From Candidatus Pelagibacter sp. (GTDB taxonomy: Bacteria; Pseudomonadota; Alphaproteobacteria; Pelagibacterales; Pelagibacteraceae): DNA of 56,729 bases. The first letter of the stretch is position 1. The number at the start of each line of letters is the position of its first letter. The stretch lies in the NCBI GenBank assembly GCA_002692055.1, contig NZJW01000013.1, positions 15,483 through 72,211 of the forward strand. Direction: 5' to 3'. Shown here one piece after another: positions 1 to 56,729 of this stretch. The translations under genes were made by a program, and so were the position numbers. The notes beneath the pieces are model-generated. The model did not search any database, was not told the DNA's origin, and saw only the letters and a program-made list of their open reading frames with translations.

Positions 1-2
1 CT

Positions 3-62
3 GATGGTGCTGATAAGGCTTCAAATGATAAAGAGAAGAAAGAGAGTGCCGACAAGAAATAA
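3..62 (+). CDS. C-terminal tail of an upstream gene, probably 50S ribosomal protein L25 (partial)
   Basis: The frame is open from the left edge to a TAA at 60-62 and encodes about 19 residues rich in Lys, Glu, Asp and Ala (ending SADKK). The stop overlaps the pth start (TAATG). A charged low-complexity tail directly before pth and ychF fits rplY/ctc, which precedes pth in many alphaproteobacteria. The identity rests on gene order and tail composition only, because the folded domain lies outside the window. Confidence 0.45.
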   Translation, partial: DGADKASNDKEKKESADKK

Positions 63-616
63 TGTTCTTGCTCGCGGGTCTAGGTAATCCAGACCAAAAA
101 TACCAAAAAAATAGGCATAATACTGGATACATTATTTTAGATTTTTTTGACTCAAATATTGTTTACAAAAAAAAGTTTAAAAGTTTATTTGCTGAGAAAA
201 ATATCTGTGACAAAAAATTTTTCTTTTTGAAACCATTAACATTTATGAACTTATCTGGTGTTGGAATCGCTGAAATAAAAAAATTTTTTAAAATTGATAA
301 TAACAATATTTTTGTTTGCCATGATGATCTTGATTTAGAAACTGGAAAAATCAAAGTGAAAAATGGTGGTTCGAATGGTGGGCATAACGGTTTAGAGTCA
401 ATTTCTGAAAATATTGGAAATGACTATAACAGAATAAGGATTGGTATTGGTCATCCGGGAAATAGAGAGTTGGTTGAAAAATATGTCTTAACTGATTTTA
501 AGGATAATGAGTTAAAGATTGTAAATAAGTCATTTCTTTTAATTAAAAAAAATATGGAACTTTTAATAAATAAAAAATTTGATGAATTTAATAGTAAAGT
601 GAATAATATATTATGA
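62..616 (+). CDS. pth: Peptidyl-tRNA hydrolase
   Basis: Cleaves the ester bond of peptidyl-tRNAs released by stalled ribosomes, recycling tRNA in the cytoplasm. The protein has 184 residues, normal for the family. Visible signatures are the N-terminal GLGNP motif with Asn9, the catalytic His19 in RHNTG, FMNLSG (Asn63), HDDLD with the catalytic Asp88, and GGSNGGHNGL with Asn109, which match the Asn10/His20/Asn68/Asp93/Asn114 set of the E. coli enzyme. The start overlaps the previous stop by one base and its own stop overlaps ychF (ATGA), so translation is probably coupled in an rplY-pth-ychF operon. Confidence 0.97.
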   Translation: MFLLAGLGNPDQKYQKNRHNTGYIILDFFDSNIVYKKKFKSLFAEKNICDKKFFFLKPLTFMNLSGVGIAEIKKFFKIDNNNIFVCHDDLDLETGKIKVKNGGSNGGHNGLESISENIGNDYNRIRIGIGHPGNRELVEKYVLTDFKDNELKIVNKSFLLIKKNMELLINKKFDEFNSKVNNIL

Positions 617-1689
617 GTTTTAAATGTGGGATTGTCGGTTTGCCAAATGTTGGTAAGTCAACTACTTTTAATGCTTTAACAAAATCTAAAAACGCTGAGG
701 CCGCCAACTTCCCTTTTTGCACCATAGAACCAAATATAGGTGTAGTTGCTGTACCAGATATAAGATTAGATAAAATTGCAAAAATTGCAAAATCCGAAAA
801 AATTGTAAACACACTAATCACATTTGTTGATATAGCGGGACTAGTCGAGGGTGCATCAAAAGGTGAAGGATTGGGTAATAAGTTTCTTTCACATATAAGA
901 GAAGTCGACGCAATAGTACATTTGTTAAGATGTTTCGATTCAAACGATATTCAAAATGTTAACAAAACTGTCAATCCAATTAGAGACCTTGAAATAATAG
1001 AAACTGAACTAATGTTGGCAGATATTGATTCTTTAGAGAAAAGATTAGATAAGAAAAAAAAGTTAAAGATTGATAATGATGATTTAGAAAATCTTTTAAT
1101 CATAGCTTATGAAAGTTTGAAAAAGGGTGATTCAATTCATAATTTAAGAAATGATTTTGATGAAAAAATTATTAAAATGTCTAATCTTTTAAGTTTAAAA
1201 CCAAAAATTATAGCCTGTAATACTGACGAAAATAGCGTTGCTGAAGGAAATAGTTATACAAAAGAAATAATTAATAAATACAAAAAAGATGAAGTAGTGC
1301 TTATTTCTGCAGAAATAGAACAACAAATTAATGATTTAGGTGAAAAGGATGCAAAGGAATTTATGAATGAAATTGGACTTAAAGAGACTGGTCTAGATCG
1401 ACTAATTAAATCCAGCTATAAATCATTAGAACTCTGTACTTATTTTACTGCCGGTCCACAAGAGTCAAGGGCGTGGACTGTAAAAGAAAATAGTAAAGCA
1501 CCTAATGCTGCTGGTGTGATTCATACGGATTTTCAAAAAGGTTTTATTAAAGCTGAGGTCGTTTCTTATGAAGATTATATTAAATTTAATGGAGAGAATG
1601 GTTCTAGAGACAATGGCAAACTTAGAATTGAAGGAAAAGATTACATTGTAAAAGATGGTGACATTTTACATTTTCGTTTCAACACGTGA
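613..1689 (+). CDS. ychF: Redox-regulated ATPase YchF (Obg-like)
   Basis: Obg-family P-loop NTPase that prefers ATP and binds ribosomes; linked to translation and stress responses. The 358-residue length is typical. The Walker A motif GLPNVGKST lies at residues 9-17, FVDIAGLVEGASKGEGLGN gives switch II, and the C-terminal TGS-type domain holds the family segment FTAGPQESRAW and the HTDFQKGFIKAEV block. It overlaps pth by 4 bp. Its 3' end overlaps the convergent cytochrome c1 gene by 24 bp, so the two mRNAs are antisense to each other there. Confidence 0.97.
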   Translation: MSFKCGIVGLPNVGKSTTFNALTKSKNAEAANFPFCTIEPNIGVVAVPDIRLDKIAKIAKSEKIVNTLITFVDIAGLVEGASKGEGLGNKFLSHIREVDAIVHLLRCFDSNDIQNVNKTVNPIRDLEIIETELMLADIDSLEKRLDKKKKLKIDNDDLENLLIIAYESLKKGDSIHNLRNDFDEKIIKMSNLLSLKPKIIACNTDENSVAEGNSYTKEIINKYKKDEVVLISAEIEQQINDLGEKDAKEFMNEIGLKETGLDRLIKSSYKSLELCTYFTAGPQESRAWTVKENSKAPNAAGVIHTDFQKGFIKAEVVSYEDYIKFNGENGSRDNGKLRIEGKDYIVKDGDILHFRFNT

Positions 1690-2442
1690 CCAAATTTTTT
1701 TCATTGATAAAAAAACTAATAAACTAAATATTAGTAAATATATTATTGTTTTAAAACCAATTCTTTTTCTCTTTTCTAGATGTGGTTCCGCTGTCCAGGT
1801 CAGAAAAGCTGTAACATCCTTTGACATTTGTGAAACGGTTGCTTTAGTACCATCGGTATACTCTACACTACCCTCATTTAGTGGCTTTGACATTCTGATT
1901 TTTTTACCGGCCATGAATTTATTGTAATATACCCCGTCCTCAATTTTTATTTCACGAGGCGGGTTTTCATCATACCCCATTAAAATTGAATATATGTAAT
2001 TTGAACCTCCTGCTCTTGCTTTAACTAAAACAGACATATCTGGAGGATAAGCACCTCCATTTACTGCACGTGCAGCTTTTTTGTTAGGGTATGGACTTTT
2101 AAATTTGTCTCTAGGTAAACCTGCTCTTTCAAACATTTCACCTTGTTCATTAGGACCATCTTTGATTTGATAGCTTGCGGCAATTGCCTTTACCTCTTTT
2201 TCGGAAAATTCAGGTCCACCTTTTTCTCCTAAATTTCTGTAACTCAGATACTTCATTGAATGACATGAAGCACAAACTTCCTTATAAACCTGAAATCCCC
2301 TTTGAAGTTGTGCGCGATCAAATTTACCGAAAAATCCGTTAAATGACCAATCAACCTTGATGGGCTTTGCTGCGTCCCCTGCTGCATGGACTTTGGTACA
2401 AAAAAATATTGTAAGCAAAACAATGAGTAAGGTTTGCCTCAT
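1666..2442 (-). CDS. petC: Cytochrome c1 of the bc1 complex
   Basis: Heme c subunit of ubiquinol:cytochrome c reductase, passing electrons from the Rieske protein to soluble cytochrome c in the periplasm. Residues 1-20 look like a Sec signal peptide ending in HAA. The heme motif CASCH lies at residues 57-61, and YPPDMS contains the likely axial Met. One C-terminal membrane helix ([18 protein letters not shown]) anchors it. The 258-residue length is normal. It starts inside the petB stop (ATGA overlap) and is the last gene of petA-petB-petC. The 3' end runs antisense to ychF. Confidence 0.97.
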
Positions 2443-3710
2443 TTATTATTTATCAAATTATCTTTTTTTGCTGCTGCAAAGTTTCCAGAACCTGATGAAA
2501 TTATTGGATCTGCAATACTTAATGGGACTGGATTAGTTTTTTCTACATAACCAAGCATAGGCATTACTAGAATGAAGTGTGCAAAATAATATACTGTAGC
2601 TATTCTGCTAATTAACAAATAAATACCTTCGGCAGGCATTGCCCCCATATAACCCAATACAAGAACATCTAGAACCAGTAACCAAAAAAATTGTTTATAA
2701 ATTGGTCTAAAAACTGCAGACCTGACTTTCGATGTATCGAGCCATGGTAATGCAAGTAAAATAAAGATTGCACCAAACATTAATACAACTCCACCAAGTT
2801 TGTCTGGTACTGATCTTAATATAGCATAGAAAGGAAGGAGATACCATTCCGGGACAATATGAGCGGGGGTTACTAATGGGTCTGCTTGAATATAATTATC
2901 AGAATGACCTAAAACGTTAGGCGCGTAAAAAACAAATCCAGCAAAGACTATCATAAATATCACAAGAGCAAATAAATCTTTAATTACAATGTAAGGATGA
3001 AACGGTACTGTATCTGTCCCGTCTTTTTTGAGATCTATTCCAACTGGATTATTATTTCCGGGAACATGCAGAGCCCAAATATGCAGAACCACTAAACCTA
3101 AAATTAAAAATGGTATTAAATAATGTAAACTAAAAAATCTAGTTAATGTAGGGTTGTCAACAGAGTAGCCACCCCAGAGCCACTGAGTAACACTTTCTCC
3201 AATAAGAGGAATAGCACTAAATAAATTTGTAATAACTGTGGCTCCCCAAAAACTCATTTGTCCCCAAGGCAGTACATAACCCATAAATGCTGCTGCCATC
3301 ATCAAGATATATATCAAAATACCTAAAATCCAGATCACCTCTCGCGGTGATTTGTATGAACCATAGAATAACGCTCTAAAGATATGAATGTATACAGCTA
3401 GAAAAAACATAGATGCTCCATTCGCGTGAATATATCTTATTAACCAGCCATAGTTTACATCTCTCATAATATGTTCAACGCTTGAAAAAGCCAAATTGGC
3501 ATGGGCAGTATAATGCATTGCTAAAACAATACCTGTGATAATTTGAGTCACTAAACAGAAAGTTAAAATACCGCCAAATGTCCACCAGTAATTTAGATTT
3601 TTTGGTGTTGGATACTGCATTAAATGGCCGTTAAATAATGTTAGAAGAGGTAGCCTTTCATCAAACCATTTTCCAAAAGCTGATGTAGGTTTATAATTTG
3701 TTTCACTCAT
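2439..3710 (-). CDS. petB: Cytochrome b of the bc1 complex
   Basis: Membrane core of complex III, carrying hemes bL and bH and the two quinone sites. Eight hydrophobic segments can be seen. The heme-ligand histidines lie in the [18 protein letters not shown] and [20 protein letters not shown] helices. [20 protein letters not shown] (Qo cd1 region) and the Qo-site PEWY tetrapeptide are intact. The 423-residue length is usual for proteobacterial cytochrome b. It follows petA by 6 bp and overlaps petC by 4 bp. Confidence 0.98.
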
Positions 3711-3716
3711 AATTTT

Positions 3717-4247
3717 TTATCCTATTACTAGTTTTGAATCTGATACAAATTCATAGTTTGGAACTTCCATGTTAATTGGTGCAGGTCCTTTCCTAATTCT
3801 GCCTGAAATATCATAGTGAGAGCCATGACAAGGACAAAACCATCCTCCGTATTCTCCTTGTTGTTTTAATGGAACGCATCCTAGATGTGTACAAACACCT
3901 ACCATAACTAACCATTCTTCTTTACCTTTTTTAACTCTATCTTGATCTTTCTGTGGATCCTTTAAATCTTTCAAATTTACTTGCCTAGCTTTTGCAACTT
4001 CTTCATTTGTCCTTCTTCTAATAAAGATTGGTTTACCCCTCCACATTACCGTAACTTCTTTACCCTTCTGAATTTTGCCAATATCCACTTCAACCTTTGC
4101 TAGTGCTTTAACTGAAGCGTCTGGGTTCATCTGAGTTATCAATGGAAGAACTACGCAACCTGCACCTACAGCGCCAACAGCGGTTGTGGCAATGTGAATA
4201 AACTCTCTTCTAGTTGATTTATCTTTGTTATTTATATTGTCACTCAT
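3717..4247 (-). CDS. petA: Rieske iron-sulfur protein of the bc1 complex
   Basis: 2Fe-2S subunit taking an electron from quinol at the Qo site and delivering it to cytochrome c1. The N terminus has a Tat-like RREF sequence followed by a hydrophobic anchor (residues 18-38). Cluster motifs are CTHLGC at 119-124 (Cys119, His121) and CPCHGSH at 138-144 (Cys138, His141); the disulfide pair Cys124/Cys140 is also present. Length is 176 residues, as usual. It is the first gene of the operon, divergent from trmL across an 82-bp spacer with an AT-rich palindrome. Confidence 0.97.
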
Positions 4248-4329
4248 TTTTTTATTTTAAGATATAATAATATATATTATTAAAACTAGGTCTTTTTCTA
4301 ATACAACAATGACGCACATAGGGTAAAAA
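4248..4329. promoter_or_regulatory. Divergent petA/trmL spacer with perfect 18-bp palindrome
   Basis: This is one of the few spacers long enough for two promoters. It holds the perfect palindrome TAATAATATATATTATTA at 4265-4282 and, overlapping it, TATAAT at 4263-4268, a plausible -10 for trmL. No strong -35 is visible for either direction. The palindrome could be an operator or simply a symmetric A+T-rich promoter core. Function is inferred from position. Confidence 0.4.
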
Positions 4330-4782
4330 ATGTTTAATATAGCATTATATCAACCAGATATTCCTCAAAATACCGCAGCGATTATAAGAACTTGTTCATG
4401 CTTTAGCCTTAAATTGGAAATTATAAAACCTACTGGTTTTGTACTAAATAACCGAAAATTAGAAAGGGTATATCTAGATTATCTAGAAAATTGCGAAATT
4501 GTATATTATGAAAATTTCGAAGAATTTCTCGAAGTTAAAGAACTTGGAGATATTGTTTTATTTACTACAAAATCTAAAAATCAATATTTTAAATATAAAT
4601 TCAAAAGAAATGTAACACTTTTATTCGGCAGTGAAAGCAAAGGAGTTCATGAAAAAGTTCACAACAAAATTTTTAATAAATTAAATATACCAATTAGTAA
4701 AAAGGCTAGATCTTTGAATTTAGCTTCATCTGTAGCAATAGCTGCCTCGGAAGCATTAAGACAAATCTATATAAATGATTAA
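4330..4782 (+). CDS. trmL: tRNA (cytidine(34)-2'-O)-methyltransferase
   Basis: SPOUT-class methyltransferase that 2'-O-methylates wobble position 34 of tRNA-Leu isoacceptors. At 150 residues it is the minimal TrmL form without an RNA-binding extension. The family start [19 protein letters not shown], the SAM-binding knot loops LFGSESKG and [16 protein letters not shown] are all present. It is transcribed away from petA and sits 41 bp before the chosen greA start. TrmL is preferred over other SPOUT enzymes because of the length and the PDIPQN segment. Confidence 0.92.
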
Positions 4783-4823
4783 TTATATCTTTTTTGAGCC
4801 AAAACAAAATGATACTGTGTGTT

Positions 4824-5300
4824 ATGGATAAACAACCTATTACAATTAATGGATTAAACAAAATTAAAATAGAACTTAATAATAGAAAAAATAATATTCG
4901 TCCAAAAATTGTCCAGGCTATTGCAGAAGCAAGATCGCATGGTGATTTAAAAGAAAATGCGGAGTACCATGCTGCTAAGGAAGAGCAAGGTCTAAATGAA
5001 AAAAGAATTCAAGAGATTGAAACAACCATTGCTATCGCAAATGTAATAGATATCAGAAAATTAGAAAAAAAGGATAAAGTAATATTTGGTGCAACTATAG
5101 TTGTTAAAGACTTGGAAACAAATAAAACAAGTAAATACAAAATTGTTGGAAAAGATGAAGCTGACGTTAAAATTGGATTAATTTACTTCCAATCCCCAAT
5201 GGGAAAAGGATTTATAGGAAGAGATAAAGGAGAATTTGTTGAAATCAAAACTCCATCAGGAGGAAAAAGTTTCGAAATTATAGAAGTTATGTATGTCTAA
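4824..5300 (+). CDS. greA: Transcription elongation factor GreA
   Basis: Rescues backtracked RNA polymerase by stimulating transcript cleavage through the secondary channel. The N-terminal coiled coil contains the hallmark [20 protein letters not shown], with the acidic tip residues Asp and Glu. The C-terminal FKBP-like domain ends in [15 protein letters not shown] chose ATG 4824, giving the standard 158 residues; the frame also extends to a TTG at 4794, but those ten residues have no family counterpart. It ends directly against the convergent cca gene, with no space for a separate terminator. Confidence 0.95.
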
Positions 5301-6527
5301 CTATTTAAATAGTTGTACAGCATCATCAACGTCTTTATCACTTATTTGATAGTTGTTAGCTAACCATCTTTGTTTGATAAAATTTAACGCATATCCTATA
5401 TTTTTATCCTCTTTAAAACCTCGTTTTTTTAAAATATCAATATCAAACTCAAATTTTGGTGAAGTAGTTTTTTTTATAATGTTTAAATTTTTTTCATATA
5501 ATAAATAATCATACTTATCATTTATCAAATATTGAAAATGAATAAAGTCAGTTACAGATGGAACACCGTATTTCAATACTACTTTTTTTAAAGTATCTAT
5601 TTTTTCAATTTTATCTGTTGTTTTAAAAGTAAATTGCATTTGTAAATTGCTTAATCTATTTTTAACATCATTTGATAATTGAAAATCTTTTACAAATCTC
5701 TCAAAATTTTTGGTTTGATCAATCAATAAAAGAGAGAGTAAAATAACCCAGTCAATATCATTACTCAAAACTTTTTTGTTTCTGTAAAATTCTAATCTAG
5801 TTAGATATTTAATACCTTTGTAAATTGATAGGTAAAAATCTTTCACAAAACTGTTTTGAAAAAGCTTGTATGCTTTCCCAGTCAAAAGTATCTTTTTAAA
5901 CTCATCAATAAGTTTAAACTTAGATAAATTTCCAATTTTATCCTGATTTTTATTTATACAACTTATTATATATTCATCATAATTAACTTTTGAAAACTGA
6001 ATAAAAAATCTAAAATATCTTAGCGCTCTTAAATGATCCTGCTGAATTCTTTTTATAGGATCTCCAATAAATTTTATAATTCCATTTTTTAAATCCTCAA
6101 TGCCCTTAAAAGGATCATAAACACGTCCATTAAGATCGCAATATATAGAATTAATTGTAAAATCTCTCCTTAAGGCGTCTTGCCTCCAATCTTGGGTAAA
6201 TATTACACTGGAGTGTCTCCCATCTTCATCGAAATCTTTACGCAGTGTGTTCACCTCATAAAATTGATTATTAATCTCTATTTTTATTGATCCATAATTT
6301 TTAAAATTATCATTATAACTAATATTTGATGCATTTAATTTTTTTTTTACTTTTTCAGGATTTAAAGAAGTTGCAAAATCTATATCAGAAACTTCTTTAT
6401 TTATGAGTAAGTCCCTAACACAACCGCCAACAAATAAACAGACTGCATCTTCCTCATCTTTATTTAATATATGAAAAATTTTTTTTGCACCTAAGTTTTC
6501 ATTTAACTTTTCAAGATTTGAAATCAT
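5301..6527 (-). CDS. cca: CCA tRNA nucleotidyltransferase / poly(A) polymerase family
   Basis: Class II nucleotidyltransferase that adds or repairs the 3' CCA of tRNAs. The head domain has VGGCVRD and the catalytic DIDFAT (two Asp). The downstream RRDFTINSIYCD and DPFKGIEDLKNGIIKFIGDP blocks, followed by DHLRALRYFRF, are typical of the family. The 408-residue length matches alphaproteobacterial members. The role as CCA enzyme is favoured over a poly(A) polymerase by the lineage, but sequence alone does not settle it. It sits just downstream of tRNA-Gln on the same strand. Confidence 0.93.
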   Translation of the reverse strand: MISNLEKLNENLGAKKIFHILNKDEEDAVCLFVGGCVRDLLINKEVSDIDFATSLNPEKVKKKLNASNISYNDNFKNYGSIKIEINNQFYEVNTLRKDFDEDGRHSSVIFTQDWRQDALRRDFTINSIYCDLNGRVYDPFKGIEDLKNGIIKFIGDPIKRIQQDHLRALRYFRFFIQFSKVNYDEYIISCINKNQDKIGNLSKFKLIDEFKKILLTGKAYKLFQNSFVKDFYLSIYKGIKYLTRLEFYRNKKVLSNDIDWVILLSLLLIDQTKNFERFVKDFQLSNDVKNRLSNLQMQFTFKTTDKIEKIDTLKKVVLKYGVPSVTDFIHFQYLINDKYDYLLYEKNLNIIKKTTSPKFEFDIDILKKRGFKEDKNIGYALNFIKQRWLANNYQISDKDVDDAVQLFK

Positions 6528-6534
6528 TTTATGC

Positions 6535-6609
6535 TGGCTGGGGCACTAGGATTCGAACCTAGGAATGGCGGTACCAAAAACCGCTGCCTTACCACTTGGC
6601 TATGCCCCA
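6535..6609 (-). tRNA. tRNA-Gln(UUG)
   Basis: The reverse strand folds as a complete cloverleaf: acceptor TGGGGCA pairing with TGCCCCA, a D arm around GCCAAGTGGTAAGGC, anticodon stem GCGGT/ACCGC enclosing loop TTTTGGT, and T arm CTAGG-TTCGAAT-CCTAG. The anticodon TTG is at 6575-6577 on the plus-strand numbering. The discriminator is G, and the 3' CCA is encoded (6535-6537). It lies 7 bp upstream of cca and 12 bp downstream of ispE, both on the minus strand, so it may be co-transcribed. Confidence 0.97.
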
Positions 6610-6621
6610 AATTTGCCTCAT

Positions 6622-7470
6622 CTAAATTGTTTTTACTAATGTGGTCCAAAAACTATTTCGCTTTTTAATCATTTTTTGAGCATTTAAAAGTGATTTTTTT
6701 TTGTTAAAAATTAAGAAAAAAACTGAACCACTTCCAGTCATAGAATAAAAATTACAATTATCAATTTTTTCAATTAAATTAGTAAAAGACTTAAGTCTAG
6801 ATGTAGTTTTGTGGGCAGATTTTAAAAGGTCATTGCCATAAAATTTGCATATTTTTAGTAATTTCTCTTTGTTATTTAAGATTAATTTTTTTTTATTAAG
6901 TTTTTTTAAAGGTTTTTTAAATCGAAAAAAAACATCTTTAGTCGATATTTTATAATTTGGGTAAATTAATAACATTTGTAAATTTAACTTACTTTGATAC
7001 TCAATAAAATTTTCTCCAGTTGATTGAATTAATTTAACCTTTCGATTTAAAAATAACGGACAATCTTTACCAATTTTTGCTAATAATTCTTTGCTTTTTT
7101 TATCTGAAATCTTTATCTTAAATTTTTTTTTTAGATAATTAAATACAGTTGTTGCATTCGAAGACGCACCTCCTAATCCTGATCCAACTGGAATATTCTT
7201 TCTAACAAAAATGTCAAAATATTTATTTTTTAAAATTGGAAATTTATTTTTAGTCAAGTATAGTAAATTAGTTATAGTATTTTTTTTATTTTTTATTTTA
7301 AATGCACCTGAAAAATAAACATTGTCTTTATTATTTTTATTTTCTTTAATCGAAATTTCATCAAATAAATTTATTTGAGTTATTAAACTGTAGAGTTGAT
7401 GATATTTTTTATTTTTTCCAATAACTTTTAAAAATAAATTAATTTTAGCATAAGATTTAATTTTACTCAC
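6622..7470 (-). CDS. ispE: 4-diphosphocytidyl-2-C-methyl-D-erythritol kinase
   Basis: GHMP-family kinase of the MEP pathway, phosphorylating CDP-ME on the way to isopentenyl diphosphate. The N terminus SYAKINLFLKV with its substrate-binding Lys, and the ATP-binding glycine loop PVGSGLGGASSNA, are diagnostic. SMTGSGSVFF gives GHMP motif 3. Length 282 is standard. Its start overlaps the stop of the upstream TPR gene by 8 bp, so they form one transcription unit running towards the tRNA. Confidence 0.95.
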   Translation of the reverse strand: MSKIKSYAKINLFLKVIGKNKKYHQLYSLITQINLFDEISIKENKNNKDNVYFSGAFKIKNKKNTITNLLYLTKNKFPILKNKYFDIFVRKNIPVGSGLGGASSNATTVFNYLKKKFKIKISDKKSKELLAKIGKDCPLFLNRKVKLIQSTGENFIEYQSKLNLQMLLIYPNYKISTKDVFFRFKKPLKKLNKKKLILNNKEKLLKICKFYGNDLLKSAHKTTSRLKSFTNLIEKIDNCNFYSMTGSGSVFFLIFNKKKSLLNAQKMIKKRNSFWTTLVKTI

Positions 7471-9139
7471 TTAATAAACCATTAATAATTTTTTCTTTGA
7501 TTTTTTTTTTCCTTTCCAATCCAATATTTTCAAGGTTAAGTGCATTTTTCCATACATATCTCGCTTGTAAGAATTTCTTTTGTTTCCATAACACGTCTCC
7601 ATAATGATCGTATACTTCACTTTCATATGCCGTTTTTTCGTAAGCTATTTTCAACAGCTTTTCTGCTTTATCATAATCATTTTTGAGAAAGTATGCCCAA
7701 CCTAAAGAATCAATAATATAACCTTTTTCCCATTTGCTTAATGAAACTGCCTTTTCAAGCATTTTTGTAGCTTGATCAATATTTTCTCTTCGCTCAAGCC
7801 AACTATAGGCTAAATAATTAATAACTGTATATTTTTTTGACGAGAGGGAAATTGATTTTTTTAAATTTATTTCGGAGTTTTTCCATTGCTTTAGTCTTTC
7901 ATAACAAATACCTTTGAAATAATAAAGTGACCAGTCATTATTAATATTTAGTTTTTCTACTTTATCATAATAATTTAACGCAGATTTATAATCTTTTTTT
8001 AATCGGTAATAATTTGCCATATCCATATATTTTTCATTAATAAATAAATCGTCCGGTTTTAATGATTTTTCTAAATCAGAAATAATTTGATTTCTTGAAT
8101 GTCTAAATAAATTATAATTAATATACCACCTATATTCGTCTCCGATATTTTTTAAGTTATTCAAAAGTAAATAATTAAATCTATGATCATTATTATTAAC
8201 TAGTTTATTCTCGAATTTAATTAAATTATTTGATAAAAAATTTTCATTTAATTCTAACGAAATTGATAATAAAAAATCAGAAAACAAAAGGTCTTCTCTT
8301 TGTTGATAAAGGTTTGAGAAAAGATAAAAAATTTCTGCTAAATTATGATTAAATATTTTAGGGTCAAAAAAATTTGAAATATTATAATTTTTATTTTTAA
8401 AATTTTTATAAGTCTGTTTTAATAAAATATTATGATTATTTTGGTCTAATGCTAATTTTAAAATTTTTAATGACTGATTTGTCTGTCCTTCTCTAGAATA
8501 ATTCCATGCAGATAAAATCTTGTATCTAACAAAATTATCCGAAAATAAAATTTTTTCATTAAGTGAAACATATAAATCTGTTTTAGAGGTATATTTAGAA
8601 GCCAAAAATTGATTAATTAAAGTAATACCTGAGTTATCTGAACGAAAATTTTTTATTAGTTCTTTTTGAAATTTTTTATTTTTTTCAATCTCTATCCAAA
8701 AAATCAAGGTGTTTATGAGCTCATTAAATAGCATATCACTACTTTTGATTCTTTTTAGTTGCACTAAAGCTTTTTGATGCTGTCCATTTTTTAAGAGATG
8801 AACAGATTTTACAAAATCAAATATAAATATTTGTGAGTATTGCTCTTCAATTTTTAATACATTTCTTACTGCTTTATCAAAATTTCCATTGATAATTAGA
8901 GAAGTGATATGCTTAATATCGTAGTTAATGTGCTTTCCTTGCAATTTTAAATTTTTTTCTAAATTATTCGCTACTGAGTTGTGTTTATTTTGGTTATATA
9001 AAATAGACCCATATAAATAATTTTTTATATAGTTTGCTGAATAAATTTGTTTATTATTTTTTTTTATTATCGCGTGTAAATTAGTAGTGGATAATAAAAT
9101 AAAAATAATTCCAATATAAAATTTTTTTTTTAAACTCAT
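7463..9139 (-). CDS. Secreted or periplasmic tetratricopeptide-repeat protein
   Basis: I do not assign a specific function. From ATG 9139 the protein has 558 residues with a signal peptide (MSLKKKFYIGIIFILLSTT, cleavage near LHA). A start 42 bp upstream would place 14 residues before the signal peptide and run into the divergent gene, so it is not used. The C-terminal third holds tandem TPRs with SALNYYDKVEKL, NSEINLKKSISLS, QATKMLEKAVSLS, KAEKLLKIAYEK and QARYVWKNALNL. A TPR protein beside ispE is a common alphaproteobacterial arrangement. A scaffolding role in the envelope is inference. Only 6 bp separate it from the divergent UDG gene. Confidence 0.8.
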   Translation of the reverse strand: MSLKKKFYIGIIFILLSTTNLHAIIKKNNKQIYSANYIKNYLYGSILYNQNKHNSVANNLEKNLKLQGKHINYDIKHITSLIINGNFDKAVRNVLKIEEQYSQIFIFDFVKSVHLLKNGQHQKALVQLKRIKSSDMLFNELINTLIFWIEIEKNKKFQKELIKNFRSDNSGITLINQFLASKYTSKTDLYVSLNEKILFSDNFVRYKILSAWNYSREGQTNQSLKILKLALDQNNHNILLKQTYKNFKNKNYNISNFFDPKIFNHNLAEIFYLFSNLYQQREDLLFSDFLLSISLELNENFLSNNLIKFENKLVNNNDHRFNYLLLNNLKNIGDEYRWYINYNLFRHSRNQIISDLEKSLKPDDLFINEKYMDMANYYRLKKDYKSALNYYDKVEKLNINNDWSLYYFKGICYERLKQWKNSEINLKKSISLSSKKYTVINYLAYSWLERRENIDQATKMLEKAVSLSKWEKGYIIDSLGWAYFLKNDYDKAEKLLKIAYEKTAYESEVYDHYGDVLWKQKKFLQARYVWKNALNLENIGLERKKKIKEKIINGLLSE

Positions 9140-9145
9140 TATTAA

Positions 9146-9799
9146 ATGCAAAATATTAAAAACATCTTTGAATTTTATCAATCATCTGGGGTTTATAATA
9201 GGGTTATTTTAAAAGAAAAAAATAAAAAAAATTTAGACACACTTGAAAATTTAAGAAAAAAAACGTTAAGATTAAAAGAATTTTATAATAAAGAAGATAA
9301 TCAGTTGGTTTTTGCAGATGGTAACAATTCTTCTAAAATCATGATTATAGGCGATATTCCAGGTGTATCAGATGAAATTCACGGAAAACCTTTTTCTGGA
9401 GAAGCTGGTTTATTATTGGATAAAATGCTTGAAGCAATTAGTTTAAACAGAAAAAAAGTATACATAACGAATATAGTTAACTTTAGATTACCCGATAATA
9501 AAAAATTAGAAGAAAATGATATAAAAAGATTTAGGCCATTAATAGATGAGCATATAAAAATTATAAATCCTAAGTTAATTTTATTATTTGGTACGTCTAC
9601 ATTACAAACTTTTTATGAAAAATATTCTATAACAAAGGTCAGAGGTAAATGGTTAAAATTGGTTATTGAAAATAAATCGTACAACTGCATGTCGAGTTTT
9701 CACCCCTCTTTCTTAATTAGACAACCGCAACAAAAAAAGGACTCATGGCAAGATCTTAAAAAATTACGAAAAAAAATAATTGAAAACAGTTTATGTTAA
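9146..9799 (+). CDS. Uracil-DNA glycosylase, family 4-like
   Basis: Excises uracil from DNA to begin base excision repair. The 217-residue protein has motif A as GDIPGVSDEIHGKPFSGEAG (69-88) and motif B as SSFHPSFL (183-190), with VYITNIVNFR between. Family 4 enzymes normally carry four Cys ligands for a 4Fe-4S cluster. Here only Cys181 and the C-terminal Cys217 exist, so no such cluster can form. The GEAPG motif has become GDIPG. The start is supported by the family-like IFEFYQSSGVYN. It overlaps rnhB by 7 bp. Confidence 0.85.
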   Translation: MQNIKNIFEFYQSSGVYNRVILKEKNKKNLDTLENLRKKTLRLKEFYNKEDNQLVFADGNNSSKIMIIGDIPGVSDEIHGKPFSGEAGLLLDKMLEAISLNRKKVYITNIVNFRLPDNKKLEENDIKRFRPLIDEHIKIINPKLILLFGTSTLQTFYEKYSITKVRGKWLKLVIENKSYNCMSSFHPSFLIRQPQQKKDSWQDLKKLRKKIIENSLC

Positions 9800-10392
9800 A
9801 TTTAATTGATGAATACAAAATATCAAAATTTATAATTGGTATAGATGAGGTTGGCAGAGGACCTTTGGCTGGACCAGTTGTTTCAGCTGCTGTAAAATTA
9901 ACTGAAAATTTTGATGTGAAACAATTGGATGACTCGAAAAAATTATCTAAAATAAAAAGAAATAAAATGTACAAAGTAATCACTAATACCTGTAAATATC
10001 ATCTTGGTATTGCAAATGTTAAAGAGATCGATAAGTATAATATATTACAAGCAACATTCCTCTCAATGAGACGTGCTATCGGTAAATTTGAACTTCCATC
10101 AAATTATAGAATTATTGTTGATGGTCCATGGTCATTTGACAAAAAAAATAAAAATATAATACCAAAAATTAAAGGCGATTTAATGTATCCATCTATTGCA
10201 GCGGCATCTATAGTTGCTAAAGTTTACAGAGATAATTTAATGTTAAGATTATCCAAAAAATACTCAAATTATGCATGGGATGCAAATTCAGGATATGGAA
10301 CAAAAAAACATATCGAGGCCATAAAAAATTTTGGTATTACTGTACATCATAGGAAATCTTTTGCTCCAATACACCAAATATTGAATCTATAA
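9793..10392 (+). CDS. rnhB: Ribonuclease HII
   Basis: Removes ribonucleotides from RNA-DNA hybrids and from ribonucleotide-containing DNA. The active-site Asp-Glu is in IGIDEVGRGPLAGPV, the third acidic residue in QLDDSKKLS, and the fourth in IIVDGPW. SIAAASIVAKVYRD and the C-terminal YGTKKHIEAIKNFGIT...HRKSFAP are characteristic. Length 199 is normal. The 7-bp overlap with the UDG gene suggests a two-gene DNA repair operon. A TTGACA promoter follows for ccrM. Confidence 0.97.
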   Translation: MLNLIDEYKISKFIIGIDEVGRGPLAGPVVSAAVKLTENFDVKQLDDSKKLSKIKRNKMYKVITNTCKYHLGIANVKEIDKYNILQATFLSMRRAIGKFELPSNYRIIVDGPWSFDKKNKNIIPKIKGDLMYPSIAAASIVAKVYRDNLMLRLSKKYSNYAWDANSGYGTKKHIEAIKNFGITVHHRKSFAPIHQILNL

Positions 10393-10419
10393 AAAAATGC
10401 ACTAGGAAATATTAGTATG

Positions 10420-10448
10420 TTGACAATAAGCTTTAAATTTAGTCTATT
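10420..10448 (+). promoter_or_regulatory. Predicted sigma70-type promoter of ccrM
   Basis: A perfect -35 TTGACA (10420-10425) is followed after 17 bp by TCTATT (10443-10448), a 4/6 match to TATAAT. The ccrM ATG is at 10466, giving a short leader. This is the best -35 hexamer noticed in the window. I looked for a TTAA-N7-TTAA CtrA box and did not find a clear one; a GAATC (GANTC) methylation site lies at 10383-10387. Confidence 0.55.
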
Positions 10449-10465
10449 CTACCTCTGGTTGAAAT

Positions 10466-11527
10466 ATGACTTTTACAAAACTATACAACTCTGACTGCTT
10501 AAAGACTTTAAAAAATATTGAAACTGAAAGTATAGATTTAATATTTGCTGATCCTCCATATAATCTGCAACTAAAAAAAGCACTTATACGTCCAGACACA
10601 TCTAAAGTATCAGCAGTAAATGACTATTGGGACAAATTTAGTTCTTTTAAACATTATGATGATTTTTCAAATGAATGGATTAACGAGTGTAAGAGAATTT
10701 TAAAAAAAAGTGGTTCAATTTGGATAATTGGTAGTTATCACAATATATTTAGATTGGGAAAGATTATCCAAGATAAAAATTTCTGGATTTTAAATGATGT
10801 GATTTGGAATAAAAAAAATCCAATGCCAAACTTTAAAGGTACTAGACTCACAAATGCACATGAAACTCTTATTTGGGCTGCAAAATCAGATAAATCAAAA
10901 TATACTTTTAATTATCATTCTATGAAAACATTTAACGACGATAAACAACTTAGATCTGATTGGAACATAGCTATTTGCAATGGCTCAGAAAGAATAACCT
11001 CAAATAATAAAAAAATTCACACTACTCAGAAGCCAGAGGCTTTATTGTATCGTATTATTATATGTTCAAGCAATAAAAATGACACTATTCTTGATCCATT
11101 TATGGGCACAGGAACTACTGGTGCGGTATCAAAAAAGTTAGGTAGAAATTTTATAGGTATTGAAAAAGATAAAAAATACTTCAAAGTTTCTGAACAACGA
11201 ATTAATGTAATAAATGAAATCGATGAGAGTCTCAATATTCCTATGATTAATAAAAAAAAAGAGAAAAGAATACCATTTGGTTATTTGGTAGAAACTGGTT
11301 TAGTGGAACCAGGACTAAATTTATTTGACTTAAAGAAAAAATATAAGGCAAGAGTAATGGCGGATGGTTCAATTTATTGTAATAAAATTCAAGGGTCTAT
11401 TCATAAAGTGGGGGCAGAGATTCAAGGTATGCCAAGCTGCAACGGTTGGTCATACTGGCATTTCAAAATTGAAGGAAAGTTAGAGCCGATTGATTATCTA
11501 AGAAAAAAAATAAGAAGTTCACTATAA
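10466..11527 (+). CDS. ccrM: CcrM-type adenine-N6 DNA methyltransferase (GANTC)
   Basis: Beta-class N6-adenine methyltransferase. In Caulobacter the orthologue methylates GANTC and is cell-cycle controlled. The catalytic motif DPPY is at residues 29-32, and the SAM-binding motif appears as DPFMGTGTTGAVSKKLGRNF, with motif order IV before I. The C-terminal extension from residue 265 onward, ending in CNGWSYWHFK, is the domain typical of CcrM and absent from simple M.HinfI-like enzymes. There is no cognate nuclease nearby, so it is an orphan. Length 353 matches CcrM. Its end overlaps the convergent FAD monooxygenase by 6 bp. Confidence 0.94.
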   Translation: MTFTKLYNSDCLKTLKNIETESIDLIFADPPYNLQLKKALIRPDTSKVSAVNDYWDKFSSFKHYDDFSNEWINECKRILKKSGSIWIIGSYHNIFRLGKIIQDKNFWILNDVIWNKKNPMPNFKGTRLTNAHETLIWAAKSDKSKYTFNYHSMKTFNDDKQLRSDWNIAICNGSERITSNNKKIHTTQKPEALLYRIIICSSNKNDTILDPFMGTGTTGAVSKKLGRNFIGIEKDKKYFKVSEQRINVINEIDESLNIPMINKKKEKRIPFGYLVETGLVEPGLNLFDLKKKYKARVMADGSIYCNKIQGSIHKVGAEIQGMPSCNGWSYWHFKIEGKLEPIDYLRKKIRSSL

Positions 11528-12640
11528 TCCTTTTTTAAAGTCATAATTAAATATAAAACTATTTATTAATTTTGTTAAAAATTTAGATACACATATTAGT
11601 CTTATAAATAAGTTTCTTATCCATCTAAATATGAAAAAAGATTGGTGAAATATTATTATATTGTTTTCTGACTTTGAAATTATTTTTTTAATTCGAGTAT
11701 TTCTTATTTGATAGAGACTATCTGCTAAAATTTTATTCTTCTGAATCAAATTAAATAAGATATACGCGTCTTCTATAGCCTGAGCTGCTCCTTGCGCTCT
11801 TGATGGTATAAAACCATGTGAACTGTCACCAATAAAAAACGTTTTCTCATGTCCATAATAAATTTTATTAAGTTTATAAATAGGCCATATTTTTACTTTT
11901 AAATTATTAGAAAAGTTATTATCCAAATTTGAAAGGAAACTTTTATAATTTGTATTAAAATCTTTAATCTCAGAATTGTAATCTGAAATTTGATCATTGA
12001 GTTGCGCTTTTTTTACTAGAGTAAATGAATAATTACAATTTTGATCTATAGGATATTTAACCAAATGAAAGTTATTGCCCATATACAAATCAATCATATT
12101 AGAATTCTTACTATCTGAAAATGTCCCTCGAAATGCAGAATACCCAGAATATATTGGATGTATTTTTTTATACCTTAATTTTGAGAAAATCCCGTCAGCA
12201 ATAACTAAAATATCAAAGTTTTGCTTAGTTTGATCTTTAAATGAAATCGTTCTGTTATATATTTTGATTGCTTCTTTTTCAGTTATATTATTTTTTAAAT
12301 CAAATTCGTTAATTAAAAATTGCACCAAACTATCTCTATTGAGGGTAACATAATAATCTTTTTTTAAATAATCTAAATTCATTGTTGCTATTTTTATATT
12401 TGAAATACAGTCATAAAATGAGAGTGATTGTATTTTGCAAAATTTATCTTTATTAAATGAATCAAAATTTAATTCTTTAAGAATTTTAATCGCATTAGGA
12501 GAAATTTGAATACCATTGATATTTCTTGACTTAACTATATTTTTTTCAAAAATAGAAATTTCATATTTTTTACTTTTTTTTAAAAATGATGCTAAAACCA
12601 ACCCTGAAATACCAGCGCCTACTATTCCCACTCTTTTCAT
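11522..12640 (-). CDS. FAD-dependent monooxygenase (salicylate hydroxylase / UbiH-like)
   Basis: Group A flavoprotein hydroxylase. The Rossmann FAD motif is VGIVGAGISGLVLASFLKK at the N terminus, followed by NGIQISPNAIKIL, the DG motif ILVIADGIFSKLR and the GD motif FIGDSSHGFIPSRAQGAAQA. The spelling of the last block resembles salicylate hydroxylase-like enzymes more than UbiH/UbiF. The substrate is unknown; ubiquinone-ring hydroxylation is a possibility in a ubiquinone-using organism. The C-terminal 50 residues are hydrophobic and basic. It overlaps mutY by 4 bp and is co-transcribed with it. Confidence 0.8.
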   Translation of the reverse strand: MKRVGIVGAGISGLVLASFLKKSKKYEISIFEKNIVKSRNINGIQISPNAIKILKELNFDSFNKDKFCKIQSLSFYDCISNIKIATMNLDYLKKDYYVTLNRDSLVQFLINEFDLKNNITEKEAIKIYNRTISFKDQTKQNFDILVIADGIFSKLRYKKIHPIYSGYSAFRGTFSDSKNSNMIDLYMGNNFHLVKYPIDQNCNYSFTLVKKAQLNDQISDYNSEIKDFNTNYKSFLSNLDNNFSNNLKVKIWPIYKLNKIYYGHEKTFFIGDSSHGFIPSRAQGAAQAIEDAYILFNLIQKNKILADSLYQIRNTRIKKIISKSENNIIIFHQSFFIFRWIRNLFIRLICVSKFLTKLINSFIFNYDFKKGL

Positions 12641-13653
12641 ATTATAAACTTTGTTTTCTTTAAGATTTTAATTAAAAAACTAGATTTAAAATTATTTTGC
12701 AATTGTTTAAATGTATAAAAATTTAAATGATTATGAATTTTTTTACAATTTTTAATTTTAATACAGCTTATTTCAGCTTTAAAATTTGAAATTGAGGTAT
12801 TAATTTTACAAAAAAAAGAATATTTGACATCTTTTCCAAAAAAATTTTTTAATTTCGTTTGAGTATTGTCATGATCTTTTTCAATAATTGGCACATTGAG
12901 AAAACCGTTGAGAGGTCCAAAATCATTTTTTCTGGTCAACAAAATTTTTGTATTTTTAATATATATGCATGCAATTAGTTTTCTTATTTTTTGGCTAGTA
13001 TTTTTAGAAGACTTGAAATTCTTAAATGTATTATATTTAAACTTACAATCATCTTTTAGATAACAATCAATGCACAAGGGATTTTTAGGTTTGCAAATCA
13101 ATGCTCCTAATTCCATTATTCCCTGCATTAATGAACTTGGGTTTTTCTTAACTTTAAGTTTGTTGACATAATATTGTATTTTTTTTTTGTCTTTAACTAA
13201 AAATAATCTAGACACAACTCTAGAAACATTGCCATCTATACCAATTTCACTTTTATCATGTCCGATAGATAGTAAAGCTTTAGCGGTATAATCCCCAATA
13301 CCAGGTAATTTTATAAGATCGTCATAATTCATTGGTAATTTTGAATTATATTTTTTTGAAATAATTCTAGAAGTTTCTAATAAAAATTTAGCCCTTCTGT
13401 AATATCCTAGGCCTTCCCATAGCTTGTTTACCTTCGATTGATGGGTTTTGGATAATTTCTGGATAGTGTTAATATTCTTGTAGAAGTTGTTAAAATAAGG
13501 GATTGCTGTTTTGACTTGTGTTTGTTGAAGCATATATTCACTCAATAAAACTTTATAATGCCTGTCTTTTTGGGATTTAAACTTTCTCCATGGTAAATCT
13601 CTTTGATATTTTTTGTACCAAGCTAAAATTTTTTTTGATATTGATAAATACAT
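12637..13653 (-). CDS. mutY: A/G-specific adenine glycosylase
   Basis: Removes adenine mispaired with 8-oxoguanine. The HhH-GPD core shows the catalytic Glu39 in SEYMLQQTQV, the helix-hairpin-helix LPGIGDYTAKALL, and the catalytic Asp140 in IDGNVSRV. The 4Fe-4S ligands are Cys187, Cys194, Cys197 and Cys203 with C-x6-C-x2-C-x5-C spacing. A C-terminal NUDIX-like domain for 8-oxoG recognition follows (LLTRKNDFGPLNGFLNVP). Length 338 is normal. Its ATG lies only 5 bp from the start of the divergent DUF721 gene. Confidence 0.95.
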   Translation of the reverse strand: MYLSISKKILAWYKKYQRDLPWRKFKSQKDRHYKVLLSEYMLQQTQVKTAIPYFNNFYKNINTIQKLSKTHQSKVNKLWEGLGYYRRAKFLLETSRIISKKYNSKLPMNYDDLIKLPGIGDYTAKALLSIGHDKSEIGIDGNVSRVVSRLFLVKDKKKIQYYVNKLKVKKNPSSLMQGIMELGALICKPKNPLCIDCYLKDDCKFKYNTFKNFKSSKNTSQKIRKLIACIYIKNTKILLTRKNDFGPLNGFLNVPIIEKDHDNTQTKLKNFFGKDVKYSFFCKINTSISNFKAEISCIKIKNCKKIHNHLNFYTFKQLQNNFKSSFLIKILKKTKFII

Positions 13654-13658
13654 AATAA

Positions 13659-14111
13659 ATGAAAAAAAATAGAAACTTTAGTTCATTAAAACCTATAGGA
13701 GCATTATTACCAGATAATATAAAGAAATTAATAAAAAATAACGTTTCAACAAATTTAGATACCTTAAAAAAGTCCTGGTTAATAATTCTAGGAAAAAAAA
13801 CAGCTAAAAAGTGTGAATTAATCAAAATTCAAAAATACAGTAACAAAAACTGTATTTTTTTAAAAGTTGATCGGAAATTTTTAATCGAAATTGATTATGA
13901 AAGAGACCGTATAATAGAAAAGATAAATTCTTTCTTAGGTTATGAGTTTGCGACAAAAATATTAATAAATTTTAAAGATATTAACAGTACACAATTAGTT
14001 AAAAAAAGTTTAAACTTAAAAGAGAAAACTAGAAATTTAATAGAATCAGTAAAAGATGAAGAATTAAGAAAAAAACTAATGAATTTTTCACATAAGGAAA
14101 AGTATGAATAA
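13659..14111 (+). CDS. DUF721 (DciA-like) protein
   Basis: A 150-residue basic protein with an N-terminal FSSLKPIGALLPDNI segment and a KH-like core, which I match to DUF721. Members include DciA, the ancestral loader of the replicative helicase DnaB; this function is known for the family, not shown here. The neighbourhood mutY-DUF721-DsbA-SMC is a recurrent alphaproteobacterial gene order. The C-terminal tail is charged and helical. It overlaps the dsbA-like gene by 8 bp. Confidence 0.75.
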   Translation: MKKNRNFSSLKPIGALLPDNIKKLIKNNVSTNLDTLKKSWLIILGKKTAKKCELIKIQKYSNKNCIFLKVDRKFLIEIDYERDRIIEKINSFLGYEFATKILINFKDINSTQLVKKSLNLKEKTRNLIESVKDEELRKKLMNFSHKEKYE

Positions 14112-14682
14112 AATTACAATTTTAATAATATTCATTTTTATTTCTTGCCCACTTAAAGCAGAAAATAATATCGTGACCTACGGTTTAAAATCACAAAGTA
14201 CTAAAATAAATATTAAAGTTTACTCATCTCTTACATGCCCTTATTGCGCAGAATTTCATTTGAAAATTTTACCAAATATTATCAAAAAATATGTTTCTTC
14301 TGAGCAAGTCTACATTGAGTTACATGATTATCCATTAGATCAAGGTGCACTAATAGCTGCTCAAGTGCAAAAGTGTTTTTCGATAAAAGATCAAAAATTA
14401 TTTCTTGATGAAATTTATAAAACTCAATCTAAATGGGGTGCCGCTAAAAGTTTAAAAGATTTAGAGTATAATTTAAGTGAGATAACTAAACCATTAAATT
14501 TAGATAATGAAAAATTTAAAAAATGTATCAAAAATAAAGATTTTGAAACAATTGTACTTAAAAGTAGAATAAATGCTCAAAATAAATATGACATAAATTC
14601 TACGCCAACTCTAATTATAAATGAAAAAAAATACAAAGGTAAATTAAAAAATATTGACAAATATATTCAAAAATTACTTTAA
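14104..14682 (+). CDS. DsbA-like periplasmic thioredoxin-fold protein
   Basis: Probable thiol:disulfide oxidoreductase. A signal peptide (residues 1-20, ending LKAE) precedes a DsbA-type thioredoxin fold. The active site is CPYC (Cys45, Cys48) in the segment SSLTCPYCAEFH. The later STPTLIINEKKYKG contains the cis-Pro loop typical of the fold. Length 192 is in the range of alphaproteobacterial DsbA-family proteins. Two further Cys occur in the helical insert (KCFSIK, KCIKNK). It lies between DUF721 and smc, 3 bp before smc. Confidence 0.88.
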   Translation: MNKITILIIFIFISCPLKAENNIVTYGLKSQSTKINIKVYSSLTCPYCAEFHLKILPNIIKKYVSSEQVYIELHDYPLDQGALIAAQVQKCFSIKDQKLFLDEIYKTQSKWGAAKSLKDLEYNLSEITKPLNLDNEKFKKCIKNKDFETIVLKSRINAQNKYDINSTPTLIINEKKYKGKLKNIDKYIQKLL

Positions 14683-14685
14683 AAA

Positions 14686-17115
14686 ATGAAATTTAAAGAA
14701 TTAGAAGTATCAGGGTTTAAATCTTTTGCAGAAAAGACGAATATTTATATTGAAAGCGGTCTAACAGGAATTGTTGGACCCAATGGATGTGGAAAATCGA
14801 ATGTTGTTGAAGCTTTAAGATGGTGCATGGGCGAGTCCTCAGCCAAAAGCCTCAGAGGTTCAGGAATGGAAGATGTTATATTTAATGGAACCTCTGATTT
14901 GCCATCAAAAAATTTTTGCGAAGTTTCAATTAAACTAGAAAATAATAACAACATTGCTCAATATAAAAATACTCCTGAAATAGAAATAAAAAGAAAGTTA
15001 GAAAAAGATAAAGGATCAAAATTTTATATTAATGGAAAAGAAGTAAGGGCCAAAGATGTTCAAATTTTATTTGCAGATTTATCAACTGGACCTCATTCAC
15101 CATCAATGGTCAGTCAGGGAAGAGTTGGAGAACTAATAACAGCAAAACCCACTGATCGTAGAGCAATTCTGGAAGAGGCAGCGGGAATAGCTGGTCTTCA
15201 CGCTAGGCGACATGAAGCAGAACTAAGATTAAATGCTGCAGAAAATAATTTAAAAAAAGCTGATGATTTAATGCGTCAAATCGAGAACCAACTTAAAAAC
15301 CTATTAAAACAAGCTCAAGAAGCGACAAAATATAAAGAAATATCTGATGAAATTAGAAAATTTGAAGCTGCAATAATTTATTTAAATGCTTTAAACGTTG
15401 AAGATGAAATAACAGAAAATAACGAAAAATTAAACGAGTTTGAAGATGAAATAAGTGCAATAAATATAGAGAAAAACTTTAACGAAAATGAAATTGAAAA
15501 ACTCAACTCTGAAATCAAACCTATATCAATAAAATCTAACGAATTAGTTAATAATCTACAAAAACTAAATATAGAATTTGATCAAATTAATAAAGAGGAA
15601 GAAAGAATTAATTTAGAAATAGAAAAATTAAAAAAAGATATAAAGTTAAACTACAGTGATATAAACAGAGAAAAAGAAATTATTGCTAATTCTACAAATA
15701 ATGGAGAAAGGTTAACACAAGAAAAAGAGGAAATTTTAATCGTCGAGAAAAATTATTATGACATTGAAAAAAAAGCTACTGATGATTACAAATCTTCATT
15801 AAATAATCTCAATAAAGCAAAAGAAAATTTAAAAAAGTTTTTCGATAGATTAATAAATATTATTAAAAACAAAGAAAATATTGACGAAAATAGTATTCAC
15901 CGGGAATTTGAAAATAATCTTTCAGAAATAGAAGATAGAGAAGAAAAATATGCGTCTAGATTTGGAAAATACGATTTAGTTAAAGGAGAGGCTATAAAAA
16001 GAAAAGAAAGGCTAAATAATATTGAAAAAGAAATTAAGAATTGGAGAGATTTAAAAGATAATTCGTCAAACAAACTTACAGAATTAAAAGATAAGCTGAA
16101 GCTATTAGAAAATAATCTTGAAACAACTAATGATGAGCCAAGACAAATAGCTGAAAAGAGAGGTTCTTATCAACAAAGTATAAAAAATATTGAGAAAGAT
16201 ATTGAAAGTATAAAAGCAAATATAATTTCAAAACAAAATCAAATAGATGAATTAAATATATCTCTAAAAAAAATCAACGAAAATACTTTAGAAAAAACTG
16301 AGTCAAAGGTAAGGTCACAAACTATAATTGAAAGCTTACGCTCAAAAATAAAAGATTTTGAAAAAAGAAGTTTAATGGAATTTAATCTAAATTTAAAGAG
16401 TATACCCAATTTTTCAAAGATCGAAAATCTTACAAATTTCAAAATAGATGAAGCTTACAATCATTTAGAACTTTTGAAAAAAAGAAGAGATTCATTAGGT
16501 GCCGTCAATTTAAGAGCAGATAATGAGACTAAAGAGCTTCAAGAAAAAATTGATAAAATGATGGATGATAGAAAAGATTTAGTTCAAGGTCTTCAAAAAT
16601 TAAAATCGAGTATTAATGATTTAAATCAAAAAGGACGAGAAAGACTTTTAGATGCTTATGAAAAAGTTAACAGGAAATTTAATGATGTTTACACAAAACT
16701 ATTTGCGGGAGGGAATGCCAGATTAGAACTAATAGAATCTGACGACCCATTAGAAGCAGGGTTAGAACTCCTTGTAAGCCCACCCGGAAAAAAACTTCAA
16801 TCAATCACTTTATTATCTGGGGGTGAACAGGCGCTAACATCTTTAGCACTAATTTTTGCAGTTTTTTTAATTAATCCGGCTCCTATATGTGTGCTAGATG
16901 AAGTGGATGCACCTTTGGATGATGCTAATGTTACAAGATTTAATTCTCTACTTTACGAACTTACAAAGATAACAAATACAAAATTTTTAATAATTACACA
17001 TCATGCGTTAACTATGTCAAAGATGAATAGACTGTATGGGGTTACAATGGCAGATAGAGGTGTAAGTCAACTTGTTTCGGTTAATCTAGATAAAGCAGAA
17101 GAACTAGTTGCATAA
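14686..17115 (+). CDS. smc: Chromosome segregation SMC ATPase, short form lacking a recognisable hinge
   Basis: Structural-maintenance-of-chromosomes ATPase that organises and segregates DNA. The head halves are complete: Walker A GPNGCGKSN (31-39), ABC signature LLSGGEQAL (709-717) and Walker B ICVLDEVDAP (734-743), with a final H-loop THHAL. Between them, about residues 165-640 are charged heptad-like coiled coil. Bacterial SMCs are usually about 1150-1190 residues with a globular hinge of about 150 residues at mid-coil. This one has 809 and shows no glycine-rich hinge and no CxxC zinc hook. The likely turn is near residues 385-405. SbcC/Rad50 and RecN are less likely because the head motifs are SMC-type. 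Confidence 0.92.
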   Translation: MKFKELEVSGFKSFAEKTNIYIESGLTGIVGPNGCGKSNVVEALRWCMGESSAKSLRGSGMEDVIFNGTSDLPSKNFCEVSIKLENNNNIAQYKNTPEIEIKRKLEKDKGSKFYINGKEVRAKDVQILFADLSTGPHSPSMVSQGRVGELITAKPTDRRAILEEAAGIAGLHARRHEAELRLNAAENNLKKADDLMRQIENQLKNLLKQAQEATKYKEISDEIRKFEAAIIYLNALNVEDEITENNEKLNEFEDEISAINIEKNFNENEIEKLNSEIKPISIKSNELVNNLQKLNIEFDQINKEEERINLEIEKLKKDIKLNYSDINREKEIIANSTNNGERLTQEKEEILIVEKNYYDIEKKATDDYKSSLNNLNKAKENLKKFFDRLINIIKNKENIDENSIHREFENNLSEIEDREEKYASRFGKYDLVKGEAIKRKERLNNIEKEIKNWRDLKDNSSNKLTELKDKLKLLENNLETTNDEPRQIAEKRGSYQQSIKNIEKDIESIKANIISKQNQIDELNISLKKINENTLEKTESKVRSQTIIESLRSKIKDFEKRSLMEFNLNLKSIPNFSKIENLTNFKIDEAYNHLELLKKRRDSLGAVNLRADNETKELQEKIDKMMDDRKDLVQGLQKLKSSINDLNQKGRERLLDAYEKVNRKFNDVYTKLFAGGNARLELIESDDPLEAGLELLVSPPGKKLQSITLLSGGEQALTSLALIFAVFLINPAPICVLDEVDAPLDDANVTRFNSLLYELTKITNTKFLIITHHALTMSKMNRLYGVTMADRGVSQLVSVNLDKAEELVA

Positions 17116-17121
17116 AAAATA

Positions 17122-17394
17122 ATGGATCCTAAAGAAATTAAAGAGAAAATAGAGAAAATGAAACTAGATATTGAGATTAAAAAAATGCAAACTAAAAATG
17201 TGAGTCCACTCGGGCAAGCAATGAAAATGGGAACGGAATTTGTTGCTGCCGTTTTTGTCGCAAGCTTTATGGGTTTTTATATCGACAAATGGCTCGAAAC
17301 TACGCCAATTTTTATAATTTTTTTTTTTATTGTAGGGTCAGTAGCAGGCATATTTAATGTTGTGAGATCCTCTAAAATGATTAATAAGGATTAA
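17122..17394 (+). CDS. atpI: ATP synthase protein I (AtpI/AtpZ family)
   Basis: Small membrane protein thought to assist c-ring assembly or Mg uptake for the F-ATPase. The 90 residues begin with a charged helix and then two transmembrane segments (MGTEFVAAVFVASFMGFYI and PIFIIFFFIVGSVAGIFN) joined by DKWLETT, the AtpI family pattern. It is the first gene of the F0 operon, 4 bp before atpB, and follows smc by 6 bp, so no separate promoter is obvious. Confidence 0.9.
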   Translation: MDPKEIKEKIEKMKLDIEIKKMQTKNVSPLGQAMKMGTEFVAAVFVASFMGFYIDKWLETTPIFIIFFFIVGSVAGIFNVVRSSKMINKD

Positions 17395-17398
17395 TTCT

Positions 17399-18130
17399 AT
17401 GGCAAATCCTATGAAACAATTTGAGGTCAAAACCATTGGACCTAAAATAGAAATTGGTAACTTTGACGTATCGTTTACAAACTCTAGTTTATTTATGCTA
17501 ATTACAGTAAGTTTAATTTCTATATTCTTGATAATCACAACACAAAAAAAATCTTTAGTTCCTTCAAGATTACAGCTTTTATCTGAGCTGGCATATCAGT
17601 TTGTGGCTAAAATGATAGCTGAAACAGCCGGATCAAAGGCAAGACCTTTTTTTCCGTTTATTTTAACTTTATTTCTTTTTGTTTTGTTTTGTAACATGAT
17701 TGGTATGCTGCCCTACTCTTTTACGGTAACAAGCCATATTATAGTTACATTTGCACTTGCTACGTTTATTTTTATTGGCGTAACCATAATCGGATTTGTT
17801 AAGCATGGTTTTGGTTATTTAAAACTATTTGTACCGTCTGGTGTTCCTATTATTTTACTACCCATTATAGTGGTTATTGAAGTAATATCTTACTTAAGTA
17901 GGCCAGTCAGTTTATCTGTGAGACTTTTTGCAAACATGATGGCTGGACATACTATGTTAAAGGTTTTTGGCGGTTTTGTTATTAGTCTTGGTTTTGTGGG
18001 AGGTTGGTTGCCCTTGGGTTTTTCTGTTGCATTAACCGGTTTGGAGATACTTGTTGCTTTTCTTCAGGCATATGTTTTTGCAATTTTAACATGCATCTAC
18101 TTGAATGATGCATTAAATTTACATCATTAA
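17399..18130 (+). CDS. atpB: F0F1 ATP synthase subunit a
   Basis: Stator membrane subunit forming the proton half-channels next to the c-ring. The essential Arg lies in SLSVRLFANMMAGHTML, with the following helix ending LTGLEILVAFLQAYVFAILTC. The N-terminal PMKQFEVKTIGP and NMIGMLPYSFT are typical of alphaproteobacteria. Length 243 is normal, with five to six membrane helices. An AAGGA sequence lies upstream of the ATG. Confidence 0.97.
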   Translation: MANPMKQFEVKTIGPKIEIGNFDVSFTNSSLFMLITVSLISIFLIITTQKKSLVPSRLQLLSELAYQFVAKMIAETAGSKARPFFPFILTLFLFVLFCNMIGMLPYSFTVTSHIIVTFALATFIFIGVTIIGFVKHGFGYLKLFVPSGVPIILLPIIVVIEVISYLSRPVSLSVRLFANMMAGHTMLKVFGGFVISLGFVGGWLPLGFSVALTGLEILVAFLQAYVFAILTCIYLNDALNLHH

Positions 18131-18131
18131 C

Positions 18132-18140
18132 AAAGGAGGA
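18132..18140 (+). promoter_or_regulatory. Strong Shine-Dalgarno of atpE
   Basis: AAAGGAGGA lies 4 bp before the atpE ATG (18145). It is one of the longest anti-16S matches in the window and fits the need for about ten copies of subunit c per complex. Confidence 0.85.
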
Positions 18141-18144
18141 GAAA

Positions 18145-18372
18145 ATGGAAGTAGCAGCGGCAAAATTAATTGGAGCAGGACTTGCAGCAATTGCATTAGC
18201 AGGCGCAGGTGTTGGTATAGGTACAATTTTTGGAAATTACCTATCTGCAGCGATTAGAAATCCATCTGCAGCTCAAAAACAATTTCCAAATTTACTGCTT
18301 GGTTTTGCATTAGCGGAAGCAACAGGTTTATTTGGATTGGTTGTGGCGTTAATTATTTTATTTGCATTTTAA
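18145..18372 (+). CDS. atpE: F0F1 ATP synthase subunit c
   Basis: Proteolipid of the rotating ring. Two helices flank the polar loop RNPSAAQKQF. The first contains the GAGVGIGTIFG glycine repeat and the second the ion-binding Glu58 in ALAEATGLFG. The residue after Glu is Ala rather than the Ser seen in sodium-binding rings, and no helix-1 Gln ligand is evident, so proton coupling is inferred. Length 75 is typical. Confidence 0.97.
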   Translation: MEVAAAKLIGAGLAAIALAGAGVGIGTIFGNYLSAAIRNPSAAQKQFPNLLLGFALAEATGLFGLVVALIILFAF

Positions 18373-18382
18373 ATAAAGTTAA

Positions 18383-18955
18383 ATGCTAAGAGCCACAATA
18401 TTTTTTATTTACGTATCTTCAGTAGCATCTGCTTCTGAAACTGTTGGTATGCCCCAGCTTGATCCAAAAAGCTGGGTACCTCAAATTTTTTGGCTAATTA
18501 TAACATTTAGTTTTTTATATATTATAATTTCTAAAATAATTTTTCCAAGATTGTCTGAGAGTATAGAACAAAGAAATGATTATATTAGTGATTTAATTGA
18601 TGAGGCAAAGAAACTAACTGAACAGACTGAAAATTTAAATAAACAATATGATAATCTTATTAAAAATTCAAACAATCAAGCCCAAGAAATTATAATTAAT
18701 GATAGAAGAAAAATTAATATTGAATTTAATAAAAAACAAAATCTATTAAATGACAAAATATCAAATATCACTATGAAAGCCGAAGAGGAGATTAAAAACT
18801 TTCATCATAACTCGATTGGGCAAATAAAAATTATTGCTAAAAGCATAACTGAAGAACTGTTAAAAGAACTTTCAATTAAAAAAATGATAGACCATAAAAT
18901 AATATCAAAAAATATTGAAGAAATTTGTAAAAAAAGTATAGGAAATATAAATTAA
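18383..18955 (+). CDS. atpG: F0F1 ATP synthase subunit b' (AtpF-like 1)
   Basis: One of two distinct b-type stator subunits, as in alphaproteobacteria and plastids. After a short leader containing VSSVASASETVGMPQLDP comes one membrane helix (QIFWLIITFSFLYIIISKI) and then a long charged helix (KIIFPRLSESIEQRNDYI onward) for dimerisation and F1 contact. Length 190. It ends directly before the second b gene with no gap. Gene symbols for b' vary (atpF', atpG, atpF2). Confidence 0.92.
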   Translation: MLRATIFFIYVSSVASASETVGMPQLDPKSWVPQIFWLIITFSFLYIIISKIIFPRLSESIEQRNDYISDLIDEAKKLTEQTENLNKQYDNLIKNSNNQAQEIIINDRRKINIEFNKKQNLLNDKISNITMKAEEEIKNFHHNSIGQIKIIAKSITEELLKELSIKKMIDHKIISKNIEEICKKSIGNIN

Positions 18956-19447
18956 ATGTTTGATGCAACTTTTTGGGTGGCTATATCTTTTCTTCTTTTT
19001 GTGATTTTACTATTTTATAAAAAAGTTCCGAAATTAGTCTTAGATCAAATTGATAGTAAAATTTCAGAATTGAAAGGCAAAATTGATGAGGCTCAAAACC
19101 TTAAAACAAACAGTGAGCAACTATTAATTGATGCTCAGGAAAAATTGGCAAAATCAGAAAAGGAAGGGTCTGAAATTTTAAAAAAAGCAAAAAAAATTAG
19201 TAATGATGAAATTGTTAAATCATTAGAAAAAATGGAGCGTTCTTTAAACAACAAAGAGACCGCTGCACATAATAAAATCGAACGAGCTAAAAATGATGCG
19301 ATTAATCAAGTTAAAAAAGAAGCCATACAAGTTGCAATTAAAACTATTGAGCGAGTAATTACTGAAAATTTAGATAGAAAAGAGCAAGAAGAGATCAATT
19401 TATCAAAATTAAAAAATTCAATTAAAAAATTAGAAAATACTAACTAA
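18956..19447 (+). CDS. atpF: F0F1 ATP synthase subunit b (AtpF-like 2)
   Basis: Second stator b subunit. A single N-terminal helix (FWVAISFLLFVILLFYKKVP) is followed by a long coiled coil that is Lys/Glu rich. Length 163 is standard. It is the last gene of the F0 cluster; the F1 genes (atpHAGDC) are not in the window, the usual split arrangement of alphaproteobacteria. The stop lies 3 bp from the stop of the convergent CDGSH gene. Confidence 0.95.
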   Translation: MFDATFWVAISFLLFVILLFYKKVPKLVLDQIDSKISELKGKIDEAQNLKTNSEQLLIDAQEKLAKSEKEGSEILKKAKKISNDEIVKSLEKMERSLNNKETAAHNKIERAKNDAINQVKKEAIQVAIKTIERVITENLDRKEQEEINLSKLKNSIKKLENTN

Positions 19448-19450
19448 TTT

Positions 19451-19681
19451 TTAATTTTTATGTGATCCATCACAAAAGGGTGGGTTTTGAGTTATTTTAC
19501 ATGAGCAAAGATAATAGTCTTTTGTGTTATCTACCTTAAAGCTTTGGGATTTTTTATCAATTTTATTTTTATGTGAGCCATCACACATTGGTTGCTTTAC
19601 TGAAAGTCCACAGGTGCACCAAAAATATATTTTATCTTTATCTAGATTAATTTTAATAGGTAGTTTAACTTTTTTATTCAT
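19451..19681 (-). CDS. Double-CDGSH iron-sulfur protein
   Basis: Small protein of 76 residues with two CDGSH zinc-finger-like motifs, each expected to bind a 2Fe-2S cluster with three Cys and one His: CTCGLSVKQPMCDGSH and CSCKITQNPPFCDGSH. The frame is open upstream to 19786, but that would add a 35-residue hydrophobic stretch antisense to thrB. ATG 19681 is chosen because the family starts shortly before the first motif. Members are related to mitoNEET/MiNT; redox or iron-sulfur transfer is inferred. Confidence 0.88.
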   Translation of the reverse strand: MNKKVKLPIKINLDKDKIYFWCTCGLSVKQPMCDGSHKNKIDKKSQSFKVDNTKDYYLCSCKITQNPPFCDGSHKN

Positions 19682-19724
19682 CAGTTTATATAAGTAAGTA
19701 TTATAGCAAGAAATTAAAAAAAAA

Positions 19725-20666
19725 ATGGCAGTATTTACAAATTTAACAAAACTCGAGATTAAAAAAATTATCGAAAAATATAACATAGGTGATTTGATAA
19801 AATTTTATGGTATTAAAGAAGGTATAGAGAACACAAATTATTTCATTAAAACTTCTAAAAATAAATTTATTTTAACTATTTTTGAAAAGAGAGTTAAGAA
19901 TAGAGATGTTCCTTATTTTGTCAAGCTCATGGATATTATGCATGCAAAAGGTTTAAAGTGTCCTAAACCAATTCAAAATATTCATAATAATTCAATATTT
20001 AAAATTAAAAGAAAACCTGCGATAATTGTTTCGTTTTTAGAGGGAAAATCCAAAAAAAAACTTAACAATAATGAGTGTTTTAATGTTGGTAAAGAAATTG
20101 GAAAATTTCATAAAATTTCTTCTAAATTAAAAATAAAAAGAAGGAATACTTTAGATTCTACAACATGGACTAAAATATATAATCAAACTAAAGATATTTA
20201 TCCAAAATATGCTTTAAAATTAAAAAAATATTTAAAAGTATATAAAAAATATAAACCTGGAAATTTAACTAATGGCATTATACATGCTGATCTTTTTCCT
20301 GATAATATTTTTTTTAAAAATAATAAATTTGCAGGTTTTATCGATTTTTATTTTTCATGTAATGAGAATTTTCTATATGAATTAGCGGTATGTATCAACG
20401 CACTGTGTTTTGATAAAAAAACTGTAAATAAAATAAAAACTAAGAAATTAATTGATGGGTATAGATCAGTTAAAAAAATTAAGATATCAGAATTTAATTA
20501 TTTAAATATATTATGTCTCGGTGCTGCTATACGTTTTTTTGTAACAAGATTATATGACCTAGGAAATACACCGCAAAATGCAAAAATTAAGAAAAAAAAT
20601 CCAAAAGAGTATTTATTAAGAATGGAATATTTTTATAATAATTTAAACAATAAAATTTATGATTAA
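19725..20666 (+). CDS. thrB: Homoserine kinase (ThrB type II)
   Basis: ATP-dependent phosphorylation of homoserine for threonine synthesis. It belongs to the aminoglycoside-phosphotransferase fold rather than the GHMP ThrB: MAVFTNLTKLE start, GIKEGIENTNYFI, and the catalytic loop IIHADLFPDNIFF followed by GFIDFYFSCNE (DFG-like metal Asp). Length 313 is typical. It overlaps rnhA by 8 bp, and thrC lies convergent just beyond rnhA, so the two last steps of threonine synthesis flank rnhA. Confidence 0.92.
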   Translation: MAVFTNLTKLEIKKIIEKYNIGDLIKFYGIKEGIENTNYFIKTSKNKFILTIFEKRVKNRDVPYFVKLMDIMHAKGLKCPKPIQNIHNNSIFKIKRKPAIIVSFLEGKSKKKLNNNECFNVGKEIGKFHKISSKLKIKRRNTLDSTTWTKIYNQTKDIYPKYALKLKKYLKVYKKYKPGNLTNGIIHADLFPDNIFFKNNKFAGFIDFYFSCNENFLYELAVCINALCFDKKTVNKIKTKKLIDGYRSVKKIKISEFNYLNILCLGAAIRFFVTRLYDLGNTPQNAKIKKKNPKEYLLRMEYFYNNLNNKIYD

Positions 20667-21072
20667 AATTTATACTGATGGGGCTTGTTCTGGTAATCCA
20701 GGTCGTGGAGGATGGGCAGCTATTATAATAGATGGACAAAAAATTAAAAAATTATCTGGTGCATCAGAAAATACCACAAACAATAGAATGGAACTTACAG
20801 CAGTCATCTCAGCACTAAAATATGTAAAAGATTTTAATATAGAACTTTTTACCGATTCCAAATATACAAAAGACGGAATTCAGCAGTGGATTATAAATTG
20901 GAAAAAAAATGGATGGAAAACCACAAATAAACAAAAGGTTAAAAACATTGACCTTTGGCAAGAATTAGATGAATTAAATCAAAAAAAAAAAATTAGTTGG
21001 AATTGGGTTAAAGGACACGCCAATGACATGTATAACAATATGGCAGATGAACTGGCTAAATCAGAAATCTAA
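20659..21072 (+). CDS. rnhA: Ribonuclease HI
   Basis: Degrades the RNA strand of RNA-DNA hybrids. The four catalytic acids are in IYTDGACSGNPGRGGW (Asp7), NNRMELTAV (Glu), LFTDSKYTKDGI (Asp) and NMADELAKS (Asp). Length 137 is slightly short but complete. The thrB-rnhA neighbourhood is widespread in alphaproteobacteria. It overlaps the convergent thrC by 4 bp. Confidence 0.97.
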   Translation: MIKIYTDGACSGNPGRGGWAAIIIDGQKIKKLSGASENTTNNRMELTAVISALKYVKDFNIELFTDSKYTKDGIQQWIINWKKNGWKTTNKQKVKNIDLWQELDELNQKKKISWNWVKGHANDMYNNMADELAKSEI

Positions 21073-22457
21073 GTTTGAATTTTTCTAATAATATATTCTT
21101 TTATTAAATTAATTTTATTATCTAAAATAATAAATTTCTCCTCATTATTTGTAATATTCTTAAAATTATCTGGAAATTTAGGTAGTAAATTTATTGCTTT
21201 TAAAACTGAAGATGGAAATTTGGAAGAATGCGCTGTTTCAAAACAAAAACATTTTTCATTTTTGTATTTATCTTTTAAAAGAGGTTTTACAGCGGTTGCA
21301 GTATGAGGATCTATTAAGTAATTAGATTGAGTATATAAATCATTCATAATTTTAATAGTCTCATTCTCATTGCAGGTGCTCGCTGAAAAATGATATTTAA
21401 GATTTTTAAATTGTTTTGTTGATAATTTAAAATATCCCTTAGTTTTTAAATCATTCATTAGTAATTTCAATTCTTCAGAATTTTCGTTGCATAAGTAAAA
21501 AAGTATTCTTTCAAAATTACTAGCTACTTGAATATCCATACTTGGCGATATAGATTGAATTACCCTCAGAGGTTTGTATTCTCCTGTATCTATACATCTT
21601 TGCAAAATATTATTTTGATTAGTTGATATTATAAGTTCCTTAATATTTAGGCCCATTTTTTTAGCAATATATCCTGCGTAAATGTCTCCAAAATTACCCG
21701 TTGGAACGGATACGACTATTGGTTTTTGGTTATCGTTAAACTTATAAAAAATAAAAAAATAATAGACAATTTGTGCAACAATTCTTGCCCAATTAATTGA
21801 GTTAACACCCGACATATTAATTTTATCTGCAAAATTTTTATCAATAAACATTTCTTTTACTAATTTTTGACAATCGTCAAAACTACCTTCAATTGCAATA
21901 TTAAATACATTATTCGCTTTATATGTTGTCATAAGCTGTCGCTGTACACTGGAAATCTTGTTGTGAGGATGCAAAACAAAAATATTTATATTTTTTTTTC
22001 CTTGAACTGCATCAATCGCTGCTGCTCCTGTATCTCCTGACGTTGCAGTGACTAAATTAATTTTATTATTGCTATCTTTTAGTAACGAGTCGTACATACC
22101 TCCTAAAACTTGCATAGCGATATCTTTGAAAGCTAAAGTGGGTCCATGATACAACTGAACATAAGAAATATGATCAATCTTTTTTACGTCAACTATTTTT
22201 AGATTTCTAAATTTAGAGTATGCATTCTTGATTATTTTTTTTAACTCAACATTACTAAATGTTTCACCTATAAAAAGTTTAAAAATCTCGAAACTCATTT
22301 CTTGAAAATTATAATTTTCAAATTTTTTTAATTTACTTTCAGAAATCCGAGGTATGAAATGTGGGAGAAACAAACCTCCATCTTGCGACAATCCCTTAAA
22401 AAAAATTTCTTTAAAAGAAAGTTGTAGATTATTATTTCTTGAACTAAAGTATTTCAT
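21069..22457 (-). CDS. thrC: Threonine synthase
   Basis: PLP enzyme converting O-phosphohomoserine to threonine. The PLP lysine is Lys111 in GPTLAFKDIAMQ, with TATSGDTGAAAI for phosphate and cofactor binding, and SVPTGNFGDIYAG for the phosphate loop. The N terminus MKYFSSRNN and length 462 fit the long (yeast/E. coli type) ThrC. It starts within the surf1 stop (4-bp overlap) and so ends the cytochrome oxidase operon, an arrangement that puts an amino-acid gene under respiratory transcription. Confidence 0.95.
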   Translation of the reverse strand: MKYFSSRNNNLQLSFKEIFFKGLSQDGGLFLPHFIPRISESKLKKFENYNFQEMSFEIFKLFIGETFSNVELKKIIKNAYSKFRNLKIVDVKKIDHISYVQLYHGPTLAFKDIAMQVLGGMYDSLLKDSNNKINLVTATSGDTGAAAIDAVQGKKNINIFVLHPHNKISSVQRQLMTTYKANNVFNIAIEGSFDDCQKLVKEMFIDKNFADKINMSGVNSINWARIVAQIVYYFFIFYKFNDNQKPIVVSVPTGNFGDIYAGYIAKKMGLNIKELIISTNQNNILQRCIDTGEYKPLRVIQSISPSMDIQVASNFERILFYLCNENSEELKLLMNDLKTKGYFKLSTKQFKNLKYHFSASTCNENETIKIMNDLYTQSNYLIDPHTATAVKPLLKDKYKNEKCFCFETAHSSKFPSSVLKAINLLPKFPDNFKNITNNEEKFIILDNKINLIKEYIIRKIQT

Positions 22458-23044
22458 AATTTTCTTTTATATATTAAAAAAGCTGTAATAATAACAAAAC
22501 ATAAGCTGTACCAGGTCAGTGCGTATTGCAAATGATTATTAGGTAATTGAATTTTTTGCGGTTTTTCTAAGTTATATTTTCCTAAAATTGGAGATCTATT
22601 TTCTGCAATGAAAGGAAATAAATTTTTCTTAAAATTTTTTTGTAAATCCTTCATATCTAAGAAAAAAATAAGGTCTTTTGAGTTATCTGGCGTAAAAAAA
22701 TTTTTTCTTTTCGGATTAAATAAAATAGCATTGAATGACACATTAATATTTATATCTTTCCTATCTAAATTAAATTTTTTTTCAGTCCAACCATATTTTA
22801 CAAGTAAGATTACTTCATTAGTATCAATTGGAATATAAAGATCATATCCATACTGACCTTTTTTTCCTAGATTATAAACAAATATTGGTTGATTAACGAT
22901 TTTTCCTTGAACTCTAACCTTATTATATAATTTTGAGTTGATGTTGAAACTTTCTGATATTTTATTATAAGATTGGGATACTTCATTAATTAGTTCTTTT
23001 TTCAACTGCAATCTATGTAGCTGCCAAGTTCCTAATAAAAACAA
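22454..23044 (-). CDS. SURF1 family cytochrome oxidase assembly protein
   Basis: SURF1/Shy1 proteins help insert heme a into oxidase subunit I. The conserved GTWQLHRLQLKKE follows the first helix, and the C terminus has the second helix (YALTWYSLCFVIITAFLIY). The given start is the first standard codon (TTG), which truncates helix 1. The frame stays open to the coxC stop (23099-23101) and encodes KFKLFNIFTLFIILV just before, completing helix 1. The real start may therefore be CTG at 23092 or another non-standard codon. Overlaps thrC by 4 bp. Confidence 0.85.
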   Translation of the reverse strand: MFLLGTWQLHRLQLKKELINEVSQSYNKISESFNINSKLYNKVRVQGKIVNQPIFVYNLGKKGQYGYDLYIPIDTNEVILLVKYGWTEKKFNLDRKDININVSFNAILFNPKRKNFFTPDNSKDLIFFLDMKDLQKNFKKNLFPFIAENRSPILGKYNLEKPQKIQLPNNHLQYALTWYSLCFVIITAFLIYKRKL

Positions 23045-23098
23045 AACTAGTATTATAAAAAGTGTGAAAATATTGAAAAGTTTAAATTTCAGAAAATT

Positions 23099-23887
23099 TT
23101 AACTGCCCCAAATATAAATTGCCGCGAATAAAAATAACCACACCACATCAACAAAATGCCAATACCAAGCTGCCGCTTCAAAACCAAAGTGATGTTCAGG
23201 CTTATAATGACCTGCTTTAGCTCTAAACAAACATACTAACAAAAATAATGTTCCAACTAATACATGAAATCCATGGAAGCCAGTGGCCATGTAAAATGTA
23301 GCACCGTAAATTCCTGAAGACATTTTAAAAGTTGCGTGCATATATTCATAAGCTTGAAACATGGTAAAAATTGCACCTAGAATAACTGTCAAAAATAAAC
23401 CTTGTATTAAGCTTTTTCTATCATTTTCAAGTAAAGCGTGATGTGCCCAGGTGACTGTAGTCCCAGATAATAGTAGTATTAAAGTATTGATTAATGGTAT
23501 GTGCCATGGATCTAAAGTTTCGATTCCCTTGGGTGGCCAAGTAGATCCGATTACTGCGTCTGGATACAAACTTGCGTCAAAATATGCCCAGAACCACGCA
23601 ATAAAAAACATAACCTCAGAAATTATGAAAAGAACCATTCCGTATCTCATGCCAATTTGAACAACTGGAGTATGGTCACCATTGTGCTCAGCTTCATTTA
23701 CGACATCTCTAAACCACATAAACATACCATAAAGAACAACCGCAAACCCAATTAATAATAACCATAAACTTTTTGTTTTAAAATAGTAAACTGCTCCAAC
23801 GGCTAAAATCAAAGTAGCAAATGAGCAGAATATCGGCCAAGGACTAGGTTCGACTAAATGATAATCATGTTTTTTTTCTGTAGACAT
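23099..23887 (-). CDS. coxC: Cytochrome c oxidase subunit III
   Basis: Third core subunit of the aa3-type oxidase. The protein has 262 residues and seven membrane helices, beginning HDYHLVEPSPWPI. Diagnostic segments are FWAYFDASLYPD, GSTWPPKGI, TVTWAHHALLE, GFHGFHVLVGT with the conserved helix-6 residues, and a closing AAAWYWHFVDVVWLFLF. It follows ctaG by 2 bp. Its stop TAA is in frame with the downstream surf1 frame. Confidence 0.97.
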   Translation of the reverse strand: MSTEKKHDYHLVEPSPWPIFCSFATLILAVGAVYYFKTKSLWLLLIGFAVVLYGMFMWFRDVVNEAEHNGDHTPVVQIGMRYGMVLFIISEVMFFIAWFWAYFDASLYPDAVIGSTWPPKGIETLDPWHIPLINTLILLLSGTTVTWAHHALLENDRKSLIQGLFLTVILGAIFTMFQAYEYMHATFKMSSGIYGATFYMATGFHGFHVLVGTLFLLVCLFRAKAGHYKPEHHFGFEAAAWYWHFVDVVWLFLFAAIYIWGS

Positions 23888-23889
23888 AT

Positions 23890-24435
23890 TTACAATTTGT
23901 TATCCTTATATAATTTATTTACTCTAAACAAGGTGTAAGATAAAGTTATCTCATTGATCCCTTTCGTCGCTGGATCCTTGATAATTTTAGGATCTATATA
24001 ATATGCAACGTTAAAATCTCTTACTTCTCCAGGATTAATTGTTTGTTTTTCAAAACAAAAACATGCTATTTTTTTAAAATGTATTCCCGCGGAAGGAGGA
24101 CTTGTATTAAAAGTTGAAATTACATTTTCAGATGTACTACCTTTATTGATTACTCTAAATTTTATATTGTTTACTTCGCCAATTCTAACTTCACTAAAAT
24201 TCTTCATAGATTTAAAATTAAAAGTCAAATTTGAACTCACATTAGAATCAAATCTCACTTTTACTAATTTACTTAAAATTATACCTGGAGATTTTTCAGA
24301 TTTTTGAGTTGTTCCTCCAAAACCAGTCACTTTGCAAAATAAATCGTATAACGGAACAGACGCGAATGACAGAGCTGTCATTGATATAACCAATACAAAC
24401 AAATACTTCGGGTTAATTTTAAATTTCTTAGTCAC
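23890..24435 (-). CDS. ctaG: Cytochrome c oxidase assembly protein CtaG (Cox11)
   Basis: Copper chaperone delivering Cu to the CuB site of subunit I. One N-terminal membrane helix (LFVLVISMTALSFASVPLYDLFC) anchors a periplasmic beta domain. The copper site CFCFEKQ is present with SPPSAGIHFKKIA before it, and a further Cys follows the helix (LFCKVTGFGG). Length 181. The start is GTG at 24435, one base after the stop of the preceding small ORF, consistent with coupling. Confidence 0.95.
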   Translation of the reverse strand: MTKKFKINPKYLFVLVISMTALSFASVPLYDLFCKVTGFGGTTQKSEKSPGIILSKLVKVRFDSNVSSNLTFNFKSMKNFSEVRIGEVNNIKFRVINKGSTSENVISTFNTSPPSAGIHFKKIACFCFEKQTINPGEVRDFNVAYYIDPKIIKDPATKGINEITLSYTLFRVNKLYKDNKL

Positions 24436-24436
24436 T

Positions 24437-24547
24437 TTACTTTAATGAGGTACCAATTTGATAAATTGTAATGAAAAAGAAAAATGCCATTATTAAACAC
24501 AGTATTAGAAGCATAATATAATTTTTCTTTTTTGTTTTTTTATCCAT
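24437..24547 (-). CDS. Small single-helix protein of the cox operon (CoxF-like)
   Basis: A 36-residue ORF starts directly at the end of ctaB (TAA-ATG) and ends one base before the ctaG GTG. It has a basic N terminus (MDKKTKKKNY), one membrane helix (IMLLILCLIMAFFFFITIYQ) and a short tail ending GTSLK. A tiny single-helix protein between ctaB and ctaG occurs in many alphaproteobacteria and is sometimes called CoxF. A role in oxidase assembly or as an accessory subunit is inferred from position. It is too short for most automatic calls. Confidence 0.65.
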   Translation of the reverse strand: MDKKTKKKNYIMLLILCLIMAFFFFITIYQIGTSLK

Positions 24548-25466
24548 TTAATTTCCTAAATAATTATCAATTAAAATCGTAGAAAAAATAAAAAATAAAT
24601 AAAAAATTGAAAATACAAAAAGTTTAGATGCTATTTGATCGTATATTACTTTATTTTTTTCCTCAAAAAGTTTAAAAGATAAAAAAATGTAGTATAACCC
24701 AAATCCTATTGAGGTTATTAAATTAATCAATCCTGCAAATCCTAAAAAAAAAGGGCAAAATAGTAAAGGGGAAGAGTATAATTGAATAAACAAGAATATT
24801 CTTTTTGGTATAATCCTCTCCAGCAACAACAGGTAACATGGGTATACCCGCATTTTTGTAATCTTGATTTTTATATAAGCTTAACGCCCAAAAATGAGAT
24901 GGTGTCCATAAAAAGATAATTAAAAATAAAATTATTGGTTCAACAGAAATATTATTCATTGCAATTGTCCATCCTATCACTGGTGGAAATGCACCTGCCG
25001 CGCCACCAATTACTATATTTTGCGGAGTTTTCTTTTTTAACCAGACTGTATAAACAAAAAAATAAAATCCAATAGTTAATGACAAAATAAATGCAGATAA
25101 AACATTCGAAAAACAATAGAGACCATAAATCGAAATTAAAGATGTAAATAAACCAAACCATAAAGCATGGGTTTGCTTAAGCTTACCTAATGGTAAAGGC
25201 CTTAAACAAGTCCTGCTCATTAATTTGTCAGTATCCGACTCATACCACATGTTCAATGCTCCAGCTGCACCAGCGCCAATTGCTACAAATAAAAGTGATA
25301 ATATTGAATTTACAAAATCAACCTTTTCAGGAGCGATCACTAAGCCTACCAATGCAGTGAAAATTACAAGGGACATTACCCTTGGTTTCATCAATTCATA
25401 CAGAGACATAAATACTTGTGATGTATTGCTCTGATGTTGATTTAATTCAGTTGTTCTTGCAGACAC
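24548..25466 (-). CDS. ctaB: Protoheme IX farnesyltransferase CtaB (heme O synthase), interrupted by a one-base frameshift
   Basis: UbiA-family enzyme that farnesylates heme b for heme a synthesis. The first frame (25466-24723) carries ELMKPRVMSLVIFTA, the Asp-rich NMWYESDTDKLMSRT motif and the second LYKNQDYKNAGIPMLP loop, and ends after ILPFFF. The other frame (from about 24752 to 24548) continues LGFAGLINLITSIGFG and the last helices. The switch falls in a run of nine A on the plus strand (24744-24752; T9 in the gene). With eight, one 305-residue protein results, the family length. The cause may be sequencing error, true mutation or slippage. Confidence 0.88.
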
Positions 25467-25472
25467 TTTTAT

Positions 25473-27904
<2,432 letters not shown>

Positions 27905-27974
27905 AAAATAAATATGATATATATAACAAAAAGGTCTAAATTACTCTTTGCGACACTTTGACAAAAACTAATAA

Positions 27975-29390
27975 ATGAACGATTTTTTTTATAACTCTGA
28001 TATTTCTCATCAGCAAGCTGAGCGACTTGTTTCAGAAACGTTAAACAAAAGTGACGATGGAGAGCTTTTTTTAGAAAGTACAAATAGTGAGTCTATTTTA
28101 CTTGATGATGGAAAAATAAAAAATTCAAGTTTTGATACGAGTCTTGGTTTCGGTTTTAGGTCTGTAAATGAAGATAAGACGGCATTTTGCCATTCAAATA
28201 TAATATCAAAAAAATCTTTAGAAGATGCTGCTCAAAATTTAAGATCAAATATAAAACCGAATGTAAAAAATAATAAACAAGATACACCAAAGAGAACTAA
28301 TGTTAAATTATATGAAGATAAAGATCCCATTGTAAGTAAATCGTTTGAAGAAAAAGTTGAGCTATTAAAAAAAATTGACAATTATATTAGACAAAAAAAT
28401 TCGAGCATCAAACAAGTTACAGCATCTTTTTTTGGTGAACATCAAACTGTAGAAATTATAAAATCAGGTAGTCAAATTTACAAAGATCAACGACCCTTGG
28501 TAAGATTTAATGTTGGTGTAATGATGGAAAAAAAAGGTAAAAAAGAAACAGGTTCTTACGGTACCGGTGGAAGACAGGATTATAAATATTTTCTAGATAA
28601 TGATAATTGGAAAGGTATTTGTGACGAAGCAATTAGACAAGCTGAAGTTAATCTGGATAGTAAACCGGCACCTGCAGGAGAAATGAAAGTTGTTTTAGGA
28701 CCTGGGTGGCCTGGTATTATCTTACACGAGGCTGTTGGTCATGGATTAGAAGGTGATTTTAATCGAAAAAAAACTTCTGCATTTCATAATTTAGTTGGAC
28801 AAAAGGTGGCCAATGAGAATATTACTGTGGTGGATGACGGAACTATCGCAAGTCGAAGAGGGTCATTAACTATAGATGATGAAGGAACGCCAACATCTAG
28901 AAATGTTTTAATTGAAAATGGAATACTAAAGAACTTTATGCAAGATCGTATGAATGCGAAGTTAATGAATGTAAAGCCCACTGGAAACGGACGAAGAGAA
29001 AGTTTTGAATATACGCCAATGCCAAGAATGACAAATACCTTCATGATCAATGGTAATGACACACAAAGTGAGATGATTAAAAAAGTTGATAAAGGAATAT
29101 ATGCTGTATCATTTGGAGGAGGTCAGGTTGATATCACAAATGGAAAATTTGTTTTTTCATGTACTGAAGCATATGAAATTAATAACGGAAAGATAGGTGC
29201 GCCACTAAAAGGTGTAACTTTAATTGGTAATGGACCAGATATTTTGACTAAAGTATCAATGGTTGGAAATGATATGAAATTAGATCCTGGCATTGGTACA
29301 TGTGGAAAAGGTGGGCAATGGGTACCTGTTGGTGTTGGACAGCCATCTATTCTTGTAGATAAAATTACAGTCGGCGGAACGAATATTTAA
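27975..29390 (+). CDS. tldD: Metalloprotease TldD
   Basis: TldD forms a heterodimer with TldE/PmbA; in E. coli the pair degrades unfolded peptides, matures microcin B17 and cleaves the CcdA antitoxin. The zinc motif HEAVGH is at residues 251-256 (HExxxH) inside GIILHEAVGHGLEGD, and the C-terminal block CGKGGQWVPVGVGQPSI is typical. Length 471. The partner gene pmbA lies at 31649, with three genes between. No obvious peptide substrate gene is nearby. Overlaps the convergent rsmE by 4 bp. Confidence 0.96.
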   Translation: MNDFFYNSDISHQQAERLVSETLNKSDDGELFLESTNSESILLDDGKIKNSSFDTSLGFGFRSVNEDKTAFCHSNIISKKSLEDAAQNLRSNIKPNVKNNKQDTPKRTNVKLYEDKDPIVSKSFEEKVELLKKIDNYIRQKNSSIKQVTASFFGEHQTVEIIKSGSQIYKDQRPLVRFNVGVMMEKKGKKETGSYGTGGRQDYKYFLDNDNWKGICDEAIRQAEVNLDSKPAPAGEMKVVLGPGWPGIILHEAVGHGLEGDFNRKKTSAFHNLVGQKVANENITVVDDGTIASRRGSLTIDDEGTPTSRNVLIENGILKNFMQDRMNAKLMNVKPTGNGRRESFEYTPMPRMTNTFMINGNDTQSEMIKKVDKGIYAVSFGGGQVDITNGKFVFSCTEAYEINNGKIGAPLKGVTLIGNGPDILTKVSMVGNDMKLDPGIGTCGKGGQWVPVGVGQPSILVDKITVGGTNI

Positions 29391-30100
29391 TCCTGAGTAC
29401 TATTAAATAATACGAGCGATGAAATTGCAGCTGTTTCACTCCTTAATATTCTTTTACCGAGCGTGAAACTAACAAACTTATTTTTTTTTCTTAAAATATT
29501 CAATTCATTGACTGAAAAATCTCCTTCTGGTCCAATGAATATTATATTTGAATTTGTGTTATCAATTTTTAGTTTTGGAAAACTAATATTAGATTGAATA
29601 TCTGCAAAAAAAACCATGCAATCTTTTTCCTCAATGTTATTTACGAAATTTTTAAAGCTAATCGGTTTGTAAATATCTGGAATATGTATTTGATTAGATT
29701 GTTCTACTGCTTCTTTGATTATTTTTTTTAATCTATTAATATTTAACTTTCTGTTTTCTGTATGATCAGAGATTACTGGGATAAAACTATTCACACCTAT
29801 TTCAGTACATTTCTGGATCAATGTATCCAATTTATTTGATTTTGGAGCACAAAAAGCTAAATGAAAAGTATTTTTCAATTTTTGATACTGTATTCTTTTA
29901 TAAATAATTAATATTATGTTCTTTTTCATTTTTTTTAGTATTTTACTTTCAAATTCACCATCCTTTTCGTTGAATAAGAAAATAGTAGTGCCAATATTGC
30001 ATCTCATAACATTTGAAAGATAATGAAAATTATCACCATCAATATGAATTTCTTTTTTTTCTTCTAGAGATTCGTCGCAAAATAATCTAATTTTAGACAT
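29387..30100 (-). CDS. rsmE: 16S rRNA (uracil(1498)-N3)-methyltransferase
   Basis: SPOUT enzyme methylating U1498 of 16S rRNA. The PUA-like N-terminal part contains RLFCDES and YLSNVMRCNIGTTIFLFN. The knot domain shows the SAM loop IIFIGPEGDFSVNEL and LGKRILRSETAAISSL. ATG 30100 gives 237 residues and the family-like start MSKIRLF. A start at 30121 adds seven residues and leaves one base before the divergent HAD gene, so it is less likely. Confidence 0.94.
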   Translation of the reverse strand: MSKIRLFCDESLEEKKEIHIDGDNFHYLSNVMRCNIGTTIFLFNEKDGEFESKILKKMKKNIILIIYKRIQYQKLKNTFHLAFCAPKSNKLDTLIQKCTEIGVNSFIPVISDHTENRKLNINRLKKIIKEAVEQSNQIHIPDIYKPISFKNFVNNIEEKDCMVFFADIQSNISFPKLKIDNTNSNIIFIGPEGDFSVNELNILRKKNKFVSFTLGKRILRSETAAISSLVLFNSTQD

Positions 30101-30122
30101 TAATTTTATTTTATATCTCATT

Positions 30123-30791
30123 ATGAAAATTAAAAATATTAAAGTTTGTGCTTTTGATGCTTACGGAACATGTTTTGATATAAATTCTGCAGCCCAAAAC
30201 TTGGCTAAAGATATTGGTGATGATTGGCTAGAGTTTTCTACTACATGGAGAACAGTTCAACTAGAATACACTTGGTTAAGATCCTTAATTAAAAAACATG
30301 TAGATTTTTGGAAAGTCACTGAAGATTCTTTAGACTTTGCAATTGAAAACCATAAGATTGATAAAAAATTTAGATCTAAACTTTTAGAATTATACAAAAA
30401 ACTAAATCCGTATCCTGAACTTGTAGATTGTCTACATAAATTAAAAGAGAAAAAAATTAAAACATGCATTTTATCAAATGGATCCCCATCTTTGCTTAAT
30501 GAGTTGACTTCTCATGCAGGTGTGAAAAAATTGTTTGATGATTTAATCTCCATTGAAGAGGCAGGAATATATAAGCCACACCCAAAAGTTTATGAATTAG
30601 TGACAAAAAAATATAATTGCAAACCTAGTGAGGTTTGTTTTATGAGCTCTAATACTTGGGATGTAGTCGGCGGAGGTGTTTTTGGATATCAATCTGTATG
30701 GGTAGATCGCTTTGGTAAAACTTTTGACAAACTTGATTATCAACCAGATTTTATAATAAAAAATCTTTCAGAATTAGCTGAATATTTGTAG
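30123..30791 (+). CDS. HAD hydrolase, 2-haloacid dehalogenase type II family
   Basis: The 222-residue protein matches L-2-haloacid dehalogenases: nucleophile Asp12 in AFDAYGTCFD, the Arg in TTWRTVQLEYTWL, ILSNGSPSLL (Ser-Asn-Gly), the Lys of YKPHPKVYELV, and SSNTWDVVGG in place of SSNAFDVVGA. All catalytic positions I could place are kept. The substrate may be a haloacid such as chloroacetate or another small organic acid; sequence alone cannot decide. It lies 4 bp before ubiA. Confidence 0.85.
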   Translation: MKIKNIKVCAFDAYGTCFDINSAAQNLAKDIGDDWLEFSTTWRTVQLEYTWLRSLIKKHVDFWKVTEDSLDFAIENHKIDKKFRSKLLELYKKLNPYPELVDCLHKLKEKKIKTCILSNGSPSLLNELTSHAGVKKLFDDLISIEEAGIYKPHPKVYELVTKKYNCKPSEVCFMSSNTWDVVGGGVFGYQSVWVDRFGKTFDKLDYQPDFIIKNLSELAEYL

Positions 30792-30795
30792 CTTA

Positions 30796-31656
30796 ATGAA
30801 AAAATATTTTCTCTTGATGAGGTTGGATAAGCCTATTGGTTTTATGCTTTTGTTTTGGCCTTGCGCTTGGGGATTTGCTGTGGTTTCTAATCGAAGACCA
30901 ATAGATTATGATTGGTTAAAATATTTAATTTTATTTTTTTTAGGTTCGGTTTTAATGCGTAGTGCAGGATGTGTTTATAACGATATTATTGATAAAAAAA
31001 TAGATCATAAAGTTCTAAGAACAAAATTTAGACAAATAGCATCTGGAAAAATTTCTGTATTACAAGGATGGATACTCATTGTATTTTTATGCTCGCTATC
31101 TTTATTAATACTTTTGCAATTTAATTTAAATGCAATAATATTTGGTCTATCATCTGGATTATTAATTACATTATATCCATTCATGAAAAGAATTACTTAT
31201 TGGCCTCAACTTTTTTTAGGAGTTGTGTTTAATTGGGGTGTGATTTTAAGTTATCTAGTATTTAATAATCAAATTAATTTAGAAATTATTTTAATTTACA
31301 TATCTGCAATATTTTGGACTTTAGGTTATGATACAATTTATGGACTGCAAGATATTTTTGATGATTTAAAGGTTGGTGTTAAATCCACTTCAATAAAATT
31401 TAGAAATAACATCAAGGAATTTTTAACAGTTGTTTATTTATTAAGTTTTAGCTTAATATTAATAGCAAATATTTTGTTAACCAAAGAAGTTGATATTTAT
31501 ATAATTCTATATCTTTTGCCATTATCTTTACTTGTATACCAAATTCAAACTATATTAATAAATAAAAATGATAAGAATTTGTCACTTTTTAAACTAAATA
31601 ATTATTATGGGTTGTCTATTTTTTTAATTCAAATATTTATTTTTAATTATGCTTAA
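30796..31656 (+). CDS. ubiA: 4-hydroxybenzoate polyprenyltransferase
   Basis: Membrane enzyme attaching the polyprenyl tail to 4-hydroxybenzoate in ubiquinone synthesis. The first Asp-rich motif is NDIIDKKIDHKV (NDxxDxxxD) and the second is DTIYGLQDIFDD. LRLDKPIGFMLLFWPCAWG is a UbiA hallmark. Seven to nine hydrophobic helices, 286 residues. It overlaps pmbA by 8 bp. The product feeds the bc1 complex encoded at the left of the window. Confidence 0.95.
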   Translation: MKKYFLLMRLDKPIGFMLLFWPCAWGFAVVSNRRPIDYDWLKYLILFFLGSVLMRSAGCVYNDIIDKKIDHKVLRTKFRQIASGKISVLQGWILIVFLCSLSLLILLQFNLNAIIFGLSSGLLITLYPFMKRITYWPQLFLGVVFNWGVILSYLVFNNQINLEIILIYISAIFWTLGYDTIYGLQDIFDDLKVGVKSTSIKFRNNIKEFLTVVYLLSFSLILIANILLTKEVDIYIILYLLPLSLLVYQIQTILINKNDKNLSLFKLNNYYGLSIFLIQIFIFNYA

Positions 31657-32968
31657 ATCAAAAGAGTATCTCTCGGACATTGCAGATAAGTGCATCAAAA
31701 TAGCGAAAAAATTAGGTGCTTCAGATGTAGAAATTAGTGTTAGTAACATTATTTCTGATACTATAAATTATAGAAATAAAAAAAAAGAGCAATCTGACCG
31801 TTCAGAAATTTTATCTTTGGGTTTGATAACTTATATTGATAAAAAAAAATCTAATGTTTCAACATCTAATTTTGACGAATACAATCTTACATCGCTTATT
31901 GAAAGATGCATGCAACACACCAGAATTTCACCTGAGGATGAATTTGTTGGTTTGCCTGATAAAGATAGCTTAGAAATAAACTTTAAAAATCTTGATCTTT
32001 ATGACCCAAAGTTATTATCACATAATTTTAAAGAAGATTTTTTGGCTGATATGGAAGACGAAATGTTTTCTAATCCAAAAATAAAAAATTCAAATGGATC
32101 CTCTTTTACAGAGGTCAAATCAAATTTTATATTTGCAAATAGTATTGGTTTTTGTGAAGGATATAATACTTCATCTTATTCAGTATTTTGTGAAGCATTA
32201 GCAGAAGATAATAATCAAATGGAGAGGGATTATGAATTTAATGTTAGTCGTTACTCTAATAAATTAGGTAATCCTAGAAATATTGGTAAGTACGCAGCCG
32301 ACAAGGCATGTAAAAGGTTAGGTGCTAGGAAAATTAAATCTGGCAAAATACCCATTATATTTGATAAAAATGTTTCAAAAACAATTTTATCATTGTTTTC
32401 TTCCGCGATAACTGGTTCAGCATTTGCGCGCGGAACAACATTCCTTAAAAACTACCTGGGTAAAGAAATATTTTGCAAAGAAGTTAATATCCTTGATGAT
32501 CCGCTGATTAAACAGGGAATGGGGTCTCAATGCTTTGATTCTGAAGGTGTTAAAAATCAAAAGATAAGTTTAGTAAAAAATGGTAAATTTAATGAATTAA
32601 TCCTAGACACCTATTATTCAAAAATTTTAAAAACGAAAACAAATGGAAGAAGTGGCGGAACAACTAATCTTTACATAGAAAATGGAAAAAATGATTTAAA
32701 AAAGGTGATACGCGATCAAAAAAAAGCCTTTTTTGTAACAGAACTAATGGGCCGAGCAGGAGATATAACCAACGGAAATTATAGCGTTGGTGCATCTGGA
32801 ATTATGATCGATAATGGTGAGCTGGCGTATGCAGTTAATGAGGTTACTATTGCAAGTAATCTACTGGATATGTTTAAAAATATTTTACCCTTAAATGATT
32901 TACAATTTAAGACATCAACAAATTCCCCTTCATTATTAGTAAAATCAATGACAGTAGCAGGTAAGTAA
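31649..32968 (+). CDS. pmbA: Metallopeptidase-like subunit TldE/PmbA
   Basis: Partner of TldD; it lacks the zinc motif and shapes the substrate channel. The 439 residues include KLGASDVEISVSN near the N terminus, KIPIIFDKNVSKTILSLFSSAITG in the middle, GRSGGTTNLYIENG, and the C-terminal MGRAGDITNGNYSVGASG. No HExxxH is present, as expected for this subunit. Its stop directly abuts the GTG of msbA. Confidence 0.94.
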   Translation: MLKSKEYLSDIADKCIKIAKKLGASDVEISVSNIISDTINYRNKKKEQSDRSEILSLGLITYIDKKKSNVSTSNFDEYNLTSLIERCMQHTRISPEDEFVGLPDKDSLEINFKNLDLYDPKLLSHNFKEDFLADMEDEMFSNPKIKNSNGSSFTEVKSNFIFANSIGFCEGYNTSSYSVFCEALAEDNNQMERDYEFNVSRYSNKLGNPRNIGKYAADKACKRLGARKIKSGKIPIIFDKNVSKTILSLFSSAITGSAFARGTTFLKNYLGKEIFCKEVNILDDPLIKQGMGSQCFDSEGVKNQKISLVKNGKFNELILDTYYSKILKTKTNGRSGGTTNLYIENGKNDLKKVIRDQKKAFFVTELMGRAGDITNGNYSVGASGIMIDNGELAYAVNEVTIASNLLDMFKNILPLNDLQFKTSTNSPSLLVKSMTVAGK

Positions 32969-34702
32969 GTGAATAAATCTGATCTAATAAAAAGAATATA
33001 CAGAACACAAATAAAAAAATATATCCCAGATCTTATTATAGTGGTGGCTTTCATGATTTTGCATGGTGCGTCTACTGCAGCGGTGGCATGGCTACTTGAT
33101 CCTGCAATCAAAAAAATTTTTATAGAGCAGGATAAATTAATGTTGTATTTAATACCTGTAGCAATTGTAATAACTTTTTTAATAAAATCATTATCTCTTT
33201 ACTTCACAAGGATACAATCGATTAATATTTCATTTAAAGTTAAAGAAAGTATACAAAAATCATTGGCAGAAAAAATTCTTCATTCTGATTTGTCATATAT
33301 TCATGATAACCATTCTGGAAAATTTATATCAAATTTTACTGAAGACACACATAAGTTGCAAAATGTAACTCAGACTGTTGCATTAAACTCTACAAAAGAA
33401 ATAATTTCTCTATTTTTTTTAATTGCTTTAATGATTAGCAAAGACATTTATTTAAGTATATTGGCATTAATTTTAATTCCTCTTGCAGCCTTGATAGCAA
33501 GAAAATTAGGTAAAAGAATGGGTAAAGCGGTATATGGTGCATTAGAGGCAAATGAATCATTTACAAAATATTTGTCAGAAATTTTAAAATCTGTAACACT
33601 AATAAAAATATTTCAAAGAGAAAAAGATGAAATGTCTAAACTTGGAAAAATCATAAAAAATTGGATAGATAAAAGCACAAAAGTTGAAAAAACAAGGCTT
33701 GGAAGTGCTCCAATGATGGAAACATTAACTGGTTTTGCTGTAGCCTCTGTTGTCTTCGCTGGTGGTTTTAGAAGTATGAATGGAAATTTAGAAATTGGAG
33801 CTTTTTTTTCATTTCTAACGGCTTTAATGCTTGCTTACCAACCTGTGAGGCAGTTAGCTGGAATTAATATTGCATTAAATGAGGGTTTTACTGCAGCTAC
33901 AAGAATTTACAAAATTTTAGATGAACAAGTCTTAATTAAAAATTCAAAACACGCCAAATTACTAGATATTAAAGATGGAAATATAGAATTTCACAACGTT
34001 TCTATGAACTACAGAAATGGACCCGACATACTTCATAATATAAATCTGAAAATACAGGGTAAGGCTAAAGTTGCATTAGTTGGATCAAGTGGAGGGGGTA
34101 AATCTACAATCTTAAATTTGATACCAAGATTTTATGATCCTAAAGAAGGTTATATTTCTATTGATGATCAAAAAATTTCAGAAGTAACACTTGAAACATT
34201 AAGGAAAGAAATAGCATTGGTATCTCAAGATATAGTATTGTTTGATGACACAATTAAAAATAATTTAATATTCGGAAATTTTAAAGCAACAGACAAAGAA
34301 ATTGAAAATGCATGTATAAAAGCCAATTGTCATAATTTTATCACAGAAATGAAAGAAGGATACGATACTATTGTAGGAGAGAATGGTGTTAAACTTTCAG
34401 GAGGACAAAAGCAAAGAATATCAATTGCTAGAGCTATCCTAAAAAATTCATCTATTATTTTGTTAGATGAGGCGACTTCAGCTTTGGATACAGAATCTGA
34501 AAAAATTGTTCAAGAAGCAATGAATAACTTATCTGAAAACAAAACTACCGTGACAATCGCACATAGATTATCAACAATTAAAAATTCTGATTTAATTTAT
34601 GTTATTGATAAAGGTATTGTTATTGAAAAAGGTACTCATGAACAATTAATTAATATCAATAAAATTTATAAAAAACTTTGTGATCAACAAACACTTAATT
34701 AA
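32969..34702 (+). CDS. msbA: Lipid A export ABC transporter MsbA family
   Basis: Half-transporter of 577 residues with a six-helix membrane domain and a C-terminal ATPase. Nucleotide-binding motifs are GSSGGGKSTI (Walker A), ALVSQDIVLF (Q-loop), LSGGQKQRISIARA (signature), SIILLDEATSALD (Walker B) and IAHRLST (H-loop). MsbA is favoured over other exporters because waaA, lpxK and an lpxL-like gene follow directly. It starts with GTG right after the pmbA stop and overlaps waaA by one base. Confidence 0.88.
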   Translation: MNKSDLIKRIYRTQIKKYIPDLIIVVAFMILHGASTAAVAWLLDPAIKKIFIEQDKLMLYLIPVAIVITFLIKSLSLYFTRIQSINISFKVKESIQKSLAEKILHSDLSYIHDNHSGKFISNFTEDTHKLQNVTQTVALNSTKEIISLFFLIALMISKDIYLSILALILIPLAALIARKLGKRMGKAVYGALEANESFTKYLSEILKSVTLIKIFQREKDEMSKLGKIIKNWIDKSTKVEKTRLGSAPMMETLTGFAVASVVFAGGFRSMNGNLEIGAFFSFLTALMLAYQPVRQLAGINIALNEGFTAATRIYKILDEQVLIKNSKHAKLLDIKDGNIEFHNVSMNYRNGPDILHNINLKIQGKAKVALVGSSGGGKSTILNLIPRFYDPKEGYISIDDQKISEVTLETLRKEIALVSQDIVLFDDTIKNNLIFGNFKATDKEIENACIKANCHNFITEMKEGYDTIVGENGVKLSGGQKQRISIARAILKNSSIILLDEATSALDTESEKIVQEAMNNLSENKTTVTIAHRLSTIKNSDLIYVIDKGIVIEKGTHEQLININKIYKKLCDQQTLN

Positions 34703-35931
34703 TGTTTTTTTTTTATAATTTATTATTTTATTTATTACACCCTTTTTTACTAATTTTTCTAAAGTTTAGAGTGATGATAGGTAAGGAAGATAAGGAAAGA
34801 TACATTGAAAAAATTGGATACACTAAGTGTGTATCTCCAGGTGTAATTTGGTTTCATGTAGCTAGTCTGGGTGAGATTAAATCAATACATCCAATAATAA
34901 AATTTTATCAAAATAAAAATTTGGAAATACTAATAACAAGTGTAACACTAAGTTCTTATGAGTATTTTAAAAATAATTTAGAAGATAAAAATACATACCA
35001 TCAGTATGCACCAATTGACAGTCCAATAATTATTTCAAAGTTTTTAAAATTATGGAAACCAAGATTGGCAATATTTGTTGAATCTGAAATATGGCCGAAT
35101 ATGATCATGCAAGCATCTAGAAATTGTAAATTAATATTATTAAATTGCAGAATATCAAAAAAATCATTCAGAAGATGGAAATTAATAAAAAAAGTGTTTA
35201 AAAAAATTTTAAATAAATTTGATGTGATTTTAGCTCAAGGTGAAGTCTCATCAAAATATTTAGAATATTTTGAGGTTAAAAATATTAAACAAATTGGAAA
35301 TATTAAATTTATTAATTCAAAAAAAAAGGATCCAAATCTTATTAAGATAAATAGTAATAATAATAATAAATGGGCAGCTATGAGCGTACATTTAAAAGAA
35401 TTTGATAAAATAATAAAAGCACACATAGAACTAAAAAAAATTAAAAAGAAAATAACTACGTTTATTATTCCTAGACATTTAAACAAAGTCGATGAAATGA
35501 TAAAAATTGTTAATAAACATAATATTTCATATCAAGAAATATCGAAAAATTATGTTGTTGGAGATTTAGATGGTGTAGTTATTTTAGATAAATATGGACT
35601 AGCTGACGATATTTTTAATCAAATAAATATTGTTTTTATGGGTGGATCATTAATTGACCGCGGGGGGCAAAATCCAATTGAACCCTTAAGATATAATTGT
35701 AAAATTTTATCTGGTAAATTTATTGATAATTTTACTGAAATATATCAAGATTTAATTGATAAAAAGCTGGTTACAATTGTTCAAAACAATGATGAATTGG
35801 TAAGTAAACTAATAGAATTCTTTAATCAAAGGTTTATAACAACAGATAATCAACCTAAAATAGTATTTAAAAGCTTTAGCGATGAGATTTTTGATAAAAC
35901 AATAAAGTTTCTTAATAATTATATTCATTAG
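34702..35931 (+). CDS. waaA: 3-deoxy-D-manno-octulosonic acid transferase
   Basis: Adds Kdo from CMP-Kdo to lipid IVA. A single N-terminal membrane anchor (FFFYNLLFYLLHPFLLIFL) is followed by a GT-B fold. Family blocks seen are IWFHVASLGEI, YQYAPIDSP-like HQYAPIDSP, AIFVESEIWPNMI, and the C-terminal FMGGSLIDRGGQNPIEPL with the conserved Gly-Gln-Asn-Pro-Glu. Length 409 is normal. It is in the middle of the lipid A gene block. Confidence 0.93.
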   Translation: MFFFYNLLFYLLHPFLLIFLKFRVMIGKEDKERYIEKIGYTKCVSPGVIWFHVASLGEIKSIHPIIKFYQNKNLEILITSVTLSSYEYFKNNLEDKNTYHQYAPIDSPIIISKFLKLWKPRLAIFVESEIWPNMIMQASRNCKLILLNCRISKKSFRRWKLIKKVFKKILNKFDVILAQGEVSSKYLEYFEVKNIKQIGNIKFINSKKKDPNLIKINSNNNNKWAAMSVHLKEFDKIIKAHIELKKIKKKITTFIIPRHLNKVDEMIKIVNKHNISYQEISKNYVVGDLDGVVILDKYGLADDIFNQINIVFMGGSLIDRGGQNPIEPLRYNCKILSGKFIDNFTEIYQDLIDKKLVTIVQNNDELVSKLIEFFNQRFITTDNQPKIVFKSFSDEIFDKTIKFLNNYIH

Positions 35932-36852
35932 ATGAAAAAATACTCTTCGCCTAATTTTTGGAACAAAAAATATCACTTTCTTTCTTTAATTTTATTACCT
36001 CTATCTTTGATATATTTTTTTTTAGTTTCATTAAATAAATTTATGATTATCCTCGCAAAAAATTACAAAATTAAAATTATTTGTGTTGGAAACCTATATG
36101 TAGGTGGTACAGGCAAAACTCCTTTAGTAAGAAAAATATATCATAGTTTAAACAAAAATAGCAATAGTTGCATATTAAAAAAATATAACTTAAGTCAAAT
36201 TGACGAAATTAACTTCTTAAAAAATGATGCAAAAGTAATTGTACCAAAAAAAAGAACAGAAGGCTTATTGAGTGCTATATCGAATGGTTTCAAATACGTT
36301 ATTTTAGACGACGGTAAGCAAGATTATTCTTTTAAAAAAGATACTTCAATTTTATGTATAAAGTCTAATAAAGCTTTTGGAAATGAAAGAATTCTTCCTT
36401 CTGGGCCTTTGAGGGAACCATTGTCATCAATTAAAAATTATAAAATTGCAGTAATTAATGGTGAGAAAAATGAATATATTGAAAATATTTTAGTAAAGTA
36501 CAATCCATTGATAAAAATTTTTTACTCATATTATGAAATAAAAAATCTTGATATTTTTTTAGGTAAACAGTTTTTAGCATTTAGCGGTATAGCCGATAAC
36601 CAAAGCTTCTTTGATTTGTTAAATAAAAATAATATAGAAATATTTCATAATGAAGAATTCGATGATCATCACAACTTCTCAAATATTGATCTTCAGAATT
36701 TAATTGATATTAGTAGGAAGAAAAATCTTGAACTTATCACTACTGAAAAAAACTATTTTGGAATAAACGAAAAATTCAAAAATAAAATTTATCGTACTAA
36801 ATTAAATTTAGTAATCAAAAACTACGAGGTATTTCTTAATGAAATTATTTAA
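35932..36852 (+). CDS. lpxK: Tetraacyldisaccharide 4'-kinase
   Basis: Phosphorylates the 4' position of the lipid A disaccharide. The N-terminal membrane helix (FLSLILLPLSLIYFFLVSL) precedes the P-loop GNLYVGGTGKTPLV. YVILDDGKQDYSF contains the DDG(x)Q motif, followed by GNERILPSGPLREP. Length 306. It abuts waaA with no gap and overlaps the acyltransferase by 14 bp. Confidence 0.94.
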   Translation: MKKYSSPNFWNKKYHFLSLILLPLSLIYFFLVSLNKFMIILAKNYKIKIICVGNLYVGGTGKTPLVRKIYHSLNKNSNSCILKKYNLSQIDEINFLKNDAKVIVPKKRTEGLLSAISNGFKYVILDDGKQDYSFKKDTSILCIKSNKAFGNERILPSGPLREPLSSIKNYKIAVINGEKNEYIENILVKYNPLIKIFYSYYEIKNLDIFLGKQFLAFSGIADNQSFFDLLNKNNIEIFHNEEFDDHHNFSNIDLQNLIDISRKKNLELITTEKNYFGINEKFKNKIYRTKLNLVIKNYEVFLNEII

Positions 36853-37711
36853 ATATTTTTTTGAATTTATTATTGTAATAATATTTTTTATAATTTTTAA
36901 AATTATAGGTTTAAAAAAATCTTCTAATTTAGGATGTTTTATTTTCAAAAAAATTGGACATATCGTTAGAAGCAAAAAAAAAATTAGAGAGAATATCAAT
37001 ATAGTTTTCGAGAATTTAAGTAAAAATGAAGAAAAAAAAATCATAAATGAAATGTGGTGTAATTACGGAAGAGTTTTTGCTGAATATATGCACCTTAAAA
37101 AGTTTAAAGAAAATAAGTTCAATAATATAAAAATTAACTTAAAAAAATTGAATGAAATAAAATCTAAAGGAAAACCAATTTTATTTTTCTCAGGACACTT
37201 TGCTAATTTTGAATTATTAGCAATGGAAATAGAAAAAAGTGGATTTGGACTATGCGCCTTATATAGACCTCTAAATAATATATTTCTTAATCCAATAATG
37301 GAGATGTTGAGGGTTAAATATATTTGTAAAAATCAAATACCCAAATCTATTCCTGGTAAAGGTAGAGATGGAACGAGACAACTTGTTCGAAAAATTAATG
37401 AGAAACAAAACATAGCTCTTATGGTAGATCAGAAGGTAAGCGAAGGTATTCAAGTAGATTTATTTAATAGAAAGGCTCTGACTCTTAATATCCCAGCACA
37501 ATTAGCGCTTAAACATGGATATTTGCTTGTACCAGTAGATATCAAAAGACAAAATGAAATAAACTTTAATATTAATGTAAATGATCCTCTACAAATTGAT
37601 GAAAATGATGATCAGATGACTATAACTAGAAAGATTAATATTGAATTAGAAAAAATGATTTTAAAAAATCCTTATCAGTGGATATGGACACATGATCGCT
37701 GGAGACTTTAA
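36839..37711 (+). CDS. Lipid A lauroyl/myristoyl acyltransferase family (LpxL-like)
   Basis: Transfers a secondary acyl chain to Kdo-lipid A or its precursor. An N-terminal helix anchors it. The catalytic HX4E is His120/Glu125 in SGHFANFELL. YRPLNNIFLNPIMEMLR, MVDQKVSEGIQVDLFNRKA and the end WIWTHDRW support the LpxL/LpxM/HtrB family. Length 290. Chain specificity cannot be read from the sequence. It ends 3 bp from the convergent M23 gene. Confidence 0.88.
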   Translation: MKLFKYFFEFIIVIIFFIIFKIIGLKKSSNLGCFIFKKIGHIVRSKKKIRENINIVFENLSKNEEKKIINEMWCNYGRVFAEYMHLKKFKENKFNNIKINLKKLNEIKSKGKPILFFSGHFANFELLAMEIEKSGFGLCALYRPLNNIFLNPIMEMLRVKYICKNQIPKSIPGKGRDGTRQLVRKINEKQNIALMVDQKVSEGIQVDLFNRKALTLNIPAQLALKHGYLLVPVDIKRQNEINFNINVNDPLQIDENDDQMTITRKINIELEKMILKNPYQWIWTHDRWRL

Positions 37712-37714
37712 TGC

Positions 37715-38509
37715 TTACTTAATTACCAAATCCGGATCTACAGGAATATTTCTACAGTAAAGCCTAAAGTCTAAGTGTGGTCCAGTAGAGCGGCCAGTTG
37801 ATCCGACTGTGGCAATCCATTTGCCTTTATTTATAATATCACCCTTTTTAACAAGAATTTTCTCCAAATGTGAATATATGGATATTAAGCCATGCCCATG
37901 TTCAACTATTATAGTTCCTCCCGTAAAAAATAAATTTTTCTCTGCTAAAATAACTTTTCCAGTATTTGAATTAATAACTTTTGTTCCTTTTGCGGCCGCA
38001 ATATCTATACCAAAATGTGGCCTTCTTGGCTTACCATTTAAGATTCTTTGACTACCAAAAACACCAGTTGTAATACCATTTGCCGGTCTTATAAAACCTT
38101 TAAAAAAATAGGAAAGGTCAGAATTAACATTCTTAGCTTTTACAATTAATTTACCTTCCTCTCTTATCCTTTTCATGTCCTCTTCATTTGGTGAAACTTT
38201 TCTTTTAGGCAATCCATTTATTCTTTGAATTTTAAATTTTCGTTTTTTAACTTTTTTAACAATTTGATTAATATCTGATTTATTTTGAATCTTTATAACA
38301 ATATCTTTTATTTGATCCCTTGGAATTCCAAAAATAAAAAAGCCTTCTTTATTAATTTTTACTTTTTCACCTTGAACGAAGACTTCGAATATAGGATTAG
38401 TTTTTCCAATTATTAAACCTCCTTGCTGAAAGTCTCCCTTAAGATCCAATGAAAAGGATGGTTTCGTAAATATTAATATAATAAAAAAATATTTAATTAT
38501 TATATTCAT
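37715..38509 (-). CDS. M23 (LytM) family peptidase with HxD in place of HxH
   Basis: Predicted periplasmic peptidoglycan endopeptidase or an amidase activator. A signal peptide (1-20) precedes a beta-rich N-terminal domain, then the LytM domain: HFGID (His165, Asp169), SIYSHLEKILVKKGD, and STGPHLDFRLY where the usual HLH is HLD (His245, Asp247). The second His of HxH is a zinc ligand in classic enzymes; Asp may still bind zinc. Length 264. The start overlaps DUF2093 by 17 bp. Confidence 0.88.
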   Translation of the reverse strand: MNIIIKYFFIILIFTKPSFSLDLKGDFQQGGLIIGKTNPIFEVFVQGEKVKINKEGFFIFGIPRDQIKDIVIKIQNKSDINQIVKKVKKRKFKIQRINGLPKRKVSPNEEDMKRIREEGKLIVKAKNVNSDLSYFFKGFIRPANGITTGVFGSQRILNGKPRRPHFGIDIAAAKGTKVINSNTGKVILAEKNLFFTGGTIIVEHGHGLISIYSHLEKILVKKGDIINKGKWIATVGSTGRSTGPHLDFRLYCRNIPVDPDLVIK

Positions 38510-38684
38510 GATAATATTTTTTATTAATTTCTATAGGTGAAAAATAAGCTTCTTGTAATGTCACATTCCAATATTTGAGATCTTTTAATAAAATTTTCTT
38601 TTTAGATATGGCGCAAACAACATAGTCCCCTTCCTTTAATACCTCAAAAATTCCTTGTTTATATTTTAGTTTTGCTTCTTTCAT
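38493..38684 (-). CDS. DUF2093 family protein
   Basis: A 63-residue protein with the DUF2093 core: GDYVVCAISKKKILLKDLKY, then WNVTLQEAYFSP near the C terminus. The family is small and mostly alphaproteobacterial, with unknown function. The conserved position between xseA and an M23 peptidase gene hints at a shared transcript only. It overlaps xseA by 4 bp and the M23 gene by 17 bp. Confidence 0.82.
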   Translation of the reverse strand: MKEAKLKYKQGIFEVLKEGDYVVCAISKKKILLKDLKYWNVTLQEAYFSPIEINKKYYHEYNN

Positions 38685-39877
38685 TTTTTTATTTTGATAT
38701 TTGCTTTAATAAGTTCATTATAAAATTGAATATTTACTAAACTATTTTTTTCTAATTTTTTCGATGTTTTGATAAATTTTCCATTTACATCTTTAAGCAT
38801 AACAAAACCCCTTTTAAGTGTGTTTTCAATATTTAGATTTTTTAAGCTTGAATTAATTATCTCTAAGTCTGCATCTCTAAGTTTTAAAAATGATATCATT
38901 GCAAAGTTAATAGTTCGTGTTAAATTTTTAATAATATTACTATAATGTAAGCTTATTTTTTTAAAATTTTTTATTGCTAAAACTGAATTAATATTTTTAA
39001 GTTCCTTTATATTATTATTAATAAAATATTTGGTTTTTTGTAATAAATTTTTAGATAAATAGTTTAATTTTTCCTTTAAATTTTTAAGCTCTGGTACAAT
39101 TAGCTCGGCTGCTGCTGTTGGAGTAGCGGCCCTTAAATCAGCGACAAAGTCTAATAAGGTAAAATCTGTTTCATGACCTATTGCAGATATGATAGGTATT
39201 TTATGTTCAAATACGCGTCTTATAAGTTTTTCTTCGTTAAAAGGTATAAAATCCTCTATTCCACCTCCTCCTCTGGCAATTATGACAACATTAACATTTT
39301 TTTTTTTTTCAAAATAATTTAACCCTTCAATAATCTCTTTACAGGCATTCACTCCCTGAACTGACGTGGGATAAAGCTTGATATTTGTTGGAAATCTCGC
39401 TTGGATTCTATCTATAATATCCATTATCACAGCACCTGATGGTGAAGTAATTACACCAATATTTTTTGGCAACAGCGGTAACTTTTTTTTGTACTGATCT
39501 AGAAAAAGACCCTCTCTTTCAAGCTTTTTTTTTCTTTGCTCAAAAAGTTTTAATAATGCACCCTCGCCTTTTATTTCAATTTGATTAATTTGAAGTTGAT
39601 AAGACGAAATACTTCCTTTAGAATATGAACTAATTTTGCCTTCTGCTACAATTTCTATACCATCTTCGGGTTGAACCTCTAACGATGGAACTTTAGAAGC
39701 CCAGCATACTGCATTTAATATATGCGTGTCATCTTTAATCGAAAAATACAAATGACCTTTAAAATTTTTTAAACTTGAAATTTCTCCTTTGACTCTAATT
39801 AAATTAAAGTTTTCTTCTAATATATTTTTAGTCAAATTAGATATTTCTGTAACAGAAAATTCTGGAATATTATTCAT
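38681..39877 (-). CDS. xseA: Exodeoxyribonuclease VII large subunit
   Basis: Catalytic subunit of the single-strand DNA exonuclease. The OB-fold N terminus (FSVTEISNLTKNILEENF, VRVKGEISS-like VKGEISSLK) is followed by the nuclease core NIGVITSPSGAVIMDI, VVIIARGGGGIEDF and ISAIGHETDFTLLDFVADLRAATPTAAAE, then a coiled coil. ATG 39877 gives 398 residues; a GTG 15 bp upstream is possible but leaves only 5 bp before purD. A run of 13 A lies inside the coding strand at 39297-39309, encoding EKKKN. xseB is not in the window. Confidence 0.95.
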   Translation of the reverse strand: MNNIPEFSVTEISNLTKNILEENFNLIRVKGEISSLKNFKGHLYFSIKDDTHILNAVCWASKVPSLEVQPEDGIEIVAEGKISSYSKGSISSYQLQINQIEIKGEGALLKLFEQRKKKLEREGLFLDQYKKKLPLLPKNIGVITSPSGAVIMDIIDRIQARFPTNIKLYPTSVQGVNACKEIIEGLNYFEKKKNVNVVIIARGGGGIEDFIPFNEEKLIRRVFEHKIPIISAIGHETDFTLLDFVADLRAATPTAAAELIVPELKNLKEKLNYLSKNLLQKTKYFINNNIKELKNINSVLAIKNFKKISLHYSNIIKNLTRTINFAMISFLKLRDADLEIINSSLKNLNIENTLKRGFVMLKDVNGKFIKTSKKLEKNSLVNIQFYNELIKANIKIKK

Positions 39878-39888
39878 TATCTTATAAT
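39860..39888 (+). promoter_or_regulatory. Possible purD promoter with consensus -10
   Basis: A perfect TATAAT lies at 39883-39888 in the 20-bp xseA/purD spacer. The -35 position (TTCTGG, 39860-39865) is poor. The start site would fall only about 2-4 bases before the purD ATG (39898), implying a nearly leaderless mRNA. Confidence 0.4.
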
Positions 39889-39897
39889 ACACTTTAT

Positions 39898-41157
39898 ATG
39901 AACATTGGAGTAATTGGAAGTGGTGGGAGAGAACATTCCTTATGTTTTAAACTTCTTCAATCGCCAAAAGTAAAAAATATATTTTGCATACCTGGAAATG
40001 CTGGAACTGACGAAATTTGTAAAAATTTAGAGGTCGATATTATGAATTTTAATAAATTATATTTATCCATTATAAAAAATAATATCAAATTAATAATTGT
40101 TGGACCAGAAACACCATTGGTATATGGTATCACCGATTTTCTACAAAAAAAAAACGTTAAAGTATTTGGTCCTAGTAAAAAAGCGTCTCAGTTAGAAGGT
40201 TCAAAAATATTTATGAAAAATTTGTGTAGAAAATTTGATATTCCTTGTGCTCAATATGAAGAAGTGACCGATATTGAAAGTGCCAATAAAGTGCTCGAAA
40301 AATTTAATGTACCTATAGTTGTAAAATCTGATGGCTTAGCCGCAGGTAAAGGTGTTACTATTTGCGGAAGCAAAGATGATGCCCTCAATGATATTAAAAA
40401 TATTTTAAATGGTAAATTTAATTCATCAAAAAAAGTAATTATAGAAGAATTTTTAGAAGGTGAAGAAGCAAGTTATTTTGTGGTAACCGATGGCACAAAT
40501 TTTAAACAAATTGGTACTGCCCAAGATCATAAAAGAATAGGAGAGGGTGATACAGGATTGAACACAGGAGGAATGGGGGCTTACTCTCCATCACAATTAA
40601 TAAATGATGAAATAGAGGAAAAAATTATTAATAAAATTATTATTCCAACTATCAAAGGCATGAATGAAATTGGATGTAAGTATAAAGGAATCTTGTATGC
40701 AGGATTAATGATCAAAAATAATGAACCAAAACTTATAGAATATAATATTAGATTTGGAGACCCTGAATGTCAGGCTTTAATGATGCGATTAGAGGATGAT
40801 CTCTTTGATATTATTCTTTCTACTGTTGACGAAAAACTAGATAACAAACCAATAAAATGGTTACCTTACCCGAGCATAACAATTGTAGCAGCAAGTAAAG
40901 GATATCCTGAGAATTTTGAAATTCATAAAGAATTGAGTAATTTACCAAAAAATGATCATAGAAATGAACAAATATTTCACGCGGGAACGAAGAAAATTAA
41001 TAATAAAATTTTAAGTACTGGAGGTAGGGTATTAAATTCTACAGTATCCCTTCAATCTATGAAGGCATCCAGAGATAGAGCAATTGAAATGTTAGATCAA
41101 GTTAAATGGACGAATAAGTACTATAGAAAAGATATTGGATGGAGAGTGATTAAGTAA
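39898..41157 (+). CDS. purD: Phosphoribosylamine-glycine ligase
   Basis: ATP-grasp enzyme making GAR in purine synthesis. Signature blocks are MNIGVIGSGGREHSL, IVGPETPLVYGITDFL, FGPSKKASQLEGSKIFMK, KSDGLAAGKGVTIC, FKQIGTAQDHKRIGEGDTG and NIRFGDPECQALMMRL. Length 419 is standard. Divergent from xseA. It ends immediately against the convergent tadA stop with no gap. Confidence 0.97.
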   Translation: MNIGVIGSGGREHSLCFKLLQSPKVKNIFCIPGNAGTDEICKNLEVDIMNFNKLYLSIIKNNIKLIIVGPETPLVYGITDFLQKKNVKVFGPSKKASQLEGSKIFMKNLCRKFDIPCAQYEEVTDIESANKVLEKFNVPIVVKSDGLAAGKGVTICGSKDDALNDIKNILNGKFNSSKKVIIEEFLEGEEASYFVVTDGTNFKQIGTAQDHKRIGEGDTGLNTGGMGAYSPSQLINDEIEEKIINKIIIPTIKGMNEIGCKYKGILYAGLMIKNNEPKLIEYNIRFGDPECQALMMRLEDDLFDIILSTVDEKLDNKPIKWLPYPSITIVAASKGYPENFEIHKELSNLPKNDHRNEQIFHAGTKKINNKILSTGGRVLNSTVSLQSMKASRDRAIEMLDQVKWTNKYYRKDIGWRVIK

Positions 41158-41640
41158 TCATCTCTTTTCTTTAAAAAAACTTTGAATCAATTTTGAAAAT
41201 CTACTTTCACTAAATCCATAATAAACGCTAATTTTTTTTCGATTATTTTTACTAAGTGCCAACTTGTGATTATTAATTAAAGCTCCCATTTTTTTTTCCT
41301 CACAGGAAAAATATACCCTCCGTATTTTACTTTGTAATATTATTGAACTACACATTAAGCATGGTTCTAAAGTAGAAAATAAATCATAACTATCTAATCT
41401 TGAAACTTTTAATTTCTTGCAAGCTTTTTGAATAGCAAGAATTTCAGCATGTGCACATGGATCAAATTTTTTCCTATTCAAGTTGTGCGCCTTGGAAACC
41501 ACTAATTTTTTTTTTGGATCATAAAGTAACGCGGCAACAGGAGTTTCTCCTAATTCATAAGCCTTTATTGACTCTTGATACAAAATATCAAATAAATCAG
41601 GAAAATCTAATGTATTATTTTTAAAATAAAAATGACCCAT
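41158..41640 (-). CDS. tadA: tRNA-specific adenosine deaminase
   Basis: Deaminates A34 to inosine in tRNA-Arg(ACG). The cytidine-deaminase zinc site is CAHAEILAI (His64, catalytic Glu66) and LEPCLMCSSI (Cys94, Cys97). GETPVAALLYD and the C-terminal helix KLIQSFFKEKR fit TadA. Length 160. Other cytosine/guanine deaminases are less likely given the alphaproteobacterial tadA-rluB-rsmD order. The start lies 6 bp from the divergent pseudouridine synthase start. Confidence 0.92.
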   Translation of the reverse strand: MGHFYFKNNTLDFPDLFDILYQESIKAYELGETPVAALLYDPKKKLVVSKAHNLNRKKFDPCAHAEILAIQKACKKLKVSRLDSYDLFSTLEPCLMCSSIILQSKIRRVYFSCEEKKMGALINNHKLALSKNNRKKISVYYGFSESRFSKLIQSFFKEKR

Positions 41641-41646
41641 AAAAAA

Positions 41647-42369
41647 ATGAGAATAGCCAAACTTTTAGCAAATTACAATCAAGGATCTAGAAGAGAAATA
41701 GAGAAGCTGATCAAAAATAAACAAATCTTTCTCAATAAGGAACTTGTTACTACGCCTGTAACATTTGCGGATATTAATGATGAAATCATTATAAATAATA
41801 AAAAAGTAATTTTTTTAAAAGAAAAGAAAATATTCAAGTTCTACAAACCAAAAAATATTATTTGCTCAAAAAAAAAACAAGATAATAGAAAAATAATTTA
41901 TGAAATAATTAGCGATAAGTATAAAAACTTTATATTTTCAGGAAGATTAGATTTTAATTCTGAAGGTTTAATATTGTTAACTAATTCCAGTTTTTTTAGT
42001 CGTGGTCTTGAACTACCAGAAAATAAATTTCAGCGTAAGTATGAAATTAGAGTTTATGGAGATTTTAATTTACATAGACTTAAAAATTTATCTAAAGGAG
42101 TTAGAATAAATGGCAAATCATACAAACCTTTTAAATTTAAAGTTACTTCTAAGATAAAAAAAAACACAAACCTTGAAGTTGTTCTAACAGAAGGGAAGAA
42201 AAACGAAATACGTAAAATATTTAAAAATATTAATTTACAAGTAAATAAGTTAAAGAGAATTGCTTATGGACCTTTTAGGCTTAATAAATTACTGCCAGGA
42301 AAATTAGAAACCGCAACAAAAATGGAAATCGAAAAATATGAGAATTATATCAGGTCTCAAAAAAGGTAA
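41647..42369 (+). CDS. Pseudouridine synthase, RluB/RsuA family
   Basis: Makes pseudouridine in ribosomal RNA. An N-terminal S4 RNA-binding domain (MRIAKLLANYNQGSRREIEKLI) is followed by the catalytic domain with Asp102 in SGRLDFNSEGLILLTN, and VVLTEGKKNEIRKIF near the end. ATG 41647 is chosen because the S4 domain starts there; the frame also has an ATG at 41632 inside the tadA start. The product is probably 23S-specific RluB, but RluF/RsuA cannot be excluded. Overlaps rsmD by 32 bp. Confidence 0.88.
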   Translation: MRIAKLLANYNQGSRREIEKLIKNKQIFLNKELVTTPVTFADINDEIIINNKKVIFLKEKKIFKFYKPKNIICSKKKQDNRKIIYEIISDKYKNFIFSGRLDFNSEGLILLTNSSFFSRGLELPENKFQRKYEIRVYGDFNLHRLKNLSKGVRINGKSYKPFKFKVTSKIKKNTNLEVVLTEGKKNEIRKIFKNINLQVNKLKRIAYGPFRLNKLLPGKLETATKMEIEKYENYIRSQKR

Positions 42370-42901
42370 AAAAATTCTTTTACCTGATCCAAATATCACA
42401 AGGCCTCTAAAAGACAATGTAAAAGAAAATATTTTTAATATACTTCTGCATTCTAGGAAATTTCATATAAATTTTGAAAACACCAAGATCATTGACTTTT
42501 TTTCTGGGTCAGGTTCTTTTGGGTTAGAATGTATTTCAAGAGGTAGCAAACATGTAAAATTTATAGAAGACAATCCAAAAATACAAAATACACTTTATAG
42601 AAATTTATCAAATAATTTTGATAAAAATAAATTCGATATTATTAAAAAAGATTTTTTTAAGTTAGATAAAAAAAATCTCATTGAAACTTTTCATCCAAAT
42701 TTAATATTTCTAGACCCTCCTTATAAAATTGAAAGTTTTAATAAAATTCTAGAATTTTTAGATACATTATCAAATTATAAAAATCTTATTATTATATTTC
42801 ATGTCGAAAAAACGAAAAATTTATTTATCAAACAATTTAAATTTGATTTAGAAAAAGTTTATGGCATGTCAAAAATACTCTTTTTAAAAACTAATTCTTA
42901 A
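42338..42901 (+). CDS. rsmD: 16S rRNA (guanine(966)-N2)-methyltransferase
   Basis: Methylates G966 of 16S rRNA. The start MRIISGLKKGKKILLPDPN and TRPLKDNVKENIFNIL match RsmD exactly in layout, supporting the unusually long 32-bp overlap with the previous gene. The SAM motif is IIDFFSGSGSFGLECISRG and the catalytic motif IFLDPPYKIE. Length 187. Its end overlaps the convergent pgi by 11 bp. Confidence 0.93.
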   Translation: MRIISGLKKGKKILLPDPNITRPLKDNVKENIFNILLHSRKFHINFENTKIIDFFSGSGSFGLECISRGSKHVKFIEDNPKIQNTLYRNLSNNFDKNKFDIIKKDFFKLDKKNLIETFHPNLIFLDPPYKIESFNKILEFLDTLSNYKNLIIIFHVEKTKNLFIKQFKFDLEKVYGMSKILFLKTNS

Positions 42902-44108
42902 ATATTTTATTTTTCAATAATTGTACTTCTGGCTGTCCATAAGGATTAATATTCATCATTTTACCCAATAAAATTGTTTCTAATAAAAAATATGAAAATA
43001 ATTCGATAACATTCAGGGGGTTTTGATGATCTGTAATCTCAATTCTTCTATGCGGTATTCCTTTCTCAGTAAATACATCAACAGCGGACTGATACTGTTT
43101 TTTTAATAGTCCGTTTGGAGTATAGTGCTCTATATTATAAAATCCTTCTTCAGAAAAGTTGTCATACAAAATATCATCTTGTGGTGAAAAAATATTAAAG
43201 AATTTATTTTTTGGTCCACCTAAATAAAGTTGCATCATACTATGATGATCTTTGGGACAAATTGAAGTAGTGGGTGTCAAAGCTTTATTAGTTTTACCCA
43301 GACTCTCGCCATGTAGCTGGTGAAACCAGTAAGAAAAATGTTTTAGTCTATAATTATAAATTAAGTTGCAGTAAATACTCAATTTCATTTCTTCTAAACA
43401 AGTTAAGATAATTGCTGCATTTTTTGTCGGACTGAGGTCACTATCTTGATTTAATAAACTAATGAATTTTTCAGATCCATCTTCAACATTTAAATTTAGA
43501 TCCGTAAACGGCAACATTCCGGTTTCAGACAAAATTGAAAATCTACCTCCTATATCAGGATTATGTTCTACAATTTTTATATTATTTTTATTTACAAATG
43601 ATTTGAGAATGCTTTCTTGATTCTCAGTAATAACGACCATGGATTTAAAGATATTATAATTTTCAAATTTTCTACTCTCGACAATTAACAAATTAAGTAA
43701 TGCTAATGTTTCAAAAGTATCTCCAGATTTTGAGATAATAAAAAAAATATAGTCTTTTATATTATTTTTCAAAAAAAAATTTTTAAAATATTCAAAATCA
43801 AGATTATCAAAATAAATAATATCGTCCTTTAAAAAAAAAGATAATGCCTTTGCACCAGATGATGAGCCTCCGATCCCAATTACAACTTTTTTTTTATTTT
43901 TAAAATTTAAATCCTGTTTTAAATCTCTAATTTTTTTTTGATACTGTTTAGTAAATGATTGCAAAATTTGATTGCTCCCTGTCGAAAATTCTTTTAAAAT
44001 TTCTTCGGATTTTGACTGGGCGTTAATTAAATTTTTTTTAAAATTTTTATTATTTTTAAAATTAAATTCATTTTTACGAAAAAAAAAACTATTATCAAAA
44101 TTAATCAT
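42891..44108 (-). CDS. pgi: Glucose-6-phosphate isomerase, short form
   Basis: Interconverts glucose-6-phosphate and fructose-6-phosphate. Motifs: VVIGIGGSSSGAKAL, IISKSGDTFETLALLN (phosphate-binding), NPDIGGRFSILSETGMLPF, LHGESLGK with the catalytic Glu, and the end NPYGQPEVQLLKNKIF with the catalytic Lys region. At 405 residues it is clearly shorter than the 445-550 residues common for bacterial Pgi, but the active-site blocks are present. It abuts the lipoprotein gene (shared base). Confidence 0.88.
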   Translation of the reverse strand: MINFDNSFFFRKNEFNFKNNKNFKKNLINAQSKSEEILKEFSTGSNQILQSFTKQYQKKIRDLKQDLNFKNKKKVVIGIGGSSSGAKALSFFLKDDIIYFDNLDFEYFKNFFLKNNIKDYIFFIISKSGDTFETLALLNLLIVESRKFENYNIFKSMVVITENQESILKSFVNKNNIKIVEHNPDIGGRFSILSETGMLPFTDLNLNVEDGSEKFISLLNQDSDLSPTKNAAIILTCLEEMKLSIYCNLIYNYRLKHFSYWFHQLHGESLGKTNKALTPTTSICPKDHHSMMQLYLGGPKNKFFNIFSPQDDILYDNFSEEGFYNIEHYTPNGLLKKQYQSAVDVFTEKGIPHRRIEITDHQNPLNVIELFSYFLLETILLGKMMNINPYGQPEVQLLKNKIFKN

Positions 44109-44416
44109 TATTTTTTAATGTTCCTTAAAATATCTTCCTCAATTTTATTTGTCCCTTTTTGGTCTGTGTTAGCAATATTAGATTTTTTTTTAAGATTTCT
44201 ATCTATTATTTGTTTTGTACTATTCATTTCTGTTGTTGATTTTTTTACCTTGCTACCGGGTAGCATTAACTCAAGGTTTGGCGGTTTCTCTATTGGATCG
44301 ACTTTTTTAATTAAAAATTCATCTGGTAAATCCTTTTCAATACCAAGACCTTTTTTAAGACTTTCACATCCATAGGTTAAAAAAGCTAATAATAAAATAT
44401 ATATAATTTTATTCAT
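44108..44416 (-). CDS. DUF3035 / BamF-like lipoprotein
   Basis: A 102-residue lipoprotein: signal [17 protein letters not shown] with lipobox LTYGC and acylated Cys17. The segment LPDEFLIKKVDPIEKPPNLELMLPG matches the DUF3035 pattern (PDEF...PP), known in alphaproteobacteria as a beta-barrel assembly accessory subunit, BamF. The rest is charged and low-complexity. ATG 44416 is chosen to give a proper signal peptide. It overlaps lspA, the lipoprotein signal peptidase, by 8 bp, a classic alphaproteobacterial pairing. Confidence 0.75.
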   Translation of the reverse strand: MNKIIYILLLAFLTYGCESLKKGLGIEKDLPDEFLIKKVDPIEKPPNLELMLPGSKVKKSTTEMNSTKQIIDRNLKKKSNIANTDQKGTNKIEEDILRNIKK

Positions 44417-44903
44417 TATTATTCTTATTCTTAAACTTAAACATGTCAAAAATTAGGAAAAGTATAATACCAAATGTAATACAAATATCTGCAATGTTAA
44501 AGGTAAACCAGTGAAAATCTTTATAATGCAAGTCTACAAAATCCGGTACTGCCATATAATAAATTCTATCTGTAAAATTACCAAGTGCACCACCTGCAAT
44601 TATAGAAAGGTATAGCATTTCCCAATTTTTTTGTGTTTTAAAAATTAAATAAAACAAAAATAAAATTACTATTAAAATGATTGATGATATTAAATGATAA
44701 GAATATTGCTCACTTTGCAGTAAACCAAAGGCAATTCCTTTGTTCCATAAAAGTATAAAATTTAAATATGGATTAACATATATGTCATTACTTACATTCG
44801 ATTGGGTGAAAAGATCAATTATATAAACTTTAGAGACTCGATCCAGAATGAAACAAATAAATATAATAATAAAACTTAGGGAAATTTTTTTACTTAATTG
44901 CAC
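44409..44903 (-). CDS. lspA: Lipoprotein signal peptidase
   Basis: Aspartic protease that removes signal peptides of prolipoproteins. Four membrane helices. Catalytic Asp pair: [13 protein letters not shown] and [25 protein letters not shown] holds the conserved NxGxAFG motif. I use GTG at 44903 (164 residues, family length) because the ATG further upstream at 44987 would add 28 non-conserved residues inside ileS. It overlaps the ileS stop by 14 bp. Confidence 0.92.
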
Positions 44904-47649
44904 AATTTTTCCTTCCACAAGCAATATTTGAGACTTTCCAACAATGATCGCATTTTTTTCCAGTTGCTTTACCAATGTGTACCTCAATACCTTTCACTGT
45001 TTGAAGTGTTTGCATTTTTAAATTAGAAGTTTCGTTACTTATAAGCTGAATTTTTGAACAAACTAAAAAATCCGCTAAATTAATTTTTTCAAAAATGCCT
45101 TTGTATTTTTCACTAAATTTAATATTTATTGTTGTTTCCAATCCTGATTTAATAATTTTATTATTTCTCATATCTTCAAAAATTTGATTTACCTCGGTTT
45201 TTACTTTTTGTAACAATTCCCAGGTCACTTTATCAAAATTAATATCATTTTGATTATTTAATTTTTTGAAATCAACTAAAAAAACACTTTCCTCAAATTT
45301 CTCAGTATTTTTTTCATTAGATTTTAATATTTGAAAGACCTCTTCAGTAGTGAATACTAAAATGGGATGTAACCATTTCATTAAGAAATAGAGTGAATAT
45401 TTTAAAGTATAAATACAATTTTTCCTTTTCTGACTATCCTGATCGTCACAATATAAACAGTCTTTTCTGATATCAAAATATAGTGACGACAAATCAACAG
45501 TGCAAAAATTTAATATCTCAACATATATTTTGTGAAATTCATTATTTTTTTCATATTCAATAAAATTTTTATCTAATTCTGAAATTTTATTAATTATAAA
45601 AGTATCAATTAAATCTAATTTCTTAAAGTCATAATTTTCGAATTCATTAAAAGAAAATTCATCTAATATATTTCCAAGCAAAAACCTAAGAGTATTTCTT
45701 ATTTTTCTATATGATTCAGAATGTTGTGTAATTATAGATTGATCAATACGTAAATCTTCAGAATAATCAGACGCTACGACCCAGAGTCGTAAAATGTCAG
45801 CACCATTTTTTTTTATAATTTCATCTGGAGCTATTACATTTCCAATTGATTTGGACATCTTTTGACCTTTACCGTCAACAACAAACCCGTGTGTAAGAAT
45901 ACTTTTATAAGGTGCCTTTCCTCTTGTTCCAGATGAATGAAGTAAAGATGAATGAACCCAGCCTCGATGTTGATCCGATCCCTCAAGATACATATCAGCT
46001 GGCCAATTTAGATCATCTCTATTTTCAAGGACATAGGTGTGGGAAGAGCCTGAATCAAACCATACCTCTACAATATCCTCTACTTTTTTATATTTTTTAG
46101 AATCATACTTTTCACCTAAAAAGTCTGATTTACTTCTTTTGTACCAAGCGTCACTCCCCTCTCTTTTAAATATTTCGTAAATTTTTAAATTTACCTCATC
46201 ATCTATTATTGGTTCATGAGTTTCACTATCAATAAATATCGGCAGAGGGACACCCCAAAACCTTTGTCTTGATATACACCAATCAGGACGTGTTTCTATC
46301 ATGCCTTGAATTCTATTTTTTCCTATAGGTGGAAAAAAATTTGTTTTATCTATGTTATCTAAAGCATTTTTTTTTAAGTCATTTTTATTCATAGATATAA
46401 ACCATTGTGGTGTTGCTCTATGAACTAACGGAGCCTTAGATCTCCATGAATGTGGGTAGCTATGTTTGTATTCTTTATCAAATATTAATTTTTTAAATTT
46501 TTTTAACTCATCTATTATAATTTTATCGGCCTTAAATATGTGCGTGCCTACAAAATGTTTGATTACATTCGTGTAATATCCATTATCATCAATTGTATTT
46601 TCTGCCTCAATATTATTTTTAAGACCAAGCGCAAAGTCATCAGGACCATGGCTTGGCGCAACGTGTACTATCCCGGTCCCCTGTTCTGTTGTCACGAAAT
46701 CAGCCTCTAATAAAGGAACATTATAATCATATCCTAATTCTTTAAATGGGTGAATTGCAACCAATTTTTCAAGTTCTTTTCCTCTAAAAGAATCAATAAG
46801 TTCAAATTGTATTTGTGTCACATTTGTAAAGTTATCTATCAAATCTTTTGCAATAATAAATTTCTCCTTTTCTTCATTTTGATAAATCCCATAATCTAAA
46901 TTAGGGTTATATGCTAACGCTCTATTACATGGAATTGTCCAGGGTGTAGTTGTCCAAATTAATATTCGTAAATTATTAAAACCCCTAAACTCATTTTTTA
47001 AATCAAAACTTACATAAATTTGATTAGATACATGGTCTTGATATTCGACTTCTGCATCAGCTAGTGCCGTAGATTCTACGACTGACCAAAGAACAGGTTT
47101 GTAACCTTTGTACAAACCGCCGTTTTTTAAAAACTTTAATATTTCAAGGGCAATTTGAGCCTCTGCATCATTAGACATTGTGGCGTAATAATTTTCCCAA
47201 TCACCCAAAACACCCAGCCGCTCAAACTGTTCCCTTTGGACTAAAATCCATTTTTTAGCGAATTCCCTACATTGATTTCTAAAATCTAATACCGAAATAT
47301 TTTTTTTATCCTTACCTTTTTTTTTATTTTCTTCTTCAATCTTCCATTCAATAGGAAGTCCATGACAATCCCAACCTGGTACATAGGGGCAATCTCTTCC
47401 ATTTATTGACTTAAATTTAACAACTATGTCTTTTAAAATTTTATTTAGTGCAGTTCCAATATGAATATTTCCATTTGCATAAGGTGGGCCATCATGAAGA
47501 ATGAATTTGTCTCTACCTTTTCTTTTAGATCTAATTTTATTATATAACTTTATACCTGACCAAAAGTTAATTAATTCAGGTTCACGTTGGGGTAGATTTC
47601 CCCTCATTGGAAAACTTGTTTTTGGCAAATTAACTTTATTATTTGGCAT
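44890..47649 (-). CDS. ileS: Isoleucyl-tRNA synthetase
   Basis: Class I aminoacyl-tRNA synthetase with editing domain. HIGH-type motif [10 protein letters not shown] (residues 61-70), [11 protein letters not shown] (KMSKS) near residue 600, editing domain with [13 protein letters not shown] and [16 protein letters not shown]. The C-terminal zinc finger is complete: [19 protein letters not shown]. Length 919 is typical of the bacterial type. It overlaps ribF by 11 bp and lspA by 14 bp. Confidence 0.97.
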
Positions 47650-48550
47650 TTTTTAATACTTTCTTTGCAACTGTAATATCTTTTTTAATCTGATCTAAAA
47701 GATTTTTTTTTGATTTAAATTTTTTTTCTTTCCTCAAAAACTTTAAAAACTCAATTGTTACGTTTTTTTTATAAAGATTTCTTATTGGCGCAAATAAATG
47801 CGTTTCTAACACATCTATTTTTTTTCTTCCAAAAGTTGGGGCTAATCCATAATTACTAATACCATTATAAATTATTTTATTAAGATATAATCGTGTAACA
47901 TAAACGCCTTTAAGAGGAAGAATACAATCATTTAAAAAAACATTTGCGGTTCTGTACCCTAGTTTTCTTCCAATTTTGTCTCCACTTACGACTTTTCCAT
48001 TAACAGACCAATATCTTCCAAGTAATTTTTTTACTTGGGAGATTTTACCTAAGGAAATTAATTTCCTAATTTCACTTGATGATATTTTTTTTCCACTAAT
48101 TCTTTTTTGTATTGCAATTTTAGTAGAAAAGTATTTTTTCAATAAATTTGGATTTCCAACCCTATTTTTTCCAAATTTAAATTCTTTTCCAACAATAATT
48201 TTTAACGGGCTAATTTTTGCTTTTAATATTTTTTCTATAAAATTCTGTGCAGTCATATTACGTAAACTTTTATTAAATTTGAGAATTATTAAATAATCTA
48301 TTTTCATTATAGTTAAGATTTTTTGTTTTTCCCTTAAGCTTATAATTTTAAAATTTTTTACCTTAGAAAAAAATTCTTTAGGATTTGGATCAAAAGTTAA
48401 AAGACCTATTTTACGCTTATTTTTTTTTGCAAATCTTGCCGCCTCATTTAGTATTGAAACATGACCTTTGTGAAGCCCATCAAAATTACCAATCACAAGT
48501 ATGGAATTATTTGTCACTTTTAAATTATACTTGTTTCTAAAAATTTTCAT
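47639..48550 (-). CDS. ribF: Bifunctional riboflavin kinase / FAD synthetase
   Basis: Makes FMN and FAD. The N-terminal nucleotidyltransferase has [17 protein letters not shown] and [12 protein letters not shown], with [14 protein letters not shown]. The C-terminal kinase domain has [15 protein letters not shown] and [14 protein letters not shown]. Length 303 is normal. Part of the ribF-ileS-lspA-bamF run, and 1 bp after the HAD-IIA gene. Confidence 0.95.
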
Positions 48551-48551
48551 T

Positions 48552-49418
48552 TTACCAATTTAATTCTTGTTGAAATTTATTTATTCTTAAGCTTTCCATT
48601 TCATTTGATTTTAGTAACTTGTCAAAATTCAAATTATTATCTCTAAAAAAATCTTTATAAATTCCATTTAATATTAGTAAAGAATCAATATTAAAATTTT
48701 GAGCTCCGTGAATATCTGTCTTTAAATTATCTCCAACAGCTAAAATCCTTTTTTTTTCAATAATGTGACCAATTTTTTTTTCAATATTTAATTTTGCAAA
48801 TTTATAAATCTCATTATATGGCTTACCAAAGTACAAAACTGTGCCACCAAGTTTTTTATAATATTTAGCCAAAGATCCAGCGCAAAATTCAATTTTATTT
48901 CCTCTTGAAACTACTTCATCAGGATTTGCGCATACAAAAGTTTTTTCTTTTAAAATCCAGCTTTTAAAAAGATTTTGATAATCTGAAATATTATTTCCTA
49001 TCTCATCTACTAGTCCAGTACATATGATTTCTTGGGTTTGATTAATATCAGAAGAAATATTATTAATACCTTCAAAAAGATCATTGTCTTTGACTGGTCC
49101 TAAATGATAAAAAATTTTTTTTTGATTTTTATAAATATAGTTTTTTGTAACATCTCCAGAAGTTACTAAAAGATCAATCAATCTAAAATCAAAATTCAAT
49201 TTTATTAAAAATTGCTTGACTGTGTCACTTGGTCTGGGAGCATTAGAAATTAAAACAACCTTTTTTTTTTGCTTCTTTAATTCATCCAGAACAACGATTG
49301 CGTTTTCAAATAAATTTATTCCATTATGTATAACACCCCATAGATCAATAAAGTAAACATTATACATGCTTGAAATACTCTTAAATTTTTTTAGCTCTTC
49401 AGGTAAATAATTTTGCAT
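48552..49418 (-). CDS. HAD subfamily IIA (NagD-like) phosphatase
   Basis: The 288-residue protein has the nucleophile in YFIDLWGVIHNG (Asp25), VVLISNAPRPSD for motif II, a C2a cap with CANPDEVVSRGNKI, and ILAVGDNLKTDIHGA for motif IV. This corresponds to the alphaproteobacterial subfamily found beside ribF. The substrate is unknown; phosphorylated sugars, nucleotides or pyridoxal phosphate are candidates. FMN is worth considering only because of the neighbour. Confidence 0.85.
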   Translation of the reverse strand: MQNYLPEELKKFKSISSMYNVYFIDLWGVIHNGINLFENAIVVLDELKKQKKKVVLISNAPRPSDTVKQFLIKLNFDFRLIDLLVTSGDVTKNYIYKNQKKIFYHLGPVKDNDLFEGINNISSDINQTQEIICTGLVDEIGNNISDYQNLFKSWILKEKTFVCANPDEVVSRGNKIEFCAGSLAKYYKKLGGTVLYFGKPYNEIYKFAKLNIEKKIGHIIEKKRILAVGDNLKTDIHGAQNFNIDSLLILNGIYKDFFRDNNLNFDKLLKSNEMESLRINKFQQELNW

Positions 49419-49421
49419 TAT

Positions 49422-50786
49422 TTACTCGGTCTGTTGGAGAGTAGTTTTCAAGTTTTCAATTAATTGGTCAATTTGATTTTTTTCTATTATTAAAGGTGGA
49501 GATAGGGCAATTATATCTCCCGTAACTCTCAATAAAATTTTTTGATTTACAAAAGCTTCACACAAAACATTATAAGCTCTTCTTGTTGGCTTGCTGTCCA
49601 TAGGTTCTAATTCAACCGCTCCTATCAATCCAAGATTTCTAATATCAATTATATTTCTTTCTCCTCTGAGGGAATGTATTGCATCCTCCCAATATTTTGA
49701 TAATTCACTAGCTCTTTGAAATAATCCTTCTTCTTCATATAGTTTCAGAGCTGCCAAAGATGCAGCGCATGCAAGGGGGTGTGCTGAGTAAGTATATCCA
49801 TGAAATAAATCTATCATTTTTTCATCTTTGTTCATAAAAGCATTATAAATTTCATCTTGAACTAAAACTGCCCCCATTGGTACAGTTCCGCTGTTTATAC
49901 CTTTGGCGAGACAGATTAAATCAGGTGTAATATCAAAATATTCGCTTGCAAATGATTTTCCTAAACGACCAAATCCTGTAATGACTTCATCAAAAATTAA
50001 CAAAATTTTATTTTCTACACATTTTGTTTTTATTTTGTTTAAATAATTTTTTGGTGGAATTAATACACCTGTGGAACCCGCTACAGGCTCAACAATAACA
50101 GCTGCAATATTTTCTGAACCATGTTTTTCTATAATGGTATCTAATTCATCTGCTAATTCTTCACCCCATTCAGGTTGTCCTTTCGAATACGCATTTTTCT
50201 TTAAGTTATGAGTATCAGAAAGATGATAAACATCTGGTAGAAATTTACTAAATTGCGCTCTATTTTTTTCAATTCCTCCGACTGAGATCCCGCCAAAATT
50301 TGTTCCATGATATCCCCTGTTGCGACCAATCAATATTCTTTTACTTTCTTCCCCTTTTTCTCTCCAATAGGATAAGGCAATTTTTAAGGCGCTTTCGACC
50401 GCCTCGGATCCCGAATTTCCAAAAAAAACATGATTGAACCCTTTGGGTGCAATTTGCGACAATTTAGAACTTAATTCAAAAGATTTAGGATGACCCATGT
50501 TAAATGCTGGTGCAAAATCAAGTTCCTCTGCTTGCTTTTTTATAGCTTCAACAATTGGTTCTCGACCATGTCCAGCGTTGCAACACCAAAGTCCAGCAAC
50601 TCCATCTAGAATCTGATCACCTGAAGGGGTATAGTAATACATCCCCTTTGCTTTCGAAATTATACGGGGATTTTTTTTAAAGTGTTTATTTGCAGAGAAG
50701 GGCATCCATAGAGATTCCAAATCGTTTGGAAAATCTTGATAACTATTGCCCTTTAATGCTTTCTTTATCGAGCTAGGAACAGACAT
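49422..50786 (-). CDS. Class III aminotransferase, beta-alanine-pyruvate transaminase-like
   Basis: PLP-dependent omega-amino acid transaminase of 454 residues. It resembles beta-alanine-pyruvate aminotransferase over most of its length: LWMPFSANKHFKKNPRII, LDGVAGLWCCNAGHGR, FAPAFNMGHPKSFELS, FFGNSGSEAVESALKIA, IGRNRGYHGTNFGG, LIFDEVITGFGRLG, the PLP Lys in CLAKGINSGTVPMGAV, and HGYTYSAHPLACAA. Taurine, putrescine or other amine donors remain possible. Divergent from groES. Confidence 0.85.
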   Translation of the reverse strand: MSVPSSIKKALKGNSYQDFPNDLESLWMPFSANKHFKKNPRIISKAKGMYYYTPSGDQILDGVAGLWCCNAGHGREPIVEAIKKQAEELDFAPAFNMGHPKSFELSSKLSQIAPKGFNHVFFGNSGSEAVESALKIALSYWREKGEESKRILIGRNRGYHGTNFGGISVGGIEKNRAQFSKFLPDVYHLSDTHNLKKNAYSKGQPEWGEELADELDTIIEKHGSENIAAVIVEPVAGSTGVLIPPKNYLNKIKTKCVENKILLIFDEVITGFGRLGKSFASEYFDITPDLICLAKGINSGTVPMGAVLVQDEIYNAFMNKDEKMIDLFHGYTYSAHPLACAASLAALKLYEEEGLFQRASELSKYWEDAIHSLRGERNIIDIRNLGLIGAVELEPMDSKPTRRAYNVLCEAFVNQKILLRVTGDIIALSPPLIIEKNQIDQLIENLKTTLQQTE

Positions 50787-50855
50787 ATTTGAGGGTATAC
50801 TGCAGAATGGTCAAAAAAACTATATAAACAGTGGTTTTTTTAAGTTATTAAACCC

Positions 50856-50884
50856 CTTGAAAATATTAGTTTAATTGTCATATC
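50856..50884 (+). promoter_or_regulatory. Possible sigma32-type heat-shock promoter of groESL
   Basis: CTTGAAA at 50856-50862 matches the sigma32 -35 element. CATATC at 50879-50884 resembles the alphaproteobacterial -10 (CYTATNT), with 19 bp after CTTG, slightly longer than usual. No CIRCE inverted repeat (TTAGCACTC-N9-GAGTGCTAA) is present in the 125-bp spacer, arguing against HrcA control. Confidence 0.5.
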
Positions 50885-50898
50885 ACCATCATAACGTT

Positions 50899-50906
50899 AA
50901 AGGAGA
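50899..50906 (+). promoter_or_regulatory. Shine-Dalgarno of groES
   Basis: AAAGGAGA lies 5 bp before the groES ATG (50912), a strong ribosome binding site consistent with high expression. Confidence 0.8.
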
Positions 50907-50911
50907 AAATT

Positions 50912-51205
50912 ATGAAATTTAGGCCGTTGCACGATAGAGTATTGGTTGAATCACTTGATAGTGAGGAAAAAACCGCTGGAGGAATAATTATCCCTGACAC
51001 AGCTAAAGAAAAACCCCAAGAGGGTAAAGTTATAGCGGTGGGTCCTGGGTCAAAATCAGAAGATGGAAAAATTACACCAATGGATGTTAAGGTAGGAGAT
51101 CATGTATTATTTGGTAAATGGTCGGGCACTGAAGTAAAGGTTGATGGTAAAGATTATTCAATCATGAAAGAAAGTGACATCATGGGAGTAATTGCAAAGA
51201 AATAA
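50912..51205 (+). CDS. groES: Co-chaperonin GroES
   Basis: Heptameric lid of the GroEL folding chamber. The 97 residues start [16 protein letters not shown], with the mobile loop [18 protein letters not shown], then [10 protein letters not shown] and [18 protein letters not shown]. Standard length. It lies 17 bp before groEL in the usual operon. Confidence 0.98.
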
Positions 51206-51207
51206 TT

Positions 51208-52881
<1,674 letters not shown>

Positions 52882-52906
52882 TCCCCATTATCTCAAACAA
52901 AAATTC

Positions 52907-52938
52907 AAAAAGGGCAGTTTTTACTGCCCTTTTTTTTT
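52907..52938 (+). terminator. Rho-independent terminator after groEL, probably bidirectional
   Basis: The stem AGGGCAGT (52911-52918) pairs with ACTGCCCT (52923-52930) around a TTTT loop and runs into a long T tract (to about 52938). A-rich sequence at 52907-52910 extends the stem. On the minus strand the same hairpin is followed by TTTTTGAATTTTTG, so it can also stop transcription arriving from the hsd genes. Confidence 0.9.
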
Positions 52939-52958
52939 GTCTATACGAAAATCATTAA

Positions 52959-52991
52959 TGATGAAGGAGTGATGAAGGAATGATGAAGGAT
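52959..52991. repeat. Three tandem copies of an 11-bp unit (TGATGAAGGAN)
   Basis: TGATGAAGGAG, TGATGAAGGAA and TGATGAAGGAT follow each other without spacers at 52959-52969, 52970-52980 and 52981-52991. They differ only in the last base. A partial echo (TGGTGATG) follows. The repeat sits between the groEL terminator and the 3' end of the hsd locus, the longest non-coding stretch in the window (52882-53024). Confidence 0.9.
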
Positions 52992-53024
52992 TTGGTGATG
53001 TTATAGTCTCATTTGCAAGTATAA

Positions 53025-55412
53025 CTAATTAGTCCAAATTTTATCTATTCTATCCTTAATATTATATTCAAATTTTTGAAGTAGTTTTTGATTTTGTTCA
53101 ACAATTATTATGTCTTCTTTAAAATTTTTAACAATATCATTTTGTATTTTAATTGAAGGTATATGAATTTTAATTTTTTCAAAATTTGATTTAGATATTT
53201 CTCCAAATGTGCCGCCTGTTGCAATGCTTTTTAAATAATCTTTTAGTAAATAAATTTGAATTGCAATATATTCGGGAATATACTTTTTTTGATTAATTAC
53301 TATTGATTTAAATCCCTGGTTTGTTGCAACCTCTACTTCATTGATTCCAACTCTTCCTATAGTTGCCCTAGTTGAGACTATTACAGAATTAATCGGTATA
53401 ATTTTTGCACTTGATTTTTTAAGTCCTAACCTAGTTATTTTTCTTTTCGAATTTTTAATATAACTAATTGCTTCATTAGATGGTAAATCAACTAATGTTA
53501 ACCATTTTATATCTCCATTCCAATAATCTTCAATTTTTGAATTTGGAGTGCCTCCAGAAATTATTTCTCCAATATCACCAAACTCAACCGATTCCCAACT
53601 TGTATCAACTTTAATCATGGGTTTATAGTTTTCGATAACCTGTCTGCATCCATCGATAATTTTTTGATAACCATTTAATTCTTCAACTATTTGATTTTGG
53701 ATTTCAAGAGGTGGTAGTGGAATTTTTTTCCCCTTTAGTTCTTTAAAATGTCTACTATAACCCAAGTCAGCAATATCTAGGGATTTAATAATGAAATAAA
53801 GATATTTAGGCAAAATATTTGAATTGGGTTGAAGAATTTTAATCCCATCCGCACCAGCAACAAAATCAAAATCAATATATTTAATTATTTTTGTATGGTC
53901 TCCAAAAATTATAACTGGTTTAGATATTTCAATCTTATCTTTAATGTTGTTCCAGTAACCTGCAATAGGTTTGTTTGACTGGTCAATAATCGGAATTTTA
54001 CCTTCTTTTAAAAAGTTTTTGCTATTTATTTTTATTTTTGGAGTCACTACCTCAAAAGTATCAATTATTTTTATTACTTCAAATTTTGAATCAATTTTTT
54101 TAGTAATAGAATATTTTGTTGATGAAAATATAAAATTTTCATCTGATAAAATTTTACTTTTATCAACCAAAAAACAATTTTTACTTTCTTTATTACTTTT
54201 AATAAAATCTAATATCTGAGGTATATCATTTTCTTTAATTTTATTTCTTTGTGCTCCCAGACTAAAACCATCATTGACTACATTGGCAAAAAATACATCA
54301 TTATTTTTTTTATTTTTTTCTTTGTCTAATATTAGAATTGATGTTTTTACACCAGAGTATGGTTGAAACACACCAGCAGGAAGAGAAATTATACCAATTA
54401 AAGAAGTTTCAATAAGTCTTTTCCTTAATTGTTTATACGCAGTTCCAGTTTGAAATATAATACCTTCAGGAACAATAATTCCGGCACGACCTTTAGGTTT
54501 TAAATGTTCATTAATATAATCAACAAATAATACTTCTGCTTTTGTAGACTTAACTCCAAATCTATTATGAGGAGTTATCCCGCCTTTTGGAGAAAAGAAT
54601 GGAGGGTTTGCAAGTATCACATCAAAATAATCGTTCCATCTGTCCTCACTTGAAAGAGTATCATACTCATTAATTTTAGGATTGGTAAATTTGTGTAAGT
54701 ACATATTCACTAAAGACATTTTCACCATATCAGGAGAAATATCGTAACCATTTAAGTTCTCACCAATTTTTTTTCTATCAGATGCAGTCAGTCCATCTCC
54801 TAAATTCTTTTTAGTATTTTGATTTAAAATACATTTGTAAGAACTAATTAAAAAACCTGCAGTACCACAAGCAGGGTCTAGTATTGTTTCATTTTTTTGA
54901 GGATTAACTATCTCTGTGATAAAATCAATTATATGTCTAGGTGTTCTAAACTGACCTGCATCACCTTGGGAACCCATGAAAGATAGCAAATATTCAAATG
55001 CATCACCAAGTTTTTCTGAATGAGAATAATGAAATTCATTAATTTCTTTTAAAAACATATTTAATGTTGAAGGATCTTTAAATGGAAGAAATGAATTTTT
55101 GAATATCTCTCTAAATAACTCAGGAAGATTTTCATTATTATACATTTGTTCAATTGCCTCTGAATAGAGTTTGATTTTTTCAACACCACTTGTTTTAGTA
55201 TCCATCAAATTCTTCCAAGAATATTTTTCAAACTTGCCTGAAAAGTAAGTTGATTTACCGCCCATTGATACAGATTGTTCATCCATATCATTCATAAACT
55301 TATAAATTAGACCATTTGTGATTTGTTCAACTTGTGCTTTTGGGTCTGGTAATTTTCCAACTAATATTTGTCTTAAAGTATTAATTCTCTTCTTAGTTAC
55401 ATCGTCAAGCAT
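53025..55412 (-). CDS. Type I restriction-modification fused methyltransferase-specificity protein (HsdM-HsdS)
   Basis: A single 795-residue chain joins both modification functions. Residues 1-440 are HsdM: helical N-terminal domain, SAM motif DPACGTAGF (179-187) and catalytic NPPF (269-272) for N6-adenine methylation. Residues 445-795 resemble HsdS: TRD1 (about 445-565), the spacer motif IPLPPLEIQNQIVEEL (564-579) with a helix, TRD2 (about 605-745) starting WESVEFGDIGEIISGGTPNS, and a second helix after IHIPSIKIQNDIVKNF. Usually M and S are separate genes. It overlaps hsdR by 8 bp. Confidence 0.9.
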   Translation of the reverse strand: MLDDVTKKRINTLRQILVGKLPDPKAQVEQITNGLIYKFMNDMDEQSVSMGGKSTYFSGKFEKYSWKNLMDTKTSGVEKIKLYSEAIEQMYNNENLPELFREIFKNSFLPFKDPSTLNMFLKEINEFHYSHSEKLGDAFEYLLSFMGSQGDAGQFRTPRHIIDFITEIVNPQKNETILDPACGTAGFLISSYKCILNQNTKKNLGDGLTASDRKKIGENLNGYDISPDMVKMSLVNMYLHKFTNPKINEYDTLSSEDRWNDYFDVILANPPFFSPKGGITPHNRFGVKSTKAEVLFVDYINEHLKPKGRAGIIVPEGIIFQTGTAYKQLRKRLIETSLIGIISLPAGVFQPYSGVKTSILILDKEKNKKNNDVFFANVVNDGFSLGAQRNKIKENDIPQILDFIKSNKESKNCFLVDKSKILSDENFIFSSTKYSITKKIDSKFEVIKIIDTFEVVTPKIKINSKNFLKEGKIPIIDQSNKPIAGYWNNIKDKIEISKPVIIFGDHTKIIKYIDFDFVAGADGIKILQPNSNILPKYLYFIIKSLDIADLGYSRHFKELKGKKIPLPPLEIQNQIVEELNGYQKIIDGCRQVIENYKPMIKVDTSWESVEFGDIGEIISGGTPNSKIEDYWNGDIKWLTLVDLPSNEAISYIKNSKRKITRLGLKKSSAKIIPINSVIVSTRATIGRVGINEVEVATNQGFKSIVINQKKYIPEYIAIQIYLLKDYLKSIATGGTFGEISKSNFEKIKIHIPSIKIQNDIVKNFKEDIIIVEQNQKLLQKFEYNIKDRIDKIWTN

Positions 55413-56729
55413 TAATAAATCTTTCTAAATTAATATTTTCTTTAACATAGGTTGGTATCTTAATTCTTAAATCTTCTGGTAATTTAAAGAAGTAATCTCC
55501 AGATGGATGTACATTTAGTTCTGCATATTTGCCACTATCAATTTTTTCTCTAAAATCTTTGTCAGTTACATACGCTTCAAACACTTGTTTGACCGCATTA
55601 AATGAGTTTTCATCAGGTTTAAATTTATCATCAAATTTATCAAACTCTACCTCAAGTATTTCATCTTTATTTTTTATTTTTGAGATAAAACCAAATGTAT
55701 ATAGCAGTAAGTCTTTGATTGAGATATTTACATCAAGTCCTAATGCTTCTCTTAATCTTTCAAGTGAATATGATTTTTTAAGATACTTTTCTTTAAAGTA
55801 TTCTTCTGCATCATTAAAATTCTGATTTTCAATCATTTGTTTAAGAGAATTAAATGATTGTTTATCTTTAAAAAATTCCTCTTTGAAAGATTTATATAAA
55901 TCTCTATCAATTCTCATACCTGCCTGAGGAATGTTTATTTCTTCTGTTTTTTGAACTGGGTCTATATCTTTATTAAATACTTCTTCTGGTCTTGGTTTTG
56001 TTCCACCTTTGCCTTCTCCTCCCTCTACAGGTAGTTTTAATACTTGGTCATAATCAAACTCTTCTTCAAAATATTGATAGTTTTTAAAATAATCAAAAAG
56101 TTTAAATGATGATTTAATTGAATTTATTGTTTTAGGTATTTGATTTTTATCAATCCAACACTCCTTAAAATCAAACATTCTAGTTCCTCTTCCCTTCATC
56201 TGAATAAATTCAGTAGGAGAAAACACGGGTCTAAACAAACAAATATTCAATAAATCTTTACAATCATATCCCGTAGACATCATCCCAACTGTTACACAAA
56301 CTCTTGCTTTTGAAGTTTTATAAAATTCATTAATTGGTGAATTTCCTCTTAAATTATTATTTTTAAAATCAATTGTCATTTGTTGAGGATCTGGTTTTGT
56401 AATTCCTGAAGTAACTTGAATTGCGAAATCAGATTGGTACTGACCAGGAAAATACTTTTCAGCAAGTTCGTTGAGAATTTCTGTTATCCTTTCTGCATGT
56501 TTTTGTGAAACACAAAAAACTAAGGTCTTACCAATTTCATTTGAAAAAGGGTCTCTTTCTGCACTTTTAATAAATGCATCACAAAAAGATAAATTTGTTT
56601 CTTTTGACTTAAATTTCCGTTCATAATCTTTTTTAAAAAAAGTTTGTTCTTCTTCTATATCTTTTCCATCTTTGTCCACACCTTTGAATGTTAATCCTTC
56701 TCTACTCATCATATCTGCTGAAAGTCCAG
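55405..56729 (-). CDS. hsdR: Type I restriction enzyme R subunit, C-terminal part (cut by window edge)
   Basis: The frame is open from the right edge, so the N-terminal nuclease and first helicase domain lie outside. The visible 440 or so residues carry the second RecA-like helicase domain: KTLVFCVSQKHAERI, VTVGMMSTGYDCKDL and FIQMKGRGTRMF (motif VI). The remainder, ending LPEDLRIKIPTYVKENINLERF, resembles the EcoEI-type HsdR C-terminal domain that contacts the M-S complex. The downstream hsdMS fusion confirms type I. Confidence 0.9.
   Translation of the reverse strand, partial: GLSADMMSREGLTFKGVDKDGKDIEEEQTFFKKDYERKFKSKETNLSFCDAFIKSAERDPFSNEIGKTLVFCVSQKHAERITEILNELAEKYFPGQYQSDFAIQVTSGITKPDPQQMTIDFKNNNLRGNSPINEFYKTSKARVCVTVGMMSTGYDCKDLLNICLFRPVFSPTEFIQMKGRGTRMFDFKECWIDKNQIPKTINSIKSSFKLFDYFKNYQYFEEEFDYDQVLKLPVEGGEGKGGTKPRPEEVFNKDIDPVQKTEEINIPQAGMRIDRDLYKSFKEEFFKDKQSFNSLKQMIENQNFNDAEEYFKEKYLKKSYSLERLREALGLDVNISIKDLLLYTFGFISKIKNKDEILEVEFDKFDDKFKPDENSFNAVKQVFEAYVTDKDFREKIDSGKYAELNVHPSGDYFFKLPEDLRIKIPTYVKENINLERFINA

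What the first reader, a model, noticed from the sequence alone, without database searches (positions are those of the whole stretch)
53025..56729. HsdM and HsdS fused into one chain in a type I R-M locus
The methyltransferase and a two-TRD specificity module form one 795-residue protein while hsdR stays separate. A canonical M2S complex needs two M per S, so a 1:1 fusion forces another assembly, for example a dimer of fusions or use of a proteolytic product. The S part is compact (about 350 residues) but keeps both repeats and both helices. R-M systems are also uncommon in highly streamlined marine alphaproteobacteria.
Basis: partly seen in the sequence, partly recalled or inferred. Interest (0 to 1): 0.5.

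Follow-up and report, generated by a model that had tools for sequence, protein, structure and literature searches.

The report
Natural HsdM–HsdS fusion restriction-modification system
A tiny-genome ocean bacterium carries a DNA-defence enzyme whose DNA-marking and sequence-reading parts are one protein; the same arrangement turns up across very distant microbes, so it is a real variant of a known defence system rather than a sequencing mistake.

Summary
Confirmed: window 53025-55412(-) encodes one intact 795-residue chain, an N6-adenine methyltransferase (M) plus a two-TRD specificity part (S), overlapping a separate hsdR by 8 nt; hsdR is cut off by the contig end. It is not an assembly error: the fusion is visible in five other SAR11 genomes (one gene cut by a contig end) and in records of many bacterial phyla and two archaeal MAGs. 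In 395 Bacteroidota genomes, all 20 listed genes whose M is at least 53% identical lie in fused-length frames; all 42 listed, more distant matches have free-M-length frames. On an M tree the 101 fused rows need one change (support 85). New points: fused members lack the roughly 40-residue C-terminal M tail, TRD1 starting 9-13 residues after M's last motif; TRDs shuffle between slots; one-TRD forms arose repeatedly. In PacII that tail docks M onto S, so a free M is an unlikely partner here. I favour homo-oligomers of the intact fusion, as reported for single-chain TstI/AloI. The architecture is the 'Type IMS' form engineered from EcoKI in 2012; I saw no paper describing a natural two-TRD example in my searches.

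The parts
53025..55412 (-). hsdMS: fused type I methyltransferase + two-TRD specificity protein, 795 aa (with stop)
54111..55412 (-). M part, residues 1-434 (N-terminal helical domain + N6_Mtase catalytic domain, NPPF motif at 269-272); ends without the M C-terminal tail
53724..54080 (-). TRD1, residues 445-563, hypervariable (mean 16% identity for 446-563 among 5 SAR11 homologues)
53595..53723 (-). CR1, residues 564-606, conserved; helix 569-595
53160..53594 (-). TRD2, residues 607-751, hypervariable (mean 18% identity for 608-750)
53028..53159 (-). CR2, residues 752-795; helix 754-792
55405..56727 (-). hsdR, C-terminal 440 aa only (cut by contig end); the complete homologue in L020 is 830 aa with HSDR_N_2 nuclease and ResIII motor domains
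55405..55412 (-). 8-nt overlap of hsdR stop and hsdMS start, also in L005, L019, L020, L028 (SAR11) and L023, L024 (SAR86); suggests one operon with coupled translation (inference)

Best explanation
A two-gene (hsdR, hsdMS) type I-like R-M system from a clade in which the C-terminal S-docking tail of HsdM was replaced by the S polypeptide itself. Shown: the fusion, its conservation, the missing tail, TRD shuffling between slots, recurrent one-TRD forms, hsdR next door. Inferred: the M domain works in cis with the TRD1 next to it; the second M needed for the other half-site comes from a second intact fusion chain, so the working unit is a homo-oligomer (2 MS, possibly a dimer of dimers) that recruits HsdR, methylates adenine on both strands of a bipartite site, and translocates and cuts unmodified DNA.
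For: The fused M is the only close M copy: 1 match in the own genome (PF02384 adds only a 22.9-bit match in a 302-aa frame); in 20 host genomes 21 fused genes at 57-92% identity, every other listed match 41% or less except a 66-aa fragment at 63%; 20 of 20 close genes in the Bacteroidota sample have fused-length frames. No free M or S ORF in the held flanks of 79 of 80 loci; the exception, L066, has one weak S-like hit. In 87 of 87 aligned fusions TRD1 starts 9-13 residues after the last M motif, against tails of 36-113 residues in 18 of 18 free M. In PacII the two M tails and CR1/CR2 form the four-helix bundle, and deleting both tails abolishes assembly (PMC9613975 passages). One-TRD members (5 of 100 classified rows) need 5 changes on the M tree, so M-TRD-CR looks like the unit that pairs. 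TRDs are shared between slots: 102 of 385 related TRD pairs are cross-slot. Precedents: TstI and AloI homotetramers; engineered Sau MSfus active without added M and perhaps dimeric, its half-S fusion dimerises.
Against: No biochemistry. AF2 pTM is only 0.56, so M-S placement is not fixed, and no dimer could be modelled. Engineered EcoKI fusion needed added M in vitro, and Sau MSfus co-purified with a clipped M fragment. One-TRD genes might be dead. Cross-slot TRD sharing could also occur without a second M. A 2:2 complex leaves one S part spare. The window's own PADLOC M match runs to profile position 478 of 491, i.e. into the tail region, unlike the four relatives tested.
Confidence: 0.55

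Rival explanations
1. Truncation or proteolysis of the fusion supplies free M, giving a conventional M2S plus R2, as proposed for the engineered EcoKI fusion.
For: EcoKI MSFusion needed added HsdM in vitro yet worked in vivo without an hsdM gene (PMC3510504); Sau MSfus carried a clipped fragment of M plus about half of TRD1.
Against: A free M of this clade would lack the tail that anchors M to S. No separate internal start signal was seen in the window; at the M/S junction 6 of 87 genes show SD+start against 6, 2 and 5 in control stretches, though the TRD2 start shows 22 of 87 (such starts would yield S pieces, not M). No free M gene above 41% identity in 20 host genomes apart from a 66-aa fragment.
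Confidence: 0.15
2. One M per S: a monomeric fusion that methylates both halves one after the other, or only one strand as some asymmetric single-chain enzymes do.
For: M.TaqI, CamA, BpuSI and Type ISP LlaGI chains, with MTase followed by TRD, are among the VIA matches; MmeI-type enzymes methylate one strand (PMC3874165 passage); TstI transfers one methyl at a time.
Against: Two TRDs are kept in 95 of 100 classified fused rows (the best-80 sample favours full length), and slot 2 draws on the same TRD pool as slot 1, which fits a methylated second half-site.
Confidence: 0.25
3. Artefact: a lost stop or start joined two genes in this assembly.
For: The assembly is fragmented (21 contigs, 86% complete). 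One relative (L014) does have a stop inside the gene.
Against: Full-length homologous fusions at 57-62% identity in SAR11 and in other phyla; no free-M form seen within the clade.
Confidence: 0.01

Closest known systems
Engineered EcoKI MSFusion, proposed 'Type IMS' (Roberts 2012, PMC3510504)
   Same: HsdM and two-TRD HsdS in one chain, separate HsdR
   Different: Engineered by frameshift removal, so the entire HsdM including its tail is joined to S; the natural clade has no M tail
Sau CC398 MSfus / M-half-S fusion (PMC6158711)
   Same: Engineered two-TRD and one-TRD M-S fusions, active with HsdR; the one-TRD form dimerises and reads a palindrome
   Different: Engineered from separate genes, entire M and S ORFs joined in MSfus
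Vibrio vulnificus YJ016 intact MTase, PDB 7eew
   Same: Natural single chain of 638 aa with M plus an S-type region; VIA Z 31.6 over model 6-795 (rmsd 27, 580 aligned) and Z 30.8 to the one-TRD L056 model (rmsd 22, 549 aligned)
   Different: Room for one TRD only, by its length; its paper was not held, and that it keeps an M tail helix and dimerises is recalled
TstI / AloI (Type IIB single chain)
   Same: One M fused 1:1 to a two-TRD S; homotetramer (PMC4027205 passages)
   Different: Nuclease on the same chain, cuts beside the site; absence of an ATP motor is recalled
Canonical type I M2S, e.g. PacII, EcoR124I, EcoKI
   Same: M and S folds, TRD-CR-TRD-CR layout, HsdR motor-nuclease
   Different: Separate M with C-terminal tail, M2S stoichiometry
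Type ISP (LlaGI, LlaBIII) and Type IIG (BpuSI)
   Same: MTase followed by a TRD in one chain
   Different: Nuclease (and motor in ISP) on the same chain, single TRD
PADLOC MTase_I profile PDLC03019 (932 positions)
   Same: Its positions 729-894 match the window's S part 602-769 (147 bits over two stretches), so long M-S type proteins seem to be in that database already (inference)
   Different: The clade's M part matches the free-M profile PDLC03021 better (308 bits)

Membership tests
Type IMS (name proposed for engineered fusions, PMC3510504) | HsdM and HsdS in one chain, with one or two TRDs | tested here: met
   definition read
Type IMS (name proposed for engineered fusions, PMC3510504) | Separate HsdR subunit | tested here: met
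   Partial hsdR in window; complete R in relatives such as L020; 85 of 89 loci have R upstream on the same strand
Type IMS (name proposed for engineered fusions, PMC3510504) | Restricts and modifies DNA | not testable with these tools
   Conserved catalytic motif and nuclease/motor domains only
Canonical type I R-M | Separate M and S polypeptides | tested here: not met
Canonical type I R-M | M C-terminal tail joining the S four-helix bundle | tested here: not met
   87 of 87 aligned fusions, the window included, have 9-13 residues between the last M motif and TRD1; role of the tail; the window's PADLOC match to profile position 478 is a contrary hint
Canonical type I R-M | R2M2S stoichiometry | not testable with these tools
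   No complex prediction available
Type IIB single chain (TstI/AloI) | Nuclease, M and S in one polypeptide | tested here: not met
   The 795-aa chain begins with the M N-terminal domain (VIA alignment to M subunits from residue 1-2); hsdR is a separate ORF
Type ISP | Nuclease, ATP motor, M and one TRD in one polypeptide | tested here: not met
   Motor is on a separate ORF; two TRDs

The most novel reading that the evidence does not exclude
The clade is a natural branch of type I R-M that dropped the M tail and assembles as a tail-less 2:2 homodimer whose four CR helices (two per chain) replace the canonical two-CR plus two-M-tail bundle, with M supplied in cis at TRD1 and in trans at TRD2; one-TRD members are its symmetric, palindrome-reading versions, and the two states interconvert by recombination between CR1 and CR2.
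Probability: 0.25. Interest if true: 0.65.

Novelty: new variant of a known kind. Interest (0 to 1): 0.48.

Why it matters
An architecture that was engineered and named as an evolutionary intermediate turns out to exist widely in nature, with a structural change (no M tail) that the engineered versions lack. It offers a natural set of one-TRD and two-TRD fusions with near-identical M parts, so the question of how a 1:1 M-S chain methylates both half-sites becomes directly testable. Annotation pipelines that look for separate M and S genes may misread these loci.

Tried and rejected
Assembly artefact: rejected by relatives. A free M elsewhere in the genome: one protein-level match in the own genome, which is 86% complete, plus a 22.9-bit PF02384 match in a 302-aa frame. 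Internal translation start making free S or half-S: no signal in the window and none above control at the junction; the TRD2 start is above control (22 of 87 against 6, 2 and 5), perhaps because the conserved W-x-M-V-E-L-G peptide is coded by SD-like bases, not followed further. A PADLOC profile made for the clade: the best match is a free-M profile (only the best 25 of 117 families were shown). A second TRD hidden downstream of the one-TRD gene L056: translation and ORFs show none; the S-type profile hit no separate S ORF in L124, L128 or L129 (those loci hold only about 0.7-0.8 kb beyond the gene). A conserved accessory third gene: only patchy families, and none of the SAR11 loci was in the two clusters named below. 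Close relatives in phages: 40 records at E<=1e-30, the 10 listed at 29% identity. Rfam: no match at gathering score in 50000-56729. AF2 could not fix M-S placement (pTM 0.56 and 0.67). Recognition sequence: not predicted, no REBASE here. Another M lineage also carries a fusion: L149 (734 aa) has N6_Mtase plus a Methylase_S match exactly at the Pfam cut-off beside an EcoEI_R_C-type hsdR, so 'one origin' applies to this clade only.

Limits of the counts. In one search at most 4 candidates per genome were scored. Of the 42 free-length matches, 11 were fetched: all 11 have free M with a tail, and a separate S ORF was found in 10 of them, not in L142, where only about 1.4 kb downstream was held. 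The M tree is a 'quick' tree with long free rows; the fused/free split has support 85 and is drawn open, and some forks around one-TRD rows are open too, so '5 changes' is a parsimony count. Organism names are record titles, mostly MAGs.
Full report
Observation. The minus-strand ORF 53025-55412 encodes 795 residues without a stop. Pfam finds N6_Mtase at 133-440 and two Methylase_S stretches; a PADLOC specificity profile spans 436-760. The neighbour at 55405-56727 carries Helicase_C and matches type I R profiles; it is only 440 aa because the contig ends at the window edge. The two ORFs overlap by 8 nt. AF2 on an 80-row alignment gave pLDDT 89, pTM 0.56, with long helices at 569-595 and 754-792. 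VIA aligns residues 2-438 to a type I M protein (2okc, Z 35.5, rmsd 4.3, 403 aligned) and 436-795 to a type I S protein (1yf2, Z 28.1, rmsd 3.6, 358 aligned).

Not an artefact. In the family, 10 of 297 genomes have a match at E<=1e-20. Four belong to this subfamily: the window; G237 (789 aa, complete); G185, cut by a contig end after M, TRD1 and CR1; and G207, where only the first 227 residues of M are held, so its fusion cannot be seen. The other six match at 29-31% and show free M with a separate S next to it. In the 87-row alignment two-TRD fusions are 788-881 aa, one is 1029. A relative with a stop inside the gene exists (G420/L014; its hsdR is split too) and looks degraded or mis-assembled.

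The fusion marks a clade. With an M-only query, 395 genomes of the phylum of a Cyclobacteriaceae genome gave 20 genes at 53-67% identity, all in open frames of 624-881 aa, and 42 matches at 33-44% identity, all in frames of 490-573 aa (one of the 20 is the centre genome, chosen because it has the fusion; at most 4 candidates per genome were scored). Of the 42, 11 were fetched: all have free M, and 10 a separate S ORF. In 20 genomes that host fusions, the 21 close genes (57-92%) are all in frames of at least 797 aa; everything else listed is 41% or less, except one 66-aa fragment at 63%. An M-domain tree of 101 fused and 17 free rows needs one fused/free change, support 85, 0 of 500 shuffles as low (quick method, long free branches, fork drawn open). 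The window groups with the SAR11 and then the SAR86 members (starred sets of 5 and 7 rows). Another M lineage appears to have its own fusion (L149).

Operon. 85 of 89 loci have an R ORF upstream on the same strand; 56 of the 85 gaps are -11 to +53 nt, 3 are 66-93 and 26 exceed 200 nt; 21 loci have an intervening ORF of 100 aa or more. One gene counts twice here (L016, L018). The 4 without R are three contig-end cases (L037, L048, L092) and L033. Complete R proteins carry an HSDR_N-type nuclease and ResIII motor domain in the two tested (L020, L004). No free M or S ORF was found in the held flanks (up to 7 kb) of L019-L098 apart from a weak S-like hit in L066; the same profiles found the free S in all 7 canonical control loci.

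The M tail is gone. In 87 of 87 aligned fusions, 9-13 residues separate the conserved Y434 column from the first TRD1 strand; in 18 of 18 free M proteins 36-113 residues follow the equivalent motif (sequences). The PADLOC free-M profile PDLC03021 matches two free M to its positions 488 and 490 of 491, but four other fusions only to 423-461; the window's own match reaches 478, which is a contrary hint. In PacII the tails of both M subunits and CR1/CR2 form the four-helix bundle, and deleting both tails abolishes assembly (PMC9613975, passages). The engineered EcoKI and Sau fusions joined the whole M ORF to S (PMC3510504: Results read, methods passage; PMC6158711 passages). So the natural clade is not simply a removed frameshift: TRD1 took the place of the tail.

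Specificity part. Among five SAR11 fusions mean identity is 82% for M, 16% for TRD1, 61% for CR1, 18% for TRD2 and 38% for CR2, as expected for an R-M system that switches targets. Across the family 385 TRD pairs reach 45% identity over 80 residues or more: 176 slot1-slot1, 107 slot2-slot2, 102 cross-slot. The window's TRD1 resembles the only TRD of the one-TRD protein L056 (45%). Five one-TRD members (L004 677 aa, L056 625, L124 621, L128 649, L129 643; one Methylase_S stretch by Pfam in the first four; L129 judged by length and sequence) need five changes on the M tree; L128 and L129 lie among two-TRD-length genes on very short M branches yet carry different TRDs. L056's single helix reads like the start of CR1 joined to the end of CR2, suggesting recombination between the two repeats (inference).

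How it works. Shown: the parts and their conservation. Inferred: M acts in cis with TRD1; a second M is needed for the TRD2 half; since no free M gene was found and a free M would lack its dock, a second intact chain is the best candidate. Support by analogy: TstI is a homotetramer, as seen before with AloI (PMC4027205 passages); Sau MSfus worked without added M and eluted at a mass that may indicate a dimer, though a clipped M fragment was present. Against: EcoKI MSFusion needed added M in vitro. AF2 does not fix M-S placement. I put 0.55 on homo-oligomers of the intact fusion, 0.25 on a monomer, 0.15 on free M by truncation.

Known or new. 'Type IMS' was proposed for the engineered EcoKI fusion, to cover one or two TRDs with a separate HsdR. 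A natural single-chain MTase is solved (7eew, V. vulnificus; title and alignment seen; its paper was not held, and its dimeric one-TRD form is recalled). A long PADLOC MTase_I profile (PDLC03019) already reaches into an S-like region. In the listings of my paper searches and the passages I read, I saw no description of a natural two-TRD fusion with separate hsdR; only open-licence papers are held, most listed papers were not opened, and REBASE may list such genes.

Insertion site. The locus abuts the groEL 3' end. In same-genus genomes without it, G009 and G060 have groEL and hisG 44 nt apart; G022 has one FkbM-type gene between them, G047 three ORFs including a MORN protein; in G277 a canonical type I system (M, S, R) follows the groEL 3' end and in L020 another fused R-MS faces it (HisG by Pfam in G009, by similarity in the others). 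The window's contig ends inside hsdR, so its far flank is unseen.

Noticed in passing
window 52881-53025; L020, L110, L116-L119: The groEL 3' side looks like a cargo hotspot in SAR11: empty groEL/hisG junction in two relatives, other genes in two, a canonical type I system in G277 and fused R-MS in the window and in L020.
   Followed up: partly
window 52912-52938: Hairpin GGGCAGT...ACTGCCC followed by a T run between the convergent groEL and hsdMS genes, a likely terminator (sequence read).
   Followed up: no
L016:3340-4062, L025, L003, L068, L082 and others (13 in the cluster): A recurrent ORF, mostly 240-257 aa, directly downstream of hsdMS, with no Pfam match in the three members tested; in a second cluster of 5 the downstream ORF is a DUF6602-type protein (one tested).
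   Followed up: partly
L088, L097, L047, L057 and others, between hsdR and hsdMS: Inserted ORFs between R and MS in 21 loci; KilA-N and Bro-N domain proteins in the two tested by Pfam (L097, L047).
   Followed up: partly
L004:5001-7034 (E. coli IncF plasmid): A one-TRD M-S fusion with its own hsdR; 52 of 56 plasmid records match at the same 57.3% M identity, mostly E. coli; a tractable laboratory relative.
   Followed up: partly
L149:2014-4218: An apparently independent M-S fusion (734 aa) with an EcoEI_R_C-type hsdR in a Latescibacteria genome that also has two fusions of this clade.
   Followed up: partly
L066:6478-8715: A 745-aa ORF next to a fused R-MS locus with weak methylase and S-like similarity.
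   Followed up: no
Acinetobacter phages, e.g. OQ101248.1 51736-53289: Phage genes matching query residues 103-607 (M plus TRD1) at 29% identity, possibly phage-borne M-TRD proteins.
   Followed up: no
L109:9009-9341 and L110:105-437: What looks like the same 110-aa gene lies next to the fused system in G237 and near the canonical type I system in G277.
   Followed up: no
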